NCBI GenBank assembly: GCA_947381415.1
Contig: CANCVB010000003.1
Span: 1-64,000, forward strand
Direction of reading: 5' to 3'
Length of the DNA stretch: 64,000 nt
Origin: Burkholderiales bacterium
Lineage (GTDB): Bacteria > Pseudomonadota > Gammaproteobacteria > Burkholderiales > Burkholderiaceae_C
Position numbers and translations under genes: made by a program. Shown here in pieces: positions 1-64,000 of the stretch. Position 1 is the first letter of the stretch, and every line of letters begins with the position of its first letter. Below the pieces are notes generated by a model, which saw nothing but the letters and a program-made list of their open reading frames with translations, did no database searches and had not been told where the DNA came from.

Positions 1-221
1 GTGATGCCGCCTTGCCCGTCCACGCCCTGGCAATTGAGCGACTTGGCCAAAATGCGCGACACCGTGGTCTTGCCCACGCCCCGCGTGCCGGTGAACAAAT
101 AGGCATGGTGCAAGCGCTGCTGCACCAAGGCATTGGTCAAAGCCTGGACCACATGCGCTTGCCCCACCATTTCGGTGAAATTGCGCGGACGGTATTTGCG
201 GGCCAGAACGAGGTAAGACAT
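1..221 (-). CDS. dnaX: DNA polymerase III subunit gamma/tau, N-terminal part
   Basis: Clamp-loader ATPase subunit of the replicative polymerase. Only the first 73 codons lie in the window; the gene continues past the left edge. Reading from the ATG at 221, the protein opens with [15 protein letters not shown] and has a Walker A motif GTRGVGKT at residues 45-52, both characteristic of DnaX. Cys64 would be the first ligand of the usual zinc module. The 4.5S RNA lies divergently about 70 bases upstream. The assignment is firm despite the truncation because this N-terminus is very well conserved. Confidence 0.93.
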
Positions 222-254
222 GGGCCTGATTCTATCGGCTAAGCCAAGCCCGCT

Positions 255-283
255 TTGGGTATGCCCTAGCGATGCCCTACAAT
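255..283 (+). promoter_or_regulatory. Sigma-70 type promoter of the 4.5S RNA gene
   Basis: A -35-like TTGGGT at 255-260 and a -10 TACAAT at 278-283 are separated by 17 bases. The -10 ends 7 bases before the first base of the predicted 4.5S RNA terminal stem, a good fit for a transcription start at about 291. The -35 keeps only the TTG part of the consensus. Confidence 0.6.
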
Positions 284-290
284 ACGCAGC

Positions 291-384
291 GACGGGCCTT
301 CCCGCATGGTCAAGCGGCCAACCGAGTCAGGTGGGGAACCAAGCAGCTCTAACTGTGGAGCCAGTGCCGGGGTCAAGGCTCGTC
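291..384 (+). ncRNA. ffs: 4.5S RNA, signal recognition particle RNA (small bacterial type)
   Basis: RNA scaffold of the signal recognition particle; it binds Ffh and helps target membrane proteins to the translocon. The 5' end GACGGGCC (291-298) pairs with the 3' end GGCTCGTC (377-384), giving an 8-bp terminal stem with one G-U pair. The Ffh-binding core is visible as TCAGG, a GGAA tetraloop (335-338) and AGCAG, in the conserved order. Its length of about 94 nt is close to the E. coli type. The flanks of the loop differ from the E. coli core but keep the conserved positions. It is divergent from dnaX, a pairing I recall in related betaproteobacteria. Confidence 0.85.
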
Positions 385-487
385 AACCTACCCACCCTCA
401 GTCCCCCTTTCGCAGGCCATCCCCGATGCAAACGCTTTTCCTCAAGCCCTTCAACAGATGCCTGCTCAACCAACCCATGGTGAAACC

Positions 488-1792
488 ATGAGCTTGTTAC
501 TGGGCTGTATTGCCGACGATTTCACCGGCGCCACCGATTTGGCCAACAACCTGGTGCGTGCGGGTATGCGCGTGGTGCAAACCATTGGCGTGCCCACCCA
601 AGCGCTTCCCACCGATTGCAATGCAGTGGTGGTGGCACTCAAATCGCGCACCATTTCACCCCATGAAGCCGTGCAGCAATCGCTACAAGCATTGGCTTGG
701 CTGCAAGCCCAACAGGTTGAGCAGGTGTATTTCAAATACTGCTCAACCTTTGACAGTTGGTACAGCGGCGACGTGCGCGGCAATATCGGCCCAGTCACAG
801 AAGCATTGATGGATGCGCTGAATTGCACGTTCACCATTGCCACACCTGCATTTCCAGACAACCAACGCACGGTCTTCAAGGGGCATTTGTTTGTGGGCGA
901 TGTGCTGTTGAGCGACAGCGGCATGAAAAACCACCCGCTGACCCCCATGAATGACGCCAACCTGGTTCAGGTGCTGCAAGCCCAGTGCCAACGCAAAGTA
1001 GGCTTGATTGACTACCGAACCGTGGCACTGGGTGCCACCGCCGTGACTGCGCGCATGGCTGAACTGCAAACCCAGGGCGTGTCCATTGCCGTGGTCGATG
1101 CCTTGTCCAATGACGATTTGCTGCGCATGGGTCCCGCCTTGAAGCCACTTCGCTTGCTGACCGCAGGCTCTGGCGTTGCCATCGGTTTGCCCGCGAACTG
1201 GGGCATTGCACCCTCTGCCGCCAGCGCCCAACTGCCCCCTGCTGTTGGATTGAAAGCCATTGTCAGCGGCAGTTGCTCTTTGGCCACCCAAGGACAGGTC
1301 GCCCACTTTTTGCAACAACACCCGACACAGGCCTGGCAACTGGACCCCCTCGGTTGGGATACCCATGCCTCGGTTGAATCGGTTGCCGCGCCAGTGTTGC
1401 AATGGGCTGCCAAGCATCTGCCTGTGGGTCCGGTTTTGGTGTATTCCACCGCAGATGCCCAGCAGGTGCAGGCGGTTCAGTCACAACTGGGCCAGCAAGC
1501 CGCCGGTGAGCGCATGGAACAGGTATTGGCGCACATTGCCCAAGGCTTGGTGGCCATGGGCGTGGGACAGTTGGTGGTGGCAGGAGGCGAAACCTCGGGG
1601 GCTTGCGTGCAAGCTTTGCAAGTCAGCCAAATGCACATAGGTGCACAAATCGACCCAGGTGTGCCTTGGTGCCATGCCCACAGCCCCTCGGCAGCAGCAT
1701 CGGGCTTGCACCTGAGCTTGAAGTCGGGCAACTTTGGCACACCCGATTTCTTCAGCAAGGCGTTTCAAAGCCTGCAGGGCCCCGTGCTTTAA
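488..1792 (+). CDS. otnK: 3-oxo-tetronate kinase (DUF1537 family)
   Basis: Phosphorylates 3-oxo-tetronate (from L-threonate or D-erythronate) at the 4-position so that OtnC can decarboxylate it. The protein has 434 residues, usual for the family. The N-terminus LLGCIADDFTGATDLANN carries the conserved Asp-rich sugar-binding motif of four-carbon acid sugar kinases, and the C-terminal nucleotide-binding domain has GGETSGA near residue 365. I chose the ATG at 488, which opens directly into the conserved beta strand; an in-frame ATG at 458 only adds ten unconserved residues. It is the first gene of otnK-otnC-otnI, with 8 bases to otnC. The dehydrogenase that makes the 3-oxo acid is not in the window. 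Confidence 0.9.
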   Translation: MSLLLGCIADDFTGATDLANNLVRAGMRVVQTIGVPTQALPTDCNAVVVALKSRTISPHEAVQQSLQALAWLQAQQVEQVYFKYCSTFDSWYSGDVRGNIGPVTEALMDALNCTFTIATPAFPDNQRTVFKGHLFVGDVLLSDSGMKNHPLTPMNDANLVQVLQAQCQRKVGLIDYRTVALGATAVTARMAELQTQGVSIAVVDALSNDDLLRMGPALKPLRLLTAGSGVAIGLPANWGIAPSAASAQLPPAVGLKAIVSGSCSLATQGQVAHFLQQHPTQAWQLDPLGWDTHASVESVAAPVLQWAAKHLPVGPVLVYSTADAQQVQAVQSQLGQQAAGERMEQVLAHIAQGLVAMGVGQLVVAGGETSGACVQALQVSQMHIGAQIDPGVPWCHAHSPSAAASGLHLSLKSGNFGTPDFFSKAFQSLQGPVL

Positions 1793-1800
1793 GCTGACGC

Positions 1801-2487
1801 ATGAACTTCTCTACCGACAACAGCGCTGTGCGCGAAGAAATCTGCCGTGTGGGTGAAAGCCTGTTTGCGCGCGGCTATGTGCATGCCAGCGCAGGCAACA
1901 TCAGTGTTCGTTTGGACGATGGTTTTCTCATCACGCCCACTGACGCCTGCCTGGGATTTTTGCAGCCAGATGAATTGGCGTTTGTGGATGTCAACGGCGT
2001 CCAACACAGTGGCAAACGCGCGAGCAAAACCTTAGCGTTGCACCAGCACATTTACCTTGCAGCGCTTCGTTTGTCACCGCAAACACGCTGCGTCATCCAT
2101 ACCCACAGCACACATACCGTGGCACTCACCCTGGGCGATGACGCGGTCACAACACCCTTGGGTACAGAATTGCTGCCACCTCTCACGCCGTATTTTGTGA
2201 TGAAGGTCGGTCATGTGCCATTGATCGACTACCACCGCCCTGGCGATCCTGCGGCAGCACGCTTGGTGGCGCAAACCATTGCCACCTACGCTGAACAGGC
2301 GCTGGCCTTGCATGCGGTCATGCTCGCGCGCTTGGGGCCCAATGTGTGGCATGACACACCTGCACAGGCCATGGCCACCTTAGAAGAGTTGGAAGAAACC
2401 GCCCGCTTACAGTTGCTTTGCCCGGCCCCTGCCATGACGGCGGCGCAAATTGAAGAATTACGCCAAAGTTTTGGCGCTCATTGGTAA
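1801..2487 (+). CDS. otnC: 3-oxo-tetronate 4-phosphate decarboxylase, class II aldolase family
   Basis: Expected to convert 3-oxo-tetronate 4-phosphate to dihydroxyacetone phosphate and CO2, using a divalent metal. The 228 residues have the class II aldolase/adducin fold pattern: N-terminal ASAGNISVR near residue 30, and the metal pair His100-x-His102 in VIHTHSTH. The family normally supplies a third metal histidine in an NHGP motif; here the matching segment reads MLARLGP with Leu178 where that histidine belongs, while the following ELEETARL helix is conserved. Activity is therefore uncertain although context and overall similarity are clear. It lies between otnK and otnI, 15 bases upstream of the otnI start. 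Confidence 0.85.
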   Translation: MNFSTDNSAVREEICRVGESLFARGYVHASAGNISVRLDDGFLITPTDACLGFLQPDELAFVDVNGVQHSGKRASKTLALHQHIYLAALRLSPQTRCVIHTHSTHTVALTLGDDAVTTPLGTELLPPLTPYFVMKVGHVPLIDYHRPGDPAAARLVAQTIATYAEQALALHAVMLARLGPNVWHDTPAQAMATLEELEETARLQLLCPAPAMTAAQIEELRQSFGAHW

Positions 2488-2502
2488 CCTTTGGAGTCTC
2501 CC

Positions 2503-3384
2503 ATGCTGCACTTTGCTGCCAACCTGTCCTTTTTGTATAACGACGTGTCGTTTACAGAACGCTTCGCTGCGGCTGCGCACGACGGCTTCAAGGGCGTTGA
2601 GTATTTGTTTCCCTATGAATTTGGTTCGCACGATCTGGCCAAAGCATTGGCCGACAACGGTTTGCAACAAGTGCTGTTCAATGCCCCCCCAGGCGGCACC
2701 GACCGCGCCAGCATGTCCCACGCATGGGAGCAAGGCGTGCGCGGGACGACTTGCTTGCCAGGCCGTGAAGCCGAGTTTCGCAGTGGTTTTTTGACGGCGC
2801 TGGACTATGCACAAGTGATGAACTGTCCCCGCATTCATGTGATGGCAGGCTTGGTCCCGCCCGAGCTGCGCGTGGCAAGCACCCTGCCCCCGGCGCTGAG
2901 CACCAGCGGGCCTTATGCCCGCACACCCGGCCCGTTGCGCGACACCTACATCAGCAACCTGCGTTGGGCCTGCGAGCAAGCTGCCAGCGCGGGGCGTGAT
3001 GTGTTGATTGAACCCATCAACACCCGCGATATTCCACATTTCTTCTTGAATCGGCAAGACGATGCACACGCCATCGTCAAAGAAGTGGGCATGCCCAACC
3101 TGAAGGTGCAATTTGACCTCTACCACTGCCAAATCGTGGAAGGGGATGTCGAGACAAAAATCCGCCACTACCTGCCCACAGGACAGGTCGGGCATTTCCA
3201 AATTGCAGGTGTTCCCCAACGCCATGAACCAGATACCGGCGAACTGCATTACGACACCGTCTTCAAGGTCATGGAAGAGGTCATTGCAGCGCAGGATTGG
3301 CATGGCTGGGTCGGCTGTGAATACCGTCCTGCAGGGGGTGCAGCAGCTACGTCTGCAGGTCTGGGATGGATGAGGAAGCGGTGA
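2503..3384 (+). CDS. otnI: 2-oxo-tetronate isomerase, hydroxypyruvate isomerase-like TIM barrel
   Basis: Interconverts 2-oxo- and 3-oxo-tetronate, feeding the D-threonate/L-erythronate branch into OtnK. This is a xylose-isomerase-like TIM barrel of 293 residues. It starts MLHFAANLSFLYND and contains the family landmarks LIEPINTRDIPHFF, QFDLYHCQI and GCEYRPA, which supply the metal-binding Glu, Asp, His and Glu. I chose the ATG at 2503, preceded by GGAG; an in-frame TTG at 2491 has no support. The end overlaps trhO by 19 bases, so the two are probably cotranscribed. Confidence 0.88.
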   Translation: MLHFAANLSFLYNDVSFTERFAAAAHDGFKGVEYLFPYEFGSHDLAKALADNGLQQVLFNAPPGGTDRASMSHAWEQGVRGTTCLPGREAEFRSGFLTALDYAQVMNCPRIHVMAGLVPPELRVASTLPPALSTSGPYARTPGPLRDTYISNLRWACEQAASAGRDVLIEPINTRDIPHFFLNRQDDAHAIVKEVGMPNLKVQFDLYHCQIVEGDVETKIRHYLPTGQVGHFQIAGVPQRHEPDTGELHYDTVFKVMEEVIAAQDWHGWVGCEYRPAGGAAATSAGLGWMRKR

Positions 3385-4133
3385 GCCCTGCCTTACCCGT
3401 TCTCAATATCTCGGCTTACTTGTTCACCCCCCTCAAAGACACAGTGGCCTTGCGTGAGGCTTGCCATGCACAGGCCAATGCGCTTTCACTCAAAGGCACG
3501 GTATTGATTGCTGAAGAAGGCATTAACCTGTTTTTGGCTGGCTCTGAACACGCTGTTCGCACGTTTGTGTCGTGGTTGCAGCACGACCCGCGCCTGGCAA
3601 GTATTTCACCCAAAGAAAGCTGGTCAGCCAGCCAACCTTTTCGCAAACTCTTGGTCAAGGTCAAAAACGAAATCATTCGCATGAACCACCCGGCCATTCA
3701 ACCGCAAAGCGGTCGAGCCCCTGCGGTAGACGCGGCCACATTGAAACGCTGGCTAGATAGCGGCCACGACGACCAAGGTCGCCCAGTGGTGACACTGGAC
3801 ACGCGCAATGCCTTTGAAGTTGACGAGGGCAGTTTTGTGAATGCCGTGGACTGGCGCATCGACAAATTCAGCGACTTTCCTGGAGCCGCCAGCCAGCACC
3901 TGAACGATTTGCGCGACAAAACCGTGGTGAGTTTTTGCACCGGTGGCATTCGTTGTGAAAAAGCGGCCATTTACTTGCGTGAACTGGGCCTGCCCGAGGT
4001 CTACCAGCTGGAGGGCGGCATTCTGAAATACTTCGAAGAAGTGGGCGGCAGCCATTACAGCGGCAACTGTTTTGTGTTTGATGAGCGCCGAGGCGTCCAT
4101 CCCGATTTAACACCGATACAGACGGCGCTTTAA
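3366..4133 (+). CDS. trhO: tRNA uridine(34) hydroxylase, rhodanese family (YceA/TrhO)
   Basis: Oxygen-dependent hydroxylation of wobble uridine 34 to 5-hydroxyuridine, the first step to cmo5U/mcmo5U in some tRNAs. The 255 residues have an acylphosphatase-like N-terminal domain (KGTVLIAEEGINLFLAGS) and a rhodanese domain with the active-site loop VVSFCTGGIRCEKAA: Cys191 is the catalytic cysteine and Cys197 the second conserved one. It overlaps the end of otnI, probably for packing rather than pathway logic. Its stop codon overlaps the convergent DUF599 gene in a shared TTAA. Confidence 0.9.
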   Translation: MDEEAVSPALPVLNISAYLFTPLKDTVALREACHAQANALSLKGTVLIAEEGINLFLAGSEHAVRTFVSWLQHDPRLASISPKESWSASQPFRKLLVKVKNEIIRMNHPAIQPQSGRAPAVDAATLKRWLDSGHDDQGRPVVTLDTRNAFEVDEGSFVNAVDWRIDKFSDFPGAASQHLNDLRDKTVVSFCTGGIRCEKAAIYLRELGLPEVYQLEGGILKYFEEVGGSHYSGNCFVFDERRGVHPDLTPIQTAL

Positions 4134-4831
4134 CGTCCGTCGTTGAGCACACCCAGCACATCCGAGCGGAATTCTCGGTTGTACAAAATTGCCACGATCA
4201 AGACCGTGGTCAGCACAAAAGCCAGTGGGGAGAAGAACCAGCCCATCACGGCGAACGAAAAGTAATACGCACGCAAACCATCGTTAAAGGTTTCTGCCGC
4301 CAGTCCCGTCATTGCAGAGACCCGCTCGGCATAGTCGTCTTCTTTGTCGGGTTGGGCGGCAAAAAACGCAGGCGGTGGCAACGCACCAATCATCAAAGCC
4401 ACAAACGTGTATTGCCGCATCGACCACGAAAACCGAAAAAATGCGTACACAAAAATCGCGATCAGCACCAAAATTTTGAACTCAAACACCAAAATGGGGG
4501 TGGCTTGTGAAAAGGGAATTTCACGAACCAACTCGGCCGCTTTGTCTGTCGTGCCCAACAGCGCCAGCAATCCACCCATGATGATGATGGTGGTGGAAGA
4601 AAAAAACGCCGGTGTGTTGGAAAGGGTTTGGGTAATGATGCCGTCCAGCACTCTGGGGTCGCGTGACAAAGACACCTTGATCCAACGCAAGCGAAACCGG
4701 TTGGTGGCGGCCAAGATGGAGGGCCGTTTCAGTGACCATCGGCTGGCAAATTGGGCATAGCCAATCCACATGCACGCAAACAACACCAGCACCAACCAAT
4801 CGGACCAAGGCAGCAGGCTCAATATTTTCAT
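4130..4831 (-). CDS. DUF599 domain membrane protein
   Basis: Uncharacterised inner-membrane protein of 233 residues, recognised as DUF599 by its overall pattern: an N-terminal membrane segment in LVLVLFACMWIGYAQF, the NRFRLRW block, then segments near residues 75-95, 115-150 and 200-225. No catalytic motif is visible. It stands alone, convergent with trhO and sharing the four bases TTAA of the two stop codons. The function is unknown and I do not infer one. Confidence 0.75.
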   Translation of the reverse strand: MKILSLLPWSDWLVLVLFACMWIGYAQFASRWSLKRPSILAATNRFRLRWIKVSLSRDPRVLDGIITQTLSNTPAFFSSTTIIIMGGLLALLGTTDKAAELVREIPFSQATPILVFEFKILVLIAIFVYAFFRFSWSMRQYTFVALMIGALPPPAFFAAQPDKEDDYAERVSAMTGLAAETFNDGLRAYYFSFAVMGWFFSPLAFVLTTVLIVAILYNREFRSDVLGVLNDGR

Positions 4832-4856
4832 GGCTTCATGCTAACCCATGGCCATG

Positions 4857-4888
4857 AAAAAACCGCTTGGCACTCTCGCACCAAGCGG
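4857..4888 (-). terminator. Rho-independent terminator of the pirin-flavodoxin operon
   Basis: On the minus strand an 8-bp perfect stem (CCGCTTGG at 4863-4870 with CCAAGCGG at 4881-4888) with a 10-base loop is followed by six U residues (4862-4857). It lies 20 bases after the stop of the flavodoxin-like gene. Confidence 0.88.
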
Positions 4889-4908
4889 CTTGCAAAGGCC
4901 AATTCGAA

Positions 4909-5442
4909 TCAACCGTGCAGTTTGGCAGCCACGTGCGCCACGCGCTCGCCATAGGCCTTGGCGGTGTCCAAGTCACCTTGGGGGATGTCCGCAGCGGGGC
5001 TGGTAGGGCCGACTTGGGCCATCACACCCGAGTTGGAACCGATGCGGTTGATGGTGCCGTCGTTCATGGCGGGCTGACCCACCCACACCATGCCTTGTTG
5101 CATGGCCAAGGTGATGAAGTACTGGATGGTAGAGAGTTTGTCGCCGCTGGGGCTGGCAGAGATGGTGAAGCCACCAGCCACTTTGTCTTTCCAAGCGCCG
5201 CTCATCCATTGTTTGGAAGTCGCATCGGCAAATTTCTTGAACTGCCAAGACACCATGCCCATGTAGGTGGGTGAGCCAAAAATGATGGCATCGGCAGCGT
5301 TGATGGCGGTCCAGTCGGCATCGCTCACATTGCCGTCGGCATCGATGGCGATGAGTTGGGCCTTGGCGCCTTCAGCCACAAACTGGGCAACGCGCTGGGT
5401 GTGGCCGTAGCCAGAGTGGTAAACAACAACAGTTTTGCTCAT
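4909..5442 (-). CDS. Flavodoxin/NAD(P)H:quinone oxidoreductase-like protein (WrbA-related)
   Basis: FMN-binding protein likely to reduce quinones or small electrophiles by two electrons. The 177 residues start MSKTVVVYHSGYGHTQRVA, a phosphate-binding loop of the flavodoxin fold. Residues near 75 read GSPTYMGMVSWQFKKF, the second FMN loop as in WrbA-like proteins. It is slightly shorter than WrbA (about 198) and lacks part of its tetramer insert, so I keep the name general. It lies 30 bases downstream of the pirin gene in the same direction, ends in a clear terminator, and is probably controlled with pirin by the divergent LysR regulator. Confidence 0.82.
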   Translation of the reverse strand: MSKTVVVYHSGYGHTQRVAQFVAEGAKAQLIAIDADGNVSDADWTAINAADAIIFGSPTYMGMVSWQFKKFADATSKQWMSGAWKDKVAGGFTISASPSGDKLSTIQYFITLAMQQGMVWVGQPAMNDGTINRIGSNSGVMAQVGPTSPAADIPQGDLDTAKAYGERVAHVAAKLHG

Positions 5443-5472
5443 GATTTCTCCTGGTAAGCAACAAAAAAAGGA

Positions 5473-6174
5473 TTAAGAGGCCAGATCAAAAACCAAGACT
5501 TCTGCAGCTTGGCCTTCACGCACATCAATGTGGCTTTCGCCTTGCAAAAGCAAGGCGTCACCGGCGCTTAAAGAATGGCCATTGACTTGCAATTGACCTT
5601 GCACCACGTGGACATAGGCCTTGTGTTGCGCATCAATCGACAAACTGGCGGCTTCATCGCCGTCAAACAAACCCGCATAGACAGATGCATTGGCGTGGAT
5701 CTTCACTGCTTCACCTGAGGGCGATGCACTGGCAATCAAGGCCAAGGCACCACGCTTGCTGGCTGGTGCAATGGTTTTTTGCTCATAACTGGGGGTTACA
5801 CCGCGTTGGTTGGGCTCGATCCAGATTTGCAAAAAATGGGTTTCTTCGCCTTCTGCATGGTTGAATTCACTGTGCTTGACGCCGGTACCTGCGCTCATGC
5901 GCTGCACATCCCCAGGGGGGATGCCTTTCACATTGCCGATGCTGTCTTGGTGGGCCAAATTGCCAGACAGCACATAACTGATGATTTCCATGTCTTGGTG
6001 GCCATGGGTGCCAAAGCCCGTGCCGGGGGCAATGCGGTCCTCGTTGATCACGCGCAAAGCGCCCCAACCCATGTGCGCGGGGTCGTAGTAACCGGCAAAA
6101 GAAAAGCTGTGAAATGACTTGAGCCAACCGTGGTCGGCGTAGCCTCTGTCTTGTGAGCGTCTGAGGGTTTGCAT
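5473..6174 (-). CDS. Pirin family protein (YhhW-like, bicupin)
   Basis: Bicupin metalloprotein; some relatives have quercetin 2,3-dioxygenase activity in vitro, and the in vivo role is unclear. The 233 residues include MQTLRRSQDRGYADHGWLKS, typical of the YhhW branch, and the metal-binding N-terminal cupin motifs GTHGHQDMEIISY (residues 55-70) and GTGVKHSEFNH with HFLQIWIEP following. The C-terminal cupin is degenerate, as usual in bacterial pirins. It is the first gene of a two-gene unit with the flavodoxin-like protein and divergent from a LysR regulator; a pirin-quinone reductase-LysR grouping suggests response to electrophiles or aromatics (inference). Confidence 0.88.
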   Translation of the reverse strand: MQTLRRSQDRGYADHGWLKSFHSFSFAGYYDPAHMGWGALRVINEDRIAPGTGFGTHGHQDMEIISYVLSGNLAHQDSIGNVKGIPPGDVQRMSAGTGVKHSEFNHAEGEETHFLQIWIEPNQRGVTPSYEQKTIAPASKRGALALIASASPSGEAVKIHANASVYAGLFDGDEAASLSIDAQHKAYVHVVQGQLQVNGHSLSAGDALLLQGESHIDVREGQAAEVLVFDLAS

Positions 6175-6204
6175 GGTTTTGGCCTTTTAGAGGTATCAAT
6201 GTAA

Positions 6205-6265
6205 ATAACAAAGTGGGATTCGGGGGTGCGTCAAATTGATGGCATCATTCAATAAATTTGATTGA
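6205..6265 (-). promoter_or_regulatory. Pirin promoter and candidate LysR operator
   Basis: On the minus strand TTGACG (6234-6229) and TGTTAT (6210-6205) are spaced by 18 bases, a plausible promoter for the pirin gene. Just upstream are ATTGA (6235-6239), TCAAT (6249-6253) and ATTGA (6261-6265), alternating half-sites, and a perfect inverted repeat TCAAATT (6231-6237)/AATTTGA (6255-6261). This is the usual place for a LysR protein to bind between its own gene and its target. Confidence 0.5.
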
Positions 6266-6276
6266 TTAACCCACAT

Positions 6277-7224
6277 ATGCACTCTGCACGCGATGTTTTA
6301 ACCCCCGACGCCTTGTTCATGCTCAATGCCATCGCTGAAAACGGCAGTTTTGCAGCGGCTGCCCGTGAGCTGGGTGTGGTTCCCAGCGCCTTGAGCTACC
6401 GGGTGCGGCAAATGGAAGAGGCGCTGGATGTTTTGCTGTTTACCCGCTCATCCCGCCAAGCCAAACTGACCGCGGCGGGTCGCGAACTGCTCAACGAAGG
6501 CAGCCGTTTGCTCAATGACATGGACAGCATTGCACACCGCGTCAAACGGGTGGCCACTGGTTGGGAGGGGCAACTGACCATTGCGGTCGATGCCATCATC
6601 CATTTTCAAACCATGATGGAACTGAGCGAAGCGTTTTTTGCGCTCAACCCGCCCACCCGACTCAAACTGCGCAACGAAACTTTGAGCGGTACCTTGAACG
6701 CCTTGACCTCGGGACAGGCAGATTTGGCGGTTGGTGTGAGCGACCAATACAGCAACGCTGCGGGCTTGCGGTTTGCCCCCCTGGGCGAGGTGGACTTTGT
6801 GTTTGCGGTCGCACCCCAACACCCCTTGGCCAAGATGGTGCAACCCTTGAGCGACACCCTGATACAAGCACACCGCGCGGTGGCTGTGGCTGACTCGGTG
6901 CCGCAAGGCAGTGGGCTGACCTTTGGCCTGCTGCCGGGCCAAGACGTGTTTACCGTACCCAGTATGCAAACCAAGTTGGACGCCCAATTGCGTGGCTTGG
7001 GTGCGGGCTTTTTGCCCGTTCCTTTGGCCCAACCCTACATTGATCAAGGTTTGCTCTGTGTGTGCGAGGTGATGCGCCCTTTGCGTCTGGCCACTGTCAG
7101 CTACGCTTGGCGGGAAAACCCCCAACCCAAAGGCCAACCGGCTGGCGACAAAGCCCTGCAATGGTGGTTACAACAACTGGGCCACACCACCACCCGCAAT
7201 GCTTTGTTACGCAAAGCACCCTAA
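6277..7224 (+). CDS. LysR family transcriptional regulator
   Basis: 315 residues with an N-terminal winged helix-turn-helix (ALFMLNAIAENGSFAAAARELGV through PSALSYRVRQMEE, roughly residues 10-50) and a C-terminal periplasmic-binding-like effector domain from about residue 90. I chose the ATG at 6277; a TTG at 6262 would add five residues. It is divergent from the pirin-flavodoxin pair with a palindrome-rich gap, so those genes are the likely targets. It resembles the YhaJ type that sits beside pirins in enterobacteria. The effector cannot be read from sequence. Confidence 0.88.
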   Translation: MHSARDVLTPDALFMLNAIAENGSFAAAARELGVVPSALSYRVRQMEEALDVLLFTRSSRQAKLTAAGRELLNEGSRLLNDMDSIAHRVKRVATGWEGQLTIAVDAIIHFQTMMELSEAFFALNPPTRLKLRNETLSGTLNALTSGQADLAVGVSDQYSNAAGLRFAPLGEVDFVFAVAPQHPLAKMVQPLSDTLIQAHRAVAVADSVPQGSGLTFGLLPGQDVFTVPSMQTKLDAQLRGLGAGFLPVPLAQPYIDQGLLCVCEVMRPLRLATVSYAWRENPQPKGQPAGDKALQWWLQQLGHTTTRNALLRKAP

Positions 7225-7253
7225 ACCCACTGACTCGGTGTAGAGTGAGGCCC

Positions 7254-8276
7254 ATGAAACATACCGCTGTGATTGGCGCTGGCATGGCCGGCATTACCGC
7301 CGCAAGAACCTTGGTGCAAGCTGGCCACCGAGTGAGCGTGTTCGAAAAAAGCCGTGCTGCCGGTGGGCGCATGGCCACCCGCGAGACGCCGTACGGTGGC
7401 TTTGACCACGGCGCGCAGTACTTCACGGTGCGGGATGCGCGATTCTTGCAGGCCATCAATGAAGTGCCAGGCACCCAGGCTTTGTGTAAACCATGGAGTG
7501 CCAATTCGGTCCAAGTGCGCGATCCGCTTGGCCGGGTGATTGAAGTCCCGCCGCGCGCACGCGAACCCCACTTTGTGGCCACCCCCGCCATGAATGCCTT
7601 GGTCAGGCATTGGGCAGCGCCTTTGGGCGCACAACTGGTTTGCAACACCAGTGTGAAAGCTTTGCGCCGTCATGGCGCACAGTGGCAAGTCATGAGTGAC
7701 AAAGACACGCTGCTAGGGACTTTTGATAATGTCTTGCTGGCCATTCCGAATGTGCAAGCGGCCTACTTGTTGCGACAGTCTGGCGCCCCTGCCGCGCAAT
7801 GTTCTGCTTTGGCCGCTACCGAAGCTGTCCATGTTGCGCCATGTTGGACACTGATGCTGGCCTATCCCTCGGTGCAACCTGGTTTGGCCCAAATGGGCCC
7901 GCAGTGGAACGTCGCGAAAAGCACCCACCACCGCATTGCTTGGGTGGCGCGAGAGTCCTCTAAGCCCGGACGCTCACCCATCGAGCGCTGGACCGTGCAA
8001 GCCAGTGCAGCTTGGTCGCAAGAGCATGCCCAAGATGACGAGACCAGGGTGGAAGCCAAGTTGTTGAAAGCATTTGCAGAATTGACTGGCATCAGAGCCA
8101 AGCCTGGCTTCACCCAACTGCACCTGTGGCGCTATGCCAAAACCCTTGAACCAGCAGGCCAAGCCTTTTTTTGGGATGCGCAACTGCGTCTTGGCCTGTG
8201 CGGTGACTGGCTCTTAGGTCACCGCGTCGAAGACGCCTTTGTCAGCGGATTGGATCTGGCGCTCAGCCTGTCTTAG
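7254..8276 (+). CDS. FAD/NAD(P)-binding oxidoreductase, renalase-like amine oxidase family
   Basis: 340-residue flavoprotein. The N-terminus TAVIGAGMAGITAARTL is a Rossmann dinucleotide motif, followed by VFEKSRAAGGRMATRE, the GG-doublet motif of the amine oxidase/renalase group, then GGFDHGAQYFTVRD. The C-terminus (LGLCGDWLLGHRVEDAFVSGLDLA) is the conserved FAD-ribityl loop. I chose the ATG at 7254; the same frame is open upstream but there it runs antisense to nothing and overlaps the LysR gene. It is convergent with the puc operon, 30 bases away. Members are annotated only as NAD(P)-binding proteins; no substrate is known. A link with pigment metabolism is possible but unsupported. Confidence 0.82.
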   Translation: MKHTAVIGAGMAGITAARTLVQAGHRVSVFEKSRAAGGRMATRETPYGGFDHGAQYFTVRDARFLQAINEVPGTQALCKPWSANSVQVRDPLGRVIEVPPRAREPHFVATPAMNALVRHWAAPLGAQLVCNTSVKALRRHGAQWQVMSDKDTLLGTFDNVLLAIPNVQAAYLLRQSGAPAAQCSALAATEAVHVAPCWTLMLAYPSVQPGLAQMGPQWNVAKSTHHRIAWVARESSKPGRSPIERWTVQASAAWSQEHAQDDETRVEAKLLKAFAELTGIRAKPGFTQLHLWRYAKTLEPAGQAFFWDAQLRLGLCGDWLLGHRVEDAFVSGLDLALSLS

Positions 8277-8293
8277 GCAGCCTCAAGCGCCAG
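8256..8293. terminator. Possible terminator hairpin between convergent genes
   Basis: CTGGCGCT (8256-8263) and AGCGCCAG (8286-8293) form a perfect 8-bp stem that covers the stop codon of the oxidoreductase. A T-rich stretch (8306-8317) follows on the plus strand only after a 12-base gap, so intrinsic termination may be weak. Confidence 0.4.
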
Positions 8294-8306
8294 TCCAGTG
8301 GGTGAT

Positions 8307-8396
8307 TTATTTTTTGCGTGGTCGGTTAAACCAGTTGGCCAGCATAAAGAACATCACAACAAGCCACATGATTAAAAGGATATGGTGAATTTTCAT
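8307..8396 (-). CDS. 29-residue membrane peptide downstream of pucC
   Basis: Not a recognised family. Reading from the ATG at 8396 gives a 29-residue peptide: MKIHH, a hydrophobic helix of about 17 residues (ILLIMWLVVMFFMLANW), then a basic tail FNRPRKK. A strong ribosome binding site, AGGAG, lies 9 bases before the ATG. It starts 16 bases after pucC and shares its direction, so it should be on the puc transcript. By the positive-inside rule the basic tail would be cytoplasmic. Other puc operons carry small extra genes (such as pucE, or gamma-type subunits) at this position, but I see no sequence match to them. The two histidines at the helix start could bind bacteriochlorophyll, which is speculation. 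Confidence 0.65.
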   Translation of the reverse strand: MKIHHILLIMWLVVMFFMLANWFNRPRKK

Positions 8397-8412
8397 GTTT
8401 CGTCTCCTGAGG

Positions 8413-9792
8413 TTAAGTCGTGGAATGCAAACGGATCGACCTTGCAAGCAGCAAAGGTCGCATGGCGACAAGGGTGATGAGCAACAGCACCACTTCAAGG
8501 CAATAGACGCTGGCATAAGCCGTTCCTGAATCTACCACCAAGGCCAGTAAGTCGCGAATGATACCGCCCAAGCCCATGGCCAAGCCTGCGCTGGTTGCCT
8601 GTACGGCCCCCCAGGCGCCCAAGGCAAGACCCGCTTGACCCACTGGCGCATGGTTCATGGTGGCGGTCAAGGTACCGTGCCCAAACAGTCCAGCCCCAAA
8701 ACCGATGAACAAGGTACCCGCGGCAAACAACAGCAAAGACGCTTGTGGCGCAGACAGCACAACAGCCATAAATGCGGGCACCCCTATCAAAGCACCCCCA
8801 CAAGCCATGCGAAAAGGGTCAGCGCCGCGGCTGAGCACATGTGAAGCCCAGGCAAAGCCAGTCAATCCGCCAAAAGCCAAAACCGCTGTCAACATGGTGG
8901 TGTCAGCCACGGCCAAGTGCAATATTTCCCCGCCAAAAGGCTCGAGCAAAACATCGCCCATGCTGAAGGCCATGGTGCCCACACCCACCACAAACAAACG
9001 CCGCAAAGCTTGATCGCCTTGGGCAAACAGCTTTAAGGCCGCGACGAAATCCACATCTTCTTCGTGGGGGTCTCCCAGGCGTTGGGTTCGTGCCTCTTGC
9101 TTCCATAAAGCGGTGACATTCAGCACCAAGGTCAACACGGCGGCGCCTTGCACAGAGCGAATCAGCGCGCCCGGCGAAAAATCTTTGAGCAACAGACCAA
9201 AGAGCAAGGCACTGACAATCATGCCCAGCAACAACATGAAATACATCAACCCCACCACTTTAGGACGTGACTCAGGGGGCGACAAATCGGTGGCCAGGGC
9301 CAATCCCACCGTTTGAGTGGTGTGCATGCCCGCACCAACCAGCAAAAATGCCATGCCTGCACCCAAATGACCAACCCAATCCGGGGCATGCGCGGCTTGG
9401 CCCATGCGGCCCAATACCAACAGGGCAAAGGGCATGATCGCGAAGCCGCCAAACTGCAACAAGGTCCCCAGCCAAATGTAGGGAACCCTGCGCCAACCCA
9501 AGGCCGAGCGGTGATGGTCCGAGCGGTACCCAATCAGCGCGCGAAAAGGCGCAAACAACAAGGGCAAGGCAATCATGGTCGCCACCAAGGCGGCAGGCAC
9601 CTTGAGCTCGACGATCATGACGCGGTTGAGCGTGCCAATCAGCATAGCCAAGGCCATGCCCACAGAAACTTGGAAAAGGGATAAACGTAATAACCGGCTT
9701 AAGGGCAGCGTATCGGTGGCTGCGTCGGCGAACGGAAGAAATTTAAGGCTGACTTGAAGCCATGTGCGCGAAAGTTTGGGGGAAGCATTCAT
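8413..9792 (-). CDS. pucC: PucC/LhaA family protein, light-harvesting complex assembly factor
   Basis: Inner-membrane protein of the BCH2 branch of the major facilitator family, needed for accumulation of light-harvesting complexes and probably for delivering bacteriochlorophyll to them. The 459 residues have about 12 hydrophobic segments. Typical family blocks are LSRLLRLSLFQVSVGMALAMLIGTLNRVMIVEL, too long to be chance and close to the known N-terminus, and ALIGYRSDHHRSALGWRRVPYIW. I start it at the ATG at 9792; a TTG at 9816 adds eight residues and lies in the loop of the hairpin that precedes the gene. It follows pucBA and precedes the 29-residue peptide. Confidence 0.92.
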   Translation of the reverse strand: MNASPKLSRTWLQVSLKFLPFADAATDTLPLSRLLRLSLFQVSVGMALAMLIGTLNRVMIVELKVPAALVATMIALPLLFAPFRALIGYRSDHHRSALGWRRVPYIWLGTLLQFGGFAIMPFALLVLGRMGQAAHAPDWVGHLGAGMAFLLVGAGMHTTQTVGLALATDLSPPESRPKVVGLMYFMLLLGMIVSALLFGLLLKDFSPGALIRSVQGAAVLTLVLNVTALWKQEARTQRLGDPHEEDVDFVAALKLFAQGDQALRRLFVVGVGTMAFSMGDVLLEPFGGEILHLAVADTTMLTAVLAFGGLTGFAWASHVLSRGADPFRMACGGALIGVPAFMAVVLSAPQASLLLFAAGTLFIGFGAGLFGHGTLTATMNHAPVGQAGLALGAWGAVQATSAGLAMGLGGIIRDLLALVVDSGTAYASVYCLEVVLLLITLVAMRPLLLARSIRLHSTT

Positions 9793-9830
9793 CTTAAAAA
9801 TGGACCGGAATGACAAGCAATCCGGCCCAT
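9789..9830 (-). other. Possible 13-codon leader reading frame coupled to pucC
   Basis: ATG at 9830 begins a 13-codon frame (MGRIACHSGPFLR) whose TGA overlaps the pucC ATG as ATGA. It runs through the whole pucA-pucC hairpin, so translating it would open the hairpin. Its ribosome binding site is weak. Offered as a hypothesis only. Confidence 0.2.
9797..9828 (-). terminator. Attenuator-like hairpin between pucA and pucC
   Basis: On the minus strand GGGCCGGA (9828-9821) pairs with TCCGGTCC (9809-9802), an 8-bp stem with one G-U pair and an 11-base loop, followed directly by A and five U residues. It looks like an intrinsic terminator placed just before the pucC start codon. In purple bacteria such intercistronic structures raise the ratio of antenna subunits to PucC. 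Confidence 0.65.
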
Positions 9831-9849
9831 CCTAAAAGAAATAGCCGAA

Positions 9850-10041
9850 CTAAGCCGTTGGCGTCGCAACGGTCTGTGTGACCGCAGCGGTAGCCGCATT
9901 GCCATTCAGAAATTTCTTGACCCAAGTGGTATTGAGGGTCAACGCCAAATGCACCGAGAACGATGCGATAGCGACTGCTGCGATGAAAATAGGAACGCCC
10001 ACTGAGGGCTTGACCACTGTCCAAAGTTTTCCGTAGATCAT
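9850..10041 (-). CDS. pucA: Light-harvesting 2 alpha subunit (LH2 alpha, PucA)
   Basis: Single-helix antenna polypeptide of 63 residues that binds bacteriochlorophyll and carotenoid in the LH2 ring. It aligns without gaps to known LH2 alpha chains: KLWTVVKPSVGVP at the N-terminus, the B850 ligand His31 in SVHLAL, then NTTW with Trp40. Met1, the B800 ligand in several LH2 structures, is followed by Ile. Positions 44 and 45, Tyr-Tyr or Tyr-Trp in ordinary B800-850 complexes, are Phe44 and Leu45 here, the pair found in B800-820 low-light complexes. The Ala/Thr-rich tail is typical. GGAG precedes the ATG. It lies 12 bases after pucB. Confidence 0.95.
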   Translation of the reverse strand: MIYGKLWTVVKPSVGVPIFIAAVAIASFSVHLALTLNTTWVKKFLNGNAATAAVTQTVATPTA

Positions 10042-10053
10042 GTGGTTCTCCTG

Positions 10054-10200
10054 TTATTTCAGCCAAGGGGAATAGATGTACGCAAGCAAATGCGCCAGCG
10101 CGGCAATCATTCCAAAGATTTGAGTTCCCTGGATGAGGTGCCGATGAATCTCTTCTGACTCGGCTTCTGTGAGGCCTGTTGGCCCTACTTTGTCTGACAT
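10054..10200 (-). CDS. pucB: Light-harvesting 2 beta subunit (LH2 beta, PucB)
   Basis: Partner of PucA in the LH2 ring, 48 residues. The N-terminus GPTGLTEAESEEIHRH matches LH2 beta chains closely, with Arg20 in the position that contacts the B800 pigment. The membrane helix ends in AHLLAYIYSPWLK, where His37 is the B850 bacteriochlorophyll ligand and SPWL the conserved C-terminus. AAGGAG lies 8 bases before the ATG. First gene of pucBAC. The ending is of LH2 rather than LH1 type. The reading frame is too short for many gene finders but the match is unmistakable. Confidence 0.95.
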   Translation of the reverse strand: MSDKVGPTGLTEAESEEIHRHLIQGTQIFGMIAALAHLLAYIYSPWLK

Positions 10201-10301
10201 GTTGTTATCTCCTTGAAAGATCTTCACGTCCGTGCTGAACCCGCACGAGGGTTATTTATGACCCCCATGGCCACAAATTCTTAAAAACCCTTTTATCCTA
10301 G

Positions 10302-10345
10302 TGTTATTCTAAGTTTACATCTTTCAATGTCAATGTTAATTTACA
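10302..10345 (-). promoter_or_regulatory. puc promoter embedded in two PpsR/CrtJ boxes
   Basis: Two TGT-N12-ACA palindromes occur at 10302-10319 and 10328-10345, separated by 8 bases, the spacing at which CrtJ is known to bind cooperatively. On the minus strand the upstream box contains a perfect -35 TTGACA (10333-10328), and the downstream box contains a -10 TAGAAT (10311-10306), spaced 16 bases. Transcription would start near 10299, giving a leader of about 99 nt before pucB with a small hairpin (CGTGC 10231-10235/GCACG 10243-10247). Binding here would block RNA polymerase directly, as expected for aerobic repression of antenna genes. Confidence 0.85.
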
Positions 10346-10412
10346 TTACCAAGGGTTTACCATAGGTTACAGTCTGTCTGACCTAAAAATCCTTGAATTT
10401 ATTGACTATTCC

Positions 10413-11285
10413 ATGTACCTAGGACGCTTTGCACCCTCGCCCACCGGCCCTTTGCATGCCGGCTCATTGGTCGCAGCACTGGCCAGCTGGCTGGATGCCC
10501 GCCATCACGGGGGGCAATGGCGGGTGCGCATGGAAGACGTTGACACGCCTCGCTGCGTGTCCGGTGCAAATGACATGATCTTGAAACAATTGGCTGAATG
10601 TGGCTTGCAGCCAGATGGCGCAGTGCTTTACCAGTCGCAACGGCAAGCGGCTTACCAAGCAGCCTTGGATCAATTGGTTGCCAAAGCTTGGGTTTACCCC
10701 TGTGGGTGCTCACGCAAGGACATTGAAGATGCGCAAGGTGCGCGCCAACGCCACACCAGCGCCCTTTACCCGGGCACCTGCCGCACAGGGCTGGCGGGCA
10801 AAGCTGCCCGCGCTTGGCGTTTGAATGTGCAACAGGTGGTGGAGGATTTGCAACTGCCATCGCCTTGGCTATGGCATGACCGTCTGTTAGGTGGCCAAGC
10901 ACAAGACATCCCCGAAGCCGTTGGCGACTTTGTGCTCAAACGGGCCGATGGTTTGTGGGCCTACCAACTGGCCGTGGTGGTCGATGATGGGTTTCAAGGC
11001 ATCACCCATGTGGTTCGCGGTGCAGATTTGGCCGACAACACCCCTCGCCAAATGCTGTTGCAGCACGCCCTGGGACTACCAACCCCTGCCTATATGCATA
11101 CCCCGCTGGTACTGGGCGCAGATGGCGACAAGCTGAGCAAGCAAAACGGCGCACAGCCGCTCCCCACGAAAGACCCGCTGACTGCTTTGAACGAGGCAGC
11201 CAAAGTGCTGGGCTTGCCTGCTTTTCAAGGGCCTTTCGAACGCGCATTGGCGCATTGGGCCGAGATGGGTTTGCGAGGCAGATAA
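10413..11285 (+). CDS. gluQ: Glutamyl-Q tRNA(Asp) synthetase
   Basis: Attaches glutamate to the queuosine base at position 34 of tRNA(Asp). The 290 residues resemble the catalytic half of glutamyl-tRNA synthetase without the anticodon-binding domain: [21 protein letters not shown] contains the HIGH-like element, RMEDVDTPR binds glutamate, the zinc site is [10 protein letters not shown] with a later PGTCR, and DKLSKQNGA is the KMSKS-like loop. Its start lies about 70 bases beyond the puc promoter boxes, divergent from them. queG, the last step of queuosine synthesis, is elsewhere in the window. Confidence 0.92.
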
Positions 11286-11310
11286 TCCCTCGACTTCTCG
11301 CTTGCCGCCC

Positions 11311-12012
11311 ATGACCACCCCACCCGCCCATATCACCCACCCCAAAACCATCAAAAGTTTTGTCACCCGAGCAGGTCGCACCACCACGGGTCAGGCCAAG
11401 GCCTTGGCGGAACTGGGGCCGACATTTGTCTTGCCGTTTAAGCAAACACCCTTGAATGGCACAGCGGTGTTTGGTCGCGCAGCGCCGTTGATCTTGGAAA
11501 TAGGGTTTGGCATGGGTGACGCCACCGCGCACATTGCTGCGGTAAGGCCTGAGGACGATTTCTTGTGCTGCGAAGTGCATGAACCGGGGGTAGGCGCCTT
11601 GCTCAAGCGAGTGGGTGAGCAAGGATTACGCAACATCCGCATCGTGCAACACGACGCGGTTGAGGTACTGCAGCACATGCTGACACCCGAAAGCCTGGAC
11701 GGGGTGCATGTGTTCTTCCCCGATCCTTGGCACAAACTGCGTCACCACAAACGCCGCCTGGTTCAAGCCCCTTTCGTGGCGCAACTCTTGACACGCATGA
11801 AACCTGGCGCCTATTTGCATGTGGCCACAGACTGGCAACCCTACGCCGAGCACATCTTGGCTGTGTTACAGGCTGAAGCAGGTTTGGCCAATGCCAGTGC
11901 GCGAGCCGATGGCTATGCAGACCAACCTGCTTATCGCCCCCTCACCAAATTTGAAAACCGTGGCCTGCGCCTGGGCCACGGCGTGTGCGACTTGGTGTTC
12001 CGAAAAATTTAA
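11311..12012 (+). CDS. trmB: tRNA (guanine-N7-)-methyltransferase
   Basis: Forms m7G46 in tRNA variable loops using S-adenosylmethionine. The 233 residues include the SAM-binding motif [12 protein letters not shown] near residue 60, [13 protein letters not shown], and the family signature [20 protein letters not shown] start at the ATG at 11311; an in-frame TTG at 11302 is less likely. It follows gluQ by 25 bases, probably in one transcript. The last four bases, TTAA, are shared with the stop of the convergent alaS. Confidence 0.92.
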
Positions 12013-14633
12013 AGCCGCTCGGCCACCCATGCCTGCACGCTCGCCAAAGCAGCATCCAGACCCGCGGGCTGCGTGCCACCGGCCATGGCCATGTCGGGCT
12101 TGCCACCGCCCTTGCCGCCAACTTGCTGGGCGACAAAGTTGACCAACTCACCCGCTTTGACTTTGCCCAAGGTGTCGGCGGTCACGCCCGCGGCAATTTG
12201 CACCTTGTCGCCATCCACGCTGGCCAAGACCACCACCGCGGTTTTGAGTTTGTCTTTGAGCTTGTCCAAGGTTTCACGCAAGGCTTTGGCGTCGGCACCA
12301 GGCAAGCGTGCGGCCAAGAACTTGACGCCTTTGACATCCATGGCTTGACCACTCAACTCGTCGCCTTGCGATGACGCCAGCTTGCCTTTGAGCGCCGCCA
12401 GTTCTTTCTCCAAGCCTTTGACTTGGTCCAACACTTGCTGGATGCGTTGGTTCAACTCGGCGGTGGGGGTGCGCAAGCTGCCTGCGGCTTCATGCACGGT
12501 GCGCTCCAAGCTTTGCACATAGGCCAAAGCGTTGGCGCCGGTGACCGCTTCAATGCGGCGCACACCCGCAGCCACACCGCTCTCGGACACCACCTTGAAC
12601 AAACCGATGTCGCCGGTGCGCTGCACATGGGTGCCGCCGCAGAGTTCGCGGCTCGTGCCAATGTCGAGCACCCGCACGGTCTCGCCGTATTTCTCGCCAA
12701 ACAGCATCATGGCGCCGGTTTTTTGCGCCGATTCGATGTCCATCACCCGCGCTTGGGTGCTGGCGTTGGCCAATATTTCAGCATTCACCCGGGCTTCGAT
12801 GTCAGCAATTTGTGCATCGGTCACCGAGGCGTTGTGGGCAAAGTCAAAACGGGTGCGTTCGTCGTTCACCAGCGAGCCTTTTTGCTGCACATGCTCGCCC
12901 AGCACCTCGCGCAAGGCCTTGTGCATCAAATGGGTGGCACTGTGGTTGCGCACCGTGGCTGTTCGCACAGCCGATAGCACGGTGGCGGTCAGGCTGTCGC
13001 CCACGTTCAGCGTGCCTTGGGTCAGCGTGCCGTGGTGGCCAAACACATCGGCTTTGATCTTCAGGGTGTCTTGCACCGCAAAATTGGCTGAGCCACAGAC
13101 CAACTCGCCCATATCGCCCACTTGGCCGCCGCTCTCGGCGTAAAAAGGCGTGGTATCGAGCACCACCACGCCGCTTTGGCCGTGGTTCAAGGCCGCCACC
13201 GACACGCCGTCGAGGTAGAGCGCCACAATTTTGGCCGAGGCTTGCAGGCTCTCGTAGCCGACAAAGGTGGTCGGGGCACCGCTGTAGTCCAGCGCCTTGT
13301 CCATCTTGAACTTGCCTGCCGCACGGGCTTGGTTTTTTTGCCGGTCCATGGCGGCGTGGAAACCTGCTTCGTCGACTTGCAAAGCCCGCTCACGGCAGAC
13401 GTCGTTGGTCAGGTCCAGCGGAAAGCCATAGGTGTCGTGCAATTTGAAAGCCACCTCACCCGGCAAGACCTTGACGCCATGGGCCAGGGCCTCGTCCAAG
13501 ATGTGCATGCCAATTTCCAGCGTCTCGTAAAACCGCTCTTCCTCGGTTTTCAAAATCGCGGTGATGCGCTCGGCCTGCGCTGCCAAACTGGGATAAGCCG
13601 CGCCCATGAGGGCCACCAAATCGGGCACCAGTTTGTGAAAGAAAGGCGTTTTTTGACCCAGCTTGTAGCCGTGGCGAATCGCGCGGCGGATGATGCGCCG
13701 CTGCACATAGCCGCGCCCTTCGTTGCTGGGCACCACGCCGTCGCTCACCAAAAAAGCGGTGGCGCGCAAATGGTCGGCAATCACGCGCAGAGAAGGCGTG
13801 GCCAAATCGGTACAACTGGTTTCACGCGCGGCAGCCTTGATCAGGGTGGCGAACAGGTCGATCTCGTAATTGCTGTGCACATGTTGCAAGATGGCGGCCA
13901 AGCGCTCGAGGCCCATGCCGGTGTCCACGCAAGGCGCAGGCAGTGGCGTGACCGCGCCGGTCTCGTCCATGTTGAACTGCATGAACACGTTGTTCCAGAT
14001 CTCGATGAAACGGTCGCCGTCTTCTTCCGGGCTGCCGGGCGGGCCGCCCGGAATGTGGTCGCCGTGGTCATAGAAAATTTCACTGCACGGACCGCAGGGG
14101 CCAGTGTCGGCCATCATCCAAAAGTTATCGCTCTTGTAGCGGCCGCCTTTGTTGTCACCGATGCGGATCACGCGCTCGGGCGGCAGACCAATTTCCTTCG
14201 TCCAGATGTCGTAGGCCTCATCGTCTTCCTGGTAGACAGTGGCCAACAAGCGTTCTTTGGGCAGCTTGTAGACCTCGGTCAGCAACTCCCACGCCCACTT
14301 GAGCGACTCGCGTTTGAAGTAGTCGCCAAACGACCAGTTACCCAGCATTTCAAAAAAGGTGTGGTGGCGCGCGGTGTAGCCCACGTTCTCCAAATCGTTG
14401 TGTTTGCCGCCCGCACGCAGGCACGCTTGCACCGAGGCCGCGCGCACGTAGGAGCGCTTGTCGGAACCCAAAAACACGTCTTTGAACTGCACCATGCCCG
14501 AGTTGGTGAACATGAGCGTCGGGTCATTGCCCGGCACCAAAGGGCTGGACGCCACCACGGTGTGGCCTTTGGCGGCGAAAAAATCGAGAAAACTTTGCCG
14601 AATGTCGGCGACAGAAAAGGGGGCTGAAGTCAT
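12009..14633 (-). CDS. alaS: Alanyl-tRNA synthetase
   Basis: Charges tRNA(Ala). The length of 874 residues is normal. The catalytic domain starts [16 protein letters not shown], and contains [16 protein letters not shown] (motif 2 region). The editing domain has the metal-binding [11 protein letters not shown] (HxxxH) and [13 protein letters not shown], with all zinc ligands present. A coiled segment and the C-Ala domain ([14 protein letters not shown]) complete it. It starts at the ATG at 14633, divergent from gabD, and is convergent with trmB. Confidence 0.96.
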
Positions 14634-14686
14634 ACGTAATTTTATGCCATGATTGTGATTGAACTTCTCAACACAACGGCTTACCT

Positions 14687-16168
14687 ATGGACATGCAAAC
14701 CTCACCACTGGCCTTGCTCAAAGACCCCAGCTTGCTCAAAACCGACGCCCTGATCAACGGCGAATGGGTGAAAGGCTCGCTGCGCTTTGATGTGCTGGAC
14801 CCCAGCAATGGCCGCAAGTTGGCCGATGTGGCCAATCTTGGCCCAGTGGAGACCACCTTGGCGATTGCCGCCGCCGATGCTGCATGGCCTGCATGGCGAG
14901 CCAAAACCGCCAAAGAACGCAGTGTGCTGCTGCGCAAATGGTTTGACCTGCTGATGGCGAATGTGGAAGATTTAGCCCGCATTCTCACGGCCGAACAGGG
15001 CAAACCTTATGCCGAAGCCAAAGGCGAAGTCGCGTATGGCGCCAGCTTCGTAGAGTGGTATGCCGAAGAAGCCAAACGTGTGAATGGTGAAACACTGCCA
15101 CAGTTTGACAACAACCGCAGACTCATGGTGCTACAGCAACCCATCGGTGTGTGCGCAGCCATCACCCCTTGGAACTTCCCCTTGGCCATGATCACCCGCA
15201 AAGTCGCGCCGGCCTTGGCAGCAGGTTGCCCCGTCATCATCAAACCCGCCGAACTCACGCCTCTGACTGCTTTGGCTGCGGCCGAACTGGCGGTGCGGGC
15301 AGGTCTGCCAGCAGGCGTGCTGAATGTGCTTACCGCGGACAGCGACAACAGCATAGCGGTGGGCAAGGTGTTTTGCGCCAGCGACACGGTGCGACACATC
15401 AGCTTCACCGGCTCTACAGAGGTCGGGCGCATTCTGATGGCGCAGTCTGCAGCTACCGTGAAGAAATTGGCTTTGGAACTGGGTGGCAATGCCCCCTTTA
15501 TCGTGTTTGACGATGCCGACATCGACTCAGCCGTAGAAGGTGCAATGCTGAGCAAGTTTCGCAATGCGGGCCAAACCTGTGTCTGTGCCAACCGCATTTA
15601 TGTCCAAGATGCTGTTTACGAAACATTTGTGGCTAAGTTCGCTGCGAAAGTTGCCACATTGAAAGTGGGCAATGGGTTTGCCGATGGGGTGACACAAGGC
15701 CCCTTGATTGAGGACGCTGCGGTTGCCAAAGTCGAGCGCCATGTTGCCGATGCTGTGCAACAGGGGGGACGCGTAGTGGCGGGCGGTAAAAAAATGCAGG
15801 GTCAGTTCTTCGAACCCACAGTTATCGCGGATGCCAAGGCCGGCATGCTTTGCGCCAAAGAGGAAACTTTTGGTCCGTTTGCGCCGGTGTTTCGCTTCTC
15901 CACTGAGCAAGAAGCCATCGATGCAGCCAACAACACCGAATTTGGTTTGGCCAGCTATTTCTACAGCCGCGATGTGGGGCGTATTTACCGGGTGGCAGAA
16001 GCCTTGGAATACGGCATGGTTGGCATCAACGTTGGCATCATCGCGACCGAACACGTGCCATTTGGGGGGGTCAAGCAGTCTGGTTTGGGGCGCGAAGGCT
16101 CAACGCACGGGATGGCCGAATACCTTGAGATGAAATACCTTTGTATCGGTGATATATTGCCGAAGTGA
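14687..16168 (+). CDS. gabD: NAD(P)-dependent succinate-semialdehyde dehydrogenase
   Basis: Oxidises succinate semialdehyde to succinate in 4-aminobutyrate or 4-hydroxybutyrate breakdown. The 493 residues have the aldehyde dehydrogenase layout: TPWNFPLAMITRK near 160, the FTGSTEVGR cofactor loop, the general base Glu in LELGGNAPF, and the nucleophile Cys in FRNAGQTCVCANR. The VKQSGLGREGSTHGMAEY end is typical of GabD. It is followed by a small winged-helix gene 22 bases downstream. Exact substrate preference within the SSADH/glutarate-semialdehyde group cannot be fixed from sequence. Confidence 0.9.
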   Translation: MDMQTSPLALLKDPSLLKTDALINGEWVKGSLRFDVLDPSNGRKLADVANLGPVETTLAIAAADAAWPAWRAKTAKERSVLLRKWFDLLMANVEDLARILTAEQGKPYAEAKGEVAYGASFVEWYAEEAKRVNGETLPQFDNNRRLMVLQQPIGVCAAITPWNFPLAMITRKVAPALAAGCPVIIKPAELTPLTALAAAELAVRAGLPAGVLNVLTADSDNSIAVGKVFCASDTVRHISFTGSTEVGRILMAQSAATVKKLALELGGNAPFIVFDDADIDSAVEGAMLSKFRNAGQTCVCANRIYVQDAVYETFVAKFAAKVATLKVGNGFADGVTQGPLIEDAAVAKVERHVADAVQQGGRVVAGGKKMQGQFFEPTVIADAKAGMLCAKEETFGPFAPVFRFSTEQEAIDAANNTEFGLASYFYSRDVGRIYRVAEALEYGMVGINVGIIATEHVPFGGVKQSGLGREGSTHGMAEYLEMKYLCIGDILPK

Positions 16169-16190
16169 TTAAAACTGACAACGCATAAAA

Positions 16191-16538
16191 ATGGATTCCC
16201 AAATTTACCTTCGTTTTTTGACACTTTTGCAAACCATAGAAGGAAAAGGCGAAATTCCCGCCTTGGATCTTGACGCCAAGAAATTGCTTGAAACCATTGC
16301 TGTTCGCAACGAACAAGGCAAGCCTTTGACTGTCACCGATGCAATGGGCATGGCACATATTGCCTCGCCTGCCACCATCCATCGAAAACTCGACTTGCTT
16401 CGCGAAATGGGCATGATCGACACACAGTTCGAAGGCACCAACCGACGCACCAAGTTTTTAGTTCCGACGCCCCAAGCGGCTCAGTACTTTCAAACCCATA
16501 GCAAGGCCATGAACCAAGCCTTGGCCCAGACCTCTTAA
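16191..16538 (+). CDS. Small winged-helix DNA-binding protein (MarR-like)
   Basis: 115 residues with a winged helix-turn-helix: LTVTDAMGMAHIASPATIHRKLDLLREMGMI (roughly residues 45-77) followed by a wing with charged residues, FEGTNRRTKFLVPT. No effector domain is visible. It directly follows gabD in the same direction and may regulate it or the neighbouring CoA-transferase genes (inference from position only). Confidence 0.7.
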   Translation: MDSQIYLRFLTLLQTIEGKGEIPALDLDAKKLLETIAVRNEQGKPLTVTDAMGMAHIASPATIHRKLDLLREMGMIDTQFEGTNRRTKFLVPTPQAAQYFQTHSKAMNQALAQTS

Positions 16539-16545
16539 CCTCGAA

Positions 16546-17184
16546 TTAAATCAATGCAACGCCCGTCTTGCTTTGCAAGAATTCGCGGGTGACGCCATCA
16601 GCCAGCTCGATCACTTTTAAGCCCTCGGGGGTCACGTCCATCACCGCCAAGTCGGTGATGATGCGGTCAACCACGGCCACGCCTGTCAAAGGCAAGGTGC
16701 ATTGGGGCAGGATTTTCAGGTCTTCGGTGCCGTCTTTTTTCTTGGCCACATGTTCCATCAAAATGATGACGCGCTTGACACCCGCCACCAAATCCATGGC
16801 ACCGCCCATGCCTTTGACCATCTTGCCGGGAATCATCCAATTGGCCAAATCGCCTTTTTCGCTCACTTGCATGGCGCCCAAAATCGACAAATTGATTTTG
16901 CCGCCACGGATCATGGCAAAGCTATCATGGCTGCCAAAAATGGATGTGCCAGCCAGGGTGGTCACGGTTTGTTTACCCGCATTGATGAGGTCGGCGTCCA
17001 CATGGTCTTCATTGGGGAACGGTCCAATGCCCAGCATGCCATTTTCGGACTGCAACCACACCTCAATATTGCTAGGCACATGGTTGGCAACCAATGTCGG
17101 TATACCAATACCGAGATTGACATAAAAACCGTCTTCTAATTCACGGGCAGCGCGCGCTGCCATTTGGTCTTGGCTCCAACTCAT
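16546..17184 (-). CDS. scoB: 3-oxoacid CoA-transferase subunit B
   Basis: Beta subunit of succinyl-CoA:3-ketoacid CoA-transferase, which activates acetoacetate for use as a carbon source. The 212 residues include the nucleophile glutamate in [12 protein letters not shown], the start [23 protein letters not shown], and [22 protein letters not shown], all highly conserved. It follows scoA by 2 bases on the same strand, so the two subunits are translated together. It could act on 3-oxoadipate instead (pcaJ), but no protocatechuate genes are nearby. Confidence 0.92.
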
Positions 17185-17186
17185 GG

Positions 17187-17894
17187 TCAGACTCCCGCTT
17201 TCTCTGTGATGGTGCGTTTTTCAATGCGTTTTTCGGGGTGGGCGTTCAGCACAATACGGTGCACATAAATACCGGGTAAATGCACTTGATCGGGGTCTAA
17301 CTCACCCACTTCCACGATTTTCTCCACCTCCACCACGCAGACTTTGCCGGCCATGGCCACGGCAGGGTTGAAATTTCGAGCCGTCAAGCGAAATTGCAAA
17401 TTGCCCACCCGATCAGCCGCATACGCTTTGACCAAGGACACATCTGGCACCAAGGCGCGCTCCATGACATAGGTTTCGCCATCGAACTCGCGCAATTCTT
17501 TGCCATCAGCCACCACGGTGCCGACGCCGGTTTTGGTGAAAAAAGCTGGAATGCCTGCACCACCGGCACGCAGTTTTTCAGCCAAGGTGCCTTGAGGGGT
17601 GAATTCAAGCGCAAGTTCACCAGCCAAATACTGTCGTTCAAATTCTTTGTTTTCTCCCACGTAAGAGGAGATCATTTTTTTAATCTGACGGGTTTGCAGC
17701 AGCAGTCCCAGACCGAAGTCGTCCACACCTGCGTTATTGGAAATCGCAGTCAGGTTTTGCACCTTGCTGTCGCGCAATGCAGCGATCAAGGCTTCAGGGA
17801 TGCCGCACAAACCAAAACCACCGACAGCGATTAACTGACCATCGCGAACCAAGCCGTCTAGCGCGGCGGCTGCACTGGGAAACAATTTATTCAA
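17187..17894 (-). CDS. scoA: 3-oxoacid CoA-transferase subunit A
   Basis: Alpha subunit partner of ScoB, 235 residues. The signature [23 protein letters not shown] near the N-terminus is the CoA-binding glycine loop of family I CoA-transferases; [16 protein letters not shown] and [21 protein letters not shown] are also characteristic. First gene of scoAB. The start ATG at 17894 is preceded by AAAGGAGAG. No dedicated regulator is next to it except the small winged-helix gene beyond scoB. Confidence 0.92.
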
Positions 17895-17987
17895 ACCACT
17901 CTCCTTTGCTGCAATGCAGCGATTCTAGGGCTTGGTCATTGCGCAGTGGCTTTGCAGCTGGGCATAATCAAAACAAATGGAGAAGAA

Positions 17988-18566
17988 ATGAGCCGCTACC
18001 CTGCCCCCGAAATCAAAGATTTGCCACAAGACATTCGCGACAAAGTCCTGGAAGTGCAAGAAAAAGCGGGGTTTGTGCCCAATGTCTTTTTAACCTTGGC
18101 CAGACGTCCTGCCGAATGGCGTGCTTTTTTTGCTTATCACGATGCCTTGATGCTGCGCGAAGACAGCGGCTTGACCAAGGGCGAACGTGAAATGATTGTG
18201 ACCACCACCAGCGCGGCCAACAAGTGCTTGTATTGCGTGGTGGCGCATGGCGCTATCTTGCGCATTTATGAGAAAAAACCTTTGCTTGCCGATCAAGTAG
18301 CGACCAATTACCGCAAGGCCGACATCAGTCCGCGCCAACGTGCGATGCTGGATTTCGCCATGAAAGTGTGCCTGCACAGTGACACGATTGAAGAGAGTGA
18401 CTTTGCCCCCTTGCATGCGCATGGCTTTAGCGATGAAGATATTTGGGACATTGCTTCCATCACCGCTTTCTTTGGTTTGTCTAACCGCATGGCCAGTTTT
18501 TCAAATATGCTGCCCAACCCTGAGTTTTATGCGATGGGCCGAACGTCAAAAGAGAAAAAAACTTAA
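17988..18566 (+). CDS. Peroxidase-related protein, AhpD/carboxymuconolactone decarboxylase-like
   Basis: 192 residues of the alkylhydroperoxidase-D-like family. The redox pair is in NKCLYCVVAHGAIL (CxxC with the downstream His), as in AhpD. Start chosen at the ATG at 17988, preceded by GGAGAAG; an in-frame upstream start at 17946 lies before this site. The N-terminus RYPAPEIKDLPQDIRDKVLEVQEKAG is shared with the group annotated as peroxidase-related enzymes. The substrate is unknown. Its stop codon shares TTAA with the convergent TetR gene. Confidence 0.82.
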   Translation: MSRYPAPEIKDLPQDIRDKVLEVQEKAGFVPNVFLTLARRPAEWRAFFAYHDALMLREDSGLTKGEREMIVTTTSAANKCLYCVVAHGAILRIYEKKPLLADQVATNYRKADISPRQRAMLDFAMKVCLHSDTIEESDFAPLHAHGFSDEDIWDIASITAFFGLSNRMASFSNMLPNPEFYAMGRTSKEKKT

Positions 18567-19237
18567 GCAGGCGCCAGGTTGCGTACCAACTGGGACATCA
18601 GCAAATCGACCAGTTGATCTTCGAACTCGTTGGAACCCATTTTGGAAAAACGCTCTAAAGAGGCGCTGCGCAAACAGCCCATCAACGATCGACTGAGAAC
18701 GAACATTTGTGTCTCATCAAGTGGCACCAGCATGGGGTGTTGAATGTATTTCAAGCATGCCATCAAGCGTTCCACCATTTTTTGGATAGACATGGCGCTT
18801 TCCTCGGGTTGCTCGAGCAACCAACACAAGCGGTTCATGGCACGTCGGTAGGTCTTTCCCAAAGCAAAACCTTGAATGCAAATTTGGACATACCGACGCA
18901 CAAACTCTTCAGCCGAAGTGTCTTCTGGGTCTTGGCTGCATTCAACTGAAAACAAATAACTTTCTAATTCGCGCAACACCAACTCGCGTCCATGCTGAGA
19001 CATGGCTCGAAAAATAGCTTCTTTGCTGGAAAAGTATTGGTAAAGCGTACCCACAGAAAAGCCAGCCTTCGCTGCAATTTTGTTGGTCGTGAGGCCACTG
19101 ACCCCTTCTCGGTCAACAATTTGCGACGTGGCTTCGAATATCGCGTCAATGGTGAGTTGAGCGCGTTTTTGGGTTGGTTGCTTGCGCATGATCTGCGCGG
19201 ACAACTCGTGGGGAAGCGTCACAGGGGTTATCTCCAT
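18563..19237 (-). CDS. TetR family transcriptional regulator
   Basis: About 224 residues. The N-terminal DNA-binding domain reads RAQLTIDAIFEATSQIVDREGVSGLTTNKIAAKAGFSVGTLYQYF with the recognition helix near SVGTLYQYFSSKEAIF; this is unmistakable TetR. The C-terminal ligand domain is not diagnostic. The start is uncertain: ATG at 19237, with GGGA upstream, or ATG at 19189. It is separated by an AT-rich gap from a thioesterase-SDR pair and the ETF-ubiquinone oxidoreductase, so it may regulate fatty acid oxidation genes (inference). Confidence 0.85.
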   Translation of the reverse strand: MEITPVTLPHELSAQIMRKQPTQKRAQLTIDAIFEATSQIVDREGVSGLTTNKIAAKAGFSVGTLYQYFSSKEAIFRAMSQHGRELVLRELESYLFSVECSQDPEDTSAEEFVRRYVQICIQGFALGKTYRRAMNRLCWLLEQPEESAMSIQKMVERLMACLKYIQHPMLVPLDETQMFVLSRSLMGCLRSASLERFSKMGSNEFEDQLVDLLMSQLVRNLAPA

Positions 19238-19289
19238 CAGTCCCGCACAGAGCAGCGAGACAGACAAATAATAACCATAAAAACTAAAT

Positions 19290-19307
19290 ATTAATAATTA
19301 AATTAAT
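19290..19307. promoter_or_regulatory. AT-rich possible TetR operator
   Basis: Two ATTAAT palindromes at 19290-19295 and 19302-19307 flank a six-base AT core in a very AT-rich gap directly upstream of the TetR gene. It could be an autoregulatory operator or simply a promoter-rich AT tract. Confidence 0.25.
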
Positions 19308-19367
19308 GATTTAGCAAGAGAAATGAAAGTTTGTATAAAAGAAGCCCATCAACAAAAACTGAACATC

Positions 19368-19787
19368 TCAAACCAAGTGCGCTCTCATCCACGCAGGAAG
19401 GGGGGCAGATTTTTTCAAAGGGAAATTGACCCATACGGTGGTGGCACCTCCCTCCGCATGAATCACCCCAGGCTGGTCAACACGTTCTAAGGTTGCCCAA
19501 GATTCAAAAGAACTGCGTTGCGGGTCGCTGACATACATCTTGACCAGCACCTCGCAAGGATATTCCAGCTGCATCAAAAAATTGCAAAAAGCATTGACGA
19601 TGACAGGTCCCTCACCGCTTGGGTCAGGTGGGCAAGCCAACTGGGTAAACCAGTTGATCCTGGCCGTTTCAAGGTAGCGAAAATAACTGGTGTTGTTGAG
19701 ATGACCCATGGCGTCCATATCGCCCCAACGCATGGGAATCACCTCTTGGTAAACCAGTTTCTTGTCTGCAGGGAGTTGAATCCTCAT
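19368..19787 (-). CDS. Acyl-CoA thioesterase, 4HBT hot-dog family
   Basis: 139 residues of the 4-hydroxybenzoyl-CoA thioesterase type. The motif RWGDMDAMGHLNNTSYFRYLETAR (residues 20-43) contains the conserved catalytic aspartate (WGDMD) and HLNN. The start ATG overlaps the SDR stop codon as ATGA, so the two are translationally coupled. Likely hydrolyses acyl-CoA; chain length cannot be read from the sequence. Confidence 0.85.
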   Translation of the reverse strand: MRIQLPADKKLVYQEVIPMRWGDMDAMGHLNNTSYFRYLETARINWFTQLACPPDPSGEGPVIVNAFCNFLMQLEYPCEVLVKMYVSDPQRSSFESWATLERVDQPGVIHAEGGATTVWVNFPLKKSAPLPAWMRAHLV

Positions 19788-20566
19788 ACAGAAAAACCGT
19801 CATCGGCAGAGATGATGGCGCCATTGATGAAATCACTTTGGGGGCTGGCCAGCATCACCAACAAGGCATCCAAATCTTGGGGTTGCCCCAAGCGCTTTTT
19901 GGGAAACATGTTCACCAGTTTTTTTCCTTGCTCAGTTTCCCAGTGGTGGTGGTTGATGTCGGTATCAATGTAACCAGGGCAAATCGCGTTCACGTTGATG
20001 CCATATCGACTCCACTCGATGGCCATGGCTTTGGTCATTTGCACCACCGCGGCTTTGCTCATGCAATAAATGCCGATTTGCGGCAAAACGCGCAGCGCAG
20101 CCGCTGAGGCGATGTTGATGATGCGGCCACCCGCATAAGTGCCTGGCAATGCGCCCTTGGAGCGCGCCAACATGCGTTTGCCCACCGCTTGCGCCACGAA
20201 AAAAGCTCCGCGCACATTGGTATTGAAAATAAAGTCAAAATCTTCTTCCTTGACTTCTTGCAAACGCTGGGTTGCGCTGACACCCGAGTTGTTGATCAAA
20301 ATATCAATCGGTCCGACCTCGGTTTCCGCGTGCGCCACGGCCGCTTCAATGCTGTCTAAGCTGGTGACATCCAAAGCCGTCACGTGGGCATTACCACCAG
20401 CGGCTTCAATCTCTGCGCGCAAGGACTTGAGCCGGTCTGTTCGCCGACTGGCCAACACCACCGCAGCGCCCGCGCCTGCCAAAGTTCGCGCAAATTGTGC
20501 GCCCAAGCCACTCGAAGCCCCAGTGACAAGGGCAACACGGCCAGATAAATCGAGGCTGTATGACAT
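19784..20566 (-). CDS. Short-chain dehydrogenase/reductase (SDR)
   Basis: 260 residues of the classical SDR fold. The NAD(P) loop is TGASSGLGAQFA, followed by ASRRTDRL, where Arg after the second strand suggests NADPH; NNSG is the stabilising motif; and the catalytic Ser-Tyr-Lys set appears as IASAAAL with YCMSKAAV. I use the ATG at 20566, preceded by AAGGAG; longer readings to 20605 are not needed. It is coupled to the thioesterase gene downstream, and divergent from ETF-ubiquinone oxidoreductase. The likely role is 3-hydroxyacyl or 3-oxoacyl metabolism (inference). Confidence 0.86.
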   Translation of the reverse strand: MSYSLDLSGRVALVTGASSGLGAQFARTLAGAGAAVVLASRRTDRLKSLRAEIEAAGGNAHVTALDVTSLDSIEAAVAHAETEVGPIDILINNSGVSATQRLQEVKEEDFDFIFNTNVRGAFFVAQAVGKRMLARSKGALPGTYAGGRIINIASAAALRVLPQIGIYCMSKAAVVQMTKAMAIEWSRYGINVNAICPGYIDTDINHHHWETEQGKKLVNMFPKKRLGQPQDLDALLVMLASPQSDFINGAIISADDGFSV

Positions 20567-20706
20567 AGCAAACTCCTTCAGAACCCAAAAAAGATGGCGC
20601 TGCACATGGGTACGGTCGGTGCAACGGTGAATGCGCTGAATTATGGCGATAAGCGCGGATCTCTCCGAATAGAATCTGTCGCTGCTATGACATCCACATT
20701 TGCTTT

Positions 20707-22392
20707 ATGACTCCCCAACATTTGCTCGAACAATTCGGCCCACGAGAAGCCATGGACTATGACGTCGTGGTGGTGGGCGGTGGGCCTGGTGGTTTGGCCA
20801 CGGCCATTCGCATCAAGCAACTTTGCGTTGAGAAAGGCCTCGACCTGTCGGTGGTGGTACTCGAAAAGGGTTCTGAGCCAGGTGCGCATATTTTGTCGGG
20901 TGCGGTGATGGATCCGCGCGCCATGAACGAATTGTTTCCAGATTGGAAGCAATTGAATGCGCCTTTAAACCAAGCGGTCACTGGTGACGAGTTGCTGATT
21001 CTTTCTGAGCAAAGTGCGACCACCGTTCCCTCATGGTTGATGCCACGCAATTTTCACAATGATGGTTGCTATGTGGTGTCGCTGAGCAATGTCACCAAAT
21101 GGTTGGCCCAGCAAGCTGAAAGTTTGGGTGTGGAAATTTTCCCGGGCTTTACCGCAGCAGAAGTGCTTTACAACGATGACGGTTGCGTCAAAGGCGTGGC
21201 CACCGGTCATGTCGGTTTAAGCAAAGAGGGGGAACCCACCGACAACTTTCAACTTGGTATGGAATTGCATGCCAAGTACACCGTTTTTGCTGAAGGTGCA
21301 CGTGGGCACCTAGGCAAACAAATCATTGAGCGCTTTAAGCTCAACGAAGGCAAAGACACCCAAACCTTTGCCATTGGCATCAAAGAATTGTGGGAAGTTG
21401 ACCCCGCTTTAGCCAAACCAGGCCTGGTGGTGCACACCTCCGGCTGGCCGATTGCTGACAACAGCTTTGGCGGTGGTTTTTTATACCACCTGGAAGACAA
21501 TAAAGTCACTTTGGGTTTTGTTCTGGGCCTCGATTACACCAACCCCTATATGAACCCTTTTGAAGAAATGCAACGCTGGAAAACACACCCCCGCATTGCC
21601 AAGCATTTAAAGGGGGCAAAGCGCATTGGCTATGGTGCACGTGCCATCAACAATGGCACCCCGCAAGCCTTACCGAAAACCGTGTTTCCGGGTGGCGCAC
21701 TGATTGGCTGCGATGCCGGTTATTTGAATGCGGCACGCATCAAAGGAAGCCACGCCGCCATCAAATCGGGGATGTTGGCTGCCGAAGCTGCTTTTGTGGC
21801 CATCGCCGAGGGTCGCGCACACGATGAGCTCACAGCCTACCCCACACATTTTGAAAACAGCTGGCTTTACAAAGAACTGCACCAAACCCGCAATTTCAAA
21901 AATTGGTTCAAAAAAGGGAAATGGGTGGGCCAACTCATGACCGGTATCGAACAATTTGCCTTTCCCAAAATTGGCATCTCTACGCCACCTTGGACCTTGC
22001 ACAACCACAAAGCCGATCACACCAGCTTAAAACCAGCAGCACAGTCTCAGGCCATTACCTATCCCAAGCCCGATGGCGTCATCAGCTTTGACAAACTCTC
22101 TAGCGTGTTCATCAGCAACACCAACCACGAAGAGAACCAACCTGCTCACTTGACCCTCAAAGACAACGCTGTGCCAGTCAACGTCAACCTCGCCATCTAC
22201 GATGGGCCAGAAGGACGCTACTGTCCAGCGGGTGTTTACGAGTTTATTAAAACTGCTGAAGGCAAAGACCAATTGCAAATCAACGCACAAAACTGTGTCC
22301 ATTGCAAAACCTGTGACATCAAAGATCCTACGCAAAACATCGTGTGGGTAACGCCCGAAGGTGGCGGTGGCCCCAACTACGCAGGGATGTAA
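20707..22392 (+). CDS. Electron transfer flavoprotein-ubiquinone oxidoreductase
   Basis: Membrane-associated iron-sulfur flavoprotein that passes electrons from acyl-CoA dehydrogenases through ETF to ubiquinone. The 561 residues have the FAD motif VVVVGGGPGGLATAIRI and the C-terminal [4Fe-4S] site NCVHCKTCDIKDP with an upstream Cys in RYCPAGVYEF; the LPKTVFPGGALIGCDAGYLN block is also typical. The start ATG at 20707 is divergent from the SDR. An isolated gcvH follows after 2 bases in the same direction. Confidence 0.93.
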   Translation: MTPQHLLEQFGPREAMDYDVVVVGGGPGGLATAIRIKQLCVEKGLDLSVVVLEKGSEPGAHILSGAVMDPRAMNELFPDWKQLNAPLNQAVTGDELLILSEQSATTVPSWLMPRNFHNDGCYVVSLSNVTKWLAQQAESLGVEIFPGFTAAEVLYNDDGCVKGVATGHVGLSKEGEPTDNFQLGMELHAKYTVFAEGARGHLGKQIIERFKLNEGKDTQTFAIGIKELWEVDPALAKPGLVVHTSGWPIADNSFGGGFLYHLEDNKVTLGFVLGLDYTNPYMNPFEEMQRWKTHPRIAKHLKGAKRIGYGARAINNGTPQALPKTVFPGGALIGCDAGYLNAARIKGSHAAIKSGMLAAEAAFVAIAEGRAHDELTAYPTHFENSWLYKELHQTRNFKNWFKKGKWVGQLMTGIEQFAFPKIGISTPPWTLHNHKADHTSLKPAAQSQAITYPKPDGVISFDKLSSVFISNTNHEENQPAHLTLKDNAVPVNVNLAIYDGPEGRYCPAGVYEFIKTAEGKDQLQINAQNCVHCKTCDIKDPTQNIVWVTPEGGGGPNYAGM

Positions 22393-22394
22393 CC

Positions 22395-22757
22395 ATGACC
22401 CGATACCATGCAGAACATACCTGGGTTCGTACCGAAGGCGACATCGCTTGGGTGGGAATCACCGTTCATGCCCAAGAAACCTTGGGTGATATTGTGTTTG
22501 TTGAATTGCCCGCCATAGGCGCTGACTTCGCGCAAGGCAGCGTGTTGGGCGTGGTCGAATCGGTCAAAGCGGCCGCCGATGTGCACATGCCAGCCAGCGG
22601 TACGGTGCTTGAATTGAATGAAGATTTGCGCGCCGACCCCTCTCTGGCCAATACCGATCCCGAGGGGGCAGGCTGGTTTTGCAAGGTAACACTCAGCCAG
22701 CCATCCGAGCTAAGTGATTTGATGGACGCGGCCACATATGCAGGTTTTGCAGGCTAA
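22395..22757 (+). CDS. gcvH: Glycine cleavage system H-like lipoyl carrier protein
   Basis: 120-residue lipoyl carrier. RYHAEHTWVRTEGD at the start and the lipoylation site VVESVKAAADV with Lys58 are those of GcvH; the C-terminus (ELSDLMDAATYAGFAG) also matches. In the glycine cleavage complex it shuttles the aminomethyl group between P, T and L proteins; in lipoate metabolism H protein can also serve as a lipoyl donor. No gcvT, gcvP or lipoate gene is nearby. It sits 2 bases after the ETF-ubiquinone oxidoreductase gene, so it is probably cotranscribed with it, an unusual setting. Confidence 0.86.
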   Translation: MTRYHAEHTWVRTEGDIAWVGITVHAQETLGDIVFVELPAIGADFAQGSVLGVVESVKAAADVHMPASGTVLELNEDLRADPSLANTDPEGAGWFCKVTLSQPSELSDLMDAATYAGFAG

Positions 22758-22796
22758 GCATTAAAGGAATTGCCTTTTCGTGCCGAATCTAGGGGT

Positions 22797-23150
22797 ATGA
22801 AAGCAGAACAATTTATTCAATTTGCCAACGACTTCGCAAAAGCCAGTGCAAAAACCTCTAGCGATGAAATTCAGCTAGCGTATGAGGACAATTTAGATTG
22901 TCTTGCACGCCCAGGCACGCCCGTTGTGGTTATCCGAAAACCTTGGCCCATCGGTCGCTGGGGTATGGTTGTTGCTTTTCGCGAATTCAACCCCTGCTAT
23001 TTCAGAGTAGAGATTGAAATTGATGGCAAGCTCATACAAGTGCCCGCATCTGCGCTGTCTCGTTGGGAGGGTGGTCCAGACTGCGAAAAGGCTGAGCTGC
23101 AAAACATTTACCTGCTGATGAAGCTCAATGGCTTGACGATTGCGCAATAA
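22797..23150 (+). CDS. Hypothetical protein of 117 residues
   Basis: Not recognised. From the ATG at 22797 (preceded by AGGGGT) it encodes 117 residues with an amphipathic N-terminal helix (AEQFIQFANDFAKASAKTSSDE) and a compact C-terminal part rich in tryptophan and charged residues (VVIRKPWPIGRWGMVVAF). No signal peptide or membrane segment is seen. It follows gcvH by 39 bases in the same direction, and its codon use resembles its neighbours, so it is probably real. Confidence 0.55.
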   Translation: MKAEQFIQFANDFAKASAKTSSDEIQLAYEDNLDCLARPGTPVVVIRKPWPIGRWGMVVAFREFNPCYFRVEIEIDGKLIQVPASALSRWEGGPDCEKAELQNIYLLMKLNGLTIAQ

Positions 23151-23163
23151 GGGCTGTCGCAAG

Positions 23164-24363
23164 CTAGCCCTGCAAATACGCTTGCCCCAATCTGCCTATC
23201 CCCTCTTTGATTTTTTCAACATCGGCTGTCGCAAAACTCAGGCGAATGGCTGAAGAGTCTGGGTTGTCTGCGAAAAAAGGCGCGCCAGGTACAAACGCCA
23301 CGCCTTTTTCAATCGCGCGCTTGGCCAACGCACTACCATCCTTGGATCTGCCACCTGCGCCTGTTAACTGCGCCCAAAAGAACAGGCCCCCTTGAGGTTG
23401 GCTAAAGGCCAAGGCGTCGCCCAGTTCTTTCTTTAAAGCGTGGCCCATGGCCAAAGCACGTTCGGCATAGACACGACGCACATTCGCCAACGTGGCCGGC
23501 ATGCGCCCGGCTTTCAAGTAATGCGCAGCGGTGGCTTGTGCAAAGGTTGATGTGTGCGCATCGCTGAACTGCTTGCACATGGTGGCTTTGGCCAATAACT
23601 CAGGCGGCGCAATCATCCACCCCAAACGCAGACCAGGGGACAAGACCTTGCTGAGTGAACCACAATGCACCAGCCAATCGCGGCTGCCAGGCACTTGCTC
23701 GCTCAGGGCCAACAGCGATGGCGGTGGTGGCTCGCCAAAATACAAGTCCCCATAAGGATCGTCTTCCACCACCACGGTTTGGTATTTAACCGCCAGCTCT
23801 AAAACTTTCAAGCGACGCTGCAAACTCATCATCGCGCCACTGGGGTTGCCAAATGTGGGGATCAGATAAACCAACTTCGGCTTGTGCTTGACCAACATGG
23901 CTTCCAATTGGTCGACCTTGACACCATCGGCATCGATAGGCACACCTTTGACTTGGGGGCCATACAAGCGAAAGCATTGGATGGTGGCCAAGAAAGTCGG
24001 CCCTTCCACCAACACCACATCATCAGGATTGATCAAGGTCTTGGCTACCAAGTCCAAAGCCTGTTGGCTGCCGGTGGTGACAATCAATCCCTCAGGTGAT
24101 AAAGCTTTCACGCCCTTGCTGGCCATGAAAGCGGCGAGTTGCTCTCGCAAAGGGTTATAGCCTTCGGTGGCACCGTATTGCAAGGCAGCTCCTGGCTCTT
24201 GTGTCAAAGCACGTTCACTGGCCTCACGAATGCCTTGCACATCAAACATCGCGCTGTCAGGAAAGCCACCTGCAAAGCTGATGATGCCTGGTTTGCCAAG
24301 CAGTTTGAACAACTCACGGATGGCAGAAGTTTCTACATTGTTGAGGCGATCAGCGAATTGCAT
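23164..24363 (-). CDS. PLP-dependent aminotransferase (class I/II, 2-aminoadipate transaminase-like)
   Basis: 399 residues of the MocR/LysN branch of class I aminotransferases. The N-terminus IRELFKLLGKPGIISFAGGFPDSAMF is typical; the phosphate and pyridine contacts appear as TTGSQQALDL and EDDPYGDLYF; the PLP lysine is in CGSLSKVLSPGLRLGWM. I prefer the ATG at 23164-24363 with start 24363 because residues before it add a low-complexity extension that overlaps nth. The substrate could be a branched or aromatic amino acid or 2-aminoadipate. It is divergent from nth. Confidence 0.87.
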   Translation of the reverse strand: MQFADRLNNVETSAIRELFKLLGKPGIISFAGGFPDSAMFDVQGIREASERALTQEPGAALQYGATEGYNPLREQLAAFMASKGVKALSPEGLIVTTGSQQALDLVAKTLINPDDVVLVEGPTFLATIQCFRLYGPQVKGVPIDADGVKVDQLEAMLVKHKPKLVYLIPTFGNPSGAMMSLQRRLKVLELAVKYQTVVVEDDPYGDLYFGEPPPPSLLALSEQVPGSRDWLVHCGSLSKVLSPGLRLGWMIAPPELLAKATMCKQFSDAHTSTFAQATAAHYLKAGRMPATLANVRRVYAERALAMGHALKKELGDALAFSQPQGGLFFWAQLTGAGGRSKDGSALAKRAIEKGVAFVPGAPFFADNPDSSAIRLSFATADVEKIKEGIGRLGQAYLQG

Positions 24364-24393
24364 AAGGCGATAATCGGGATCTGACCCCGATGG

Positions 24394-25041
24394 ATGGACA
24401 TGAAAAAAGAACACATCGAGCCGTTTTTTGCGACGCTGAAAGCAGCGAATCCACAGCCGAATACCGAGTTGGAATATACCAGCGTGTTTGAATTATTGGC
24501 AGCTGTGCTTTTAAGCGCACAAGCCACTGACGTTGGCGTAAACAAGGCGACCCGAAAGCTGTTTGTAGTTGCCAATACACCGCAAAAAATCCTGCAATTA
24601 GGCTTAGCAGAACTAGAGTCGCACATCAAAACCATTGGGCTTTTTCGCAGCAAGGCCAAGCATTTGCTGCAAACCTGCCAGATGTTGGTGGATTTGCATG
24701 GTGGTGAAGTTCCCCGCAACCGAGAAGCCTTGGAAGCCTTACCTGGTGTGGGGCGAAAAACCGCCAATGTGGTGCTAAATGTAGCTTTCGGTGAACCCAC
24801 CATGGCGGTGGACACGCACATCTTTCGCATGGGTAACCGCACGGGTTTGGCACCAGGTCAAACACCTTATGAAGTGGAAATGGGATTGCTCAAACGCATT
24901 CCACCAACGTACCTGGTGGATGCACACCATTGGTTGATCTTGCATGGCCGCTATGTGTGCCAAGCCAGAAAACCCTTGTGCTGGCAATGTCAGGTGTCTG
25001 CGTATTGCAGCTTTAAACCTAAAACAAAGCGCGATAGCTGA
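24394..25041 (+). CDS. nth: Endonuclease III (DNA glycosylase/AP lyase)
   Basis: Removes oxidised pyrimidines and nicks AP sites. The 215 residues have the helix-hairpin-helix LPGVGRKTANVVLNVAFG with the catalytic Lys and, downstream, the Asp of MAVDTHIFRMGNR. The C-terminal [4Fe-4S] cluster is complete: four cysteines in CQARKPLCWQCQVSAYC, spaced 6-2-5. The start could be the ATG at 24394 or two codons later. It is divergent from the aminotransferase by about 30 bases. Confidence 0.94.
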   Translation: MDMKKEHIEPFFATLKAANPQPNTELEYTSVFELLAAVLLSAQATDVGVNKATRKLFVVANTPQKILQLGLAELESHIKTIGLFRSKAKHLLQTCQMLVDLHGGEVPRNREALEALPGVGRKTANVVLNVAFGEPTMAVDTHIFRMGNRTGLAPGQTPYEVEMGLLKRIPPTYLVDAHHWLILHGRYVCQARKPLCWQCQVSAYCSFKPKTKRDS

Positions 25042-25048
25042 GTAGGCG

Positions 25049-25282
25049 TTATTCGTCTAAATGGTCTTTGGCCAGTTGTATCGCTTGCTTGAGTATCTCG
25101 AGGTTGCCAATATGGTTGGCCATCACCAAAATCAAACGCGCATTCAACAAATGGCTTTGGTCTTCGCTCAATCCTTGGTGCGCATCCATCAAGGCTTCAT
25201 AAAACGCATCGCCTGGCTCAAAGTCGCCCCGCACGGTGGAACCGCTGTCATGAAAATTGGCTTGGGTGTTTAACACGGTCAT
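25049..25282 (-). CDS. DUF2783 domain small protein
   Basis: 77 residues beginning MTVLNTQANFHDSGS and containing DAFYEALMDAHQGLSEDQSHLL and NARLILVMANHIGN, the recognisable DUF2783 pattern. GGAGG lies 7 bases before the ATG at 25282. The function is unknown in the literature I recall. It is convergent with nth and follows nothing in its own direction. Confidence 0.75.
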   Translation of the reverse strand: MTVLNTQANFHDSGSTVRGDFEPGDAFYEALMDAHQGLSEDQSHLLNARLILVMANHIGNLEILKQAIQLAKDHLDE

Positions 25283-25324
25283 TTGATGGCCTCCTGGATG
25301 ACGCAAGCTTAGCAAAACGCTCAG

Positions 25325-26092
25325 CTACAAGGGCAGGACCACCCATTGATCGGCCACACGGTGAATCGCGATCCGATGCGCAAACACATGCAACAACGCT
25401 TGGTGCAACAAAGGGTCCTCAGGCTTTGCTTGCAACAGCAGTCGGCCTTGGTGCATGAGGATGAGGTGGTCGGCTCGCATGGCCAAATTCAAATCATGTA
25501 GCACGCTGACAACCGTGGTGTGTTGTTGGGTGAGTTGGTACACCGTTTTCAACCAATCCGATTGGTTGGGCAAGTCGACGTTGGCAATGGGCTCGTCCAT
25601 CAACAAAATGGGAGCTTGCACGGCCAAGGCTCTGCCCAGCAATGCGCGTTGACGCTCGCCCGCAGAAAGCTGCGCCAGACGTTTGTCTTTCAAAGCAAGC
25701 AGTTGAAGCTTCTCGAGCCAAGTCTGTACGGTTGCCATATCGTTGACATCTGCAGTTGAACCCAGAGATTGGTAGGGCAAGCGGCCCAGCATCACCACAT
25801 CGTTCACCGATAAATCCTCACTGCCCTGCGCTTGCTGACCTAACCATGCCATCGATTGCGCTCTGTCCTTGGCAGTCAGGGTTCGAAGATGGCGACCGCG
25901 CACGAACACGTCTCCCGTACTGGGCAGTAAACCTGCCAATGCTTTGAGCAATGTGGTTTTACCCGCACCATTCAGGCCCACCACGCAAGTCCACTGGCCC
26001 GCATGGATAGACACATCGACATCGCAAAGAACAGGCAATTGGCCGCGGTGTACGTTCAAACCTTTTGCGGTGATGGCATAGGCGGCTTTCAT
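25325..26092 (-). CDS. btuD: Cobalamin ABC transporter ATP-binding protein
   Basis: ATPase of a vitamin B12 importer. The 255 residues have Walker A GLNGAGKTT, the signature LSAGERQRALL and Walker B ILLMDEP. Its start overlaps the end of the permease gene by four bases (ATGA), so subunits are co-translated. It is the last gene of the B12-riboswitch operon. Related haem and ferric-siderophore ATPases look similar, but the riboswitch and receptor upstream support cobalamin. Confidence 0.85.
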   Translation of the reverse strand: MKAAYAITAKGLNVHRGQLPVLCDVDVSIHAGQWTCVVGLNGAGKTTLLKALAGLLPSTGDVFVRGRHLRTLTAKDRAQSMAWLGQQAQGSEDLSVNDVVMLGRLPYQSLGSTADVNDMATVQTWLEKLQLLALKDKRLAQLSAGERQRALLGRALAVQAPILLMDEPIANVDLPNQSDWLKTVYQLTQQHTTVVSVLHDLNLAMRADHLILMHQGRLLLQAKPEDPLLHQALLHVFAHRIAIHRVADQWVVLPL

Positions 26093-27096
26093 ACAGAGGA
26101 AGCCTCATTCTGCGCTGCATGGATACGCCACAGCAAGTAACTGCCCCCCAAAACCCCTGTCAGTACACCCACTGGCAATTCTTGGGGTGCCCACATACCT
26201 CTGGCCAGTACATCAGCCGTGGTCAATAACACGCCCCCCATCAGGGATGACAACACCAGCAGCGATGCAGAGCGACCCGCAAAACGGGCTTTGACCAAGT
26301 GCGGTGCGACCAAACCCACAAAAGCAATCAAGCCTGTTTGCGCCACCGCCGTGGCAGTTGCCAAGCCCATCACCGCCAAAAGCAATATGCGCAGCGGCAC
26401 CACACGCAGCCCCAAGCTGCGGGCGGTGGTCTCTCCCAAGCGCAAACCATCTAACAGCGGACTGAACAACCACGAAAGCAATGCACACAAGAGCAAAACC
26501 ATCAACATCAAAACACAGGACTGAGATCCCAGCATGCTGGTGTTGCCTAAAAGAAATGACTGCATGGCAGGCAAAATTTGTGGAGAGACCAAGGTCAGCA
26601 AAGAGGTAAGTGCCCCCAACACCACACCCACAACGACCCCAGCCAATAACAAGCGCAAGGTATGTTCTACCCCCTTGGCCAACAACAAAGTCAAAAGTAC
26701 AGCAAGCCAAGCCCCCACAAAGGCCATGCCCGTCAAGCCTAAACGCAGCGACCATTGCATGGCATCAGACATCTCTGCAAAATTGCTGCCGCCCCAAATA
26801 CCCACAGACAAAGCCACTGCCACGCCTAAAGAAGCCCCCGAGGCGCTGCCCAATAAATAGGGGTCTGCCAAGGGGTTGCGAAACAAACCTTGTGCCAGCG
26901 CACCCGCCAAACCAAGCAAAGCACCTGCCAACCATGCCCCCACGGTGCGTGGCAAACGTATGTCTTGCACGATGGGGTCGTGCCAATCCATGCCCCATTC
27001 CCAACCCAAACTTCCCGTGAACACACCCATCGCGATAGCGATCAATGACAAAGCCACCAGCAGCGCTGTGCGTTGGAAAGTGGGGGTTGGTTTCAT
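26089..27096 (-). CDS. btuC: Cobalamin ABC transporter permease, FecCD/BtuC family
   Basis: 335-residue membrane permease with about ten hydrophobic segments. Family motifs: IRLPRTVGAWLAGALLGLAGALAQGLFRNPLADP near the N-terminus, GLIAFVGLVAPHLVK, and QELPVGVLTGVLGGSYLLW at the end. The ATG at 27096 overlaps the btuF stop as ATGA; an in-frame upstream start at 27120 is less likely. It works with BtuF and BtuD in the inner membrane. Confidence 0.86.
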   Translation of the reverse strand: MKPTPTFQRTALLVALSLIAIAMGVFTGSLGWEWGMDWHDPIVQDIRLPRTVGAWLAGALLGLAGALAQGLFRNPLADPYLLGSASGASLGVAVALSVGIWGGSNFAEMSDAMQWSLRLGLTGMAFVGAWLAVLLTLLLAKGVEHTLRLLLAGVVVGVVLGALTSLLTLVSPQILPAMQSFLLGNTSMLGSQSCVLMLMVLLLCALLSWLFSPLLDGLRLGETTARSLGLRVVPLRILLLAVMGLATATAVAQTGLIAFVGLVAPHLVKARFAGRSASLLVLSSLMGGVLLTTADVLARGMWAPQELPVGVLTGVLGGSYLLWRIHAAQNEASSV

Positions 27097-27962
27097 GGCG
27101 AAAAACTGCGTTGAACGCACGCGCTAATGAGTTGTGCCGCCTCACCTAAGCGAGGCCCTGGACGAACCAACATATCCGCCTGATCGGAGGAAAAAGCACA
27201 CACGCGATGCTGTTTGATGGCTTCAATACGTGACCATCCCGGGCGTTGTGACAATTGAAGCACCATGGGTTGTGCCAAGACAATCAACTGCGGATTGGCC
27301 CTGACCACATACTCTGGATTGAGTTGGGGAAAGGGACCCATCTGGGCAGGCACGATATTTTTCAACCCCAATTGACGCATGATTTCACCAATGAAAGAAG
27401 CCTCGCCAGCGGCGTAACCACCGGTGCTTGCCTCAAGGTAAACCGTGGCGTTCATCGCGTGGGCAGGCATCTGCGCTTTAGCTTTATTTACCTGCTGTTG
27501 AAGACTTTGCCACACCAACTCTGCTTGGCTGTCAGCTTGAGGCAACTGCAGCACCTGCGCCACGGTGCGTAGCACGCGTTGGACATCCGAAGAGGTCTGG
27601 GGTTCAAGCGCCAGCACAGGAATACCCAATGCCTCCAACCTGGCGATGATGCGAGCGGATTTAGCCAACAAGACCACATCCGGTTTGAGGCGAACCAACG
27701 CCTCCAACTGTGTGTCATCCAAACCGCCAAGCTTTGGCAAAGCTTTGACTGAGGCGGGCCAGTTGGCGTGTTTGTCGGTACCGACCAAGCGGCTGCAAGC
27801 ACCTAAAACGCAAACGGTTTCAGCCAACGAAGGCAATAAAGTGATGATGCGCTGAGGGGCTTCATGCAGCGTGACGGCCACCTGTCTGTCGTCGACCACG
27901 GTCACAGCTTGTGTCGCATTCAGCCACAGGCCTATGCACACCATGAACCAGCGCTTAGCCAT
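27093..27962 (-). CDS. btuF: Periplasmic cobalamin-binding protein
   Basis: Substrate-binding subunit of the B12 importer, 289 residues. A short signal peptide is visible (MAKRWFMVCIGLWLNATQA). The mature part has RIITLLPSLAETVCVLGA and KPDVVLLAKSARI, as in class III binding proteins. It overlaps the preceding gene by eight bases. The operon thus carries two proteins of this binding family, this one exported. Confidence 0.83.
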   Translation of the reverse strand: MAKRWFMVCIGLWLNATQAVTVVDDRQVAVTLHEAPQRIITLLPSLAETVCVLGACSRLVGTDKHANWPASVKALPKLGGLDDTQLEALVRLKPDVVLLAKSARIIARLEALGIPVLALEPQTSSDVQRVLRTVAQVLQLPQADSQAELVWQSLQQQVNKAKAQMPAHAMNATVYLEASTGGYAAGEASFIGEIMRQLGLKNIVPAQMGPFPQLNPEYVVRANPQLIVLAQPMVLQLSQRPGWSRIEAIKQHRVCAFSSDQADMLVRPGPRLGEAAQLISACVQRSFSP

Positions 27963-28758
27963 GGACGTTTACCCAGTTATCGACGATGCGATGCAACTGG
28001 TTCACACCATCGGTTAACGAAGCGGGGCCGGGTTGCAAAATATCGGCTGACTTGATTTCAAAAATTTGACTGTTTTTGACAGCTGAAACCTCGCTCCATC
28101 CCGCACGCGCGGCTACTTTTTCGGGACGAAACTTCTTGCCACACCATGAACCGATGATGATGTCGGGGCTGCGTCTGACAATCTCCAAAGGGTCCGCAAT
28201 GATGCGGTCTTTGCCCATGGATTGCATGGCCAGCTCGGGGAAGCAATCGTCACCCCCTGCCACTTGAATAAGTTCAGACACCCACCGAATAGCGCTGATG
28301 GGCGGTTCATCCCACTCTTCAAAATACACCTTGGGGCGTTTTGTATAGGCCTTGGTTTGTGAAGTGATGGCCTGCAATTGCTTTTGTATCGCTTCGATAC
28401 GTTGCAAGCCTTGAGCAGCTTGACCCACCATCGCAGCCACTTGATACAGCATGGAAAAAATCTCGTCCAAGCTGCGCTGATTGAACACCGTCACCTGCAC
28501 ACCATGGCGAATCAATGCCGCGGCAATGTCGGCTTGCAGGTCTGAAAAGCCGAACACACAGTCAGGCTTCAAGGCCAATATCTTGTCGATCTTGGCGCTG
28601 GTGAAGGCACTGACACGCGGCTTTTCATGCCGTGCTTCTTTGGGTCTGACCGTGTAGCCCGAGATGCCCACGATGCGATGCGACTCCCCCAAGAGGTAGA
28701 GCCACTCGGTGGTTTCCTCGGTGAGGCAAACGATGCGTTGGGGGATTGGCAATAGCAT
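27955..28758 (-). CDS. Cobalamin-binding-like protein without signal peptide
   Basis: 267 residues of the same class III binding-protein family as BtuF: RIVCLTEETTEWLYLLGE, RVSAFTSAKIDKILALKPDCVFGF, and VYFEEWDEPPISAIRWVSELI. The start ATG at 28758 gives a protein that begins directly at the fold, and no earlier start is available that would add an export signal, so it should stay in the cytoplasm. It sits between the TonB receptor and btuF under the cobalamin riboswitch. A sensor, carrier or salvage role for corrinoids is plausible but not shown. Confidence 0.75.
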   Translation of the reverse strand: MLLPIPQRIVCLTEETTEWLYLLGESHRIVGISGYTVRPKEARHEKPRVSAFTSAKIDKILALKPDCVFGFSDLQADIAAALIRHGVQVTVFNQRSLDEIFSMLYQVAAMVGQAAQGLQRIEAIQKQLQAITSQTKAYTKRPKVYFEEWDEPPISAIRWVSELIQVAGGDDCFPELAMQSMGKDRIIADPLEIVRRSPDIIIGSWCGKKFRPEKVAARAGWSEVSAVKNSQIFEIKSADILQPGPASLTDGVNQLHRIVDNWVNVHG

Positions 28759-28766
28759 GGCTTGAA

Positions 28767-30755
28767 TTAGAAGGTGTATTTCAGCCTGGCCATGAAAGTC
28801 CGTCCCAATTCGGGATAAATCGCAAAAGAGGATGCTGTATACATCGTTCCGTAGGAATAGAACCTCTTATCTAAAAAATTATGGATAGAGAGAGATGTTT
28901 CTATTTGTCTGGTCTGAAACCGGTATCGCATATCTAGCAAGCTGTAGGAAGGAACGACATACGTCGCATCATTTGAAAAATTACCCGTGAAAAATTGCTT
29001 AGATGTCCATGTCACACTGCTGCCTAATGTGTGACCTGGAAGAAACTTCCAGTCTGCGTAAGCAGAACCCACTTGCGAAGGTGCCATCGGCAAGGTTTTT
29101 CCAGCATAGGTGCCGTCATCAAAAGTAGAATTTCTGACACCTAAAGATCCACCCATGTAAAAACCAGTAACAGGTTCAAAGAAAATATTCAGATCGATAC
29201 CGGTACGGGTGGTGGGACTCAGGTTGGTATTCAATCTGTTGACAGGGTCATACGCAATTTCATTTTTAAGTGAAGATTTGTAAAGCCTAGAACTCAACCT
29301 GAAATTGTTTGACCTTGTAAATTTCCAACCGATCTCTTTGTCGTGGGATGTTTGAGGTAACAAGGTGTTTGTGTTGTTGCAAGAGTAGCCTAAGGCGCAG
29401 GCAAACTCATCTGCATTGGGCATACGGAAACTTTTTGCTATCCGCACATAAACACTTTGGTTGGTATCCAATTGCTTAGACAAGCCCAACTCAGAAGCAG
29501 AAATATCCTTGTTGTAGTAAGTGACTACGCCAGAGGAATTTGAATTTCGCTCAACCGACTCGGATCTAATGCCAGCAATAATATTCACACCGAGTGATTT
29601 AAGCTGCTGATCGACCTTTGCAAAGTACCCTAGGCCTTCAGAAGCAACGTCTTGACTGTAGTTGCTTGTCGCATCGGTTCGACGACTTTGTTCCCACCCA
29701 TAGCTTTCAATACCTGCGATAGCTTGGAAATCGCCCAAACCATTGGCGCCCATGCGATTACCTGTGAAGGATAGAAAATTGGCAGTTGTCAGGTACTGGG
29801 AATTCACAGACGGGTCGGGAGGATCCACATAAAGGTAAGAACTTAAGTCACGCTTTCGCTGATTAGCGTCGATTCGGTAAAGCGTTCCAGCGAGTTCTGA
29901 CTCAATAAACACACCTGTGCGAGTGGTTTGGTTCGATGACCAGTCGTGAGGGGTGGAAGCCACTTTAGGTGTACTTTCAAAACTCTCTACCGTATAAAAA
30001 GGTCCAGCCAAACGAGAGTAAGCGTTGTCTGAATGGGTGTAAAGACCGATGCGATGCGATTTATCTGTCCATTGTGCGCTGGCGCTGAGCGACTCGTTTT
30101 TGCTTGAAGAATTTTCTCTGTAACCATCTGTTGCTCTGGTTAAACCTGAAATATTGATGCTTAGGCCGTTGTTGACATGGCGAAAACTGGCCTTCTCTTC
30201 ATGTGAACCATAACTACCTTGGCCCAAAGAGGCGCTGCCAGTTTTTAGCGGGGTTTGATTTGCAAAACCACTTGCCTTGGTGATGATGTTGATGACGCCA
30301 GCTACAGCACCTTCCCCGTAGACAACACTGGCTGCTCCTTTTTGTATCTCAATACGCTCTACTTGATCGATGGGTATTCCAGAAAGCCTTGCTTCACTGC
30401 TGTCTGCCTCACGAAGAGGCACACCATCAATAATGATGGCCGTATTCAAAGCTGCGGTGTCGCCAAAGCCCATCATGTCCAGCTTGTATTCAGCCCCGCC
30501 TTGATCACTGACTCGGCCCGCAATACCACCCAGCTTCATGATGGCCTCATTGACCGTGGTCACTCCTGCGTTTTCAATTTCTTCTTTACTGATGACCAAA
30601 ATATAACTTGGTGTCTGCTTCAGATCTTCCTCATATTTCGAGGCTGTAACTGTTACTTGTTTTAACTCTAGGACTTCTGCGCTGACAGCAACAGAATACG
30701 AAACGCAGCAAAAAACAACCCAAAGCATAGGGCGCAAAAAAATACAATTTTTCAT
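28767..30755 (-). CDS. btuB: TonB-dependent outer membrane receptor, BtuB-like
   Basis: Outer-membrane channel for vitamin B12 or related corrinoids, driven by TonB. 662 residues with a signal peptide (MLWVVFCCVSYSVAVSA around residues 9-25), a TonB box in LKQVTVTAS, the plug domain (INEAIMKLGGIAGRV) and a C-terminal strand ending MARLKYTF with terminal Phe. The leader is a cobalamin riboswitch, which assigns the substrate more firmly than the protein itself. First gene of the operon. Confidence 0.88.
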   Translation of the reverse strand: MKNCIFLRPMLWVVFCCVSYSVAVSAEVLELKQVTVTASKYEEDLKQTPSYILVISKEEIENAGVTTVNEAIMKLGGIAGRVSDQGGAEYKLDMMGFGDTAALNTAIIIDGVPLREADSSEARLSGIPIDQVERIEIQKGAASVVYGEGAVAGVINIITKASGFANQTPLKTGSASLGQGSYGSHEEKASFRHVNNGLSINISGLTRATDGYRENSSSKNESLSASAQWTDKSHRIGLYTHSDNAYSRLAGPFYTVESFESTPKVASTPHDWSSNQTTRTGVFIESELAGTLYRIDANQRKRDLSSYLYVDPPDPSVNSQYLTTANFLSFTGNRMGANGLGDFQAIAGIESYGWEQSRRTDATSNYSQDVASEGLGYFAKVDQQLKSLGVNIIAGIRSESVERNSNSSGVVTYYNKDISASELGLSKQLDTNQSVYVRIAKSFRMPNADEFACALGYSCNNTNTLLPQTSHDKEIGWKFTRSNNFRLSSRLYKSSLKNEIAYDPVNRLNTNLSPTTRTGIDLNIFFEPVTGFYMGGSLGVRNSTFDDGTYAGKTLPMAPSQVGSAYADWKFLPGHTLGSSVTWTSKQFFTGNFSNDATYVVPSYSLLDMRYRFQTRQIETSLSIHNFLDKRFYSYGTMYTASSFAIYPELGRTFMARLKYTF

Positions 30756-30837
30756 GATGATTCAATACCAGCCAAGTGCCCTCACCGCCTTCCCCGACAG
30801 TGCATGGACGTTACGAGGCCACAAATGAATGCGGCAT

Positions 30838-31090
30838 CACCGTGTTGGCCGGTATCCGGGCTGGCGAAAACAACCCTGTCCGCCTTCCCAGTTGCTTGTT
30901 CAAGGCAACCAGTGGCTATGTGGGACAGGACGGAAACACCCAAGGGCATTTCGTTCGCTTGACCGTTGCGGGGGCAGCGCAGGCTGGCTTTGCTGCCATG
31001 CCATGTACAAAAAAGAAGTACTTGGTAGGCTGAAAACTTCTGCTTCCCGTTGAACTGCGGCATGTGAACCACACCGCGAGCACCAACGTT
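30838..31090 (-). promoter_or_regulatory. Cobalamin riboswitch (AdoCbl type) in the btuB leader
   Basis: Read on the minus strand, the conserved elements occur in order: GGTGC at 31084-31080, the ACGGGAAGCAG segment, the core GCTGCCCCCGCAACGGT, GCCACTG, a GGGAAGGC stem side, and the B12 box AGCCCGGATACCGGCC near 30865-30850. B12 binding would reduce expression of btuB and the four genes behind it. About 80 bases separate the B12 box from the btuB ATG and would hold the expression platform; the ribosome binding site there is weak, consistent with translational control. Confidence 0.93.
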
Positions 31091-31134
31091 TGCATTCTAG
31101 CCACAATCCCTCTAACGCCCCCTAAAATGCGCCC

Positions 31135-31350
31135 ATGTCGGAAAATTCATCCCTTGATCCTGTTCTAGAGCGCGTCGAACGTTTATTGTTGCGCTACGAC
31201 GAACTCAGACGCACCAACGAACTGCTGACCGCGCAAGTTGAAACCCTCCAACAAGAACGCGACTCGCTCAAATCACGTTTGCAAGCAGCGCGCAGCCGCA
31301 TCGATGGCTTGCTAGACCGCTTACCTCTTGAAGTCAAGGACGGCGCATGA
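31135..31350 (+). CDS. ZapB-like coiled-coil cell division factor (TIGR02449 family)
   Basis: 71 residues, almost entirely coiled coil: LERVERLLLRYDELRRTNELL and QVETLQQERDSLKSRLQ. The gene immediately before zapA in many betaproteobacteria is this small family, thought to assist FtsZ-ring assembly. Its TGA stop overlaps the zapA ATG as ATGA. It is divergent from the cobalamin riboswitch, which starts about 45 bases away. Confidence 0.8.
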   Translation: MSENSSLDPVLERVERLLLRYDELRRTNELLTAQVETLQQERDSLKSRLQAARSRIDGLLDRLPLEVKDGA

Positions 31351-31643
31351 ATCAGCTAGAGGTTCAAATCATGGGCCAAAGCTATATCTTGGGTTGCCCT
31401 GCAGGTGCTGAAGAGCGTTTTCATGCCGCGGTTCGTCGTGTCGATGACGCCATGTGCAAAATTCGCGATGCTGGAAAAATCAAAGCGCGAGACCGTATCG
31501 CGGTATTGGCTGCACTGAACCTTGCTTTCGAGTTGTCTGACTTTTCAGGCGACCCAGCCGAGCCCAGTTCCTCCAACCACAATTTAAACAATTTATTGCA
31601 CCGACTCGACACAGCGCTTGGTCACGACGGCCATTTGCTTTAA
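31347..31643 (+). CDS. zapA: Cell division protein ZapA
   Basis: Cross-links FtsZ filaments at the division site. 98 residues: LEVQIMGQSYILGCPAGAEERF at the N-terminus is the ZapA dimer domain; the C-terminal half (ARDRIAVLAALNLAFEL) is the helical tetramer domain. It is coupled to the coiled-coil gene upstream and followed 17 bases later by the 6S RNA, the arrangement conserved in proteobacteria. Confidence 0.92.
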   Translation: MNQLEVQIMGQSYILGCPAGAEERFHAAVRRVDDAMCKIRDAGKIKARDRIAVLAALNLAFELSDFSGDPAEPSSSNHNLNNLLHRLDTALGHDGHLL

Positions 31644-31649
31644 GCCTTT

Positions 31650-31655
31650 TACAAT
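31650..31655 (+). promoter_or_regulatory. -10 element of the 6S RNA promoter
   Basis: TACAAT lies 6 bases before the first base of the 6S RNA terminal stem. No convincing -35 is visible at the usual distance. Confidence 0.5.
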
Positions 31656-31660
31656 AGCCA

Positions 31661-31838
31661 TGTCTGCAAGTCTGCTGGGTTTTATATTTCTTGAACCAAT
31701 GCTCTTTGGAGCCCCGGGCTTGGAACATCGGCTGGTGAGCGTGAACATCTCGCGTTAGATGAACCCAACACCTTTCTGACCTCGCCCACCTGAACCTTTC
31801 GTTCAGGATGACGATCTGGCGGCCCTTGCAGACACTTT
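31661..31838 (+). ncRNA. ssrS: 6S RNA
   Basis: Binds sigma-70 RNA polymerase holoenzyme and lowers transcription in stationary phase. TGTCTGCAAG (31661-31670) and CTTGCAGACA (31825-31834) form a perfect 10-bp closing stem. The interior forms a long interrupted hairpin with a central open region around 31688-31715 and 31790-31815, and the length of about 178 nt is typical. Position right after zapA is the conserved location of ssrS. A T-rich stretch follows at 31836-31845. Confidence 0.88.
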
Positions 31839-31887
31839 TACTTCTACACCTATTTTTCATGTTGATTTCATTTATCTTTTTACCATC

Positions 31888-32892
31888 ATGTCGTTACGCA
31901 TAGCCATTGTTGGAGCGGGCGCCATCGGCGGCTACCTCGCAGTCAAACTCAGCTTGGCAGGTCACGATGTCACTTGTATCGCCCGTGGCGAGAATTTGCG
32001 TGCTATTCAAAGCCATGGCATGAAGCTGGTGTTGGAGGATGGAACAGAACAAATTGCTTCTGTCCAAGCCTGCAGCATTGAAGATGCAACAACCTATGAC
32101 TACGTGTTTTTGACGCTCAAATCACACCAAGTCGCAGCGGTTGCGCAAGACATTGGTCGGCTATGCCACCCCACCTCCGCAGTGGTCACCATGCAAAACG
32201 GTTTGCCTTGGTGGTACTTTCACCAACTCCCTGGTGAGTACCAAGGCACCCAACTGAAGACGCTTGACCCAGATGGTTTGCTTTGGCGCCACCTCCAACC
32301 CGAGCGTGTGATTGGTGCGGCGGTCTACCCTGCGGCAGAGCTGATCGCACCTGGTGTGGTGAAGTTGATTGAGGGCAACCGCTTTACATTGGGCGAGCCC
32401 AGCGGCGAGAAGACAGAACGTGTGACGCAGTTGGCCCAAGCCATGATTGGTGCTGGGTTTAAAGTGCCTGTGTCAACCGACATCCGCAGCGAGTTATGGG
32501 TGAAGTTATGGGGGAATTTGTGCTTTAACCCAATCTCAGCGCTGACCCACGCCACCTTGGAACAAATCGCCTTGCACCCACTGAGCCACGCATTGGCCAG
32601 CCAAATGATGCACGAGGCCCAAGCGGTGGGTGAAAAAACCGGTGCTCAATTCAAGATCACCATTGAAAAGCGCATAGCCGGCGCCCAATCGGTGGGAGCG
32701 CACAAAACCTCTATGTTGCAAGACATTGAACAAGGCAAGGCCCTCGAGCTTGATGCGATTTTGGGTGGCGTGATCGAACTGGGTCAGGTGGTAGGCATAC
32801 CCACCCCCACGCTTGAAACGGTTTACAGCTTGACACGCTTGTTGGAACAAAGTGTGTTGCACAGCCAGCACGGATTGAAATTACAAAACTAA
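31888..32892 (+). CDS. panE: 2-dehydropantoate 2-reductase
   Basis: NADPH-dependent reduction of ketopantoate to pantoate in coenzyme A synthesis, or a close relative acting on other 2-oxo acids. The 334 residues start with IAIVGAGAIGGYLAVKLSLAGH, the Rossmann NADPH loop; the catalytic Lys and Glu region appears as ELWVKLWGNLCFNPISALT; HKTSMLQDIEQGKALELDAILGGVIELG is the conserved C-terminal helix. It precedes an acyl-CoA synthetase by 9 bases. The length and the operon context suggest it may be a paralog rather than the pantothenate enzyme. Confidence 0.85.
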   Translation: MSLRIAIVGAGAIGGYLAVKLSLAGHDVTCIARGENLRAIQSHGMKLVLEDGTEQIASVQACSIEDATTYDYVFLTLKSHQVAAVAQDIGRLCHPTSAVVTMQNGLPWWYFHQLPGEYQGTQLKTLDPDGLLWRHLQPERVIGAAVYPAAELIAPGVVKLIEGNRFTLGEPSGEKTERVTQLAQAMIGAGFKVPVSTDIRSELWVKLWGNLCFNPISALTHATLEQIALHPLSHALASQMMHEAQAVGEKTGAQFKITIEKRIAGAQSVGAHKTSMLQDIEQGKALELDAILGGVIELGQVVGIPTPTLETVYSLTRLLEQSVLHSQHGLKLQN

Positions 32893-32901
32893 AGGACCCA
32901 C

Positions 32902-34419
32902 ATGCAAACCCTCACCGAATGGATGGCACAAGGCCAAGCGAACGCTGTTTGTTTGAGCGCGCCAAACGCAGCACCTTTAAGCTACCAAGCTTTGCGTGAT
33001 TTAGCCACCCAAGTACAAACCTCACTCAATGCCGTCGGCATTGGCCGCAATGACCGTGTAGCGATTGTGCTGCCCAATGGCGCAGAGATGGCAGCGGCTT
33101 TTGTGGCGGTGGCGGCTTGCAGCACATCGGCCCCCCTCAACCCTGCATACCGCGCAGATGAATTTGAGTTTTACCTCAATGACTTGCATGCCAAGGCCTT
33201 GGTGGTGGAACACGGCTCCACCTCTCCTGCGGTTGAAGTTGCGCAAAAACTCGGCGTATCGATTGTGTATCTGCACCCTAGCCCAGCGCAAGGTGCTGGC
33301 TCATTCACATTGGACACCTCCTCTCGCGCGAGCCAAACGGCGGCTTCCCCAGGCAAGGCCCAAGCTGACGATGTGGCATTGGTATTGCACACATCTGGCA
33401 CCACCTCGCGCCCCAAAATTGTTCCCCTGACGCAACGCAATGTCTGCGCATCCGCACAACACATTGCGCGCAGTACCGCATTCAGCGCCGCGGATCGGGG
33501 CTTGAATGTCATGCCCTTGTTTCACATCCATGGCTTGATTGCGGGCATCTTGGCCCCTTTGTCCCAAGGTGGCGAAGTGCATTGCACCAGTGGTTTCAAT
33601 GCCTTGAAATTTTTCTCGCAAATGGAAGAAGTCAAGCCCACGTGGTACACCGCTGTGCCCACCATGCACCAAGCAATTTTGTCGCGTGCTGCAAATAACA
33701 GTCAGGTGATTCGCAACGTGCCGTTGCGCTTTATTCGTTCTTCTTCCTCCTCATTACCGCCACAAGTATTGGCCGAGCTGGAAGCCACTTTTCATGCGCC
33801 TGTGATTGAAGCCTATGGCATGACCGAAGCGGCACACCAAATGGCCTGCAACCCCTTGCCACCCGGCAAGCGCAAACCCGGCACCGTCGGTTTGGCAGCC
33901 GGTCCAGAGGTTGCCATCATGGACAGCGAAGGTCAGTTGCTGGCCACGGGCAGCACCGGTGAAATTGTGATCCGTGGCCCCAATGTCACCCCAGGCTATG
34001 AAAACAACGAGAAAGCCAATGCCGAGGCCTTTACCCATGGCTGGTTCCGTACCGGTGACCAAGGTGTGATGGACAACGAGGGCTATATCAGCATCACAGG
34101 TCGTCTCAAAGAAATCATCAACCGCGGTGGTGAAAAAATCAGCCCGCGAGAAATTGATGAAATATTGATGGACCATGCAGCGGTTGCCCAAGTGGTGTGT
34201 TTTGGCATGCCCCATGAAAAATTAGGCGAAGAAGTCGCTGCCGCAGTGGTGCTGCGCGAAGGGCAATCAGCCACTGAAAAAGAGTTGCGCGACTACGTGG
34301 CCTCACGTGTAGCAGACTTCAAAGTGCCGCGAAAAATACTGCTGCTTGAAGACATCCCCAAAGGTGCAACTGGCAAACTTCAACGCATAGGCATGGCCCA
34401 AAAGCTCGGGCTTGCTTGA
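32902..34419 (+). CDS. AMP-forming acyl-CoA synthetase (oxalyl-CoA synthetase-like)
   Basis: 505 residues of the ANL superfamily. Motifs: LHTSGTTSRPKIVPLTQRN (P-loop), VMPLFHIHGLIAGIL, YGMTEAAHQMACN, GEIVIRGPNVTPGY, and the catalytic lysine in GATGKLQRIGM. The whole pattern, including FRSSSSSLPPQVL-like residues after the P-loop, resembles oxalate-CoA ligases (AAE3/Pcs60), so oxalate or a small dicarboxylate is a possible substrate. No oxalyl-CoA decarboxylase is in the window. It overlaps the TauE-type permease by one base (TGATG). Confidence 0.85.
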   Translation: MQTLTEWMAQGQANAVCLSAPNAAPLSYQALRDLATQVQTSLNAVGIGRNDRVAIVLPNGAEMAAAFVAVAACSTSAPLNPAYRADEFEFYLNDLHAKALVVEHGSTSPAVEVAQKLGVSIVYLHPSPAQGAGSFTLDTSSRASQTAASPGKAQADDVALVLHTSGTTSRPKIVPLTQRNVCASAQHIARSTAFSAADRGLNVMPLFHIHGLIAGILAPLSQGGEVHCTSGFNALKFFSQMEEVKPTWYTAVPTMHQAILSRAANNSQVIRNVPLRFIRSSSSSLPPQVLAELEATFHAPVIEAYGMTEAAHQMACNPLPPGKRKPGTVGLAAGPEVAIMDSEGQLLATGSTGEIVIRGPNVTPGYENNEKANAEAFTHGWFRTGDQGVMDNEGYISITGRLKEIINRGGEKISPREIDEILMDHAAVAQVVCFGMPHEKLGEEVAAAVVLREGQSATEKELRDYVASRVADFKVPRKILLLEDIPKGATGKLQRIGMAQKLGLA

Positions 34420-35237
34420 TGGTCATGTCTTTTGCGGATGTGATCGTGGCCTTGGTGCTGTTGGGAACGATCGCAGGTTTTTTGGCAGGCCTATTGGGTG
34501 TGGGTGGGGCACTCATGATGATTCCCTTCATCACTTTTTTGCTTGGCACCCAAGGTATAGATGCAGATTCGGCCGTCAAAATGGCGATTGCCACAGGCAT
34601 GTCCACCATCGTCGTGACCTCATTGGCCAGTACCCGCGCGCATCACAAATTGGGTGCCGTTCGCTGGGACTTGGTCAAAGGTTTGGCCCCCGGTATTTTG
34701 TTAGGCAGTGCATTGGCCAGCATGTGGTTGTTTGCCGTTTTGAAAGGCTCTGCACTGGCACTCTTCTTTGCAGGTTTCACGGCTTTTTCTGCCACCCAAA
34801 TGGTGTTGGATAAAAAACCCAAGCCTTCTCGACACATGCCAGGCGTGGTAGGCCAAACAGCGGTGGGCAGTGTCATCGGTTTGCTGTCAGGTTTGGTGGG
34901 TGCGGGTGGCGCATTTGTCAGCATCCCCTTCATGACTTGGTGCAATGTGCCTATTCGCCAAGCCGTTGCGACCAGTGCGGCCATTGGTTTTCCAGTGGCC
35001 TTGGCCAACGCGCTTGGCTATGTTGTGAGTGGCTGGAATGCACCCCACAACCTGGACTGGAGCTTTGGCTATATCTGGTTACCAGGATTGGCGGTGATCG
35101 GTCTGTGCACCATGTTCACCGCTCCTATGGGGGCAAGAATGGCTCACAACATGCCAGTACTCAAGCTCAAGCGTGGCTTTGCTTTGCTGTTATTTTTATT
35201 GGCCAGTTATATGCTTTACCGCGGTCTGTACAGTTAA
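34419..35237 (+). CDS. TauE/SafE family membrane transporter
   Basis: 272 residues with about eight membrane segments and two repeat halves, each with the family glycine motif (GFLAGLLGVGGALMMIP near residue 20; GLLSGLVGAGGAFVSIPF near residue 150). The family exports sulfite, sulfoacetate or other small organic anions. Its start overlaps the acyl-CoA synthetase stop, hinting that it moves that enzyme's substrate or product (inference). Its stop shares TTAA with the convergent universal stress protein gene. Confidence 0.85.
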   Translation: MVMSFADVIVALVLLGTIAGFLAGLLGVGGALMMIPFITFLLGTQGIDADSAVKMAIATGMSTIVVTSLASTRAHHKLGAVRWDLVKGLAPGILLGSALASMWLFAVLKGSALALFFAGFTAFSATQMVLDKKPKPSRHMPGVVGQTAVGSVIGLLSGLVGAGGAFVSIPFMTWCNVPIRQAVATSAAIGFPVALANALGYVVSGWNAPHNLDWSFGYIWLPGLAVIGLCTMFTAPMGARMAHNMPVLKLKRGFALLLFLLASYMLYRGLYS

Positions 35238-35677
35238 CGCAAGACCAACACAGGAATGCTGGAATGCGTCAATACATTGAGTGTTTCGCTGCCCAACAAC
35301 ATGCGTTTGATGCCTTTGCGACCGTGTGAGGCCATCACTATCAAATCCACTTTCGATTTGACAGAGGCTTTCACTAATCCGTCTGCAATATCGTCTGACC
35401 GGATCACCGCTGTTTTCACTTTCACACCCTTGACGATGGCGCTTTTGGCCACCTTGTCCAACACCTCTTGCGCGCCAATGGCCCATTGTGCTTCGATCTC
35501 TTTGATGTCTATATCAGCCACCGTGAACGAGCCTTCAAAATAGGTTTGAACATAGCGTGGCACCACCTTCACAGCCAACAATTCCGCATTGAATTGGCTG
35601 GCCAATTCAATGGCACTTTTTACGGCTTTTTGCGATAGCTTAGAGCCATCGGTAGCAATCATGATGCGGGTAAACAT
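35234..35677 (-). CDS. Universal stress protein, UspA family
   Basis: 147-residue single-domain Usp. The N-terminus FTRIMIATDGSKLSQKAV and the ATP-binding signature ASHGRKGIKRMLLGSET with SIPVLVLR at the end are typical. The ATG at 35677 follows CAAGGAG; a longer reading to 35713 is not supported. An FNR box lies 72 bases upstream with a well-placed -10, so anaerobic induction is likely, as for the Anr-controlled Usp proteins of Pseudomonas. Confidence 0.88.
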   Translation of the reverse strand: MFTRIMIATDGSKLSQKAVKSAIELASQFNAELLAVKVVPRYVQTYFEGSFTVADIDIKEIEAQWAIGAQEVLDKVAKSAIVKGVKVKTAVIRSDDIADGLVKASVKSKVDLIVMASHGRKGIKRMLLGSETLNVLTHSSIPVLVLR

Positions 35678-35748
35678 GTTCTTCTCCTTGAATACATAAG
35701 CAGTGAATTTCAATATCCCCAGCTTAATCAGAGTCAGAACTTTGCGTA

Positions 35749-35762
35749 TTGATATTCGTCAA
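35749..35762 (-). promoter_or_regulatory. FNR/ANR box of the universal stress gene
   Basis: TTGAT-ATTC-GTCAA matches 9 of 10 positions of TTGAT-N4-ATCAA. On the minus strand a -10-like TAAGCT (35726-35721) is positioned so that the box centre lies at about -41.5 from a start near 35714, the class II arrangement. Confidence 0.7.
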
Positions 35763-35796
35763 CAGTTGGGGCGATGCTGTGGTGGCAAAACCAAGC

Positions 35797-36504
35797 TCAA
35801 ATAGCAACAGCACACCAAGGCGCTTGCTGCTCTACCAATCCCATCCACAGCGCCCAAGCGGAACTTCCAGCCAAACCCAGCCCAGCCAATCGAACACCAA
35901 GGCGAGACAAAGCCTGCTGCGTAAGATTCTTCTGTGCCAACCGCGCCCATACCCAAGGCGCCAATGTCAGCATGAGGGCGCCACCCAAGGCAAATGACGA
36001 CATGACAGCCGCGCCCTCCCAAGCAGAAGCACTCAATAAAGCCACCAAGAGAGCGGCATAAAGCAAACCACAAGGCAAAAACGCCCATACCAAACCCAGC
36101 AACAGGGGACCCCAAACATGGGCTTGCAGGCGTTGTCTGTGCTCAGCGGAGGCGATGGTGTGCCACACACCATTGGCGGCATCACTCAACCACAGGGGTT
36201 GCTCTGCCCGTATCAACAACATCAAACCGATCAGCAGTGCCGCGACATGCAACATGCTCCACAGAGGGCGCAAAGCAGCACTGTGGACAGTCATCCATCC
36301 CAAGGTTTGCATAGACGCAGCGGCCATGGCACCCAAAGCTGCATACCCCAGCAAACGCCCTGCCTGAAAAAGCAACAAGGGTAAAAGCGGGCGGTTGGGG
36401 GTCCAACGGGATATACCGACACATGCAGCCCCACACATGGCCAAACAATGTGGTCCACCGACCAAGCCCATCAAGGTGGCCGTGGCCAACAATGAAACAT
36501 TCAT
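35797..36504 (-). CDS. TauE/SafE (UreH-like) membrane protein of the cbb3 cluster
   Basis: 235 residues, about six membrane segments, with cysteine motifs GPHCLAMCGAAC at the N-terminus and FLPCGLLYAAL near residue 140, a pattern common in the family found beside cbb3 oxidase genes and thought to help copper or redox assembly. Its ATG overlaps the hemN stop as ATGA. The order here (TauE-like, hemN, fnr, cco) matches the well-known Pseudomonas arrangement around anr. Confidence 0.8.
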   Translation of the reverse strand: MNVSLLATATLMGLVGGPHCLAMCGAACVGISRWTPNRPLLPLLLFQAGRLLGYAALGAMAAASMQTLGWMTVHSAALRPLWSMLHVAALLIGLMLLIRAEQPLWLSDAANGVWHTIASAEHRQRLQAHVWGPLLLGLVWAFLPCGLLYAALLVALLSASAWEGAAVMSSFALGGALMLTLAPWVWARLAQKNLTQQALSRLGVRLAGLGLAGSSAWALWMGLVEQQAPWCAVAI

Positions 36505-37883
36505 CAGATGATTTTAGAGAAACGCGTGCGATGTTGATCGTGCTGCAGGTAGCGGTCAAATACCATGGCAATCGCGCGCACCACAAACCAACCATCCGCC
36601 GACACAATCAGTTCTGCATCATTCAACTCGACCAAACCTTGCTGTTGCATCGCTTGTAATTGGTGAAGTTCGGCACGGAAGTACTGCTTGAAATCGATCA
36701 AATACGAGAGCTCAACTGACTCAAAGCTCACCCGGCCTTGGCACATGATGGCCATGATGACATGGCGTCGCAACACGTCGTCGCGTGTCAATGCCACACC
36801 TCGCTCGACGGGCAATCGCCCTTGGGCCAATGTGTCTTGGTAGTCTGCCAAAGACTTCACATTTTGCTGATAACTGGTGCCTATGTTGCCAATCGACGAA
36901 ACACCTAAACCGATCAAATCGCAGTCAGGTTGAGTGGTATAGCCTTGGAAATTTCGGTGCAAACGCCCTTGTCGCTTGGCGATGGCCAAAGCGTCGTCAG
37001 GCAATGCGAAGTGATCCATGCCAATGTACACATAGCCCTCTTCTTGCAAAGCGGTCAGTGCCATGGTGAGCATGTCTGTCTTCATGCTGGCAGTGGGAAT
37101 GTCCTCTGCGAGGATATGACGCTGCGGTTTGAAGCGAGCAGGTAAGTGCGCATAAGCGTACAAAGCAATGCGCTGTGGCCGCAGCTGCGCAATCCTTTGC
37201 ATGGTTTGCCTCCAAGACGACAAGGTTTGCTTGGGTAAACCGTAAATCAAATCGAGGTTGACCGAACTGAAACCCAAGTTGTCTGCATTCGCCAACAAGC
37301 CCTGCACCTGTTCAAACGATTGCTCACGGTGGACTGCCTTTTGTACGGCAGGATCAAAATCTTGCACACCCAAGCTGAGTCGGTTAAAGCCCAGGTCTTT
37401 CAACAAAGCCAGCCTGTCAGCGTCCACAGTGCGAGGGTCAACCTCTATCGAGTACTCACCCCCCTCTTGCCAATCGAATAGCTGGCCCAAGGACGACATG
37501 AGCGATCGGAGCTCGTCATCACGCAAATAGGTCGGCGTACCGCCACCCAAATGGAGCTGAGAGACCTTATTGCCCTCGCCCAAGAAAGGGGCAAGCAAGC
37601 TGATTTCTTGTTTTAACGCATCGAGATAACTCAGGGCACGGTCATATTGGCGAGTGATGATCTTGTGACAAGCACAGTAGTAGCACAAAGATGCACAGAA
37701 AGGAATATGGACATAGACCGAAAGTGGAAATGCATGCGCGCGTGCACTGTGCCCTCTTTGCATCAAGGCCTCTTGGTATTGGCTTTCGCCAAAGGCTTCC
37801 ACAAAGCGGTCTGCCGTTGGGTACGAGGTGTACCTTGGGCCAGGGACATCGAAACGTTGGAGCAATTCAGTCGAGATAGTCAT
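36504..37883 (-). CDS. hemN: Oxygen-independent coproporphyrinogen III dehydrogenase
   Basis: Radical SAM enzyme of haem synthesis used at low oxygen; also supplies protoporphyrin for bacteriochlorophyll. The 459 residues carry the cluster motif PFCASLCYYCACHK (CxxxCxxC) and the HemN features GGGTPTYLRDDEL and VDPRTVDADRLALL. I use the ATG at 37883 (MTISTELLQRFDVPGPRYTSYPTADRF); a longer frame to 37979 contains no family features. It is divergent from fnr, with an FNR box between, and coupled to the TauE-like gene. Confidence 0.93.
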   Translation of the reverse strand: MTISTELLQRFDVPGPRYTSYPTADRFVEAFGESQYQEALMQRGHSARAHAFPLSVYVHIPFCASLCYYCACHKIITRQYDRALSYLDALKQEISLLAPFLGEGNKVSQLHLGGGTPTYLRDDELRSLMSSLGQLFDWQEGGEYSIEVDPRTVDADRLALLKDLGFNRLSLGVQDFDPAVQKAVHREQSFEQVQGLLANADNLGFSSVNLDLIYGLPKQTLSSWRQTMQRIAQLRPQRIALYAYAHLPARFKPQRHILAEDIPTASMKTDMLTMALTALQEEGYVYIGMDHFALPDDALAIAKRQGRLHRNFQGYTTQPDCDLIGLGVSSIGNIGTSYQQNVKSLADYQDTLAQGRLPVERGVALTRDDVLRRHVIMAIMCQGRVSFESVELSYLIDFKQYFRAELHQLQAMQQQGLVELNDAELIVSADGWFVVRAIAMVFDRYLQHDQHRTRFSKII

Positions 37884-37934
37884 GGATTCATACCACCAGA
37901 GTCCATAATGTGGCTCGAATGGTTTTTGAAAGCT

Positions 37935-37948
37935 TTGCGCTGCATCAA
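37935..37948. promoter_or_regulatory. FNR/ANR box between hemN and fnr
   Basis: TTGCG-CTGC-ATCAA matches 8 of 10 consensus positions. It lies midway between the divergent genes: class II spacing would start hemN transcription near 37900 (with CATTAT as -10) and fnr near 37983 (with GACAAT as -10). A single box could serve both. Confidence 0.5.
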
Positions 37949-37992
37949 GAAAACCCCTATTCAGCACGAAAACAGACAATTTTTTAGAAGTT

Positions 37993-38712
37993 ATGGACTC
38001 TCACAGTATCAAAGCCGCTTGTTCGAAATGCAATTTGCGAGAACTGTGCATGCCCATGGACTTGAGCGTTAGCGATCTCGACCGGATTGAAAACATCATC
38101 CAAAAACGCAAGCGGGTGAAGCGCAGTGAATTGCTGTTCAGACATGGTGACAGCTTCCATGCGCTGTACGCCATCCGCACAGGTTTTTTCAAAACCAGTG
38201 TCAGCAGCACCGACGGCCGCGAACAAGTCACCGGTTTTCAAATGGCGGGGGAAATCATGGGCTTGGACGGTATCGTCAGCGACCGCCACACCTGTGACGC
38301 TGTGGCACTCGAAGACGCCGAGGTATGCATCCTGCCGTTTGACCGCATTGAAGAGTTGTCGCGCGAAATCAATGCCTTGCAACACCATGTGCACAAAATC
38401 ATGAGCCGAGAAATTGTGCGTGAACACGGCGTGATGCTGCTCTTAGGCAGCATGCGCGCTGAAGAGCGGGTAGCCGCTTTTTTACTGAACTTGACGCAAC
38501 GACTGCATGCGCGAGGTTTTTCGCAGTCGGAACTGGTACTGCGCATGACCCGCGAGGAAATTGGCAGTTACCTGGGGCTGAAATTAGAAACGGTCAGCCG
38601 CACGTTTTCCAAATTCATGGAAGACGGCATTGTGGAAGTCAAACAAAAAAACCTGCACATTCTCGATCCTGAGGCACTGAAATTGATTGTCAATACAGCG
38701 CAGTGCGAATAG
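37993..38712 (+). CDS. FNR/ANR family oxygen-sensing transcription regulator
   Basis: 239 residues with the four cluster ligands Cys10, Cys13, Cys19 (AACSKCNLRELC) and Cys101 (DRHTC), a cAMP-receptor-like beta barrel, and a C-terminal helix-turn-helix containing MTREEIGSYLGLKLETVSRTFSKF, whose ETVSR motif contacts TTGAT half-sites. It senses oxygen through a [4Fe-4S] cluster and activates low-oxygen genes. It lies between hemN and the cco operon, whose boxes match its recognition helix. Confidence 0.93.
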   Translation: MDSHSIKAACSKCNLRELCMPMDLSVSDLDRIENIIQKRKRVKRSELLFRHGDSFHALYAIRTGFFKTSVSSTDGREQVTGFQMAGEIMGLDGIVSDRHTCDAVALEDAEVCILPFDRIEELSREINALQHHVHKIMSREIVREHGVMLLLGSMRAEERVAAFLLNLTQRLHARGFSQSELVLRMTREEIGSYLGLKLETVSRTFSKFMEDGIVEVKQKNLHILDPEALKLIVNTAQCE

Positions 38713-38715
38713 CAG

Positions 38716-38985
38716 TCAGGGTTGTTTTTTGAGTGTGGTTCCCTCAGGGGTTGCCGCATGGTTGCGGGCTTGAATCGCGGGTACCCAACGGCGATCAGCA
38801 TCCGCTTGCAATGCCCGCACAGCAGCGATCTCCGCTTCGTCCTTGGCTCTCAATTCCGTGTCATTGCCTTGAAACGCCACAATGGCCGATACAAAACTGG
38901 CGATCACAACCAGCAAAGGGCCTGAAATCACCAACCAAACATGGCCATAAGACCACCACGCCTTTGGCGACTGAGAAGTTGTCAT
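38716..38985 (-). CDS. ccoH: Small membrane protein in the CcoH position
   Basis: 89 residues with one membrane segment (HVWLVISGPLLVVIASFVSAIVAF) and a charged C-terminal tail. The start after AAAGGAAC at 38985 is better than an earlier ATG. Position after ccoG and the W-x-H pattern before the helix point to CcoH/FixH, an assembly factor of cbb3 oxidase, but most CcoH proteins are about 150-170 residues, so this one is a short form. Confidence 0.65.
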   Translation of the reverse strand: MTTSQSPKAWWSYGHVWLVISGPLLVVIASFVSAIVAFQGNDTELRAKDEAEIAAVRALQADADRRWVPAIQARNHAATPEGTTLKKQP

Positions 38986-39002
38986 GTTGTTCCTTTGCAT
39001 CT

Positions 39003-40433
39003 TTAACGTGGGACCACAAACACCGACGCCTCTGTGATGTTGACAGTGCCATCGGCGTTGCGAATGTCAAACCAGATTTTGTGTGAGCCTGCAGGAAGTG
39101 CGTCGTAGGGCAGAGACACATCAACCACCGCCCAACGCGATTGGGCAGGCAAAACCTCTACCGTCGCCCCAGCGGTCAAGGTCAAGCCAGGCGCGCCACG
39201 CACCTCTATTTGCAGCAACTGAGATATTTCAGTGGCGTTCATGATTTGTAATCGGAAAACATTTTCCAAATGACCGTCTTGGGTCATCCGTGCCAAGGTA
39301 CCTCGATCGCGCAGTACATCAACCTTCATCGGTGTTCGCATCCACAGGCTAAGGCCCAATGCAATGATCAAGGTCCACAAAATGCCGGTGTACACCCACA
39401 CCCGTGGGCGAAATACCCGCTTGAGCATGGCCGAGGAATCCCAGTGGTTCAACAAGGCATTTTGGGTGGTGTAACGCACCAAGCCTTTGTCATAGCCCAT
39501 TTTGTCCATCACGCCGTCGCACACATCGGCGCAGGCGCCGCAACCGATGCATTCGTATTGCAAGCCGTTGCGAATATCAATGCCGGTTGGGCACACCTGA
39601 ACGCACAAACTGCAGTCAACGCAACTCCCCAAGCCTGTCTCGCTGATAGCCACTTGGCGCGATCGAGCGCCGCGTGGTTCGCCACGCTCACTGTCATAGG
39701 TGACGATCAAGGTGTCATGGTCGAACATCGCGCTTTGAAAGCGGGCATAGGGGCACATGTATTTACACACCTGCTCACGCATGAAGCCGGCGTTGCCATA
39801 TGTGGCAAAGCCGTAGAAAAACACCCAAAACACTTCCCATGAACCCATGTGTGTTTCTAAAAAAGCCATTCCCAAACTGTGTATGGGCGTGAAATATCCC
39901 ACAAAGGTAAAACCCGTCCAGACAGAAAAGCCGAGCCACAAAATATGTTTGTAGGTTTTCTTGACCAATTTTTCCAAAGAAAAATCACTCTCATCCAAAT
40001 GCATGCGTGCGCCACGGTCGCCTTCGACTTTGCGCTCTATCCACATGAAAATTTCGCTGTACACGGTTTGCGGACAAGCGTAACCACACCACAGACGTCC
40101 GGCCACTGCCGTGAACAAAAACAGCGACAAAGCCGCAATGATCAACATGGCTGTGAGATAAATAAAGTCTTGCGGATACAGAACCAAGCCAAAAATATAA
40201 AAGCGTCTGGTTTGCAAATCAAACAAGACCGCTTGGCGTTGGCCCCATTCCAGCCACGGTAACCCATAAAAAACCAACTGGGTTAAGAACACCCCCAGCC
40301 AGCGCCAACGCGCAAATACCCCGTGCACCGCACGCGGGTAAATCTTGGGCATGGAGGCATACAAATAGCTCGAAGAGCCGTCGGTTGACTGCTCTGCGAT
40401 AGGAATCACCTTGCGCATAAATGCTTCATCCAT
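39003..40433 (-). CDS. ccoG: Cytochrome c oxidase accessory protein CcoG
   Basis: 476-residue membrane protein with two [4Fe-4S] sites, acting as a Cu2+ reductase for cbb3 assembly. Several hydrophobic segments, the motif AGRLWCGYACPQTVYSEIFMWIER, and the ferredoxin-like cysteines CVDCSLCVQVCPTGIDIRNGLQ with CIGCGACADVC are present. The ATG at 40433 overlaps the ccoP stop (TGATG), which fixes the start; the frame is open farther upstream. Confidence 0.92.
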   Translation of the reverse strand: MDEAFMRKVIPIAEQSTDGSSSYLYASMPKIYPRAVHGVFARWRWLGVFLTQLVFYGLPWLEWGQRQAVLFDLQTRRFYIFGLVLYPQDFIYLTAMLIIAALSLFLFTAVAGRLWCGYACPQTVYSEIFMWIERKVEGDRGARMHLDESDFSLEKLVKKTYKHILWLGFSVWTGFTFVGYFTPIHSLGMAFLETHMGSWEVFWVFFYGFATYGNAGFMREQVCKYMCPYARFQSAMFDHDTLIVTYDSERGEPRGARSRQVAISETGLGSCVDCSLCVQVCPTGIDIRNGLQYECIGCGACADVCDGVMDKMGYDKGLVRYTTQNALLNHWDSSAMLKRVFRPRVWVYTGILWTLIIALGLSLWMRTPMKVDVLRDRGTLARMTQDGHLENVFRLQIMNATEISQLLQIEVRGAPGLTLTAGATVEVLPAQSRWAVVDVSLPYDALPAGSHKIWFDIRNADGTVNITEASVFVVPR

Positions 40434-41353
40434 CAGGGTTTGACAGGCGCATCCGCATGGTGGGAAAACGCCCATACATACGCAGTTAACGCATGGATTT
40501 GTGAAGGTGTGAGACGGTCTTTCTGGGCAGGCATTTGGTTGACCTTGCCGTTTTGAATCATCGACACGATGGCGCCCTCGCCCCAACCATGCAGCCAGGT
40601 TTTGTCAGTCAAATTAGGTGCGCCAACGGTTGGATTGCCTTTGCCGTCGATACCATGGCAAGAGGCACAGACACCAAATTTGGGTTTCCCAAAACCGGCT
40701 TTCAATGAGTCGTGCGGACTGCCCGAAAGACTCAACACATAGTTTGCAACGTTTTGAACGTCCTCGGCAGAACCCACCGCTGCCGCCATGGGCGGCATTT
40801 GACCTAAGCGTCCCTGGGTAATGCTTTCCTTGATTTTGTCGGGCGTGCCGCCGTACAGCCAATCGCCATCGGTCAGATTGGGGAAACCTTTGGAGCCGCG
40901 ACCATCCGAGCCATGGCATTGGGCACAGTTGTTCATGAACAAATGCTCACCAATCGCATGACCCTGTTCGTTGAAAGCCAACTCCTCGACTGGCATGGCG
41001 TCAAAACGTTGGTACAACGCAGCAAGTTGCGCATTGGTTTGGGCAATCTCTGTGTCGTATTCTGTTTTGGACGACCATCCCAAACTGCCCTTGTAGCTTC
41101 CCAAACCAGGGTATAGCCACAAATACGACAAGCCAAACACCACCGTCATCACAAACAAGCCCACCCACCATAAAGGGAGAGGGTTGTTCATCTCACGCAA
41201 GTCTTCATCCCATACGTGACCGGTGGTGATGTCTGCATGACCTGTGTTTTTCTTACGCGCCGTCACCCACAGCAAGACCAAGCACGCGAATATGCCCACA
41301 ACACTGATAACGGCGATATAGCCAGACCAAAATGAACCTGTAAAGTCACTCAT
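40433..41353 (-). CDS. ccoP: Cytochrome c oxidase cbb3-type subunit III
   Basis: Dihaem c-type subunit, 306 residues. N-terminal membrane segments, then two CxxCH sites: CAQCHGSDGRG and CASCHGIDGKG, with axial methionines in the GQMPPMAAAV and VNQMPAQKD regions. It passes electrons from cytochrome c to CcoO and the binuclear centre. AAGGATTGCC before the ATG is a good ribosome binding site. Confidence 0.94.
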   Translation of the reverse strand: MSDFTGSFWSGYIAVISVVGIFACLVLLWVTARKKNTGHADITTGHVWDEDLREMNNPLPLWWVGLFVMTVVFGLSYLWLYPGLGSYKGSLGWSSKTEYDTEIAQTNAQLAALYQRFDAMPVEELAFNEQGHAIGEHLFMNNCAQCHGSDGRGSKGFPNLTDGDWLYGGTPDKIKESITQGRLGQMPPMAAAVGSAEDVQNVANYVLSLSGSPHDSLKAGFGKPKFGVCASCHGIDGKGNPTVGAPNLTDKTWLHGWGEGAIVSMIQNGKVNQMPAQKDRLTPSQIHALTAYVWAFSHHADAPVKP

Positions 41354-41361
41354 GGCAATCC

Positions 41362-41499
41362 TTATTCATCCAAAAAAGGTAACTGGGAAGCTTCTTCAAA
41401 GCGCTGGGTTTTCTTACGGTCAAAAACCCACAACATGATCCCCAGAAAACACACGAAACCGACCACTGTGGTGGCGATGCGTAACAACGTGATGTCCAT
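41362..41499 (-). CDS. ccoQ: CcoQ, small cbb3 oxidase subunit
   Basis: 45-residue membrane peptide: MDITLLRIATTVVGFVCFLGIMLWVFDR then a polar tail ending SQLPFLDE, the usual CcoQ layout with one helix. It stabilises the oxidase complex. ATG at 41499 follows AAGGAAGC. It lies between ccoO and ccoP, where CcoQ is expected. Confidence 0.88.
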   Translation of the reverse strand: MDITLLRIATTVVGFVCFLGIMLWVFDRKKTQRFEEASQLPFLDE

Positions 41500-41508
41500 G
41501 CTGCTTCC

Positions 41509-42132
41509 TTATTTCAATGCGCGGCCGAGGCCTTGCAAATACGCGGTCAACGCCTGCAACTCGGTTTTGCCACGCACATCGTCGGCTGCTGTGGAGATTT
41601 CTTGGTCTGTGTAAGGCACACCCACCACACGCAATGCTTTGAGGTGGTTGGGAAGCGCGTCGGCATCAACCAAGTCTTTCTCCAGCCAGGGGTAGGCAGG
41701 CATGTTCGATTCAGGCACCAAGTCTCTTGGGTTGACCAAATGGATATGGTGCCAATCGTCACTGTATTTGCCCCCTACCCTGTGCAAGTCTGGGCCTGTG
41801 CGCTTGCTGCCCCATTGAAAGGGATGGTCATACACAAATTCACCCGCTACCGAGTAATGGCCATACCGCAAAGTCTCTGATCGAAAGGGCCGAATCATTT
41901 GTGAATGGCAGTTGTAGCAACCTTCACGCACGTAAATGTCTCTGCCGGCCAACTCCAGCGCCGGCAAGGGCTTTATTCCTTCCAACGGCTGGGTGGTTGA
42001 GCTTTGAAAAAAGAGTGGAACAATTTCCACCAATCCACCAAACGCGATGACCAAGACAATCAACACCACCATTAAAAAGCTGTGGGTTTCAATTTTTTCG
42101 TGGCTAAAGCCTGGGTTTTTTTGATCTGACAT
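41509..42132 (-). CDS. ccoO: Cytochrome c oxidase cbb3-type subunit II
   Basis: Monohaem subunit of 207 residues. A membrane anchor ([22 protein letters not shown]) precedes the haem site [26 protein letters not shown] contains the axial methionine. TAAGGAG precedes the ATG. Second gene of the ccoNOQP group. Confidence 0.94.
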
Positions 42133-42142
42133 GCTCGACTCC

Positions 42143-43573
42143 TTAGGCGTGTGCCACGACTGCTGGGATGGGAATGGCCATGACCTTGCCCTTGAAAGCG
42201 GTCATCAACACGTTCCACAACATCACCAACATTCCAAACAGGTACAGACCACCGCCGATGACCCGAACCACGTAGTAGGGATAGGTGGCTTTGACGCTCT
42301 CTACAAAGGTATAGGTGAGCGTGCCGTCTTCATTGATAGAGCGCCACATCAGGCCTTGCATCACACCCGCAATCCACATGGCACTGATATAGAGCACGAT
42401 GCCAATGGTGGCTGTCCAAAAATGCAATTCAATGGCAGGTACGCTGTGCATCTTTTTCTCGCCGAACAAGCGTGGCACCAAGAAATACACCGCGCCCATG
42501 GATACCAGGCCAACCCAGCCCAAAGCCCCTGAATGCACATGGCCAACCGTCCAATCGGTGTAGTGCGACAAAGCATTCACCGTTTTAATTGACATCATGG
42601 GGCCTTCAAACGTGCTCATCCCGTAAAACGACAAGGACACGATCATGAAGCGCAAGACGGGGTCATCGCGCAATTTGTGCCAAGCCCCTGACAGCGTCAT
42701 GATGCCGTTGATCATGCCGCCCCAACTCGGCGCCAGCAAAATCAGCGAGAACACCATACCCAAGGACTGGGTCCAGTCTGGCAAGGCGGTGTAATGCAAA
42801 TGGTGAGGGCCTGCCCACATGTATGTGAATATCAAAGCCCAGAAGTGAACAATGGACAAGCGATAAGAGTACACAGGCCGTTGCGCTTGTTTGGGGATGA
42901 AGTAGTACATCATTCCCAAGAAACCCGCGGTGAGGAAAAAGCCCACGGCGTTATGGCCATACCACCACTGCACCATGGCGTCTTGCACGCCTGCGTAGGC
43001 CGAGTAAGACTTCATCCAACCCGCAGGAACCGCGGCACTGTTGACCAAATGCAGCACCGCCACGGTCAGTATGAAGGCACCGTAAAACCAATTGGCCACA
43101 TAAATATGGCTGACCTTGCGCTTGACCACTGTGCCAAAAAACACAATTGCGTAGGACACCCACACCACTGTGATCAAGATGTCAATGGGCCACTCGAGTT
43201 CGGCATATTCTTTTCCGCTGGTATAGCCCAAGGGCAAACTGATGGCGGCCGCCACAATCACGGCTTGCCACCCCCAAAAGGTGAAGGCTGCCAGACCGGG
43301 TGCAAACAAGCGAGTTTGACCCGTTCGCTGAACCACGTAATAGCTGGTGGCAAACAAAGCACAACCGCCAAAGGCAAATATCACTGCATTGGTGTGCAAG
43401 GGACGCAAACGACCATAACTGAGCCATGGAATACCGAAGTTCAATTCAGGCCAAGCCAGTTGGGCGGCAATGATCAAACCTACCAGCATGCCGACCACAC
43501 CCCAGATCACCGTCATGAGGGTGAACTGGCGTACGACGGTGTCGCTGTAAGTGCTATCAGAGATGGAATTCAT
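42143..43573 (-). CDS. ccoN: Cytochrome c oxidase cbb3-type subunit I
   Basis: Catalytic subunit of the high-affinity terminal oxidase, 476 residues with twelve membrane helices. Haem b, haem b3 and CuB ligands appear in [36 protein letters not shown] and [13 protein letters not shown]. The ATG at 43573 is preceded by AAAGG and its distance to ccoS is 41 bases. Aerobic and anaerobic respiration in photosynthetic relatives uses this enzyme also as an oxygen sensor. Confidence 0.95.
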
Positions 43574-43614
43574 GGACAACCTTTCACGCTCTACTTTTCA
43601 AATAACCTGTCAAT

Positions 43615-43752
43615 TCATTCGTGGCGCAGGATGCGTTCACCCTCGCCCTCCAAATGCTCAAACTGTCCCTTGTCAATGGCCCACCAAAGGCCAATCAAAA
43701 TCATCAGCACCAAGACCACTGACAAAGGAATGAGTAAAAACAATATTTCCAT
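43615..43752 (-). CDS. ccoS: CcoS, cbb3 oxidase maturation protein
   Basis: 45 residues with one membrane helix (LFLLIPLSVVLVLMILIGLWW) and a charged end (DKGQFEHLEGEGERILRHE), the standard CcoS pattern. It lies 1 base after ccoI and upstream of ccoN, so it is made before the oxidase subunits. CcoS helps haem insertion into CcoN. Confidence 0.88.
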   Translation of the reverse strand: MEILFLLIPLSVVLVLMILIGLWWAIDKGQFEHLEGEGERILRHE

Positions 43753-43753
43753 G

Positions 43754-46081
43754 TCAGGCTTTCACCGCTTGCAAGGGCCAGCGCAAGGGTTTGGCCAATT
43801 GCATGGCGTAGGCGACCACAATCACTGAGCTCAGCGCCATACCCAAGCCCGCTAACCAGGGTGGCAAATACCCCATGAAAGCCAGTGGCACACACACCGC
43901 GTTGTAGAGCCCCGCCCACACCAAGTTATGCATCACCACGCGGCGCGTACGTTGGGCCAAAGCCAAGATTTGCGCTACAGCGCGCAAATGCTGACCTTGC
44001 ACCACCACATCGGATGTGGCCCGTGCCAACGGCACGGCTTCACCAAAAGCCATCGACACATGGGCTGCCGCCAAGACAGGCATGTCGTTGAAACCATCGC
44101 CCACCATGGCCACGCGTCTGCCCATGGCTTGCAAGGCTTTGAGTCTGTGCAGTTTTTCCTGAGGGCTGCACTCGGCAATCACGTTCCCCTTTGGCAAAGC
44201 CAGGCGTTGCGCCATGGCTTGGACAGCGGCAACTTTGTCACCCGACATCAAAAACACTTCGATGCCTTGGGCTTTCAAGGCTTGAACAGTGACCAATGCA
44301 TCGGGGCGCAGTACCTCTCGAAACGCGAACGAGGCCAACCAACCATGGTTGTCACAGACATGGACCTGGGCCTGCTGGGCGGCCAAAACAGGTACTTCAC
44401 AGTTGCCCAACCAGCTCTGGCAAAACGACAGCGAACCCATGCGTAAAGACTTCACGACCCCTGGTTCTTGAGGGTCTGCATACTGGGCCGATAAGCCCTG
44501 ACCCACGGTTTCTTGAACAGAACTTAAGCCTGTGGCAGCGGTACTGTGTTGGGCCAATGCCACCACCGCGCGTGAATAAGGGTGCCAAGAGTGTTGCGCC
44601 ACACCAGCGGTCAAAGCGATCAGGTATTGACTGGTGCGGGAAGCCAAATCATCTGCACCCATCACACCTTCCACGGTGTAGAGGGCTTGCAACTCAAAGC
44701 GGTCACTGGTCAAGGTGCCCGTTTTGTCAAACACCACGGTATCGACCTGTGCCAGGGTTTCCAGCGTTTGCACATCACGCAACAACACGCCTTGCCGCGC
44801 CAAAGTCCCTGCGGCAGAGAGCATGGCCGCAGGTGTGGCCAAGGTCAATGCACATGGACAGGTCACAATCAATACCGAAACCGCCACCATCAATGCATGT
44901 GCGGGCGACACAGACCACGCCAGCCAGGCACTCACAGCGGCGGCGACCAGCACGGCCAACAAAAATGGCTTGGCCACACGGTCTGCCAAGATGGCCAAAC
45001 GGGGTTTGTGCAAAGACGCGCTTTGCATCAAAGTAACGATCTGCGCAAAGCGTGTCGAAGCGCCGATTTGACTGACCTTTACGCGCACGGTCTGGCTTAA
45101 ATTGTGCGAACCAGCCAACACAGCCTCACCCACACAACGCGGCAATGGCGTTGATTCACCCGTGAGCAAAGCTTCCTCAACCAAGCTCACCCCGTCAGTG
45201 ATGATGGCGTCAGCTGGAAAAACCTCGCCGGGTCGTACTTCCAACACATCGCCGATTCGAACGTCCTCCACGGCAACCGTGTCAAAGGCTTGCGAGGCAT
45301 TCAAGCGGCGCACAGTTTCGGGCAATCGGTTGATCAGGGCTTCCAATGACCCTGCGGTTTTCTCGCGCAAACGAGACTCCAGCCAGCGCCCTGTCAACAA
45401 GAAAAACACAAACATGGTGATGGAGTCGAAATACACCGCGTCGCCAAACACACCGGTGGGCTCGAACATGGCAATGCTGCTGACGACAAACGACACCCAC
45501 AAACCCAAGGCCACGGGAAAATCCATGCTGATATGGCCTTGACGCAGGTCGCGCCATGCGGCGCTGGTAAAGACATCTGCCGAGAAAAACATCACCGGCA
45601 GGGTCAACACCCAAGAGGCCCAACGCAACAAAGACAACATATCGGGCGTGATTTCATGCGGCGCCGACAAATAAGGCGGCAAGGCGTACATCATTACTTG
45701 CATCATGCAAAAACCTGCCACAGCCCAGCGCCACAGACTTTGTCGCGCAAGAAGGGCGTGGTTCAAACGTGAGGCATGGTCTTGGGCAGGAACGGCGTGG
45801 TAGCCGGCTGCCTCGATCGCATCGAACCACAGCGATGGCTTGACTTCGTCTTGGGACCACACCACATTCGCGCGATGGGTTGCGCCGTTCACATGGGCGG
45901 ATTTCACACCAGGCACGGCGAGCAGAGCGGACTCCACATTGAGCGCGCAAGCGCCACAGGTCATGCCTTCGATGACCACCTGCGATTGCCACCAATGTTG
46001 ACTGGGATCGTCTTTGTCCAACGAAGCGCTGAATGTGCCCCAGCGCTTCGGGTCATCGAGTAATCCATAAACTGCATTCAT
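43754..46081 (-). CDS. ccoI: Copper-exporting P1B ATPase of the cbb3 assembly group
   Basis: 775 residues. An N-terminal metal-binding domain has GMTCGACAL; the channel has CPCALTLATP (Cys-Pro-Cys); the catalytic motifs are DKTGTLTSD and GDGFNDMPVL. It delivers copper for CuB insertion in cbb3. The start ATG at 46081 is preferred over a TTG at 46111; an FNR box lies 36 bases before it. It is first in the operon and is followed by ccoS. Confidence 0.9.
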   Translation of the reverse strand: MNAVYGLLDDPKRWGTFSASLDKDDPSQHWWQSQVVIEGMTCGACALNVESALLAVPGVKSAHVNGATHRANVVWSQDEVKPSLWFDAIEAAGYHAVPAQDHASRLNHALLARQSLWRWAVAGFCMMQVMMYALPPYLSAPHEITPDMLSLLRWASWVLTLPVMFFSADVFTSAAWRDLRQGHISMDFPVALGLWVSFVVSSIAMFEPTGVFGDAVYFDSITMFVFFLLTGRWLESRLREKTAGSLEALINRLPETVRRLNASQAFDTVAVEDVRIGDVLEVRPGEVFPADAIITDGVSLVEEALLTGESTPLPRCVGEAVLAGSHNLSQTVRVKVSQIGASTRFAQIVTLMQSASLHKPRLAILADRVAKPFLLAVLVAAAVSAWLAWSVSPAHALMVAVSVLIVTCPCALTLATPAAMLSAAGTLARQGVLLRDVQTLETLAQVDTVVFDKTGTLTSDRFELQALYTVEGVMGADDLASRTSQYLIALTAGVAQHSWHPYSRAVVALAQHSTAATGLSSVQETVGQGLSAQYADPQEPGVVKSLRMGSLSFCQSWLGNCEVPVLAAQQAQVHVCDNHGWLASFAFREVLRPDALVTVQALKAQGIEVFLMSGDKVAAVQAMAQRLALPKGNVIAECSPQEKLHRLKALQAMGRRVAMVGDGFNDMPVLAAAHVSMAFGEAVPLARATSDVVVQGQHLRAVAQILALAQRTRRVVMHNLVWAGLYNAVCVPLAFMGYLPPWLAGLGMALSSVIVVAYAMQLAKPLRWPLQAVKA

Positions 46082-46116
46082 GGCCCCAAGGCTAAATTGC
46101 ACAAGGTCCAAACACC

Positions 46117-46130
46117 TTGACTTGGATCAA
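46117..46130 (-). promoter_or_regulatory. FNR/ANR box of the cco operon
   Basis: TTGAC-TTGG-ATCAA matches 9 of 10 consensus positions. Its centre is 42.5 bases before the ccoI ATG, so class II spacing (-41.5) would place the transcript start at or next to the start codon. The -10 region (TAGCCT) is poor. Confidence 0.65.
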
Positions 46131-46214
46131 ACCCCCGTCAAAAAGGCCTTGCAACTTACGCTGGACTGACGATTCGTCGCAAAGTCAGGGGCTGGCAAGG
46201 GCGGCCATTGGCTG

Positions 46215-47300
46215 TCACGACAGCGCCCACGCAATGTGCTCGCGCACCACTTCACTGGGATGGTCTTGCCAGCGCTGCAAGGCTTGGCGCAAAGCGCTTT
46301 GTTCTGCAGCGCCCAGGTTGTGGCGCAAGGCATTGCCTGTGGCGACAGCCAGATTTCGCAACCACCGCACATGGCCAATTCGGCGAATCGCACTGCCCTC
46401 TGTCAGCCGCAAGAAACTGTCTTCATCCCATTGCAACAACTGCCACAAAGAACTGGCACCCAGTCCGTGGCGCTCGTCAAAGTCTGGCAAGGCAGAGCGC
46501 TTGGCGTATTTGTTCCAAGGGCAGACCAACTGGCAATCATCGCAACCATAGATGCGGTTGCCCATCAAGGGGCGAAGTTCTTCAGGGATGCTGCCTGCGT
46601 GTTCGATGGTCAGGTAGGAGATGCAACGCCTGGCGTCCAATTGGTAGGGCGCGATGATGGCTTGGCTAGGACAGACACGGATACAGGCATCGCAGGTGCC
46701 ACAGTGCGCTTCCCCCATGGCCGTGGGCTCAAGTGCAATATCAACAAAAATTTCGCCCAAGAAAAAAAATGACCCTGCATCACGGTGCAATACCAAGGTG
46801 TGTTTGCCGCGCCATCCGAGTCCGCTTCGCACCGCCAATTCGGCTTCCAAGACTGGCGCAGAATCCGTGAACACCCGAAAACCCGAAGCCCCTGCAAAGG
46901 CTTGTAATTTCTCGGCAAGTTGCTGCAAGCGTTGACGCATCACCTTGTGGTAGTCCCGCCCGCGGGCATAAACCGACACCACCGCTTGCGTGGACTGCTG
47001 TAAACGTTGTAACTCGCTCTGCGCCCAATCGGTGCTGGGTGATGGGGTTTGACGGGGCAGGTAATCCATGCGGGCTGTGATGACACTCAAGGTGCCTGGC
47101 ACCAGTTCCGCAGGCCTGGCACGGGTCAGGCCATGGCGCGCCATATAGGTCATATCTCCATGGTGTCCTTGGGCCAACCAAGCCAGCAGTCCAGGCTCTG
47201 CATCCCGTAAATCCACAGGGGCCACGCCAATTTGGGAGAATCCAAGTTCTGAACCCCAGTCTTGCAGTTGATGGAGCAACGCAGATTGATTTATGGACAC
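46215..47300 (-). CDS. queG: Epoxyqueuosine reductase
   Basis: Last step of queuosine synthesis; B12- and iron-sulfur-dependent. The 361-residue reading (GTG start at 47300) has two ferredoxin-like clusters: HCGTCDACIRVCP and CDDCQLVCPWNKYAKRS, plus GNRIYGCDDC and HVRWLRNLAVATGN. A reliable ATG is missing; GTG at 47300 or 47306 both fit. Divergent from tsaE with almost no gap. The cobalamin import operon may support this B12 enzyme (inference). Confidence 0.9.
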   Translation of the reverse strand: MSINQSALLHQLQDWGSELGFSQIGVAPVDLRDAEPGLLAWLAQGHHGDMTYMARHGLTRARPAELVPGTLSVITARMDYLPRQTPSPSTDWAQSELQRLQQSTQAVVSVYARGRDYHKVMRQRLQQLAEKLQAFAGASGFRVFTDSAPVLEAELAVRSGLGWRGKHTLVLHRDAGSFFFLGEIFVDIALEPTAMGEAHCGTCDACIRVCPSQAIIAPYQLDARRCISYLTIEHAGSIPEELRPLMGNRIYGCDDCQLVCPWNKYAKRSALPDFDERHGLGASSLWQLLQWDEDSFLRLTEGSAIRRIGHVRWLRNLAVATGNALRHNLGAAEQSALRQALQRWQDHPSEVVREHIAWALS

Positions 47301-47789
47301 ACACACCCTTTGAACGAAAAGCCGATTGTAAAAACCCTGCACTGGCCCGATGAACCCGCTTGCGAGGCCTTTGCACAGCGACTTGCCTTGTGCCCTGCGC
47401 TCGCGCAAGCACTGGTGTGTTTGCATGGTGACTTGGGGGCTGGCAAAACCACTTTTACCCGTTACCTGTTGCAAGCCATGGGGGTGACCGACCGCATCAA
47501 AAGCCCCACCTATGCGGTGGTTGAGACCTATGACATACCTCACGCAGGCCAAGACCTGTGTATTTGGCATTTCGATTTTTACCGCTTCACTGACCCGCGT
47601 GAATGGGAAGACGCGGGTTTGCGCGATATTTTTGCAAGCACCGGTTTGAAAATTTGCGAGTGGCCCGAGAAAGCCAGCGGCATGCTGCCGCAGGCTGACT
47701 TGGACTTGCATTTCACGGTCAACACCGATGGCAGCCGCGACGTTCGCATGTGCGCTCACAGCGTGCTGGGGGAAGATTTACTCGCATGA
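47271..47789 (+). CDS. tsaE: tRNA threonylcarbamoyladenosine biosynthesis ATPase TsaE
   Basis: P-loop ATPase for t6A formation at tRNA position 37. Motifs: HGDLGAGKTTFTRYLLQ (Walker A), SPTYAVVETYD, and HFDFYRFTDPREWEDAGL. The start is uncertain: ATG at 47271 gives 172 residues but overlaps queG by 30 bases; TTG at 47310 gives 159 residues. The protein family begins close to PIVKTLHWPDE, so either is possible. It overlaps amiC as ATGA. Confidence 0.87.
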   Translation: MEQRRLIYGHTHPLNEKPIVKTLHWPDEPACEAFAQRLALCPALAQALVCLHGDLGAGKTTFTRYLLQAMGVTDRIKSPTYAVVETYDIPHAGQDLCIWHFDFYRFTDPREWEDAGLRDIFASTGLKICEWPEKASGMLPQADLDLHFTVNTDGSRDVRMCAHSVLGEDLLA

Positions 47790-49120
47790 CACCCATCACA
47801 CCGCAAAGACGACAGTTACTGCAAGCAAGCGCTGTGGTTTTGCTGCTGGGTCGAGCGCATTTGGCGTGGGGCGCAAGCATTTTGGCGGTGCGGGTTTGGC
47901 CAGCCGTGGAATACACCCGCGTGACCATCGAGTCCGATACCTTGTTGAAGGTACAACACACCTTTATAGCCAATCCACCGCGCTTGGCCGTCGACATTGA
48001 AGGCATTGAGTTGAATGCCGCCTTGCGCGATTTGGTCGGCAAAGTCCGCAACGACGACCCCTTCATCACCGGCGTACGAATTGGGCAATTCAACCCGACC
48101 ACGGTTCGTTTGGTTTTGGACTTGCGTCAACCCGTCAAACCCCAAGTGTTTACCTTAGCGCCCGTCCAAGCGGGTCAGGCCAACTTTCAGCACCGCTTGG
48201 TGTTGGACCTCTACCCCAACCAAGAAGCTGATCCGCTAGAAGCCTTGATTGCAGAGCGCTTGATGGGCGATAAACCCGTACCCAGCAAAGATGCATTGGG
48301 CGATATGGTGGCCAGTCACCAAAAACCAGCCACCGGCATGACCGAGACCCCACCTGTGGGCTCTGCCGCCTCGGCTGAAAAAACCGATCGTTTTGTGGTG
48401 GTGGCGCTCGACCCAGGGCACGGTGGTGAAGACCCAGGTGCAGTCGGTCCCAACGGCACGCGTGAAAAAGATGTGGTGCTGCAAATCGCGCGTTTGCTGC
48501 AAGAGCGCATCAACAAAACGGTGCTGAAAACCAAACGGGGCGATTTACCCCTGCGGGCTTTTTTAACCCGTGACGCTGACTTTTTTTTACCCCTGCATGT
48601 ACGGGTACAAAAAGCACAAAAGGTGCAAGCCGATTTGTTCATCAGCTTGCACGCGGATGCGTTTTTTACGCCTCAAGCACGCGGTGCGAGTGTGTTTGCG
48701 CTGAGCCAAGGTGCGGCCTCTAGTGCGGCTGCGCGTTGGATGGCCAACAAAGAAAACGGCGCTGACGCCATAGGTGGCTTAAACATTAAAGTACAAGATC
48801 AGCATGTGCAACGCGCTTTGCTGGACATGAGCACGACGGCGCAAATCAACGACAGTTTGAAGCTGGGCAATGAGATGCTGGGGCAAATTCGCCGCGTGGG
48901 AAAGTTGCACAAGCCACAGGTAGAGCAAGCAGGGTTTGCCGTGTTGAAAGCACCCGATATTCCCAGCCTGTTGGTGGAAACCGCTTTTATCAGCAATCCC
49001 GAGGAAGAAGCTTTGTTGATCAGTGCGGCCTACCAAAACCAATTGGCAGACGCCTTGATGCGTGGCATCGAAAATTACTTTTTGCGCAATCCACCCTTGG
49101 CGCGTAACCGCTCTGCTTGA
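47786..49120 (+). CDS. amiC: N-acetylmuramoyl-L-alanine amidase
   Basis: Cell-wall amidase acting at division. 444 residues with a twin-arginine-like signal (TPQRRQLLQASAVVLLLG), an AMIN domain (residues 30-130) that targets the septum, a linker, and an Amidase_3 zinc domain with ALDPGHGGEDPGAVG (zinc His), HADAFFTP and ETAFISNPEEE. The start is fixed by overlap with the tsaE stop. In E. coli the amidase at this position is amiB; the twin-arginine signal is more like AmiC or AmiA. Confidence 0.9.
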   Translation: MTPITPQRRQLLQASAVVLLLGRAHLAWGASILAVRVWPAVEYTRVTIESDTLLKVQHTFIANPPRLAVDIEGIELNAALRDLVGKVRNDDPFITGVRIGQFNPTTVRLVLDLRQPVKPQVFTLAPVQAGQANFQHRLVLDLYPNQEADPLEALIAERLMGDKPVPSKDALGDMVASHQKPATGMTETPPVGSAASAEKTDRFVVVALDPGHGGEDPGAVGPNGTREKDVVLQIARLLQERINKTVLKTKRGDLPLRAFLTRDADFFLPLHVRVQKAQKVQADLFISLHADAFFTPQARGASVFALSQGAASSAAARWMANKENGADAIGGLNIKVQDQHVQRALLDMSTTAQINDSLKLGNEMLGQIRRVGKLHKPQVEQAGFAVLKAPDIPSLLVETAFISNPEEEALLISAAYQNQLADALMRGIENYFLRNPPLARNRSA

Positions 49121-49165
49121 GCACAGTGCCATCACGGTGGCGGCACTTGGCCTTGAGGCCGCACA

Positions 49166-49795
49166 TCAACGTTTAGCGCGCCACGCGCCCCAGAGCGCGA
49201 ATAAGCCAGGAATCAAAATCATGGCCCAGATGATTTTGTCCAAATGGACTTTCACCCACCCAATATGGCCAAACAAATACCCGGCCATGCCAATACCCCA
49301 CACCCAGAGCACGGCACCCAGCACATTGAAGAGCGAAAAACGCCGTCTGTCCATGGACGCCACGCCCGCCACAAAAGGTGCAAAGGTGCGAATGAACGGC
49401 ATGAATCTGGCTAGCACTATCGTGATACTGCCATAGCGCTCATAGAACGCGTGGGCTTGTTCATATGCCTGACGGTTGAACCAACGGGTTTGCATGCCCA
49501 AGAGTCGTTCACCGAAATGCCGACCGATCCAAAAATTGCACTGATCGCCCAAAATAGCTGCCGCTGTTAACAAACCCAAGACCCAAGGCAGGCTCAACAG
49601 CTCCGCACCCGCCATCGCGCCCACCACAAACAGCAAAGAGTCGCCAGGCAGAAACGGCATGACCACCAAACCTGTTTCAACGAATACCACCATGAACAAC
49701 ACCGCATAAACCCACACGCCATAGGTTTGCACAAATGCCTCCAGGTAGCGGTCTACGTGCAGCACGAAATCAATCAGCAAGCTCAAGTTTTCCAT
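49166..49795 (-). CDS. DedA family membrane protein
   Basis: 209 residues with several hydrophobic segments. FMVVFVETGLVVMPFLPGDSLLF near residue 35 and the conserved FYERYGSITIVLARFMPFIRTFAPFVAG (long helix) are DedA hallmarks, related to undecaprenyl phosphate and phospholipid flipping. ATG at 49795 gives a normal N-terminus. It is inserted, in the opposite direction, between amiC and mutL. Confidence 0.88.
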   Translation of the reverse strand: MENLSLLIDFVLHVDRYLEAFVQTYGVWVYAVLFMVVFVETGLVVMPFLPGDSLLFVVGAMAGAELLSLPWVLGLLTAAAILGDQCNFWIGRHFGERLLGMQTRWFNRQAYEQAHAFYERYGSITIVLARFMPFIRTFAPFVAGVASMDRRRFSLFNVLGAVLWVWGIGMAGYLFGHIGWVKVHLDKIIWAMILIPGLFALWGAWRAKR

Positions 49796-49869
49796 GGCGG
49801 CGATTATCACCGTCGCTTGTCGCAAGCTTGCTGGGCTTGCTGTGAACGTCCCCCTTTAGAATCAGGCGC

Positions 49870-51690
49870 GTGAATGCCCCCTCCTCTGCGCGACGACCCA
49901 TCCGCGAACTCCCCGACGAACTGATCAGCCAAATTGCCGCTGGCGAAGTGGTCGAGCGACCTGCGTCTGTGGTGCGCGAATTGGTGGACAACGCATTGGA
50001 CGCAGGCGCCACCCAAGTCACCGTGCGCTTGGCTGAAGGCGGTGTGCGGCTCATCTGTGTGGAAGATGATGGCGTCGGTTTGCTGCCTGCCGATATGCCT
50101 TTGGCCTTGCGTCGCCATGCCACCAGCAAAATCAGCAGCTTGCACGACCTCGAGTCGGTTGCCACCATGGGCTTTCGCGGCGAGGCATTGGCCGCCATCG
50201 CCGCGGTGAGCGAACTGAGCCTGACATCACGAACCAGCGATCAAGACCACGCCATGCAACTTGACGCGCGCAGCGGTGAATTGCGTCCTGCCGCACGCAA
50301 CACCGGAACCACGGTGGAAGTGAAAGAGCTGTTTTTCAGCACGCCGGCAAGACGTAAATTTTTAAAGTCCACTGCCACCGAATTAGCGCATTGTTTGGAG
50401 TCGTTACGCCGCCATGCACTGGCTCGCCCCGACGTGGGTTTTGCGCTTTGGCATGATGGCAAATTGGCGGCACAGTGGCGTGCCCATGCCCATGAGCACG
50501 CCATGGATGCGCGCTTGGCAGATGTTTTGGGTACAGCGTTTGTCACTGCCTCGGTTGCTATTGACCATGTGCATGCCGGCATGCGTGTGGTGGGGCGAGC
50601 GGGTTTGCCGGACGCAGCGAGGTCGCGCGCCGATCACCAATTTGCCTATGTCAACGGTCGCTATGTGCGCGACCGTGTGCTGGGTCATGCCGCGCGCAGC
50701 GCCTTTGAAGACATCTTGCACGGGCAACGCCAGCCCGTCTATGCCTTGTACCTCTCCATTGACCCCGCCAGGGTGGATGTGAATGTGCATCCCACCAAAA
50801 TCGAGGTGCGTTTTCGTGACAGCCGTGAAGCCCACCAAGCGGTGCAACACGCTTTGACACAAGCGCTGTCGGTCTCGCGGGCGGGTCAAGTGCACAGCGC
50901 CCCCCATGTGTTGTCGCCTGTGCCCTCCGAACGGGCACAAGCCATTTCGGCCTTGCAGTCTTTTGCCAACAGCCCTGGCCAAAGCGGTCTGCCTTGGCAA
51001 GCGCCCGCGCAAGGGTATGTCGCCAATGATTTGTCACAGTTGTGGCAACCCAGTGTCTTGAAAACGCACCCTGGCGATCAAGAGCCCACGCCTTTGCCAG
51101 CGGGCGAGTGGCCCTTGGGCAAGGCCTTGGCGCAGTTGCAAGGCGTTTACATCTTGGCTGAAAACACCCAGGGTCTGGTGGTGGTGGATATGCACGCAGC
51201 GCATGAGCGCATCGTGTATGAGCGCCTGAAAACCCAATTGGCACAACACCAAATGCAAGCCCAGGCCTTGCTCATTCCAGCCTCGTTCGCCGCCACGCCA
51301 GAAGAGATGGCCACCGTGGAAACCCATGCAAACACTTTAGGCGAACTGGGGCTGGCGATAGAACTTTTCAGTGCCCAGTCACTGGTGGTACGCAGCGTGC
51401 CGGCCTCTCTGGCGCAAGGCGACGCCGTGGCCTTAGCGCGCAGCGTGTTGGCAGAGTTGGCCCAGCACGATGCCCACAATGTGTTGCAACGCGCGCGCGA
51501 CGATGTGCTGGCCGCCATGGCCTGCCACGGCGCAGTTCGTGCCAATCGTCAACTCACGCTGCCCGAAATGAATGCTTTGCTGCGTCAAATGGAAACCACT
51601 GAACGCGCTGACCAATGTAACCACGGCAGACCCACTTGGCGACAACTGGGCATGCGCGATTTAGACACGCTGTTTTTAAGAGGCCGCTGA
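49870..51690 (+). CDS. mutL: DNA mismatch repair protein MutL
   Basis: 606 residues. GHKL ATPase motifs: ELPDELISQIAAGEVVERPASVVRELVDNALDAGA (motif I) and GFRGEALAAIAAVSEL (motif III, conserved GFRGEAL), with RVDVNVHPTKIEVRF. The C-terminal dimer domain lacks an endonuclease DQHA motif and reads DMHAAHERIVYER instead, as in MutL-only organisms with MutH or MutH-less systems. GTG at 49870 is the start; no ATG precedes it in frame. Stop overlaps the Bcr gene (TGATG). Confidence 0.94.
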   Translation: MNAPSSARRPIRELPDELISQIAAGEVVERPASVVRELVDNALDAGATQVTVRLAEGGVRLICVEDDGVGLLPADMPLALRRHATSKISSLHDLESVATMGFRGEALAAIAAVSELSLTSRTSDQDHAMQLDARSGELRPAARNTGTTVEVKELFFSTPARRKFLKSTATELAHCLESLRRHALARPDVGFALWHDGKLAAQWRAHAHEHAMDARLADVLGTAFVTASVAIDHVHAGMRVVGRAGLPDAARSRADHQFAYVNGRYVRDRVLGHAARSAFEDILHGQRQPVYALYLSIDPARVDVNVHPTKIEVRFRDSREAHQAVQHALTQALSVSRAGQVHSAPHVLSPVPSERAQAISALQSFANSPGQSGLPWQAPAQGYVANDLSQLWQPSVLKTHPGDQEPTPLPAGEWPLGKALAQLQGVYILAENTQGLVVVDMHAAHERIVYERLKTQLAQHQMQAQALLIPASFAATPEEMATVETHANTLGELGLAIELFSAQSLVVRSVPASLAQGDAVALARSVLAELAQHDAHNVLQRARDDVLAAMACHGAVRANRQLTLPEMNALLRQMETTERADQCNHGRPTWRQLGMRDLDTLFLRGR

Positions 51691-52883
51691 TGCACGCCAA
51701 TTTGGTGATTTTGTTGTTGTCCTTGTCGATTGGTTTACAGCCAGTCTCCACGGACTTGTATTTGCCTAGTTTGCCTGGCTTGGCCTTGGACTTGCACGCC
51801 AGCGTAGGCATGGTGCAGTACACCCTCAGTGGCTTGCTGTTGGCTTTTGGCATGTCACAACTGTTTTGGGGACCGTTCTCTGACAAAGTGGGGCGTCGCC
51901 CCATCATGCTGACCGGTTTGATCATTTATGCCATTGCCGCGGCGGGTTGTGTGCTCAGTCCGAGCATCGAAGCCTTGGTGGTGTGGCGCATCGTGCAAGG
52001 CGCGGCCATGGGTGCGGTCATCACCAGTGCGCGCGCGGTGGTGCGCGATTTGTACACCCCTTTGCATGGCGCAAAGGTCATGTCCAAAGCCATGACAGGT
52101 CTGGGTTTGATGGCATGCACCAGTCCGCCCTTGGGGGGGGTTCTCAGCCAACACTGGGGTTGGCGCGTGGCTTTGATGTCGGTGGTGACGTATGCCTTGT
52201 TCACCTTAGGTTTGGTGGCTTGGCGCTTCAAAGAAACCATCACGACCCGCAACCCGCATGCACTGCACCTGCCTACCATGCTGCGTATTTGGGGTGAAGT
52301 CTTGCGCAACCCAACGTTTCGTGCGTTTGCCCTGCTGTCGTTGGCAGCTTATGGTGCTTTGTTCACGTACCTTGCGAGTTCGTCATTTATCTTTATCCAA
52401 GTACTGCATTTAACAGGCTTGCAACTCGGTTGGATTTTGTCGTCGATGTCACTGGTCTACATCACGGGCACCATCGTTTGCCGGTTTTTGCTGCGCCGCT
52501 TGGGTGTACGCAAAACCATTGCGCTGGCTGGCTTGTTCAGCTTTGGCAGCGGCCTGTCTTTGTGTTGGATGGTTTATGGGGGTGAGCCCACGGCGATGGG
52601 CTTGGTACTGGCCATGTACCCCATGGTATTGGCCCACGGTGTTCACCAACCGATTGGCCAAAGTGGTGCGGTAGGCCCGTTCCCTTTGTCTGCCGGCGCG
52701 GCCTCGGCGATGAACGGGTTTTTGATGATGGTGGCCGCGTTTGGCACCGGACTGTGGCTCAGTCACAGCATTGATGGCAGCTTGTTCCCTTTGGCGCATG
52801 GCATCGCTTTTTGGGGCACCGTGCTGGCCTTAACCGCATGGACCTTGGTGCAATGGCATGGTGAACCCGTCCAAACCGACTGA
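51690..52883 (+). CDS. Bcr/CflA-type drug efflux MFS protein
   Basis: 397 residues, about twelve helices. The N-terminus reads [30 protein letters not shown], the Bcr/CflA signature ([10 protein letters not shown]), and later [16 protein letters not shown], the MFS loop. It exports drugs or peptides, possibly with low specificity. The ATG at 51690 overlaps the mutL stop, and the gene overlaps miaA by 26 bases. It is an insertion within the mutL-miaA pair. Confidence 0.85.
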
Positions 52884-53835
52884 GCTGTTCCCCGCTTGGG
52901 ATGCGTTGGCGCTGGTGGGCCCCACCGCCAGCGGCAAGACGGCAGTGGCTTTGGCCTTGGCGCAGCTTTGGCCGCTGGAAATCATCAGCGTGGACTCGGC
53001 GCTGGTCTACCAAGGCATGGACATTGGCACAGCCAAGCCCACACCTACCGAGCGCCAAGCTGTGGTGCACCACCTGATTGATATTCGTGACCCGGCACAC
53101 AGCTACAGTGCCGCCGACTTCGCGCGTGACGCGGGTGCTTTGATCCATGACATACGTGCCAGAGGAAAGTTGCCACTGTTGGTGGGGGGCAGCATGTTGT
53201 ATGTGAAAGCCTTGGTCGATGGTTTGGATGATTTGCCTTTGGCCGACCCCGCTGTGCGTGCAGCCATCGAAGCGCAGGCTGCGCAATACGGCTGGCCTGC
53301 ACTGCATGCCGAGTTGGCTGTGGTGGACCCCCAAGCAGCCCAACGACTGCCTCCCCATGATGCGCAGCGTATTGCGCGCGCGCTGGAGGTATGGCGCATC
53401 ACGGGTCAGGCTTTATCGTCTTTCTTTGGCGCAACCCGCGTGGCAGGCCCACGCGTGGGTTTGTTGTCACTCGAACCCCAAGACCGTGCATGGTTGCACC
53501 AACGCATCGCAGAGCGCTTTGACAGCATGCTGCAGCAAGGTTTGGTGAAAGAAGTGGAAGCACTGCGCGCACGCTCGGATTTGCACGCCGATTTACCGTC
53601 CATGCGCTGTGTGGGCTACCGCCAAGTGTGGGAGGCTTTGGACGCCATCGACGACGGCATGCCTGGGCCCAAGGCGATGCGTTTGATACGTGAGCGTGGC
53701 ATCGTAGCCAGTCGCCAACTGGCCAAGCGGCAACTGACTTGGCTGCGCGGTATGCCACAGCGACAGGTGGTGGCCTGCGACAGCCCGCAGGTCATGGCAG
53801 ATGTGCAAGCGGTGTTGGCCCAATGGCAGCCTTGA
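52858..53835 (+). CDS. miaA: tRNA dimethylallyltransferase
   Basis: Adds dimethylallyl to A37 of tRNAs reading U-starting codons. 325 residues: [17 protein letters not shown] (P-loop), [20 protein letters not shown], and the [13 protein letters not shown] and [11 protein letters not shown] motifs. The start overlaps the Bcr gene; ATG at 52858 or GTG at 52861. It overlaps the RluA gene by 13 bases. mutL-miaA linkage is ancient in proteobacteria. Confidence 0.93.
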
Positions 53836-54503
53836 TTGATTGGCAGTGCCTCTATGAAGACGACGACCTGCTGGCAGTGGCCAAGCCTGCGGGGTGGTTG
53901 AGTGTCCCAGGGCGTGGCCCTGACAAGCAAGACTGTTTGTTCGCGAGCGTGCAACAACGATTTCCCCAAGCCTTGGTGGTGCACCGTCTGGACCAAGCCA
54001 CCTCGGGGCTGATGCTGTTTGCACTTAACCCTTGGACGCAACGCCAACTGAGCATGGCGTTTGCAGCCCGCCGGATGGAAAAAACCTACCTCGCGTGGGT
54101 GGAGGGTTTGCTGCCCATTGGCACAGACTGGCAAACCATCGACTTGCCGATTCAAGCCGACTGGGAGCGCCGCCCGCTGCGCATCATCCATCCCGAGGGG
54201 CAAGCCAGCCTGACCCATTGGCGCTGTCTGCAACACCATCTTCAAGGGTATGGCTCATTGCTTGAACTGCAACCCTTGACGGGACGCACCCACCAACTGC
54301 GCGTGCATTTGCAAGCCATCGGTCACCCTATCTGGGGCGACAGTTTGTACGCGCCCGCCGACGTGCAAGAGCGCACGCCACGCCTTATGCTGCATGCCCA
54401 TACACTCGCCTTTACCCACCCCCGCCAACGCACAGTCGTGACACTGCAATCAGCGCTGAATTGGGGTCAGATCCCAATTGTTATGAAAGACAACAACCCA
54501 TGA
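53823..54503 (+). CDS. RluA family RNA pseudouridine synthase
   Basis: 226 residues, catalytic motif [15 protein letters not shown] (Asp in RLD) and [31 protein letters not shown]. This smaller form (no S4 domain) resembles RluA, which modifies 23S rRNA U746 and tRNA position 32. The ATG at 53823 is within miaA; the end overlaps the SDR gene by 4 bases (ATGA). Confidence 0.88.
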
Positions 54504-55252
54504 CACAACTCACCATCCTGACTGGCGCCTCGCGGGGCATGGGCCTGGCCATGGCCGAGCAACTTTGCACACCCGACCACACCTTGCTGTGCATTTCCCG
54601 CGGCCTGTCGCCAAGCTTGGCCACACTTGCGCAACACAAGGGCACCACATTGCTGCAGTGGCAGGCTGATTTGGCACAAGCCGAGGCCGTGGCTGACAAA
54701 CTCAAAACGTGGCTGCAATCGCAAAATGGCCAATCGTTCCAGTCGGCAAACTTGATCAACAATGCCGGCGTCATCGGTCACTTGGGCCCGATGGAACAAG
54801 CCACGGCCAGCAGCGTGCAACAGGCTTTGGCCATCAACTTGGCGGCGCCCATGTTGCTCACGCAGGTGTTTTTGCAAACCACCCGAAGCTGGCCTGTGCA
54901 ACGCAAGGTCTTGCACATATCGTCTGGCTTGGGGCGACGCGCCATGGCGGCCAGTGCGGTGTACTGCGCGACCAAGGCGGGCTTGGACCATTTCAGCCGA
55001 AGTCTGGCGCTGGATGAAGCTTTGCTCGCCAACCCTGCGCAAGTGGTGTCACTGGCGCCGGGGGTGATCGACACCGATATGCAAACCGATTTGCGTGCAG
55101 GCAACCCTGTTGGCTTTCCCGACCAAGCCAACTTCATCCATCTGAAAGAAAGCGGCTCGCTGACCTCACCCGCCGCCGCCGCCGCCCGTGTGTTGGGTTT
55201 TTTGGCGCGTGGGGACTTTGGCAGCCAGGTTGTCGCTGATGTACGCGATTAA
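54500..55252 (+). CDS. SDR oxidoreductase, sepiapterin/benzil reductase-like
   Basis: 250 residues. LTILTGASRGMGLAMAEQL (NADP loop), LINNAGVIGHLGP, and the catalytic ISSGLGRRAMAASAVYCATKAG (Ser, Tyr, Lys). VSLAPGVIDTDMQTDLR is the conserved C-terminal loop. The group acts on small ketones. The start overlaps the RluA stop. Confidence 0.85.
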   Translation: MTQLTILTGASRGMGLAMAEQLCTPDHTLLCISRGLSPSLATLAQHKGTTLLQWQADLAQAEAVADKLKTWLQSQNGQSFQSANLINNAGVIGHLGPMEQATASSVQQALAINLAAPMLLTQVFLQTTRSWPVQRKVLHISSGLGRRAMAASAVYCATKAGLDHFSRSLALDEALLANPAQVVSLAPGVIDTDMQTDLRAGNPVGFPDQANFIHLKESGSLTSPAAAAARVLGFLARGDFGSQVVADVRD

Positions 55253-55286
55253 CCGATAATGGGGAACAGTTTCTAACCACCTCACC

Positions 55287-55793
55287 ATGACCGATACCAC
55301 CACCCTCGAGCGCCAACCCACTCTCACCTGGTCTGACGACTTGGTGTTGAACATGGACAAAATGGACGCCACCCACCGCGAATTTGTCGACATGCTGGCC
55401 GCCACTGAATTGGCGCCAGACGCACAGTTGTTGCAAAGCTTTACCGACCTGATCGCCCACACCGAAAGCCATTTCGGCGGCGAAGATCAGTGGATGAAAG
55501 ACAGCGCATTTGGTCCAGGCGGTTGCCACAGCGACGAACACGACATGATTTTGAAAGTCATGCGTGAAGCGCTGCGCCGCGGTCAGGCCGACAACAACCT
55601 TTCTCTGGTGCGCCAACTCACCCGTGAACTGGCCATTTGGTTTGACAACCATGCCAAGAGCATGGATGCGGTATTGGCCATGTATTTGAAAGAAGTGCAA
55701 TACGACCCGCTGACACGCATCGTGCACAAACCCCAAGAATTGCCCGAAGGGGCCACTGCGGGTGAATGCGGCGTGCCTGAGGTGCAGCAATAA
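55287..55793 (+). CDS. Bacteriohemerythrin-like protein
   Basis: 168 residues with the full di-iron ligand set: HREFVD (residue 29 area), HTESHFGGEDQWM (HxxxE), HSDEHDMI (HxxxH), and WFDNHAKSMDAVL (His and Asp). Binds oxygen or stores iron; in this setting it may serve as an oxygen carrier for microaerobic enzymes such as the TrhO or MetE-type proteins (inference). Convergent with the methionine synthase gene. Confidence 0.88.
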   Translation: MTDTTTLERQPTLTWSDDLVLNMDKMDATHREFVDMLAATELAPDAQLLQSFTDLIAHTESHFGGEDQWMKDSAFGPGGCHSDEHDMILKVMREALRRGQADNNLSLVRQLTRELAIWFDNHAKSMDAVLAMYLKEVQYDPLTRIVHKPQELPEGATAGECGVPEVQQ

Positions 55794-55805
55794 GCCTTTG
55801 AGCGG

Positions 55806-56834
55806 CTAAACCCTCTGCCTGGCCAACGCTGCGCCTTGGGCCAACGCCTGCAATTTCTTCCAAGCCACGTCGCGGCTCATCGGTGCCAAACCACAATTGG
55901 TACAGGGAAACAAATGCTCCTTGCTGACAAACTGCAAGGCTTTGCCAATGGTGTCGGCCACTTCTTCGGGGGTTTCAATGACATCGGACGCCACGTCGAT
56001 CACGCCCACCATCACGTCCTTGCCTTTGAGCAAAGCGATCAAGTCCATGGGCACGTGCGAATGGAAGCACTCAAGGCTGACTTGCTGGAAGCTGCTTTTG
56101 GCCAACGCGGGAAACACTTTTTCATATTGGCGCCACTCATGGCCCAAGGTGTTTTTCCAGTCCACATTGGCTTGAATGCCATAGCCATAACAAATATGCA
56201 CGGCGGTGGTACAGGTGAGGCCTTGTGCCGCGCGCTCTAGCGCTTGAACACCCCAATCGGCGGCGTCTTCCATGTAGACATTGAAAGCGGGTTCGTCGAA
56301 CTGGATGATGTCGATGCCGTCGGCTTGCAGCGCCAGCGCTTCTTGGTTGAGCAACTCGGCAAAGGCCATGGCCATTTTGATTCGGCCCTCTTTGCCCTCA
56401 CCGTAAAACCTGTCTGCCACGGTGTCCACAATCGTCATGGGGCCAGGCAAGGTGAACTTGGTTTTTTTCGTGGTGTGGGCACGCAGCAGTTGCGCTTCCA
56501 TGGCGTGCACTCGCCCTTTCAAGCGCAGCTTGGCCACCACCTGCGGCACCATGGCGTCATAGCGGTTGTTGCGGATGCCCATCTTGACTTTGTTCTCAAA
56601 ATCGATTCCATCGACCTGCTCTAGGAAACCATGGACAAAGTGCTGCCTTGCTTGCTCACCGTCACCAATGATGTCCAAGCCCGCGTCTTCTTGCGCCTTG
56701 ATCCACAACAGCGTGGCATCTGCTTTGGCTTGGCGCAAAGCATCACCCTCTTGTTTCCACTTGGGCCACAGCTTTTCAGGCTCAGCCAGCCAATCGGGTT
56801 TGGGTAAGCTGCCGGCAATGGTGGTTTGAAACAT
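55806..56834 (-). CDS. Short cobalamin-independent methionine synthase (MetE C-terminal type)
   Basis: 342 residues covering only the catalytic barrel of MetE. FQTTIAGSLPKPDWL at the start and the zinc ligands (HICYGYGIQ with His and Cys, and PCTNCGLAPM with Cys) are visible; FDEPAFNVYM and VDVASDVIETPEEVA are family blocks. Such short proteins act as folate-independent methionine synthases in some lineages; the usual partner MesX (DUF1852) is not next to it, a luciferase-like oxidoreductase is. Last gene of a three-gene unit. The methyl donor is not known. Confidence 0.8.
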   Translation of the reverse strand: MFQTTIAGSLPKPDWLAEPEKLWPKWKQEGDALRQAKADATLLWIKAQEDAGLDIIGDGEQARQHFVHGFLEQVDGIDFENKVKMGIRNNRYDAMVPQVVAKLRLKGRVHAMEAQLLRAHTTKKTKFTLPGPMTIVDTVADRFYGEGKEGRIKMAMAFAELLNQEALALQADGIDIIQFDEPAFNVYMEDAADWGVQALERAAQGLTCTTAVHICYGYGIQANVDWKNTLGHEWRQYEKVFPALAKSSFQQVSLECFHSHVPMDLIALLKGKDVMVGVIDVASDVIETPEEVADTIGKALQFVSKEHLFPCTNCGLAPMSRDVAWKKLQALAQGAALARQRV

Positions 56835-56846
56835 CGTTTACTCCAA

Positions 56847-57851
56847 TCAAACGGGGACAAGCGCCATGGCTGTCGCCAATAACTCAAAAGACCGCAACTG
56901 CACCGCAGGGTCGTGGGTCCAGGTGCAGACCACCAACTCCTCAAGGTCCAATTGCTTGGCAAGAGCGCGCAGTTTATCTGCCGCCTGACCAGGGTTGCCC
57001 ACCAAGGCCGTTTCACGCATGGCCACCATCTCGGCCATCTCTTGGGCACTGAGACCTTGCACCGCGACATCGGGCGCGAGCAATGGCCCGACGCGCCCTC
57101 GGTTGCGGTCCATGCGCCAGCGCGCTCGGCTTTGAAATTGGTACCAAGCGTCTTCTTCCTTGTCGGCGGCAAGTGCAGAGACACAAATCGTGGCCTGGGG
57201 TTTGTCCAAATAGGGGCTGGGGCGGAATTGACTGCGGTACATCTCTAGCGCTTGCTCTACACCCACACCATCGCTGAAAAAATACGCAAATGCATAAGGC
57301 AGTCCCAAATGCGCGGCCAGTTGAGCGCCGTAGTTCGAGCTGCCCAATATCCACAACAAGGGAGAGGTGGCAGCCACCGGCATGGCCCACACCCCATGGC
57401 CGGCATGGCCGACGGGCATGGTTTGCCCTGTGACCCAAGCTTGCAACTCCACCACCTGCTGCGGAAAACGCTCGGCGGCATAGCGATCAGGGTTAAGTAA
57501 CTGCGACGTACGACCATCACTGCCGGGCGCTCTGCCCAGACCCAAATCGATACGCCCTGGCGCCAAGGCATCGAGCACACGAAACTGTTCTGCCACTTTG
57601 AAGGCCGAATAGTGCGGCAACATGACGCCAGCGCTGCCCAGGCGGATACGTTGGGTACGCATCGCGATAGCGGCCAACAGAACTTCAGGGGCAGTGCCTG
57701 CAATGCTGGGCAAACTGTGGTGTTCGCTGACCCAAAACCGTTGGTAGCCCCAAGCCTCGCAATGCGTTGCCAAGGCCACGGTGTTGCGAACAGCTTCATC
57801 CTGGGGGCGGCCGGCGGACACCACCGACTGATCGAGCACAGAGAGTTTCAT
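56847..57851 (-). CDS. LLM class flavin-dependent oxidoreductase (MsnO8/YhbW-like)
   Basis: 334 residues of the luciferase-like monooxygenase family. KLSVLDQSVVSAGRPQDEAV at the start, WVSEHHSLPSIAGTAPEVL, and RIDLGLGRAPGSD are typical of the YhbW group. It would use FMNH2 or F420-like flavin with oxygen. Its start overlaps the acyl-CoA ligase stop, and the methionine synthase follows 12 bases later. Confidence 0.85.
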   Translation of the reverse strand: MKLSVLDQSVVSAGRPQDEAVRNTVALATHCEAWGYQRFWVSEHHSLPSIAGTAPEVLLAAIAMRTQRIRLGSAGVMLPHYSAFKVAEQFRVLDALAPGRIDLGLGRAPGSDGRTSQLLNPDRYAAERFPQQVVELQAWVTGQTMPVGHAGHGVWAMPVAATSPLLWILGSSNYGAQLAAHLGLPYAFAYFFSDGVGVEQALEMYRSQFRPSPYLDKPQATICVSALAADKEEDAWYQFQSRARWRMDRNRGRVGPLLAPDVAVQGLSAQEMAEMVAMRETALVGNPGQAADKLRALAKQLDLEELVVCTWTHDPAVQLRSFELLATAMALVPV

Positions 57852-59542
57852 GGCGCGCTCATTTCAGCTTCTTGCAAAGCCCGCCACATCACTTTGCCGC
57901 TGCCGCTTTTGGGTAATGCATCCACAAATTGCACCAAACGGGGCGCTTTGTACACCGCCATGTTGGCGTGACACCAAGCCAAGATGTCTTGCTCTGTAAC
58001 TGATGCACGGTGGGTTTCGCGCAGCACCACCACCGCCTTGACTGTTTCGCCGCGGTAAGCGTCGCGCGAGGCGATGATACAAGCTTCTTGGATAGCCGGA
58101 TGGCGAAACATCAAAGCCTCTACTTCAGCAGGCCAGACCTTGAAACCCGAGGCATTGATCATGCGCTTTAAACGGTCGGTGATGAAGAAATAACCTTGCG
58201 CATCCACATGGCCCAAGTCGCCCGAGCGAAAAAAAACTTCGCCATCGAGTTGCATAAATGCTTGTTCAGTGGCATCGGGACGACGCCAGTAGCCCTTGAA
58301 AATTTGCGGCCCACGCATGACGATTTCACCTTGTTCACCCGTCACGACTTCTTGCAAGGTCTCGGGGTTGATGACGCGTGCGTCCACCCCAATGATGGGT
58401 ATACCCAAGCACTGCTGCTTGGGCGCATCAGGCGGGTTGGTGTGCGAAGGTGCTGCTGTCTCTGTCAGTCCATACCCTTCGACATAGCGCAGTCCATACA
58501 ACTCCCACAAGCGTTGTGCCACCGCTTGCGGCATGGCGGCACCACCGCCCCCTATGGCCACCAAACTGGAGAGATCGTATTTATCGAACTGCGGACTGCC
58601 TAGCAAGTCAATCACCATGGTGGGAATGTTGGTCCAATGGGTGACGCGGTAGCGTGAGATCAAACGGCCTGCATAGTCGCGATCCCAACGCGGCATCAGC
58701 ACCACGGTGGCACCCAAATACATGCCGCAATGCATCACAGTGACCAAACCAGTGATGTGGAACATGGGCACCACACACAAACCAATGTTTTCATGGGAAC
58801 CGTTGTTCCATAGCGCGCCACATATTGCGTTGTGCATGACACTGCTGTGAGGGTGCATACACCCCTTGGGCAAACCCGTGGTGCCACTGGTGTAAGGCAG
58901 TATGGCCAAGTCGGCAGGCGTCACGGTGAGCGGTGGCAAGGTCAAGGTGTTGCTCAATACCTCAGTCCATGCATGCGATTGCCCCTGATGGATGTCTGGC
59001 AAATCGATACGCTGCGTCAGCCAGGTTTGCCAAGTTGCAGGCCAGCCCTCTTGCGCTTGCAAAGAAAGGTCAAACGCATCGCTGTAATGCGTGACCAACA
59101 AGTGTTGCAAACCTTCCCCTGCGGGCAAAGCATTGCTGGCAGTAGCCATCTCGGTGGCCACATCGGCGGTGGTGATGGCGATGCGGGCCTGGGCGTCCAC
59201 GATGTAATGCTCCAATTCTTTGGCGCGGTTCATCGGGTTGATGGGCACCACCACCGCATTGGCACGCAAGATACCGAAATGCGCTGCCACCAACTGCGGG
59301 CAGTTTTGCATATCCAACAAGACCCGGTCGCCTTGTTGTACGCCTTGCGCATGCAACCATGCTGCGATGCGCTCGGCTTGGTGGGTCAGTTGTTGGTAGC
59401 TCAGCGCACTGCCTAAAAAGTGCAAAGCCGTTTTGTGGGGGAACCGCTTGGCGCTAAAGAAGAGGTTGTCCCAAAGGGTGGTGGCAGGTGGGGTGATGTG
59501 GTGGGGAACGCGGGTGGGCCAATACGTGTAATGGGGTCTCAT
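57848..59542 (-). CDS. Long-chain-fatty-acid-CoA ligase-like protein
   Basis: 564 residues of the ANL superfamily. Motifs: LPYTSGTTGLPKGCMHPH (P-loop), VPMFHITGLVTVMHCG, YGLTETAAPSHTNPP, and the catalytic lysine in GSGKVMWRAL. Start ATG at 59542; a slightly longer TTG start at 59551 is less likely. First gene of the acyl-CoA ligase, LLM oxidoreductase and methionine synthase unit. Chain length cannot be assigned. Confidence 0.87.
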   Translation of the reverse strand: MRPHYTYWPTRVPHHITPPATTLWDNLFFSAKRFPHKTALHFLGSALSYQQLTHQAERIAAWLHAQGVQQGDRVLLDMQNCPQLVAAHFGILRANAVVVPINPMNRAKELEHYIVDAQARIAITTADVATEMATASNALPAGEGLQHLLVTHYSDAFDLSLQAQEGWPATWQTWLTQRIDLPDIHQGQSHAWTEVLSNTLTLPPLTVTPADLAILPYTSGTTGLPKGCMHPHSSVMHNAICGALWNNGSHENIGLCVVPMFHITGLVTVMHCGMYLGATVVLMPRWDRDYAGRLISRYRVTHWTNIPTMVIDLLGSPQFDKYDLSSLVAIGGGGAAMPQAVAQRLWELYGLRYVEGYGLTETAAPSHTNPPDAPKQQCLGIPIIGVDARVINPETLQEVVTGEQGEIVMRGPQIFKGYWRRPDATEQAFMQLDGEVFFRSGDLGHVDAQGYFFITDRLKRMINASGFKVWPAEVEALMFRHPAIQEACIIASRDAYRGETVKAVVVLRETHRASVTEQDILAWCHANMAVYKAPRLVQFVDALPKSGSGKVMWRALQEAEMSAP

Positions 59543-59608
59543 GGCCGGCAAGCCTAGCCTTGCCGCGCACCAGGCGCAAGAGGAATGCCCCTTGGTAGAA
59601 AAACGTTC

Positions 59609-60247
59609 TTAGGCGGCTTGCGGCAAAGAGGTGCGGCGCCGACCACCCAAGCGCAAGCTGAGCATGGCTTGAAAATAACCCCGCAACCAACCCATGTCCA
59701 CCGGCTTGTGCAACACATGGGTACCGGCCGGCAATTCACCGTAGGCCGCGATTTCTTCGTTGGATAAGCCTGTGATGACGATGACAGCCATTTGGGCAAA
59801 CTGAGGGTGGGTATGGAGTTGACGCAGCATTTCAACACCGTCAATGCCTGGCATGCGCAAGTCGGTCAACAGCACCTGGGGTTTGAGCACCGGAATATCG
59901 AGCAAAGCCTCAATGGCGGAGGCCGTGATGGTGGTGTCGAGCGACAAGTCCCATTGGTCAAAGTGCATTTGAAACATGGTGCGGGTGATTTCATCATCTT
60001 CGACCACCATGACCTTGAGTCGCCTGTTGTCTGGGTAATTGGCATTGGGCGCGAGACTGGCACGGTTTTGGTAATCGCGAATGGATTCGATGGAAATACG
60101 GCGGTGGCCACCCTGCGTTTTCCATGCAGTGAGTTCATTTTTTTCCACCAAGGTTTGCACCGTGCCCACCGACAGATTGAGAAGTTTGGCAGCGTAACTG
60201 GTACCACAGTACTCGTCGCTGGTGTCGGGAATGGCTTTATGACTCAT
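59609..60247 (-). CDS. Response regulator with N-terminal DNA-binding helix-turn-helix
   Basis: 212 residues in the uncommon order HTH then receiver. The N-terminus (YCGTSYAAKLLNLSVGTVQTLVEKNELTAWKTQGGHRRI, residues 13-50) is an excisionase/MerR-like helix-turn-helix. From residue 77 the receiver domain follows, with the acidic pair VVEDDEI, the phosphorylation Asp in LLTDLRMPG and Lys in HVLHKPVD. No sensor kinase is in the window. A palindrome overlaps its promoter, suggesting autoregulation. Convergent with nothing close; it lies downstream of ettA on the same strand but 110 bases away. Confidence 0.85.
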   Translation of the reverse strand: MSHKAIPDTSDEYCGTSYAAKLLNLSVGTVQTLVEKNELTAWKTQGGHRRISIESIRDYQNRASLAPNANYPDNRRLKVMVVEDDEITRTMFQMHFDQWDLSLDTTITASAIEALLDIPVLKPQVLLTDLRMPGIDGVEMLRQLHTHPQFAQMAVIVITGLSNEEIAAYGELPAGTHVLHKPVDMGWLRGYFQAMLSLRLGGRRRTSLPQAA

Positions 60248-60253
60248 GAATAC

Positions 60254-60307
60254 TCCACGGTAAATAAGGTGGTTCGAATTACCACTTTTTTATCATTTTA
60301 CCGTGGA
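60254..60307 (-). promoter_or_regulatory. Inverted-repeat operator and promoter of the HTH-receiver gene
   Basis: Perfect 11-bp inverted repeat TCCACGGTAAA (60254-60264) and TTTACCGTGGA (60297-60307), 32 bases between arms, with an inner GTGGT/ACCAC pair. On the minus strand the distal arm contributes to a -10 TAAAAT preceded 18 bases upstream by TTGGGT; the proximal arm lies 7 bases before the start codon. Confidence 0.6.
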
Positions 60308-60356
60308 ATTTGGTGTATACCCAACTATTTAGTACTTTTACGTTGTTTTTTTGGAA

Positions 60357-62021
60357 TTATTTGAGCGCTTTATAGCGCACCCGCTTGGGTTTTGCACCCT
60401 CTTCGCCCAGGCGTTTCTTCTTGTCCGCCTCGTATTCTTGGTAGTTGCCATCAAAGAAGGTCCACTGCGAATCCCCTTCGCAGGCCAAGATATGGGTGGC
60501 GATACGGTCCAAGAACCAACGGTCATGGCTGATGACCATGATGCTGCCAGCAAACTCCAGCAAAGCGTCTTCCAGCGCCCGCAAGGTTTCCACATCCAAG
60601 TCGTTGGAGGGCTCATCCAACATCAAGACATTGCCGCCAGCGATCAAGGTTTTGGCCAAATGCAAACGTCCGCGCTCGCCGCCTGACAAGGTACCGACAC
60701 GTTTTTGCTGGTCACCGCCGTTGAAGTTAAAGCGCCCGCAATAGGCACGGCTGGCCATTTCAAACTTGCCCACGGTCAGGATGTCCAAACCGCCCGACAC
60801 ATCTTCCCAAACGGTTTTTTCGTTAGCGAGATCGTCGCGGTTTTGGTCAACAAAGGCCATCTTCACGGTTTGGCCGAGTTTGATCTCGCCGCTGTCGGGC
60901 TGCTCGCGCCCCGCAATCATGCGAAACAAGGTGGACTTGCCCGCACCATTGGGGCCAATGATGCCGACAATGGCGCCCGCAGGCACTTTGAAGCTCAGGT
61001 TGTCAATCAGCACGCGGTCGCCAAAGGATTTGCTGACATTGACGAATTCAATCACCTCGTGACCTAAGCGCTCGGCCACAGGAATGAAGATTTCCTGCGT
61101 CTCGTTGCGTTTTTGGTATTCAAAATCGGACAGTTCTTCAAAGCGAGCGATACGCGCCTTGCTCTTGGCTTGACGCCCTTTGGGGTTTTGACGCACCCAA
61201 TCCAGCTCTTTCTTCAAGGCCTTGGCGCGGGCTTCTTCGCCTTTTTGTTCTTTCTCTAAGCGGTCTTGTTTTTGCTCTAGCCATGTGGAGTAATTGCCTT
61301 TGTAGGGAATGCCGTGGCCACGGTCAAGCTCCAAAATCCACTCAGCAGCATTGTCCAAAAAATAGCGGTCATGGGTGATGGCCACCACCGTGCCAGAAAA
61401 CCGTGCCAAAAACTGCTCCAGCCAATCCACCGATTCCGCATCCAAGTGGTTGGTGGGTTCGTCCAGCAACAACATATCGGGACGCGAGAGCAACAACTGG
61501 CACAGAGCCACGCGGCGCTTCTCTCCCCCAGATAAATGCTCGATCACCGCGTCCCAAGGTGGCAGGCGAAGGGCGTCAGCGGCGATTTCCAATTGGTGCT
61601 CGCTGTTGTCACTGCCGGCCGCGGCGATGATGGCTTCTAACTGTCCTTGCTCGGCGGCCAATGCATCAAAGTCGGCATCTTCCTCGGCGTAAGCGGCATA
61701 CACCTCTTCAAGGCGTTTTTTGGCCTGCAACACCTCTTCCATGCCGCCTTCTACCGCTTCACGAACGGTTTGCTCGGGTCGCAACTTGGGCTCTTGCGGC
61801 AAGTAACCAATGCGCAAACCAGCCATGGGAATGGCTTCGCCCTCGATTTCCTTGTCGATACCCGCCATGATTTTGAGCAAGGTGGACTTGCCCGAGCCGT
61901 TCAAGCCCAGCACGCCGATCTTGGCCCCCGGAAAGAAGCTCAGGGAAATGTCTTTCAGGATTTGGCGTTTGGGGGGCACGATTTTGCCGACCCGGTTCAT
62001 GGAGAAAACGTATTGGGACAT
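60357..62021 (-). CDS. ettA: Energy-dependent translational throttle protein EttA
   Basis: ABC-F protein of 554 residues that gates the first steps of translation according to ATP/ADP. Two ATPase domains: Walker A GLNGSGKST and GPNGAGKST, signatures LSGGEKRRVAL and LSGGERGRLHLAK, with the linker between. It begins MSQYVFSMNRVGKIVPP; I place the start at 62021, and longer frames upstream add unconserved residues. The neighbouring gene on the other side is rhlE, divergent. High confidence. Confidence 0.93.
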   Translation of the reverse strand: MSQYVFSMNRVGKIVPPKRQILKDISLSFFPGAKIGVLGLNGSGKSTLLKIMAGIDKEIEGEAIPMAGLRIGYLPQEPKLRPEQTVREAVEGGMEEVLQAKKRLEEVYAAYAEEDADFDALAAEQGQLEAIIAAAGSDNSEHQLEIAADALRLPPWDAVIEHLSGGEKRRVALCQLLLSRPDMLLLDEPTNHLDAESVDWLEQFLARFSGTVVAITHDRYFLDNAAEWILELDRGHGIPYKGNYSTWLEQKQDRLEKEQKGEEARAKALKKELDWVRQNPKGRQAKSKARIARFEELSDFEYQKRNETQEIFIPVAERLGHEVIEFVNVSKSFGDRVLIDNLSFKVPAGAIVGIIGPNGAGKSTLFRMIAGREQPDSGEIKLGQTVKMAFVDQNRDDLANEKTVWEDVSGGLDILTVGKFEMASRAYCGRFNFNGGDQQKRVGTLSGGERGRLHLAKTLIAGGNVLMLDEPSNDLDVETLRALEDALLEFAGSIMVISHDRWFLDRIATHILACEGDSQWTFFDGNYQEYEADKKKRLGEEGAKPKRVRYKALK

Positions 62022-62303
62022 GGAGGTACTTTCGGGACAGGGGCGCCACACAGCGTGGCGACGGGTGAACGGGGGATTATCTCCGCTTGTTCCAGCCGCC
62101 CAAAGCCCTTTCGTGCTTTCATGCGAGAATGCAGACCAGTTGACGCCACCAGTTGCTTCAACATCAGCGCTTCTGCTGGGGCGGGAACCAAACAATTCGT
62201 TTGACCTTTACCTGCCCAAATGTGTTTCCTCGGTCTTTAGCTGGCTGCCCTTTTTTGGCAGAACAGACCGAAACCAAAGCGTCGCCTAACCGCGCGCTCC
62301 ACT

Positions 62304-64000
62304 ATGAACTTTGATGAATTGAACTTGGCCCCGGCCATTTTGAAAGCTGTGCGCGAGCAAGGCTACGACACCCCTACCCCTATCCAAGCGCAAGCCATTC
62401 CCGCTGTCCTCGCAGGCCAAGACTTGTTGGCAGGCGCGCAAACCGGCACCGGTAAAACCGCCGCCTTTACCCTGCCCATGCTGCACAAACTCAGCATGAG
62501 CCGCAGTGCCACCAACCGCTTTGGCGTGTTTGGCATCCGCGCCCTGGTGCTTACCCCCACCCGCGAACTCGCAGCCCAGGTGGAAGAGTCGGTGCGCAAT
62601 TACGGCAAGCACTTGCAACTCCAGTCCGCCGTGATCTTTGGTGGTGTGGGCATGGCCGCGCAAATCAAGGCCTTGAAAAAAGGCGTGGACATCCTGGTGG
62701 CCACTCCAGGACGTTTGCTGGACTTGCAGCAACAAGGCTTTTTGGACCTCTCCACCGTGCAAATGCTGGTGCTCGATGAAGCCGACCGCATGCTGGACAT
62801 GGGCTTCATCCATGACGTGAAAAAAGTGCTGGCTTTGGTGCCCAAGGAAAAACAAAGCCTGTTGTTCTCGGCCACCTTCAGCCAAGAGATCCGTGACTTG
62901 GCAGCGCAACTGCTGCACTCCCCGCAAAGCATTCAGGTCACGCCTGAAAACACCACGGTACAACTGATTAAGCAGGTGATTCACCCCGTGGGCCGCCAGC
63001 AAAAGAAAGCCTTGTTGGCCCACATCATCGAGACCAAACAATGGAGCCAGGTGCTGGTGTTTTGCCGCACCAAATTTGGCGCCAACCATGTGGCCGATTT
63101 CCTGAACAAACAAGGCATCACCGCCATGGCGCTGCACGGCAACAAAAGCCAAACCGCGCGTACCCAAGCCCTGTCGGGCTTCAAGAGCGGCGAGATTCGC
63201 GTCTTGGTGGCCACCGACATCGCGGCACGTGGTATCGACATTGATGATTTGCCACACGTGGTCAATTACGAAATTCCCAATATCAGCGAAGACTATGTTC
63301 ACCGCATTGGCCGCACCGGCCGCGCAGGTGCCAGCGGAGAAGCGGTCAGTTTGGTGTCCTTGGACGAGGAAGGCTTTATGCAAGAGATTGAAAAATTCAC
63401 GCGTCAAACCATCGAGGTTGAAAAGGTCGAAGGTTTTGAAGCCGCACCTGACGAACGTGCCGAACCCATCGCCATGGGTCGCCAAACCCTGTGGGGTGGC
63501 ATTGGCAAACCGCCCAGCCGCGATGTGATGGCTGCTGCCGCGCGCGCTGCACGCCAAGAAATGATGGAACGTATCCGCGAGAAAAAACCCGCGGGTGGCA
63601 GAGGCCCTGGTCAAGGACAGGGTCAAGGACAGGGTCAAGGACAGCGTGCAACCACGCCCTCTTCAGCGCCGCGCAGTGAACGCCCTCCCCGCAGCCCCAA
63701 CCCAGGACAGCCCTCGCACGCCGCGCACAACGGCGCGCCGCGCCCACAGGGTCCTCGTCGCGATCGCGAGCGTGGCCCCCGCAACCCCGCGCCTGCTGGC
63801 ATGCCGCGTGACGACTTCGAGCATCAACCCCCTTCACACCACCAAGAAGACGATTTCCAGCCGCGCGCGAACGCCCATTTGGGCACGCAAAGTGGTGTGA
63901 ACGCGTTTGGCCACAAATCGGGCGGCGGCGCTGGCCGTCAACCCGATCCCACCATGACCTCGGTTGATTTACTCAGCCGCAACAACCGTGGCGGCGGCGC
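62304..64000 (+). CDS. rhlE: DEAD-box RNA helicase RhlE, C-terminus beyond the window
   Basis: About 565 residues lie in the window with no stop before the right edge. Core motifs are complete: [14 protein letters not shown] (Q motif), [21 protein letters not shown] in [12 protein letters not shown], and HRIGRTGR. The RhlE tail is low-complexity, rich in Arg, Gly, Gln and Pro, and includes a GQ repeat from a 12-base tandem repeat. Helps ribosome assembly and RNA turnover. Divergent from ettA. The cold-shock role is inferred from family. Confidence 0.93.
63609..63656 (+). repeat. Four tandem copies of a 12-base unit in rhlE
   Basis: GGTCAAGGACAG is repeated four times exactly without spacing, encoding a Gly-Gln run in the disordered RhlE tail. 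Copy number is likely to vary among strains; each unit keeps the frame. Confidence 0.9.

Follow-up and report, generated by a model that had tools for sequence, protein, structure and literature searches.

The LH2 alpha chain encoded in the 64,000-nucleotide stretch of Burkholderiales DNA analysed here (the window) carries Phe44 and Leu45, a pair that an earlier note on this DNA took as the mark of a low-light B800-820 antenna absorbing at 820-830 nm. The locus raises the question of where such an antenna would absorb, and of whether the pair is here an option for dim light or a permanent state. The reading that we favour, at a probability of about 0.85, is that this is the only LH2 found in the genome, that both of its acetyl groups are unbonded, that its band lies near 813 nm (range 803-826 nm), that its colour is set by the genome and that its excitation energy runs downhill to LH1.

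The puc operon and its alpha chain

The chain is encoded in a pucBAC operon at 8413-10200 on the minus strand, in the order pucB, pucA, pucC, with the following features.

8413..9792, minus strand: pucC, downstream of pucA, LH2 assembly protein of the major facilitator superfamily (PF03209, E 4.3e-149; start codon of our choice)
9850..10041, minus strand: pucA, LH2 alpha chain, 63 aa (PF00556 match, LH2 alphas in the PDB, codons)
10054..10200, minus strand: pucB, LH2 beta chain, 48 aa (PF00556, E 4.8e-9; best PDB match 7zdi_B, E 8.8e-19)
10413..11285, plus strand: gluQRS, divergent neighbour of the puc operon (NF004313, E 4.2e-133)

With gluQRS beside puc, the operon is placed outside the photosynthesis gene cluster. 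pucA starts at an ATG with AGGAG as its ribosome site, and pucB is preceded by an AAGGAG ribosome site. The alpha chain scores 28.8 bits against the Pfam LHC family PF00556 (E 1.5e-6; cut-off 23), has the ligand His31 and shares its operon with pucB and pucC, which together identify it as an LH2 alpha (PucA). phmmer places it on the solved LH2 alphas with zero offset (best match 7ze3_A, E 1.7e-15, residues 3-51 on residues 3-51), which fixes the residue numbering as Met1, Ser27, His31 (CAT), Trp40 (TGG), Val41 (GTC), Phe44 (TTT) and Leu45 (CTG). Two observations of the earlier note, that the chain aligns gap-free to LH2 alphas with His31 and Trp40 in place and that Phe44-Leu45 replaces the acetyl-bonding pair, are borne out by this alignment and by the codons.

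The beta chain offers a side observation. The window's PucB has Gln (GTQIF) at the position where its PDB relatives have Arg (GTRIF), an Arg that we take to be the residue bonding the B800 acetyl. In a tally from which one unparsed row is left out, Gln pairs with MIY-type alphas in 161 of 161 rows (genome repeats counted and Tyr-Tyr alphas included), and Arg pairs with MNQ- or MTN-type alphas in 7 of 7. PucB of Limnohabitans planktonicus also has Gln, and this species is listed at 799 nm in a review (PMC12654162).

Acetyl bonding and the predicted band

That acetyl bonding tunes wavelength is already established. A single rule holds across nine LH2 structures: two bonds to the C3-acetyl groups give absorption at ~850 nm, one at ~825 nm and none at ~800 nm (PMC9618040). 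The window's alpha chain has no acetyl donor at positions 41, 44 or 45 (Val41, Phe44, Leu45). Phe44 and Leu45 without Tyr41 would leave both C3-acetyls of the B850-type bacteriochlorophylls unbonded, which would raise the site energies and move the Qy band to ~813 nm.

A measured relative anchors this value. A table in the review PMC12654162 lists peaks at 813 and 799 nm, and an LH1 at 865 nm, for L. planktonicus II-D5, whose alpha chain (L092) is 73% identical to that of the window over residues 1-60 and likewise has Phe44, Leu45, Val41 and Ser27. Its genome, like the window's, holds exactly four PF00556 chains, one pufBA and one pucBA pair, and since there is a single LH2 gene pair, the Phe-Leu chain should be the source of both listed peaks. 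A band blue-shifted from 850 nm, as the earlier note predicted, is thus well supported by residues 44 and 45 and by this relative.

How far the band moves bears on whether this could be a true low-light B800-820 antenna (LH3), as in Rhodoblastus, with a band near 820 nm and made mainly in dim light. Rhodoblastus acidophilus 7050 (PDB 1ijd) does have Phe44-Leu45 in its B800-820 complex (PMC9897067), and Rhodoferax antarcticus, an LH3-only species that, like the window's genome, has one puc operon and lacks acetyl donors at 44 and 45, peaks at 819 nm, although it has Phe44-Phe45 and keeps puc within the photosynthesis gene cluster (PMC5374385). However, the 7050 complex retains one acetyl bond, donated by alpha-Tyr41 (PMC9618040, PMC9897067), where the window's chain has Val41. 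The rule for unbonded acetyls and Val41 in place of Tyr41 together predict a band bluer than 820 nm, so that ~813 nm appears to fit better than the 820-830 nm of the earlier note. Furthermore, the 7050 complex is a low-light form that replaces B800-850, whereas the PF00556 search found one LH2 pair in the window's genome and no B800-850 pair with which it could alternate; each of eight named-record genomes searched in the same way (8/8) likewise has one LH2 and one LH1 pair. We therefore regard an LH3 of the Rhodoblastus type as unlikely. The comparison with Rhodoblastus was right as to the chemistry of the pair, which is here a standing state; the 'low-light' label is not supported, given that no Tyr44 partner gene was found in the genome and that Phe-Leu is nearly fixed in the genus. 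The Phe-Leu antenna thus looks, as far as sequence can tell, like a permanent form and not a low-light option.

The best PDB match is the PucD alpha of Rhodopseudomonas palustris PucD-LH2, or LH4 (PDB 7ze3), which also lacks acetyl donors and has Val41 with Phe44-Met45. PucD-LH2 has zero B850 hydrogen bonds and a single band at 803 nm (PMC9618040), and a complex of this kind would show hardly any separate B850 band, with all bacteriochlorophyll near 800-805 nm. Yet two peaks are listed for L. planktonicus, whose key residues match those of the window (PMC12654162), and the window's alpha has Ser27 where the aligned PucD residue is Val27; PucD-LH2 also differs in belonging to a multigene set and in having a gamma subunit in the complex (PMC9618040). 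An LH4-like spectrum is accordingly rather improbable. In passing, section 7 of PMC9618040 names the PucD alpha residues Met-44/Phe-45, while 7ze3_A aligns as Phe44-Met45; the wording looks like a slip.

Ser27 also bears on the red end of the predicted range. The alpha-Ser27 of Rba. sphaeroides forms a bond to a keto group, and a sphaeroides mutant without donors at 44 and 45 that kept this bond absorbs at 826 nm (PMC9618040); with Ser27 present in the window's chain, a position redder than 813 nm is possible. An ordinary 850 nm antenna would need acetyl bonds from other residues. The window's beta chain does have Trp at His+9, and the beta Trp of Phs. molischianum is the beta-B850 donor (Table 1 of PMC9618040), so that by analogy this residue could in principle serve. 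PucD-LH2, however, shares the beta ending (YSPWL) and has no such bond, and the peak listed for L. planktonicus, which has a like beta ending and shares the alpha key residues, is at 813 nm (PMC12654162). An 850 nm band is thus very improbable, and an acetyl-unbonded complex near 813 nm is the reading carried forward here.

Gene copies and the spread of Phe44-Leu45

The genome is 99.9% complete with 1.7% contamination, in 40 contigs. PF00556 finds four chains above cut-off, two LH1 chains on contig C5 and the two LH2 chains of the window, and two further matches below cut-off on C1 (E 0.08 and 0.5). No second LH2 alpha and no Tyr44 pucA was found with PF00556 in the whole genome, although with 40 contigs another copy may have been missed. 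With no second pucA found, the colour of the antenna would be set by the genome, without light-dependent switching. A single-protein scan of viral contigs, sensitive to close relatives only, found no relative of the window's alpha. The LH1 chains have Trp at alpha His+11 and at beta His+9, which we take to be the LH1 acetyl donors; because LH1 retains its own tryptophans, LH2 would feed an ordinary LH1 at ~865 nm down a steep energetic funnel.

C5 also holds the photosynthesis gene cluster, with puhA, two nitrogenase-like subunits that we interpret as bch genes, genes interpreted as pufL, pufM and a crtB/crtI/crtC group (names without a family match being our reading; a Pfam search with the crtC-like protein gave no match), and a PpsR-CrtJ regulator above its family cut-off. 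The window's gene order is shared by a locus from a record titled Limnohabitans sp. (L046) and by several titled Comamonadaceae, and we infer a Limnohabitans-like organism, probably an aerobic freshwater phototroph living in lakes. Like Limnohabitans B800-813, it has an alpha with Phe44, Leu45 and Val41 as its only LH2 alpha found; unlike it, its puc genes do not lie between crtC and crtB (puc is on C3, the cluster on C5). Limnohabitans B800-813 and the LH3-only Rhodoferax antarcticus are kinds already known, of which the window's antenna is a further example. No paper stating the Phe44-Leu45 pair for Limnohabitans was found in the literature searched, though Kasalicky 2018, the study that measured L. 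planktonicus, may state it.

Within the genus of the window, a match is present in 50 of 84 genomes, and 49 full alphas could be read from 48 genomes (G401 and G411, with partial or broken matches only, are left out of the count). Phe-Leu is found in 46 of these 49 and Tyr-Leu in three. Leu45 is present in all 49 and written with all six leucine codons, and Phe44 with both of its codons, on which grounds the pair in the window is, judged by its relatives, neither chance nor a sequencing slip. None of the 48 genomes has both Phe-Leu and Tyr-Leu among its full copies; G407 has two Phe-Leu copies, and G472 and G473 each have one together with a contig-end fragment that stops before residue 44. 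A sign of selection is the median dN/dS of 0.08 among 217 of the 300 genus pairs sampled, at a median dS of 1.4, which is near saturation.

Wider samples are more mixed. In the family, 23 of 399 genomes match, with 9 Tyr-Tyr, 8 Phe-Leu, 2 Phe-Phe, 2 Tyr-Trp, 1 Phe-Val and 1 Tyr-Leu alphas. In the order, 30 of 399 genomes match and 28 of 31 alphas are readable (L176, L180 and L181 are left out), comprising 23 Phe-Leu, 2 Tyr-His, 1 Tyr-Tyr, 1 Phe-Met and 1 Phe-Tyr. All three samples contain the window's genome, and those of family and order share G091; although their queries also lean towards Phe-Leu, they are less biased than the set of named loci, which was chosen for similarity to the query (the best 80 of 467) and in which 79 of 80 are Phe-Leu. 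A quick tree of 135 rows, built with residues 44 and 45 excluded and with 34 of 132 inner branches weak, requires at least 13 changes of state at 44/45 and at least nine between Tyr44 and Phe44, the direction of which it does not give. The rows come from 181 loci after removal of three without a readable alpha, 13 with a PucC shorter than 300 aa (one locus falling in both groups) and duplicates; L088, on a very long branch and perhaps with a damaged pucC, was kept. Some close relatives stand one base apart at codon 44 (TTC/TAC).

Several variants merit record. Three genus loci (L144, L183, L189) and L065 have Tyr44-Leu45 among Phe-Leu relatives and are thus natural single-donor variants; codon 44 is TAC in the three genus loci versus TTC or TTT in their Phe-Leu relatives. 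L171 and L172, from small genomes of ~2.0 Mb, have Tyr44-His45, and His45 would be unusual as an acetyl donor. One clade (L012, L016, L017, L019) contains both Phe-Phe and Tyr-Tyr alphas with betas that are identical or one residue apart, a double change among close relatives. Three MAG records titled Rickettsia typhi (L030), Bordetella parapertussis (L034) and Akkermansia muciniphila (L086) carry freshwater-type puc operons, and their titles look wrong.

What the near-fixation means is a more speculative matter. Absorption by water is weaker around 810 nm than around 840-850 nm, and antenna colour would follow this difference if planktonic freshwater Burkholderiales had as their standard antenna an LH2 near 813 nm, fixed and acetyl-unbonded, kept by selection for lake light and not a low-light specialty. 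We advance this only tentatively and consider it doubtful; Tyr44 has a slight majority in the family sample (12 of 23 alphas). If true, the repeated Tyr44/Phe44 changes would be colour shifts between habitats. Genome size was tried as a proxy for planktonic life and dropped: Tyr44 genomes are larger (medians 3.8 versus 3.2 Mb, 17 versus 55 genomes; Mann-Whitney p 0.054), but comparisons of independent pairs on the tree give no sign of a difference (8 pairs, median p 1). Short of any such account, the textbook low-light pair is in one freshwater lineage a near-fixed and apparently single-copy state, so that why these bacteria abandoned 850 nm becomes a question testable on close relatives one base apart at codon 44, and antenna colour may be predictable from sequence for unmeasured phototrophs when anchored on a relative with both a genome and a spectrum.

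Operon position and upstream sites

Among the 80 named loci (the best 80 of 467), puc lies beside gluQRS or the LysR gene, as in the window, in 18 and beside crtC in the photosynthesis cluster in 26, with neither seen in 36. gluQRS adjoins puc in 13 of the 48 genus loci outside the window, where the visible flank is only ~1.5-2 kb. The puc genes of L. planktonicus lie in the cluster beside crtC, between crtC and crtB, whereas those of the window lie beside gluQRS. The crtB- and crtC-like genes of the window's genome stand 24 kb apart on C5 (69.7-95.6 kb), the cluster being split there, and L. planktonicus carries puc in the interval that corresponds to this gap. In three genomes with the window's gluQRS site (G421, G381, G471) the two genes are 11-17 kb apart, and in G402 they are 2.8 kb apart with puc in between; the spacing is 0.5 kb in G438 and 46 bp in G456, with puc elsewhere in both, and G450 and G472, with the two genes on separate contigs, are uninformative on spacing. 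Since both the crtB-crtC spacing and the position of puc vary among these genomes, puc has, by comparison of gene orders, changed place within the genus.

Two palindromes of a motif that we take to be of the PpsR/CrtJ type lie in the 212-base intergenic stretch upstream of pucB.

10302..10319, no strand assigned: TGT-N12-ACA palindrome upstream of pucB (motif scan)
10328..10345, no strand assigned: second TGT-N12-ACA palindrome upstream of pucB, 26 bp from the first (motif scan)

The motif is not enriched across the window (21 found versus 20.8 expected), and this is the only pair at such spacing in it; under a Markov model the chance of two sites in the stretch is 0.0034 and of the 26-bp pair 0.0001. 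L. planktonicus has no TGT-N12-ACA within 300 bp of pucB, where the window has two. Among the 69 named loci (drawn from the best 80 of 467) that have sufficient upstream DNA, 13 of 13 gluQRS-type, 5 of 26 crtC-type and 30 of 30 other loci have a site between -90 and -160; for the 26-bp pair the counts are 7 of 13, 2 of 26 and 18 of 30, respectively. Of the motif matches, none but the close pair before pucB, together with its recurrence among relatives, is informative. Together with the regulator gene on C5, the motif suggests that puc expression is probably under PpsR control.
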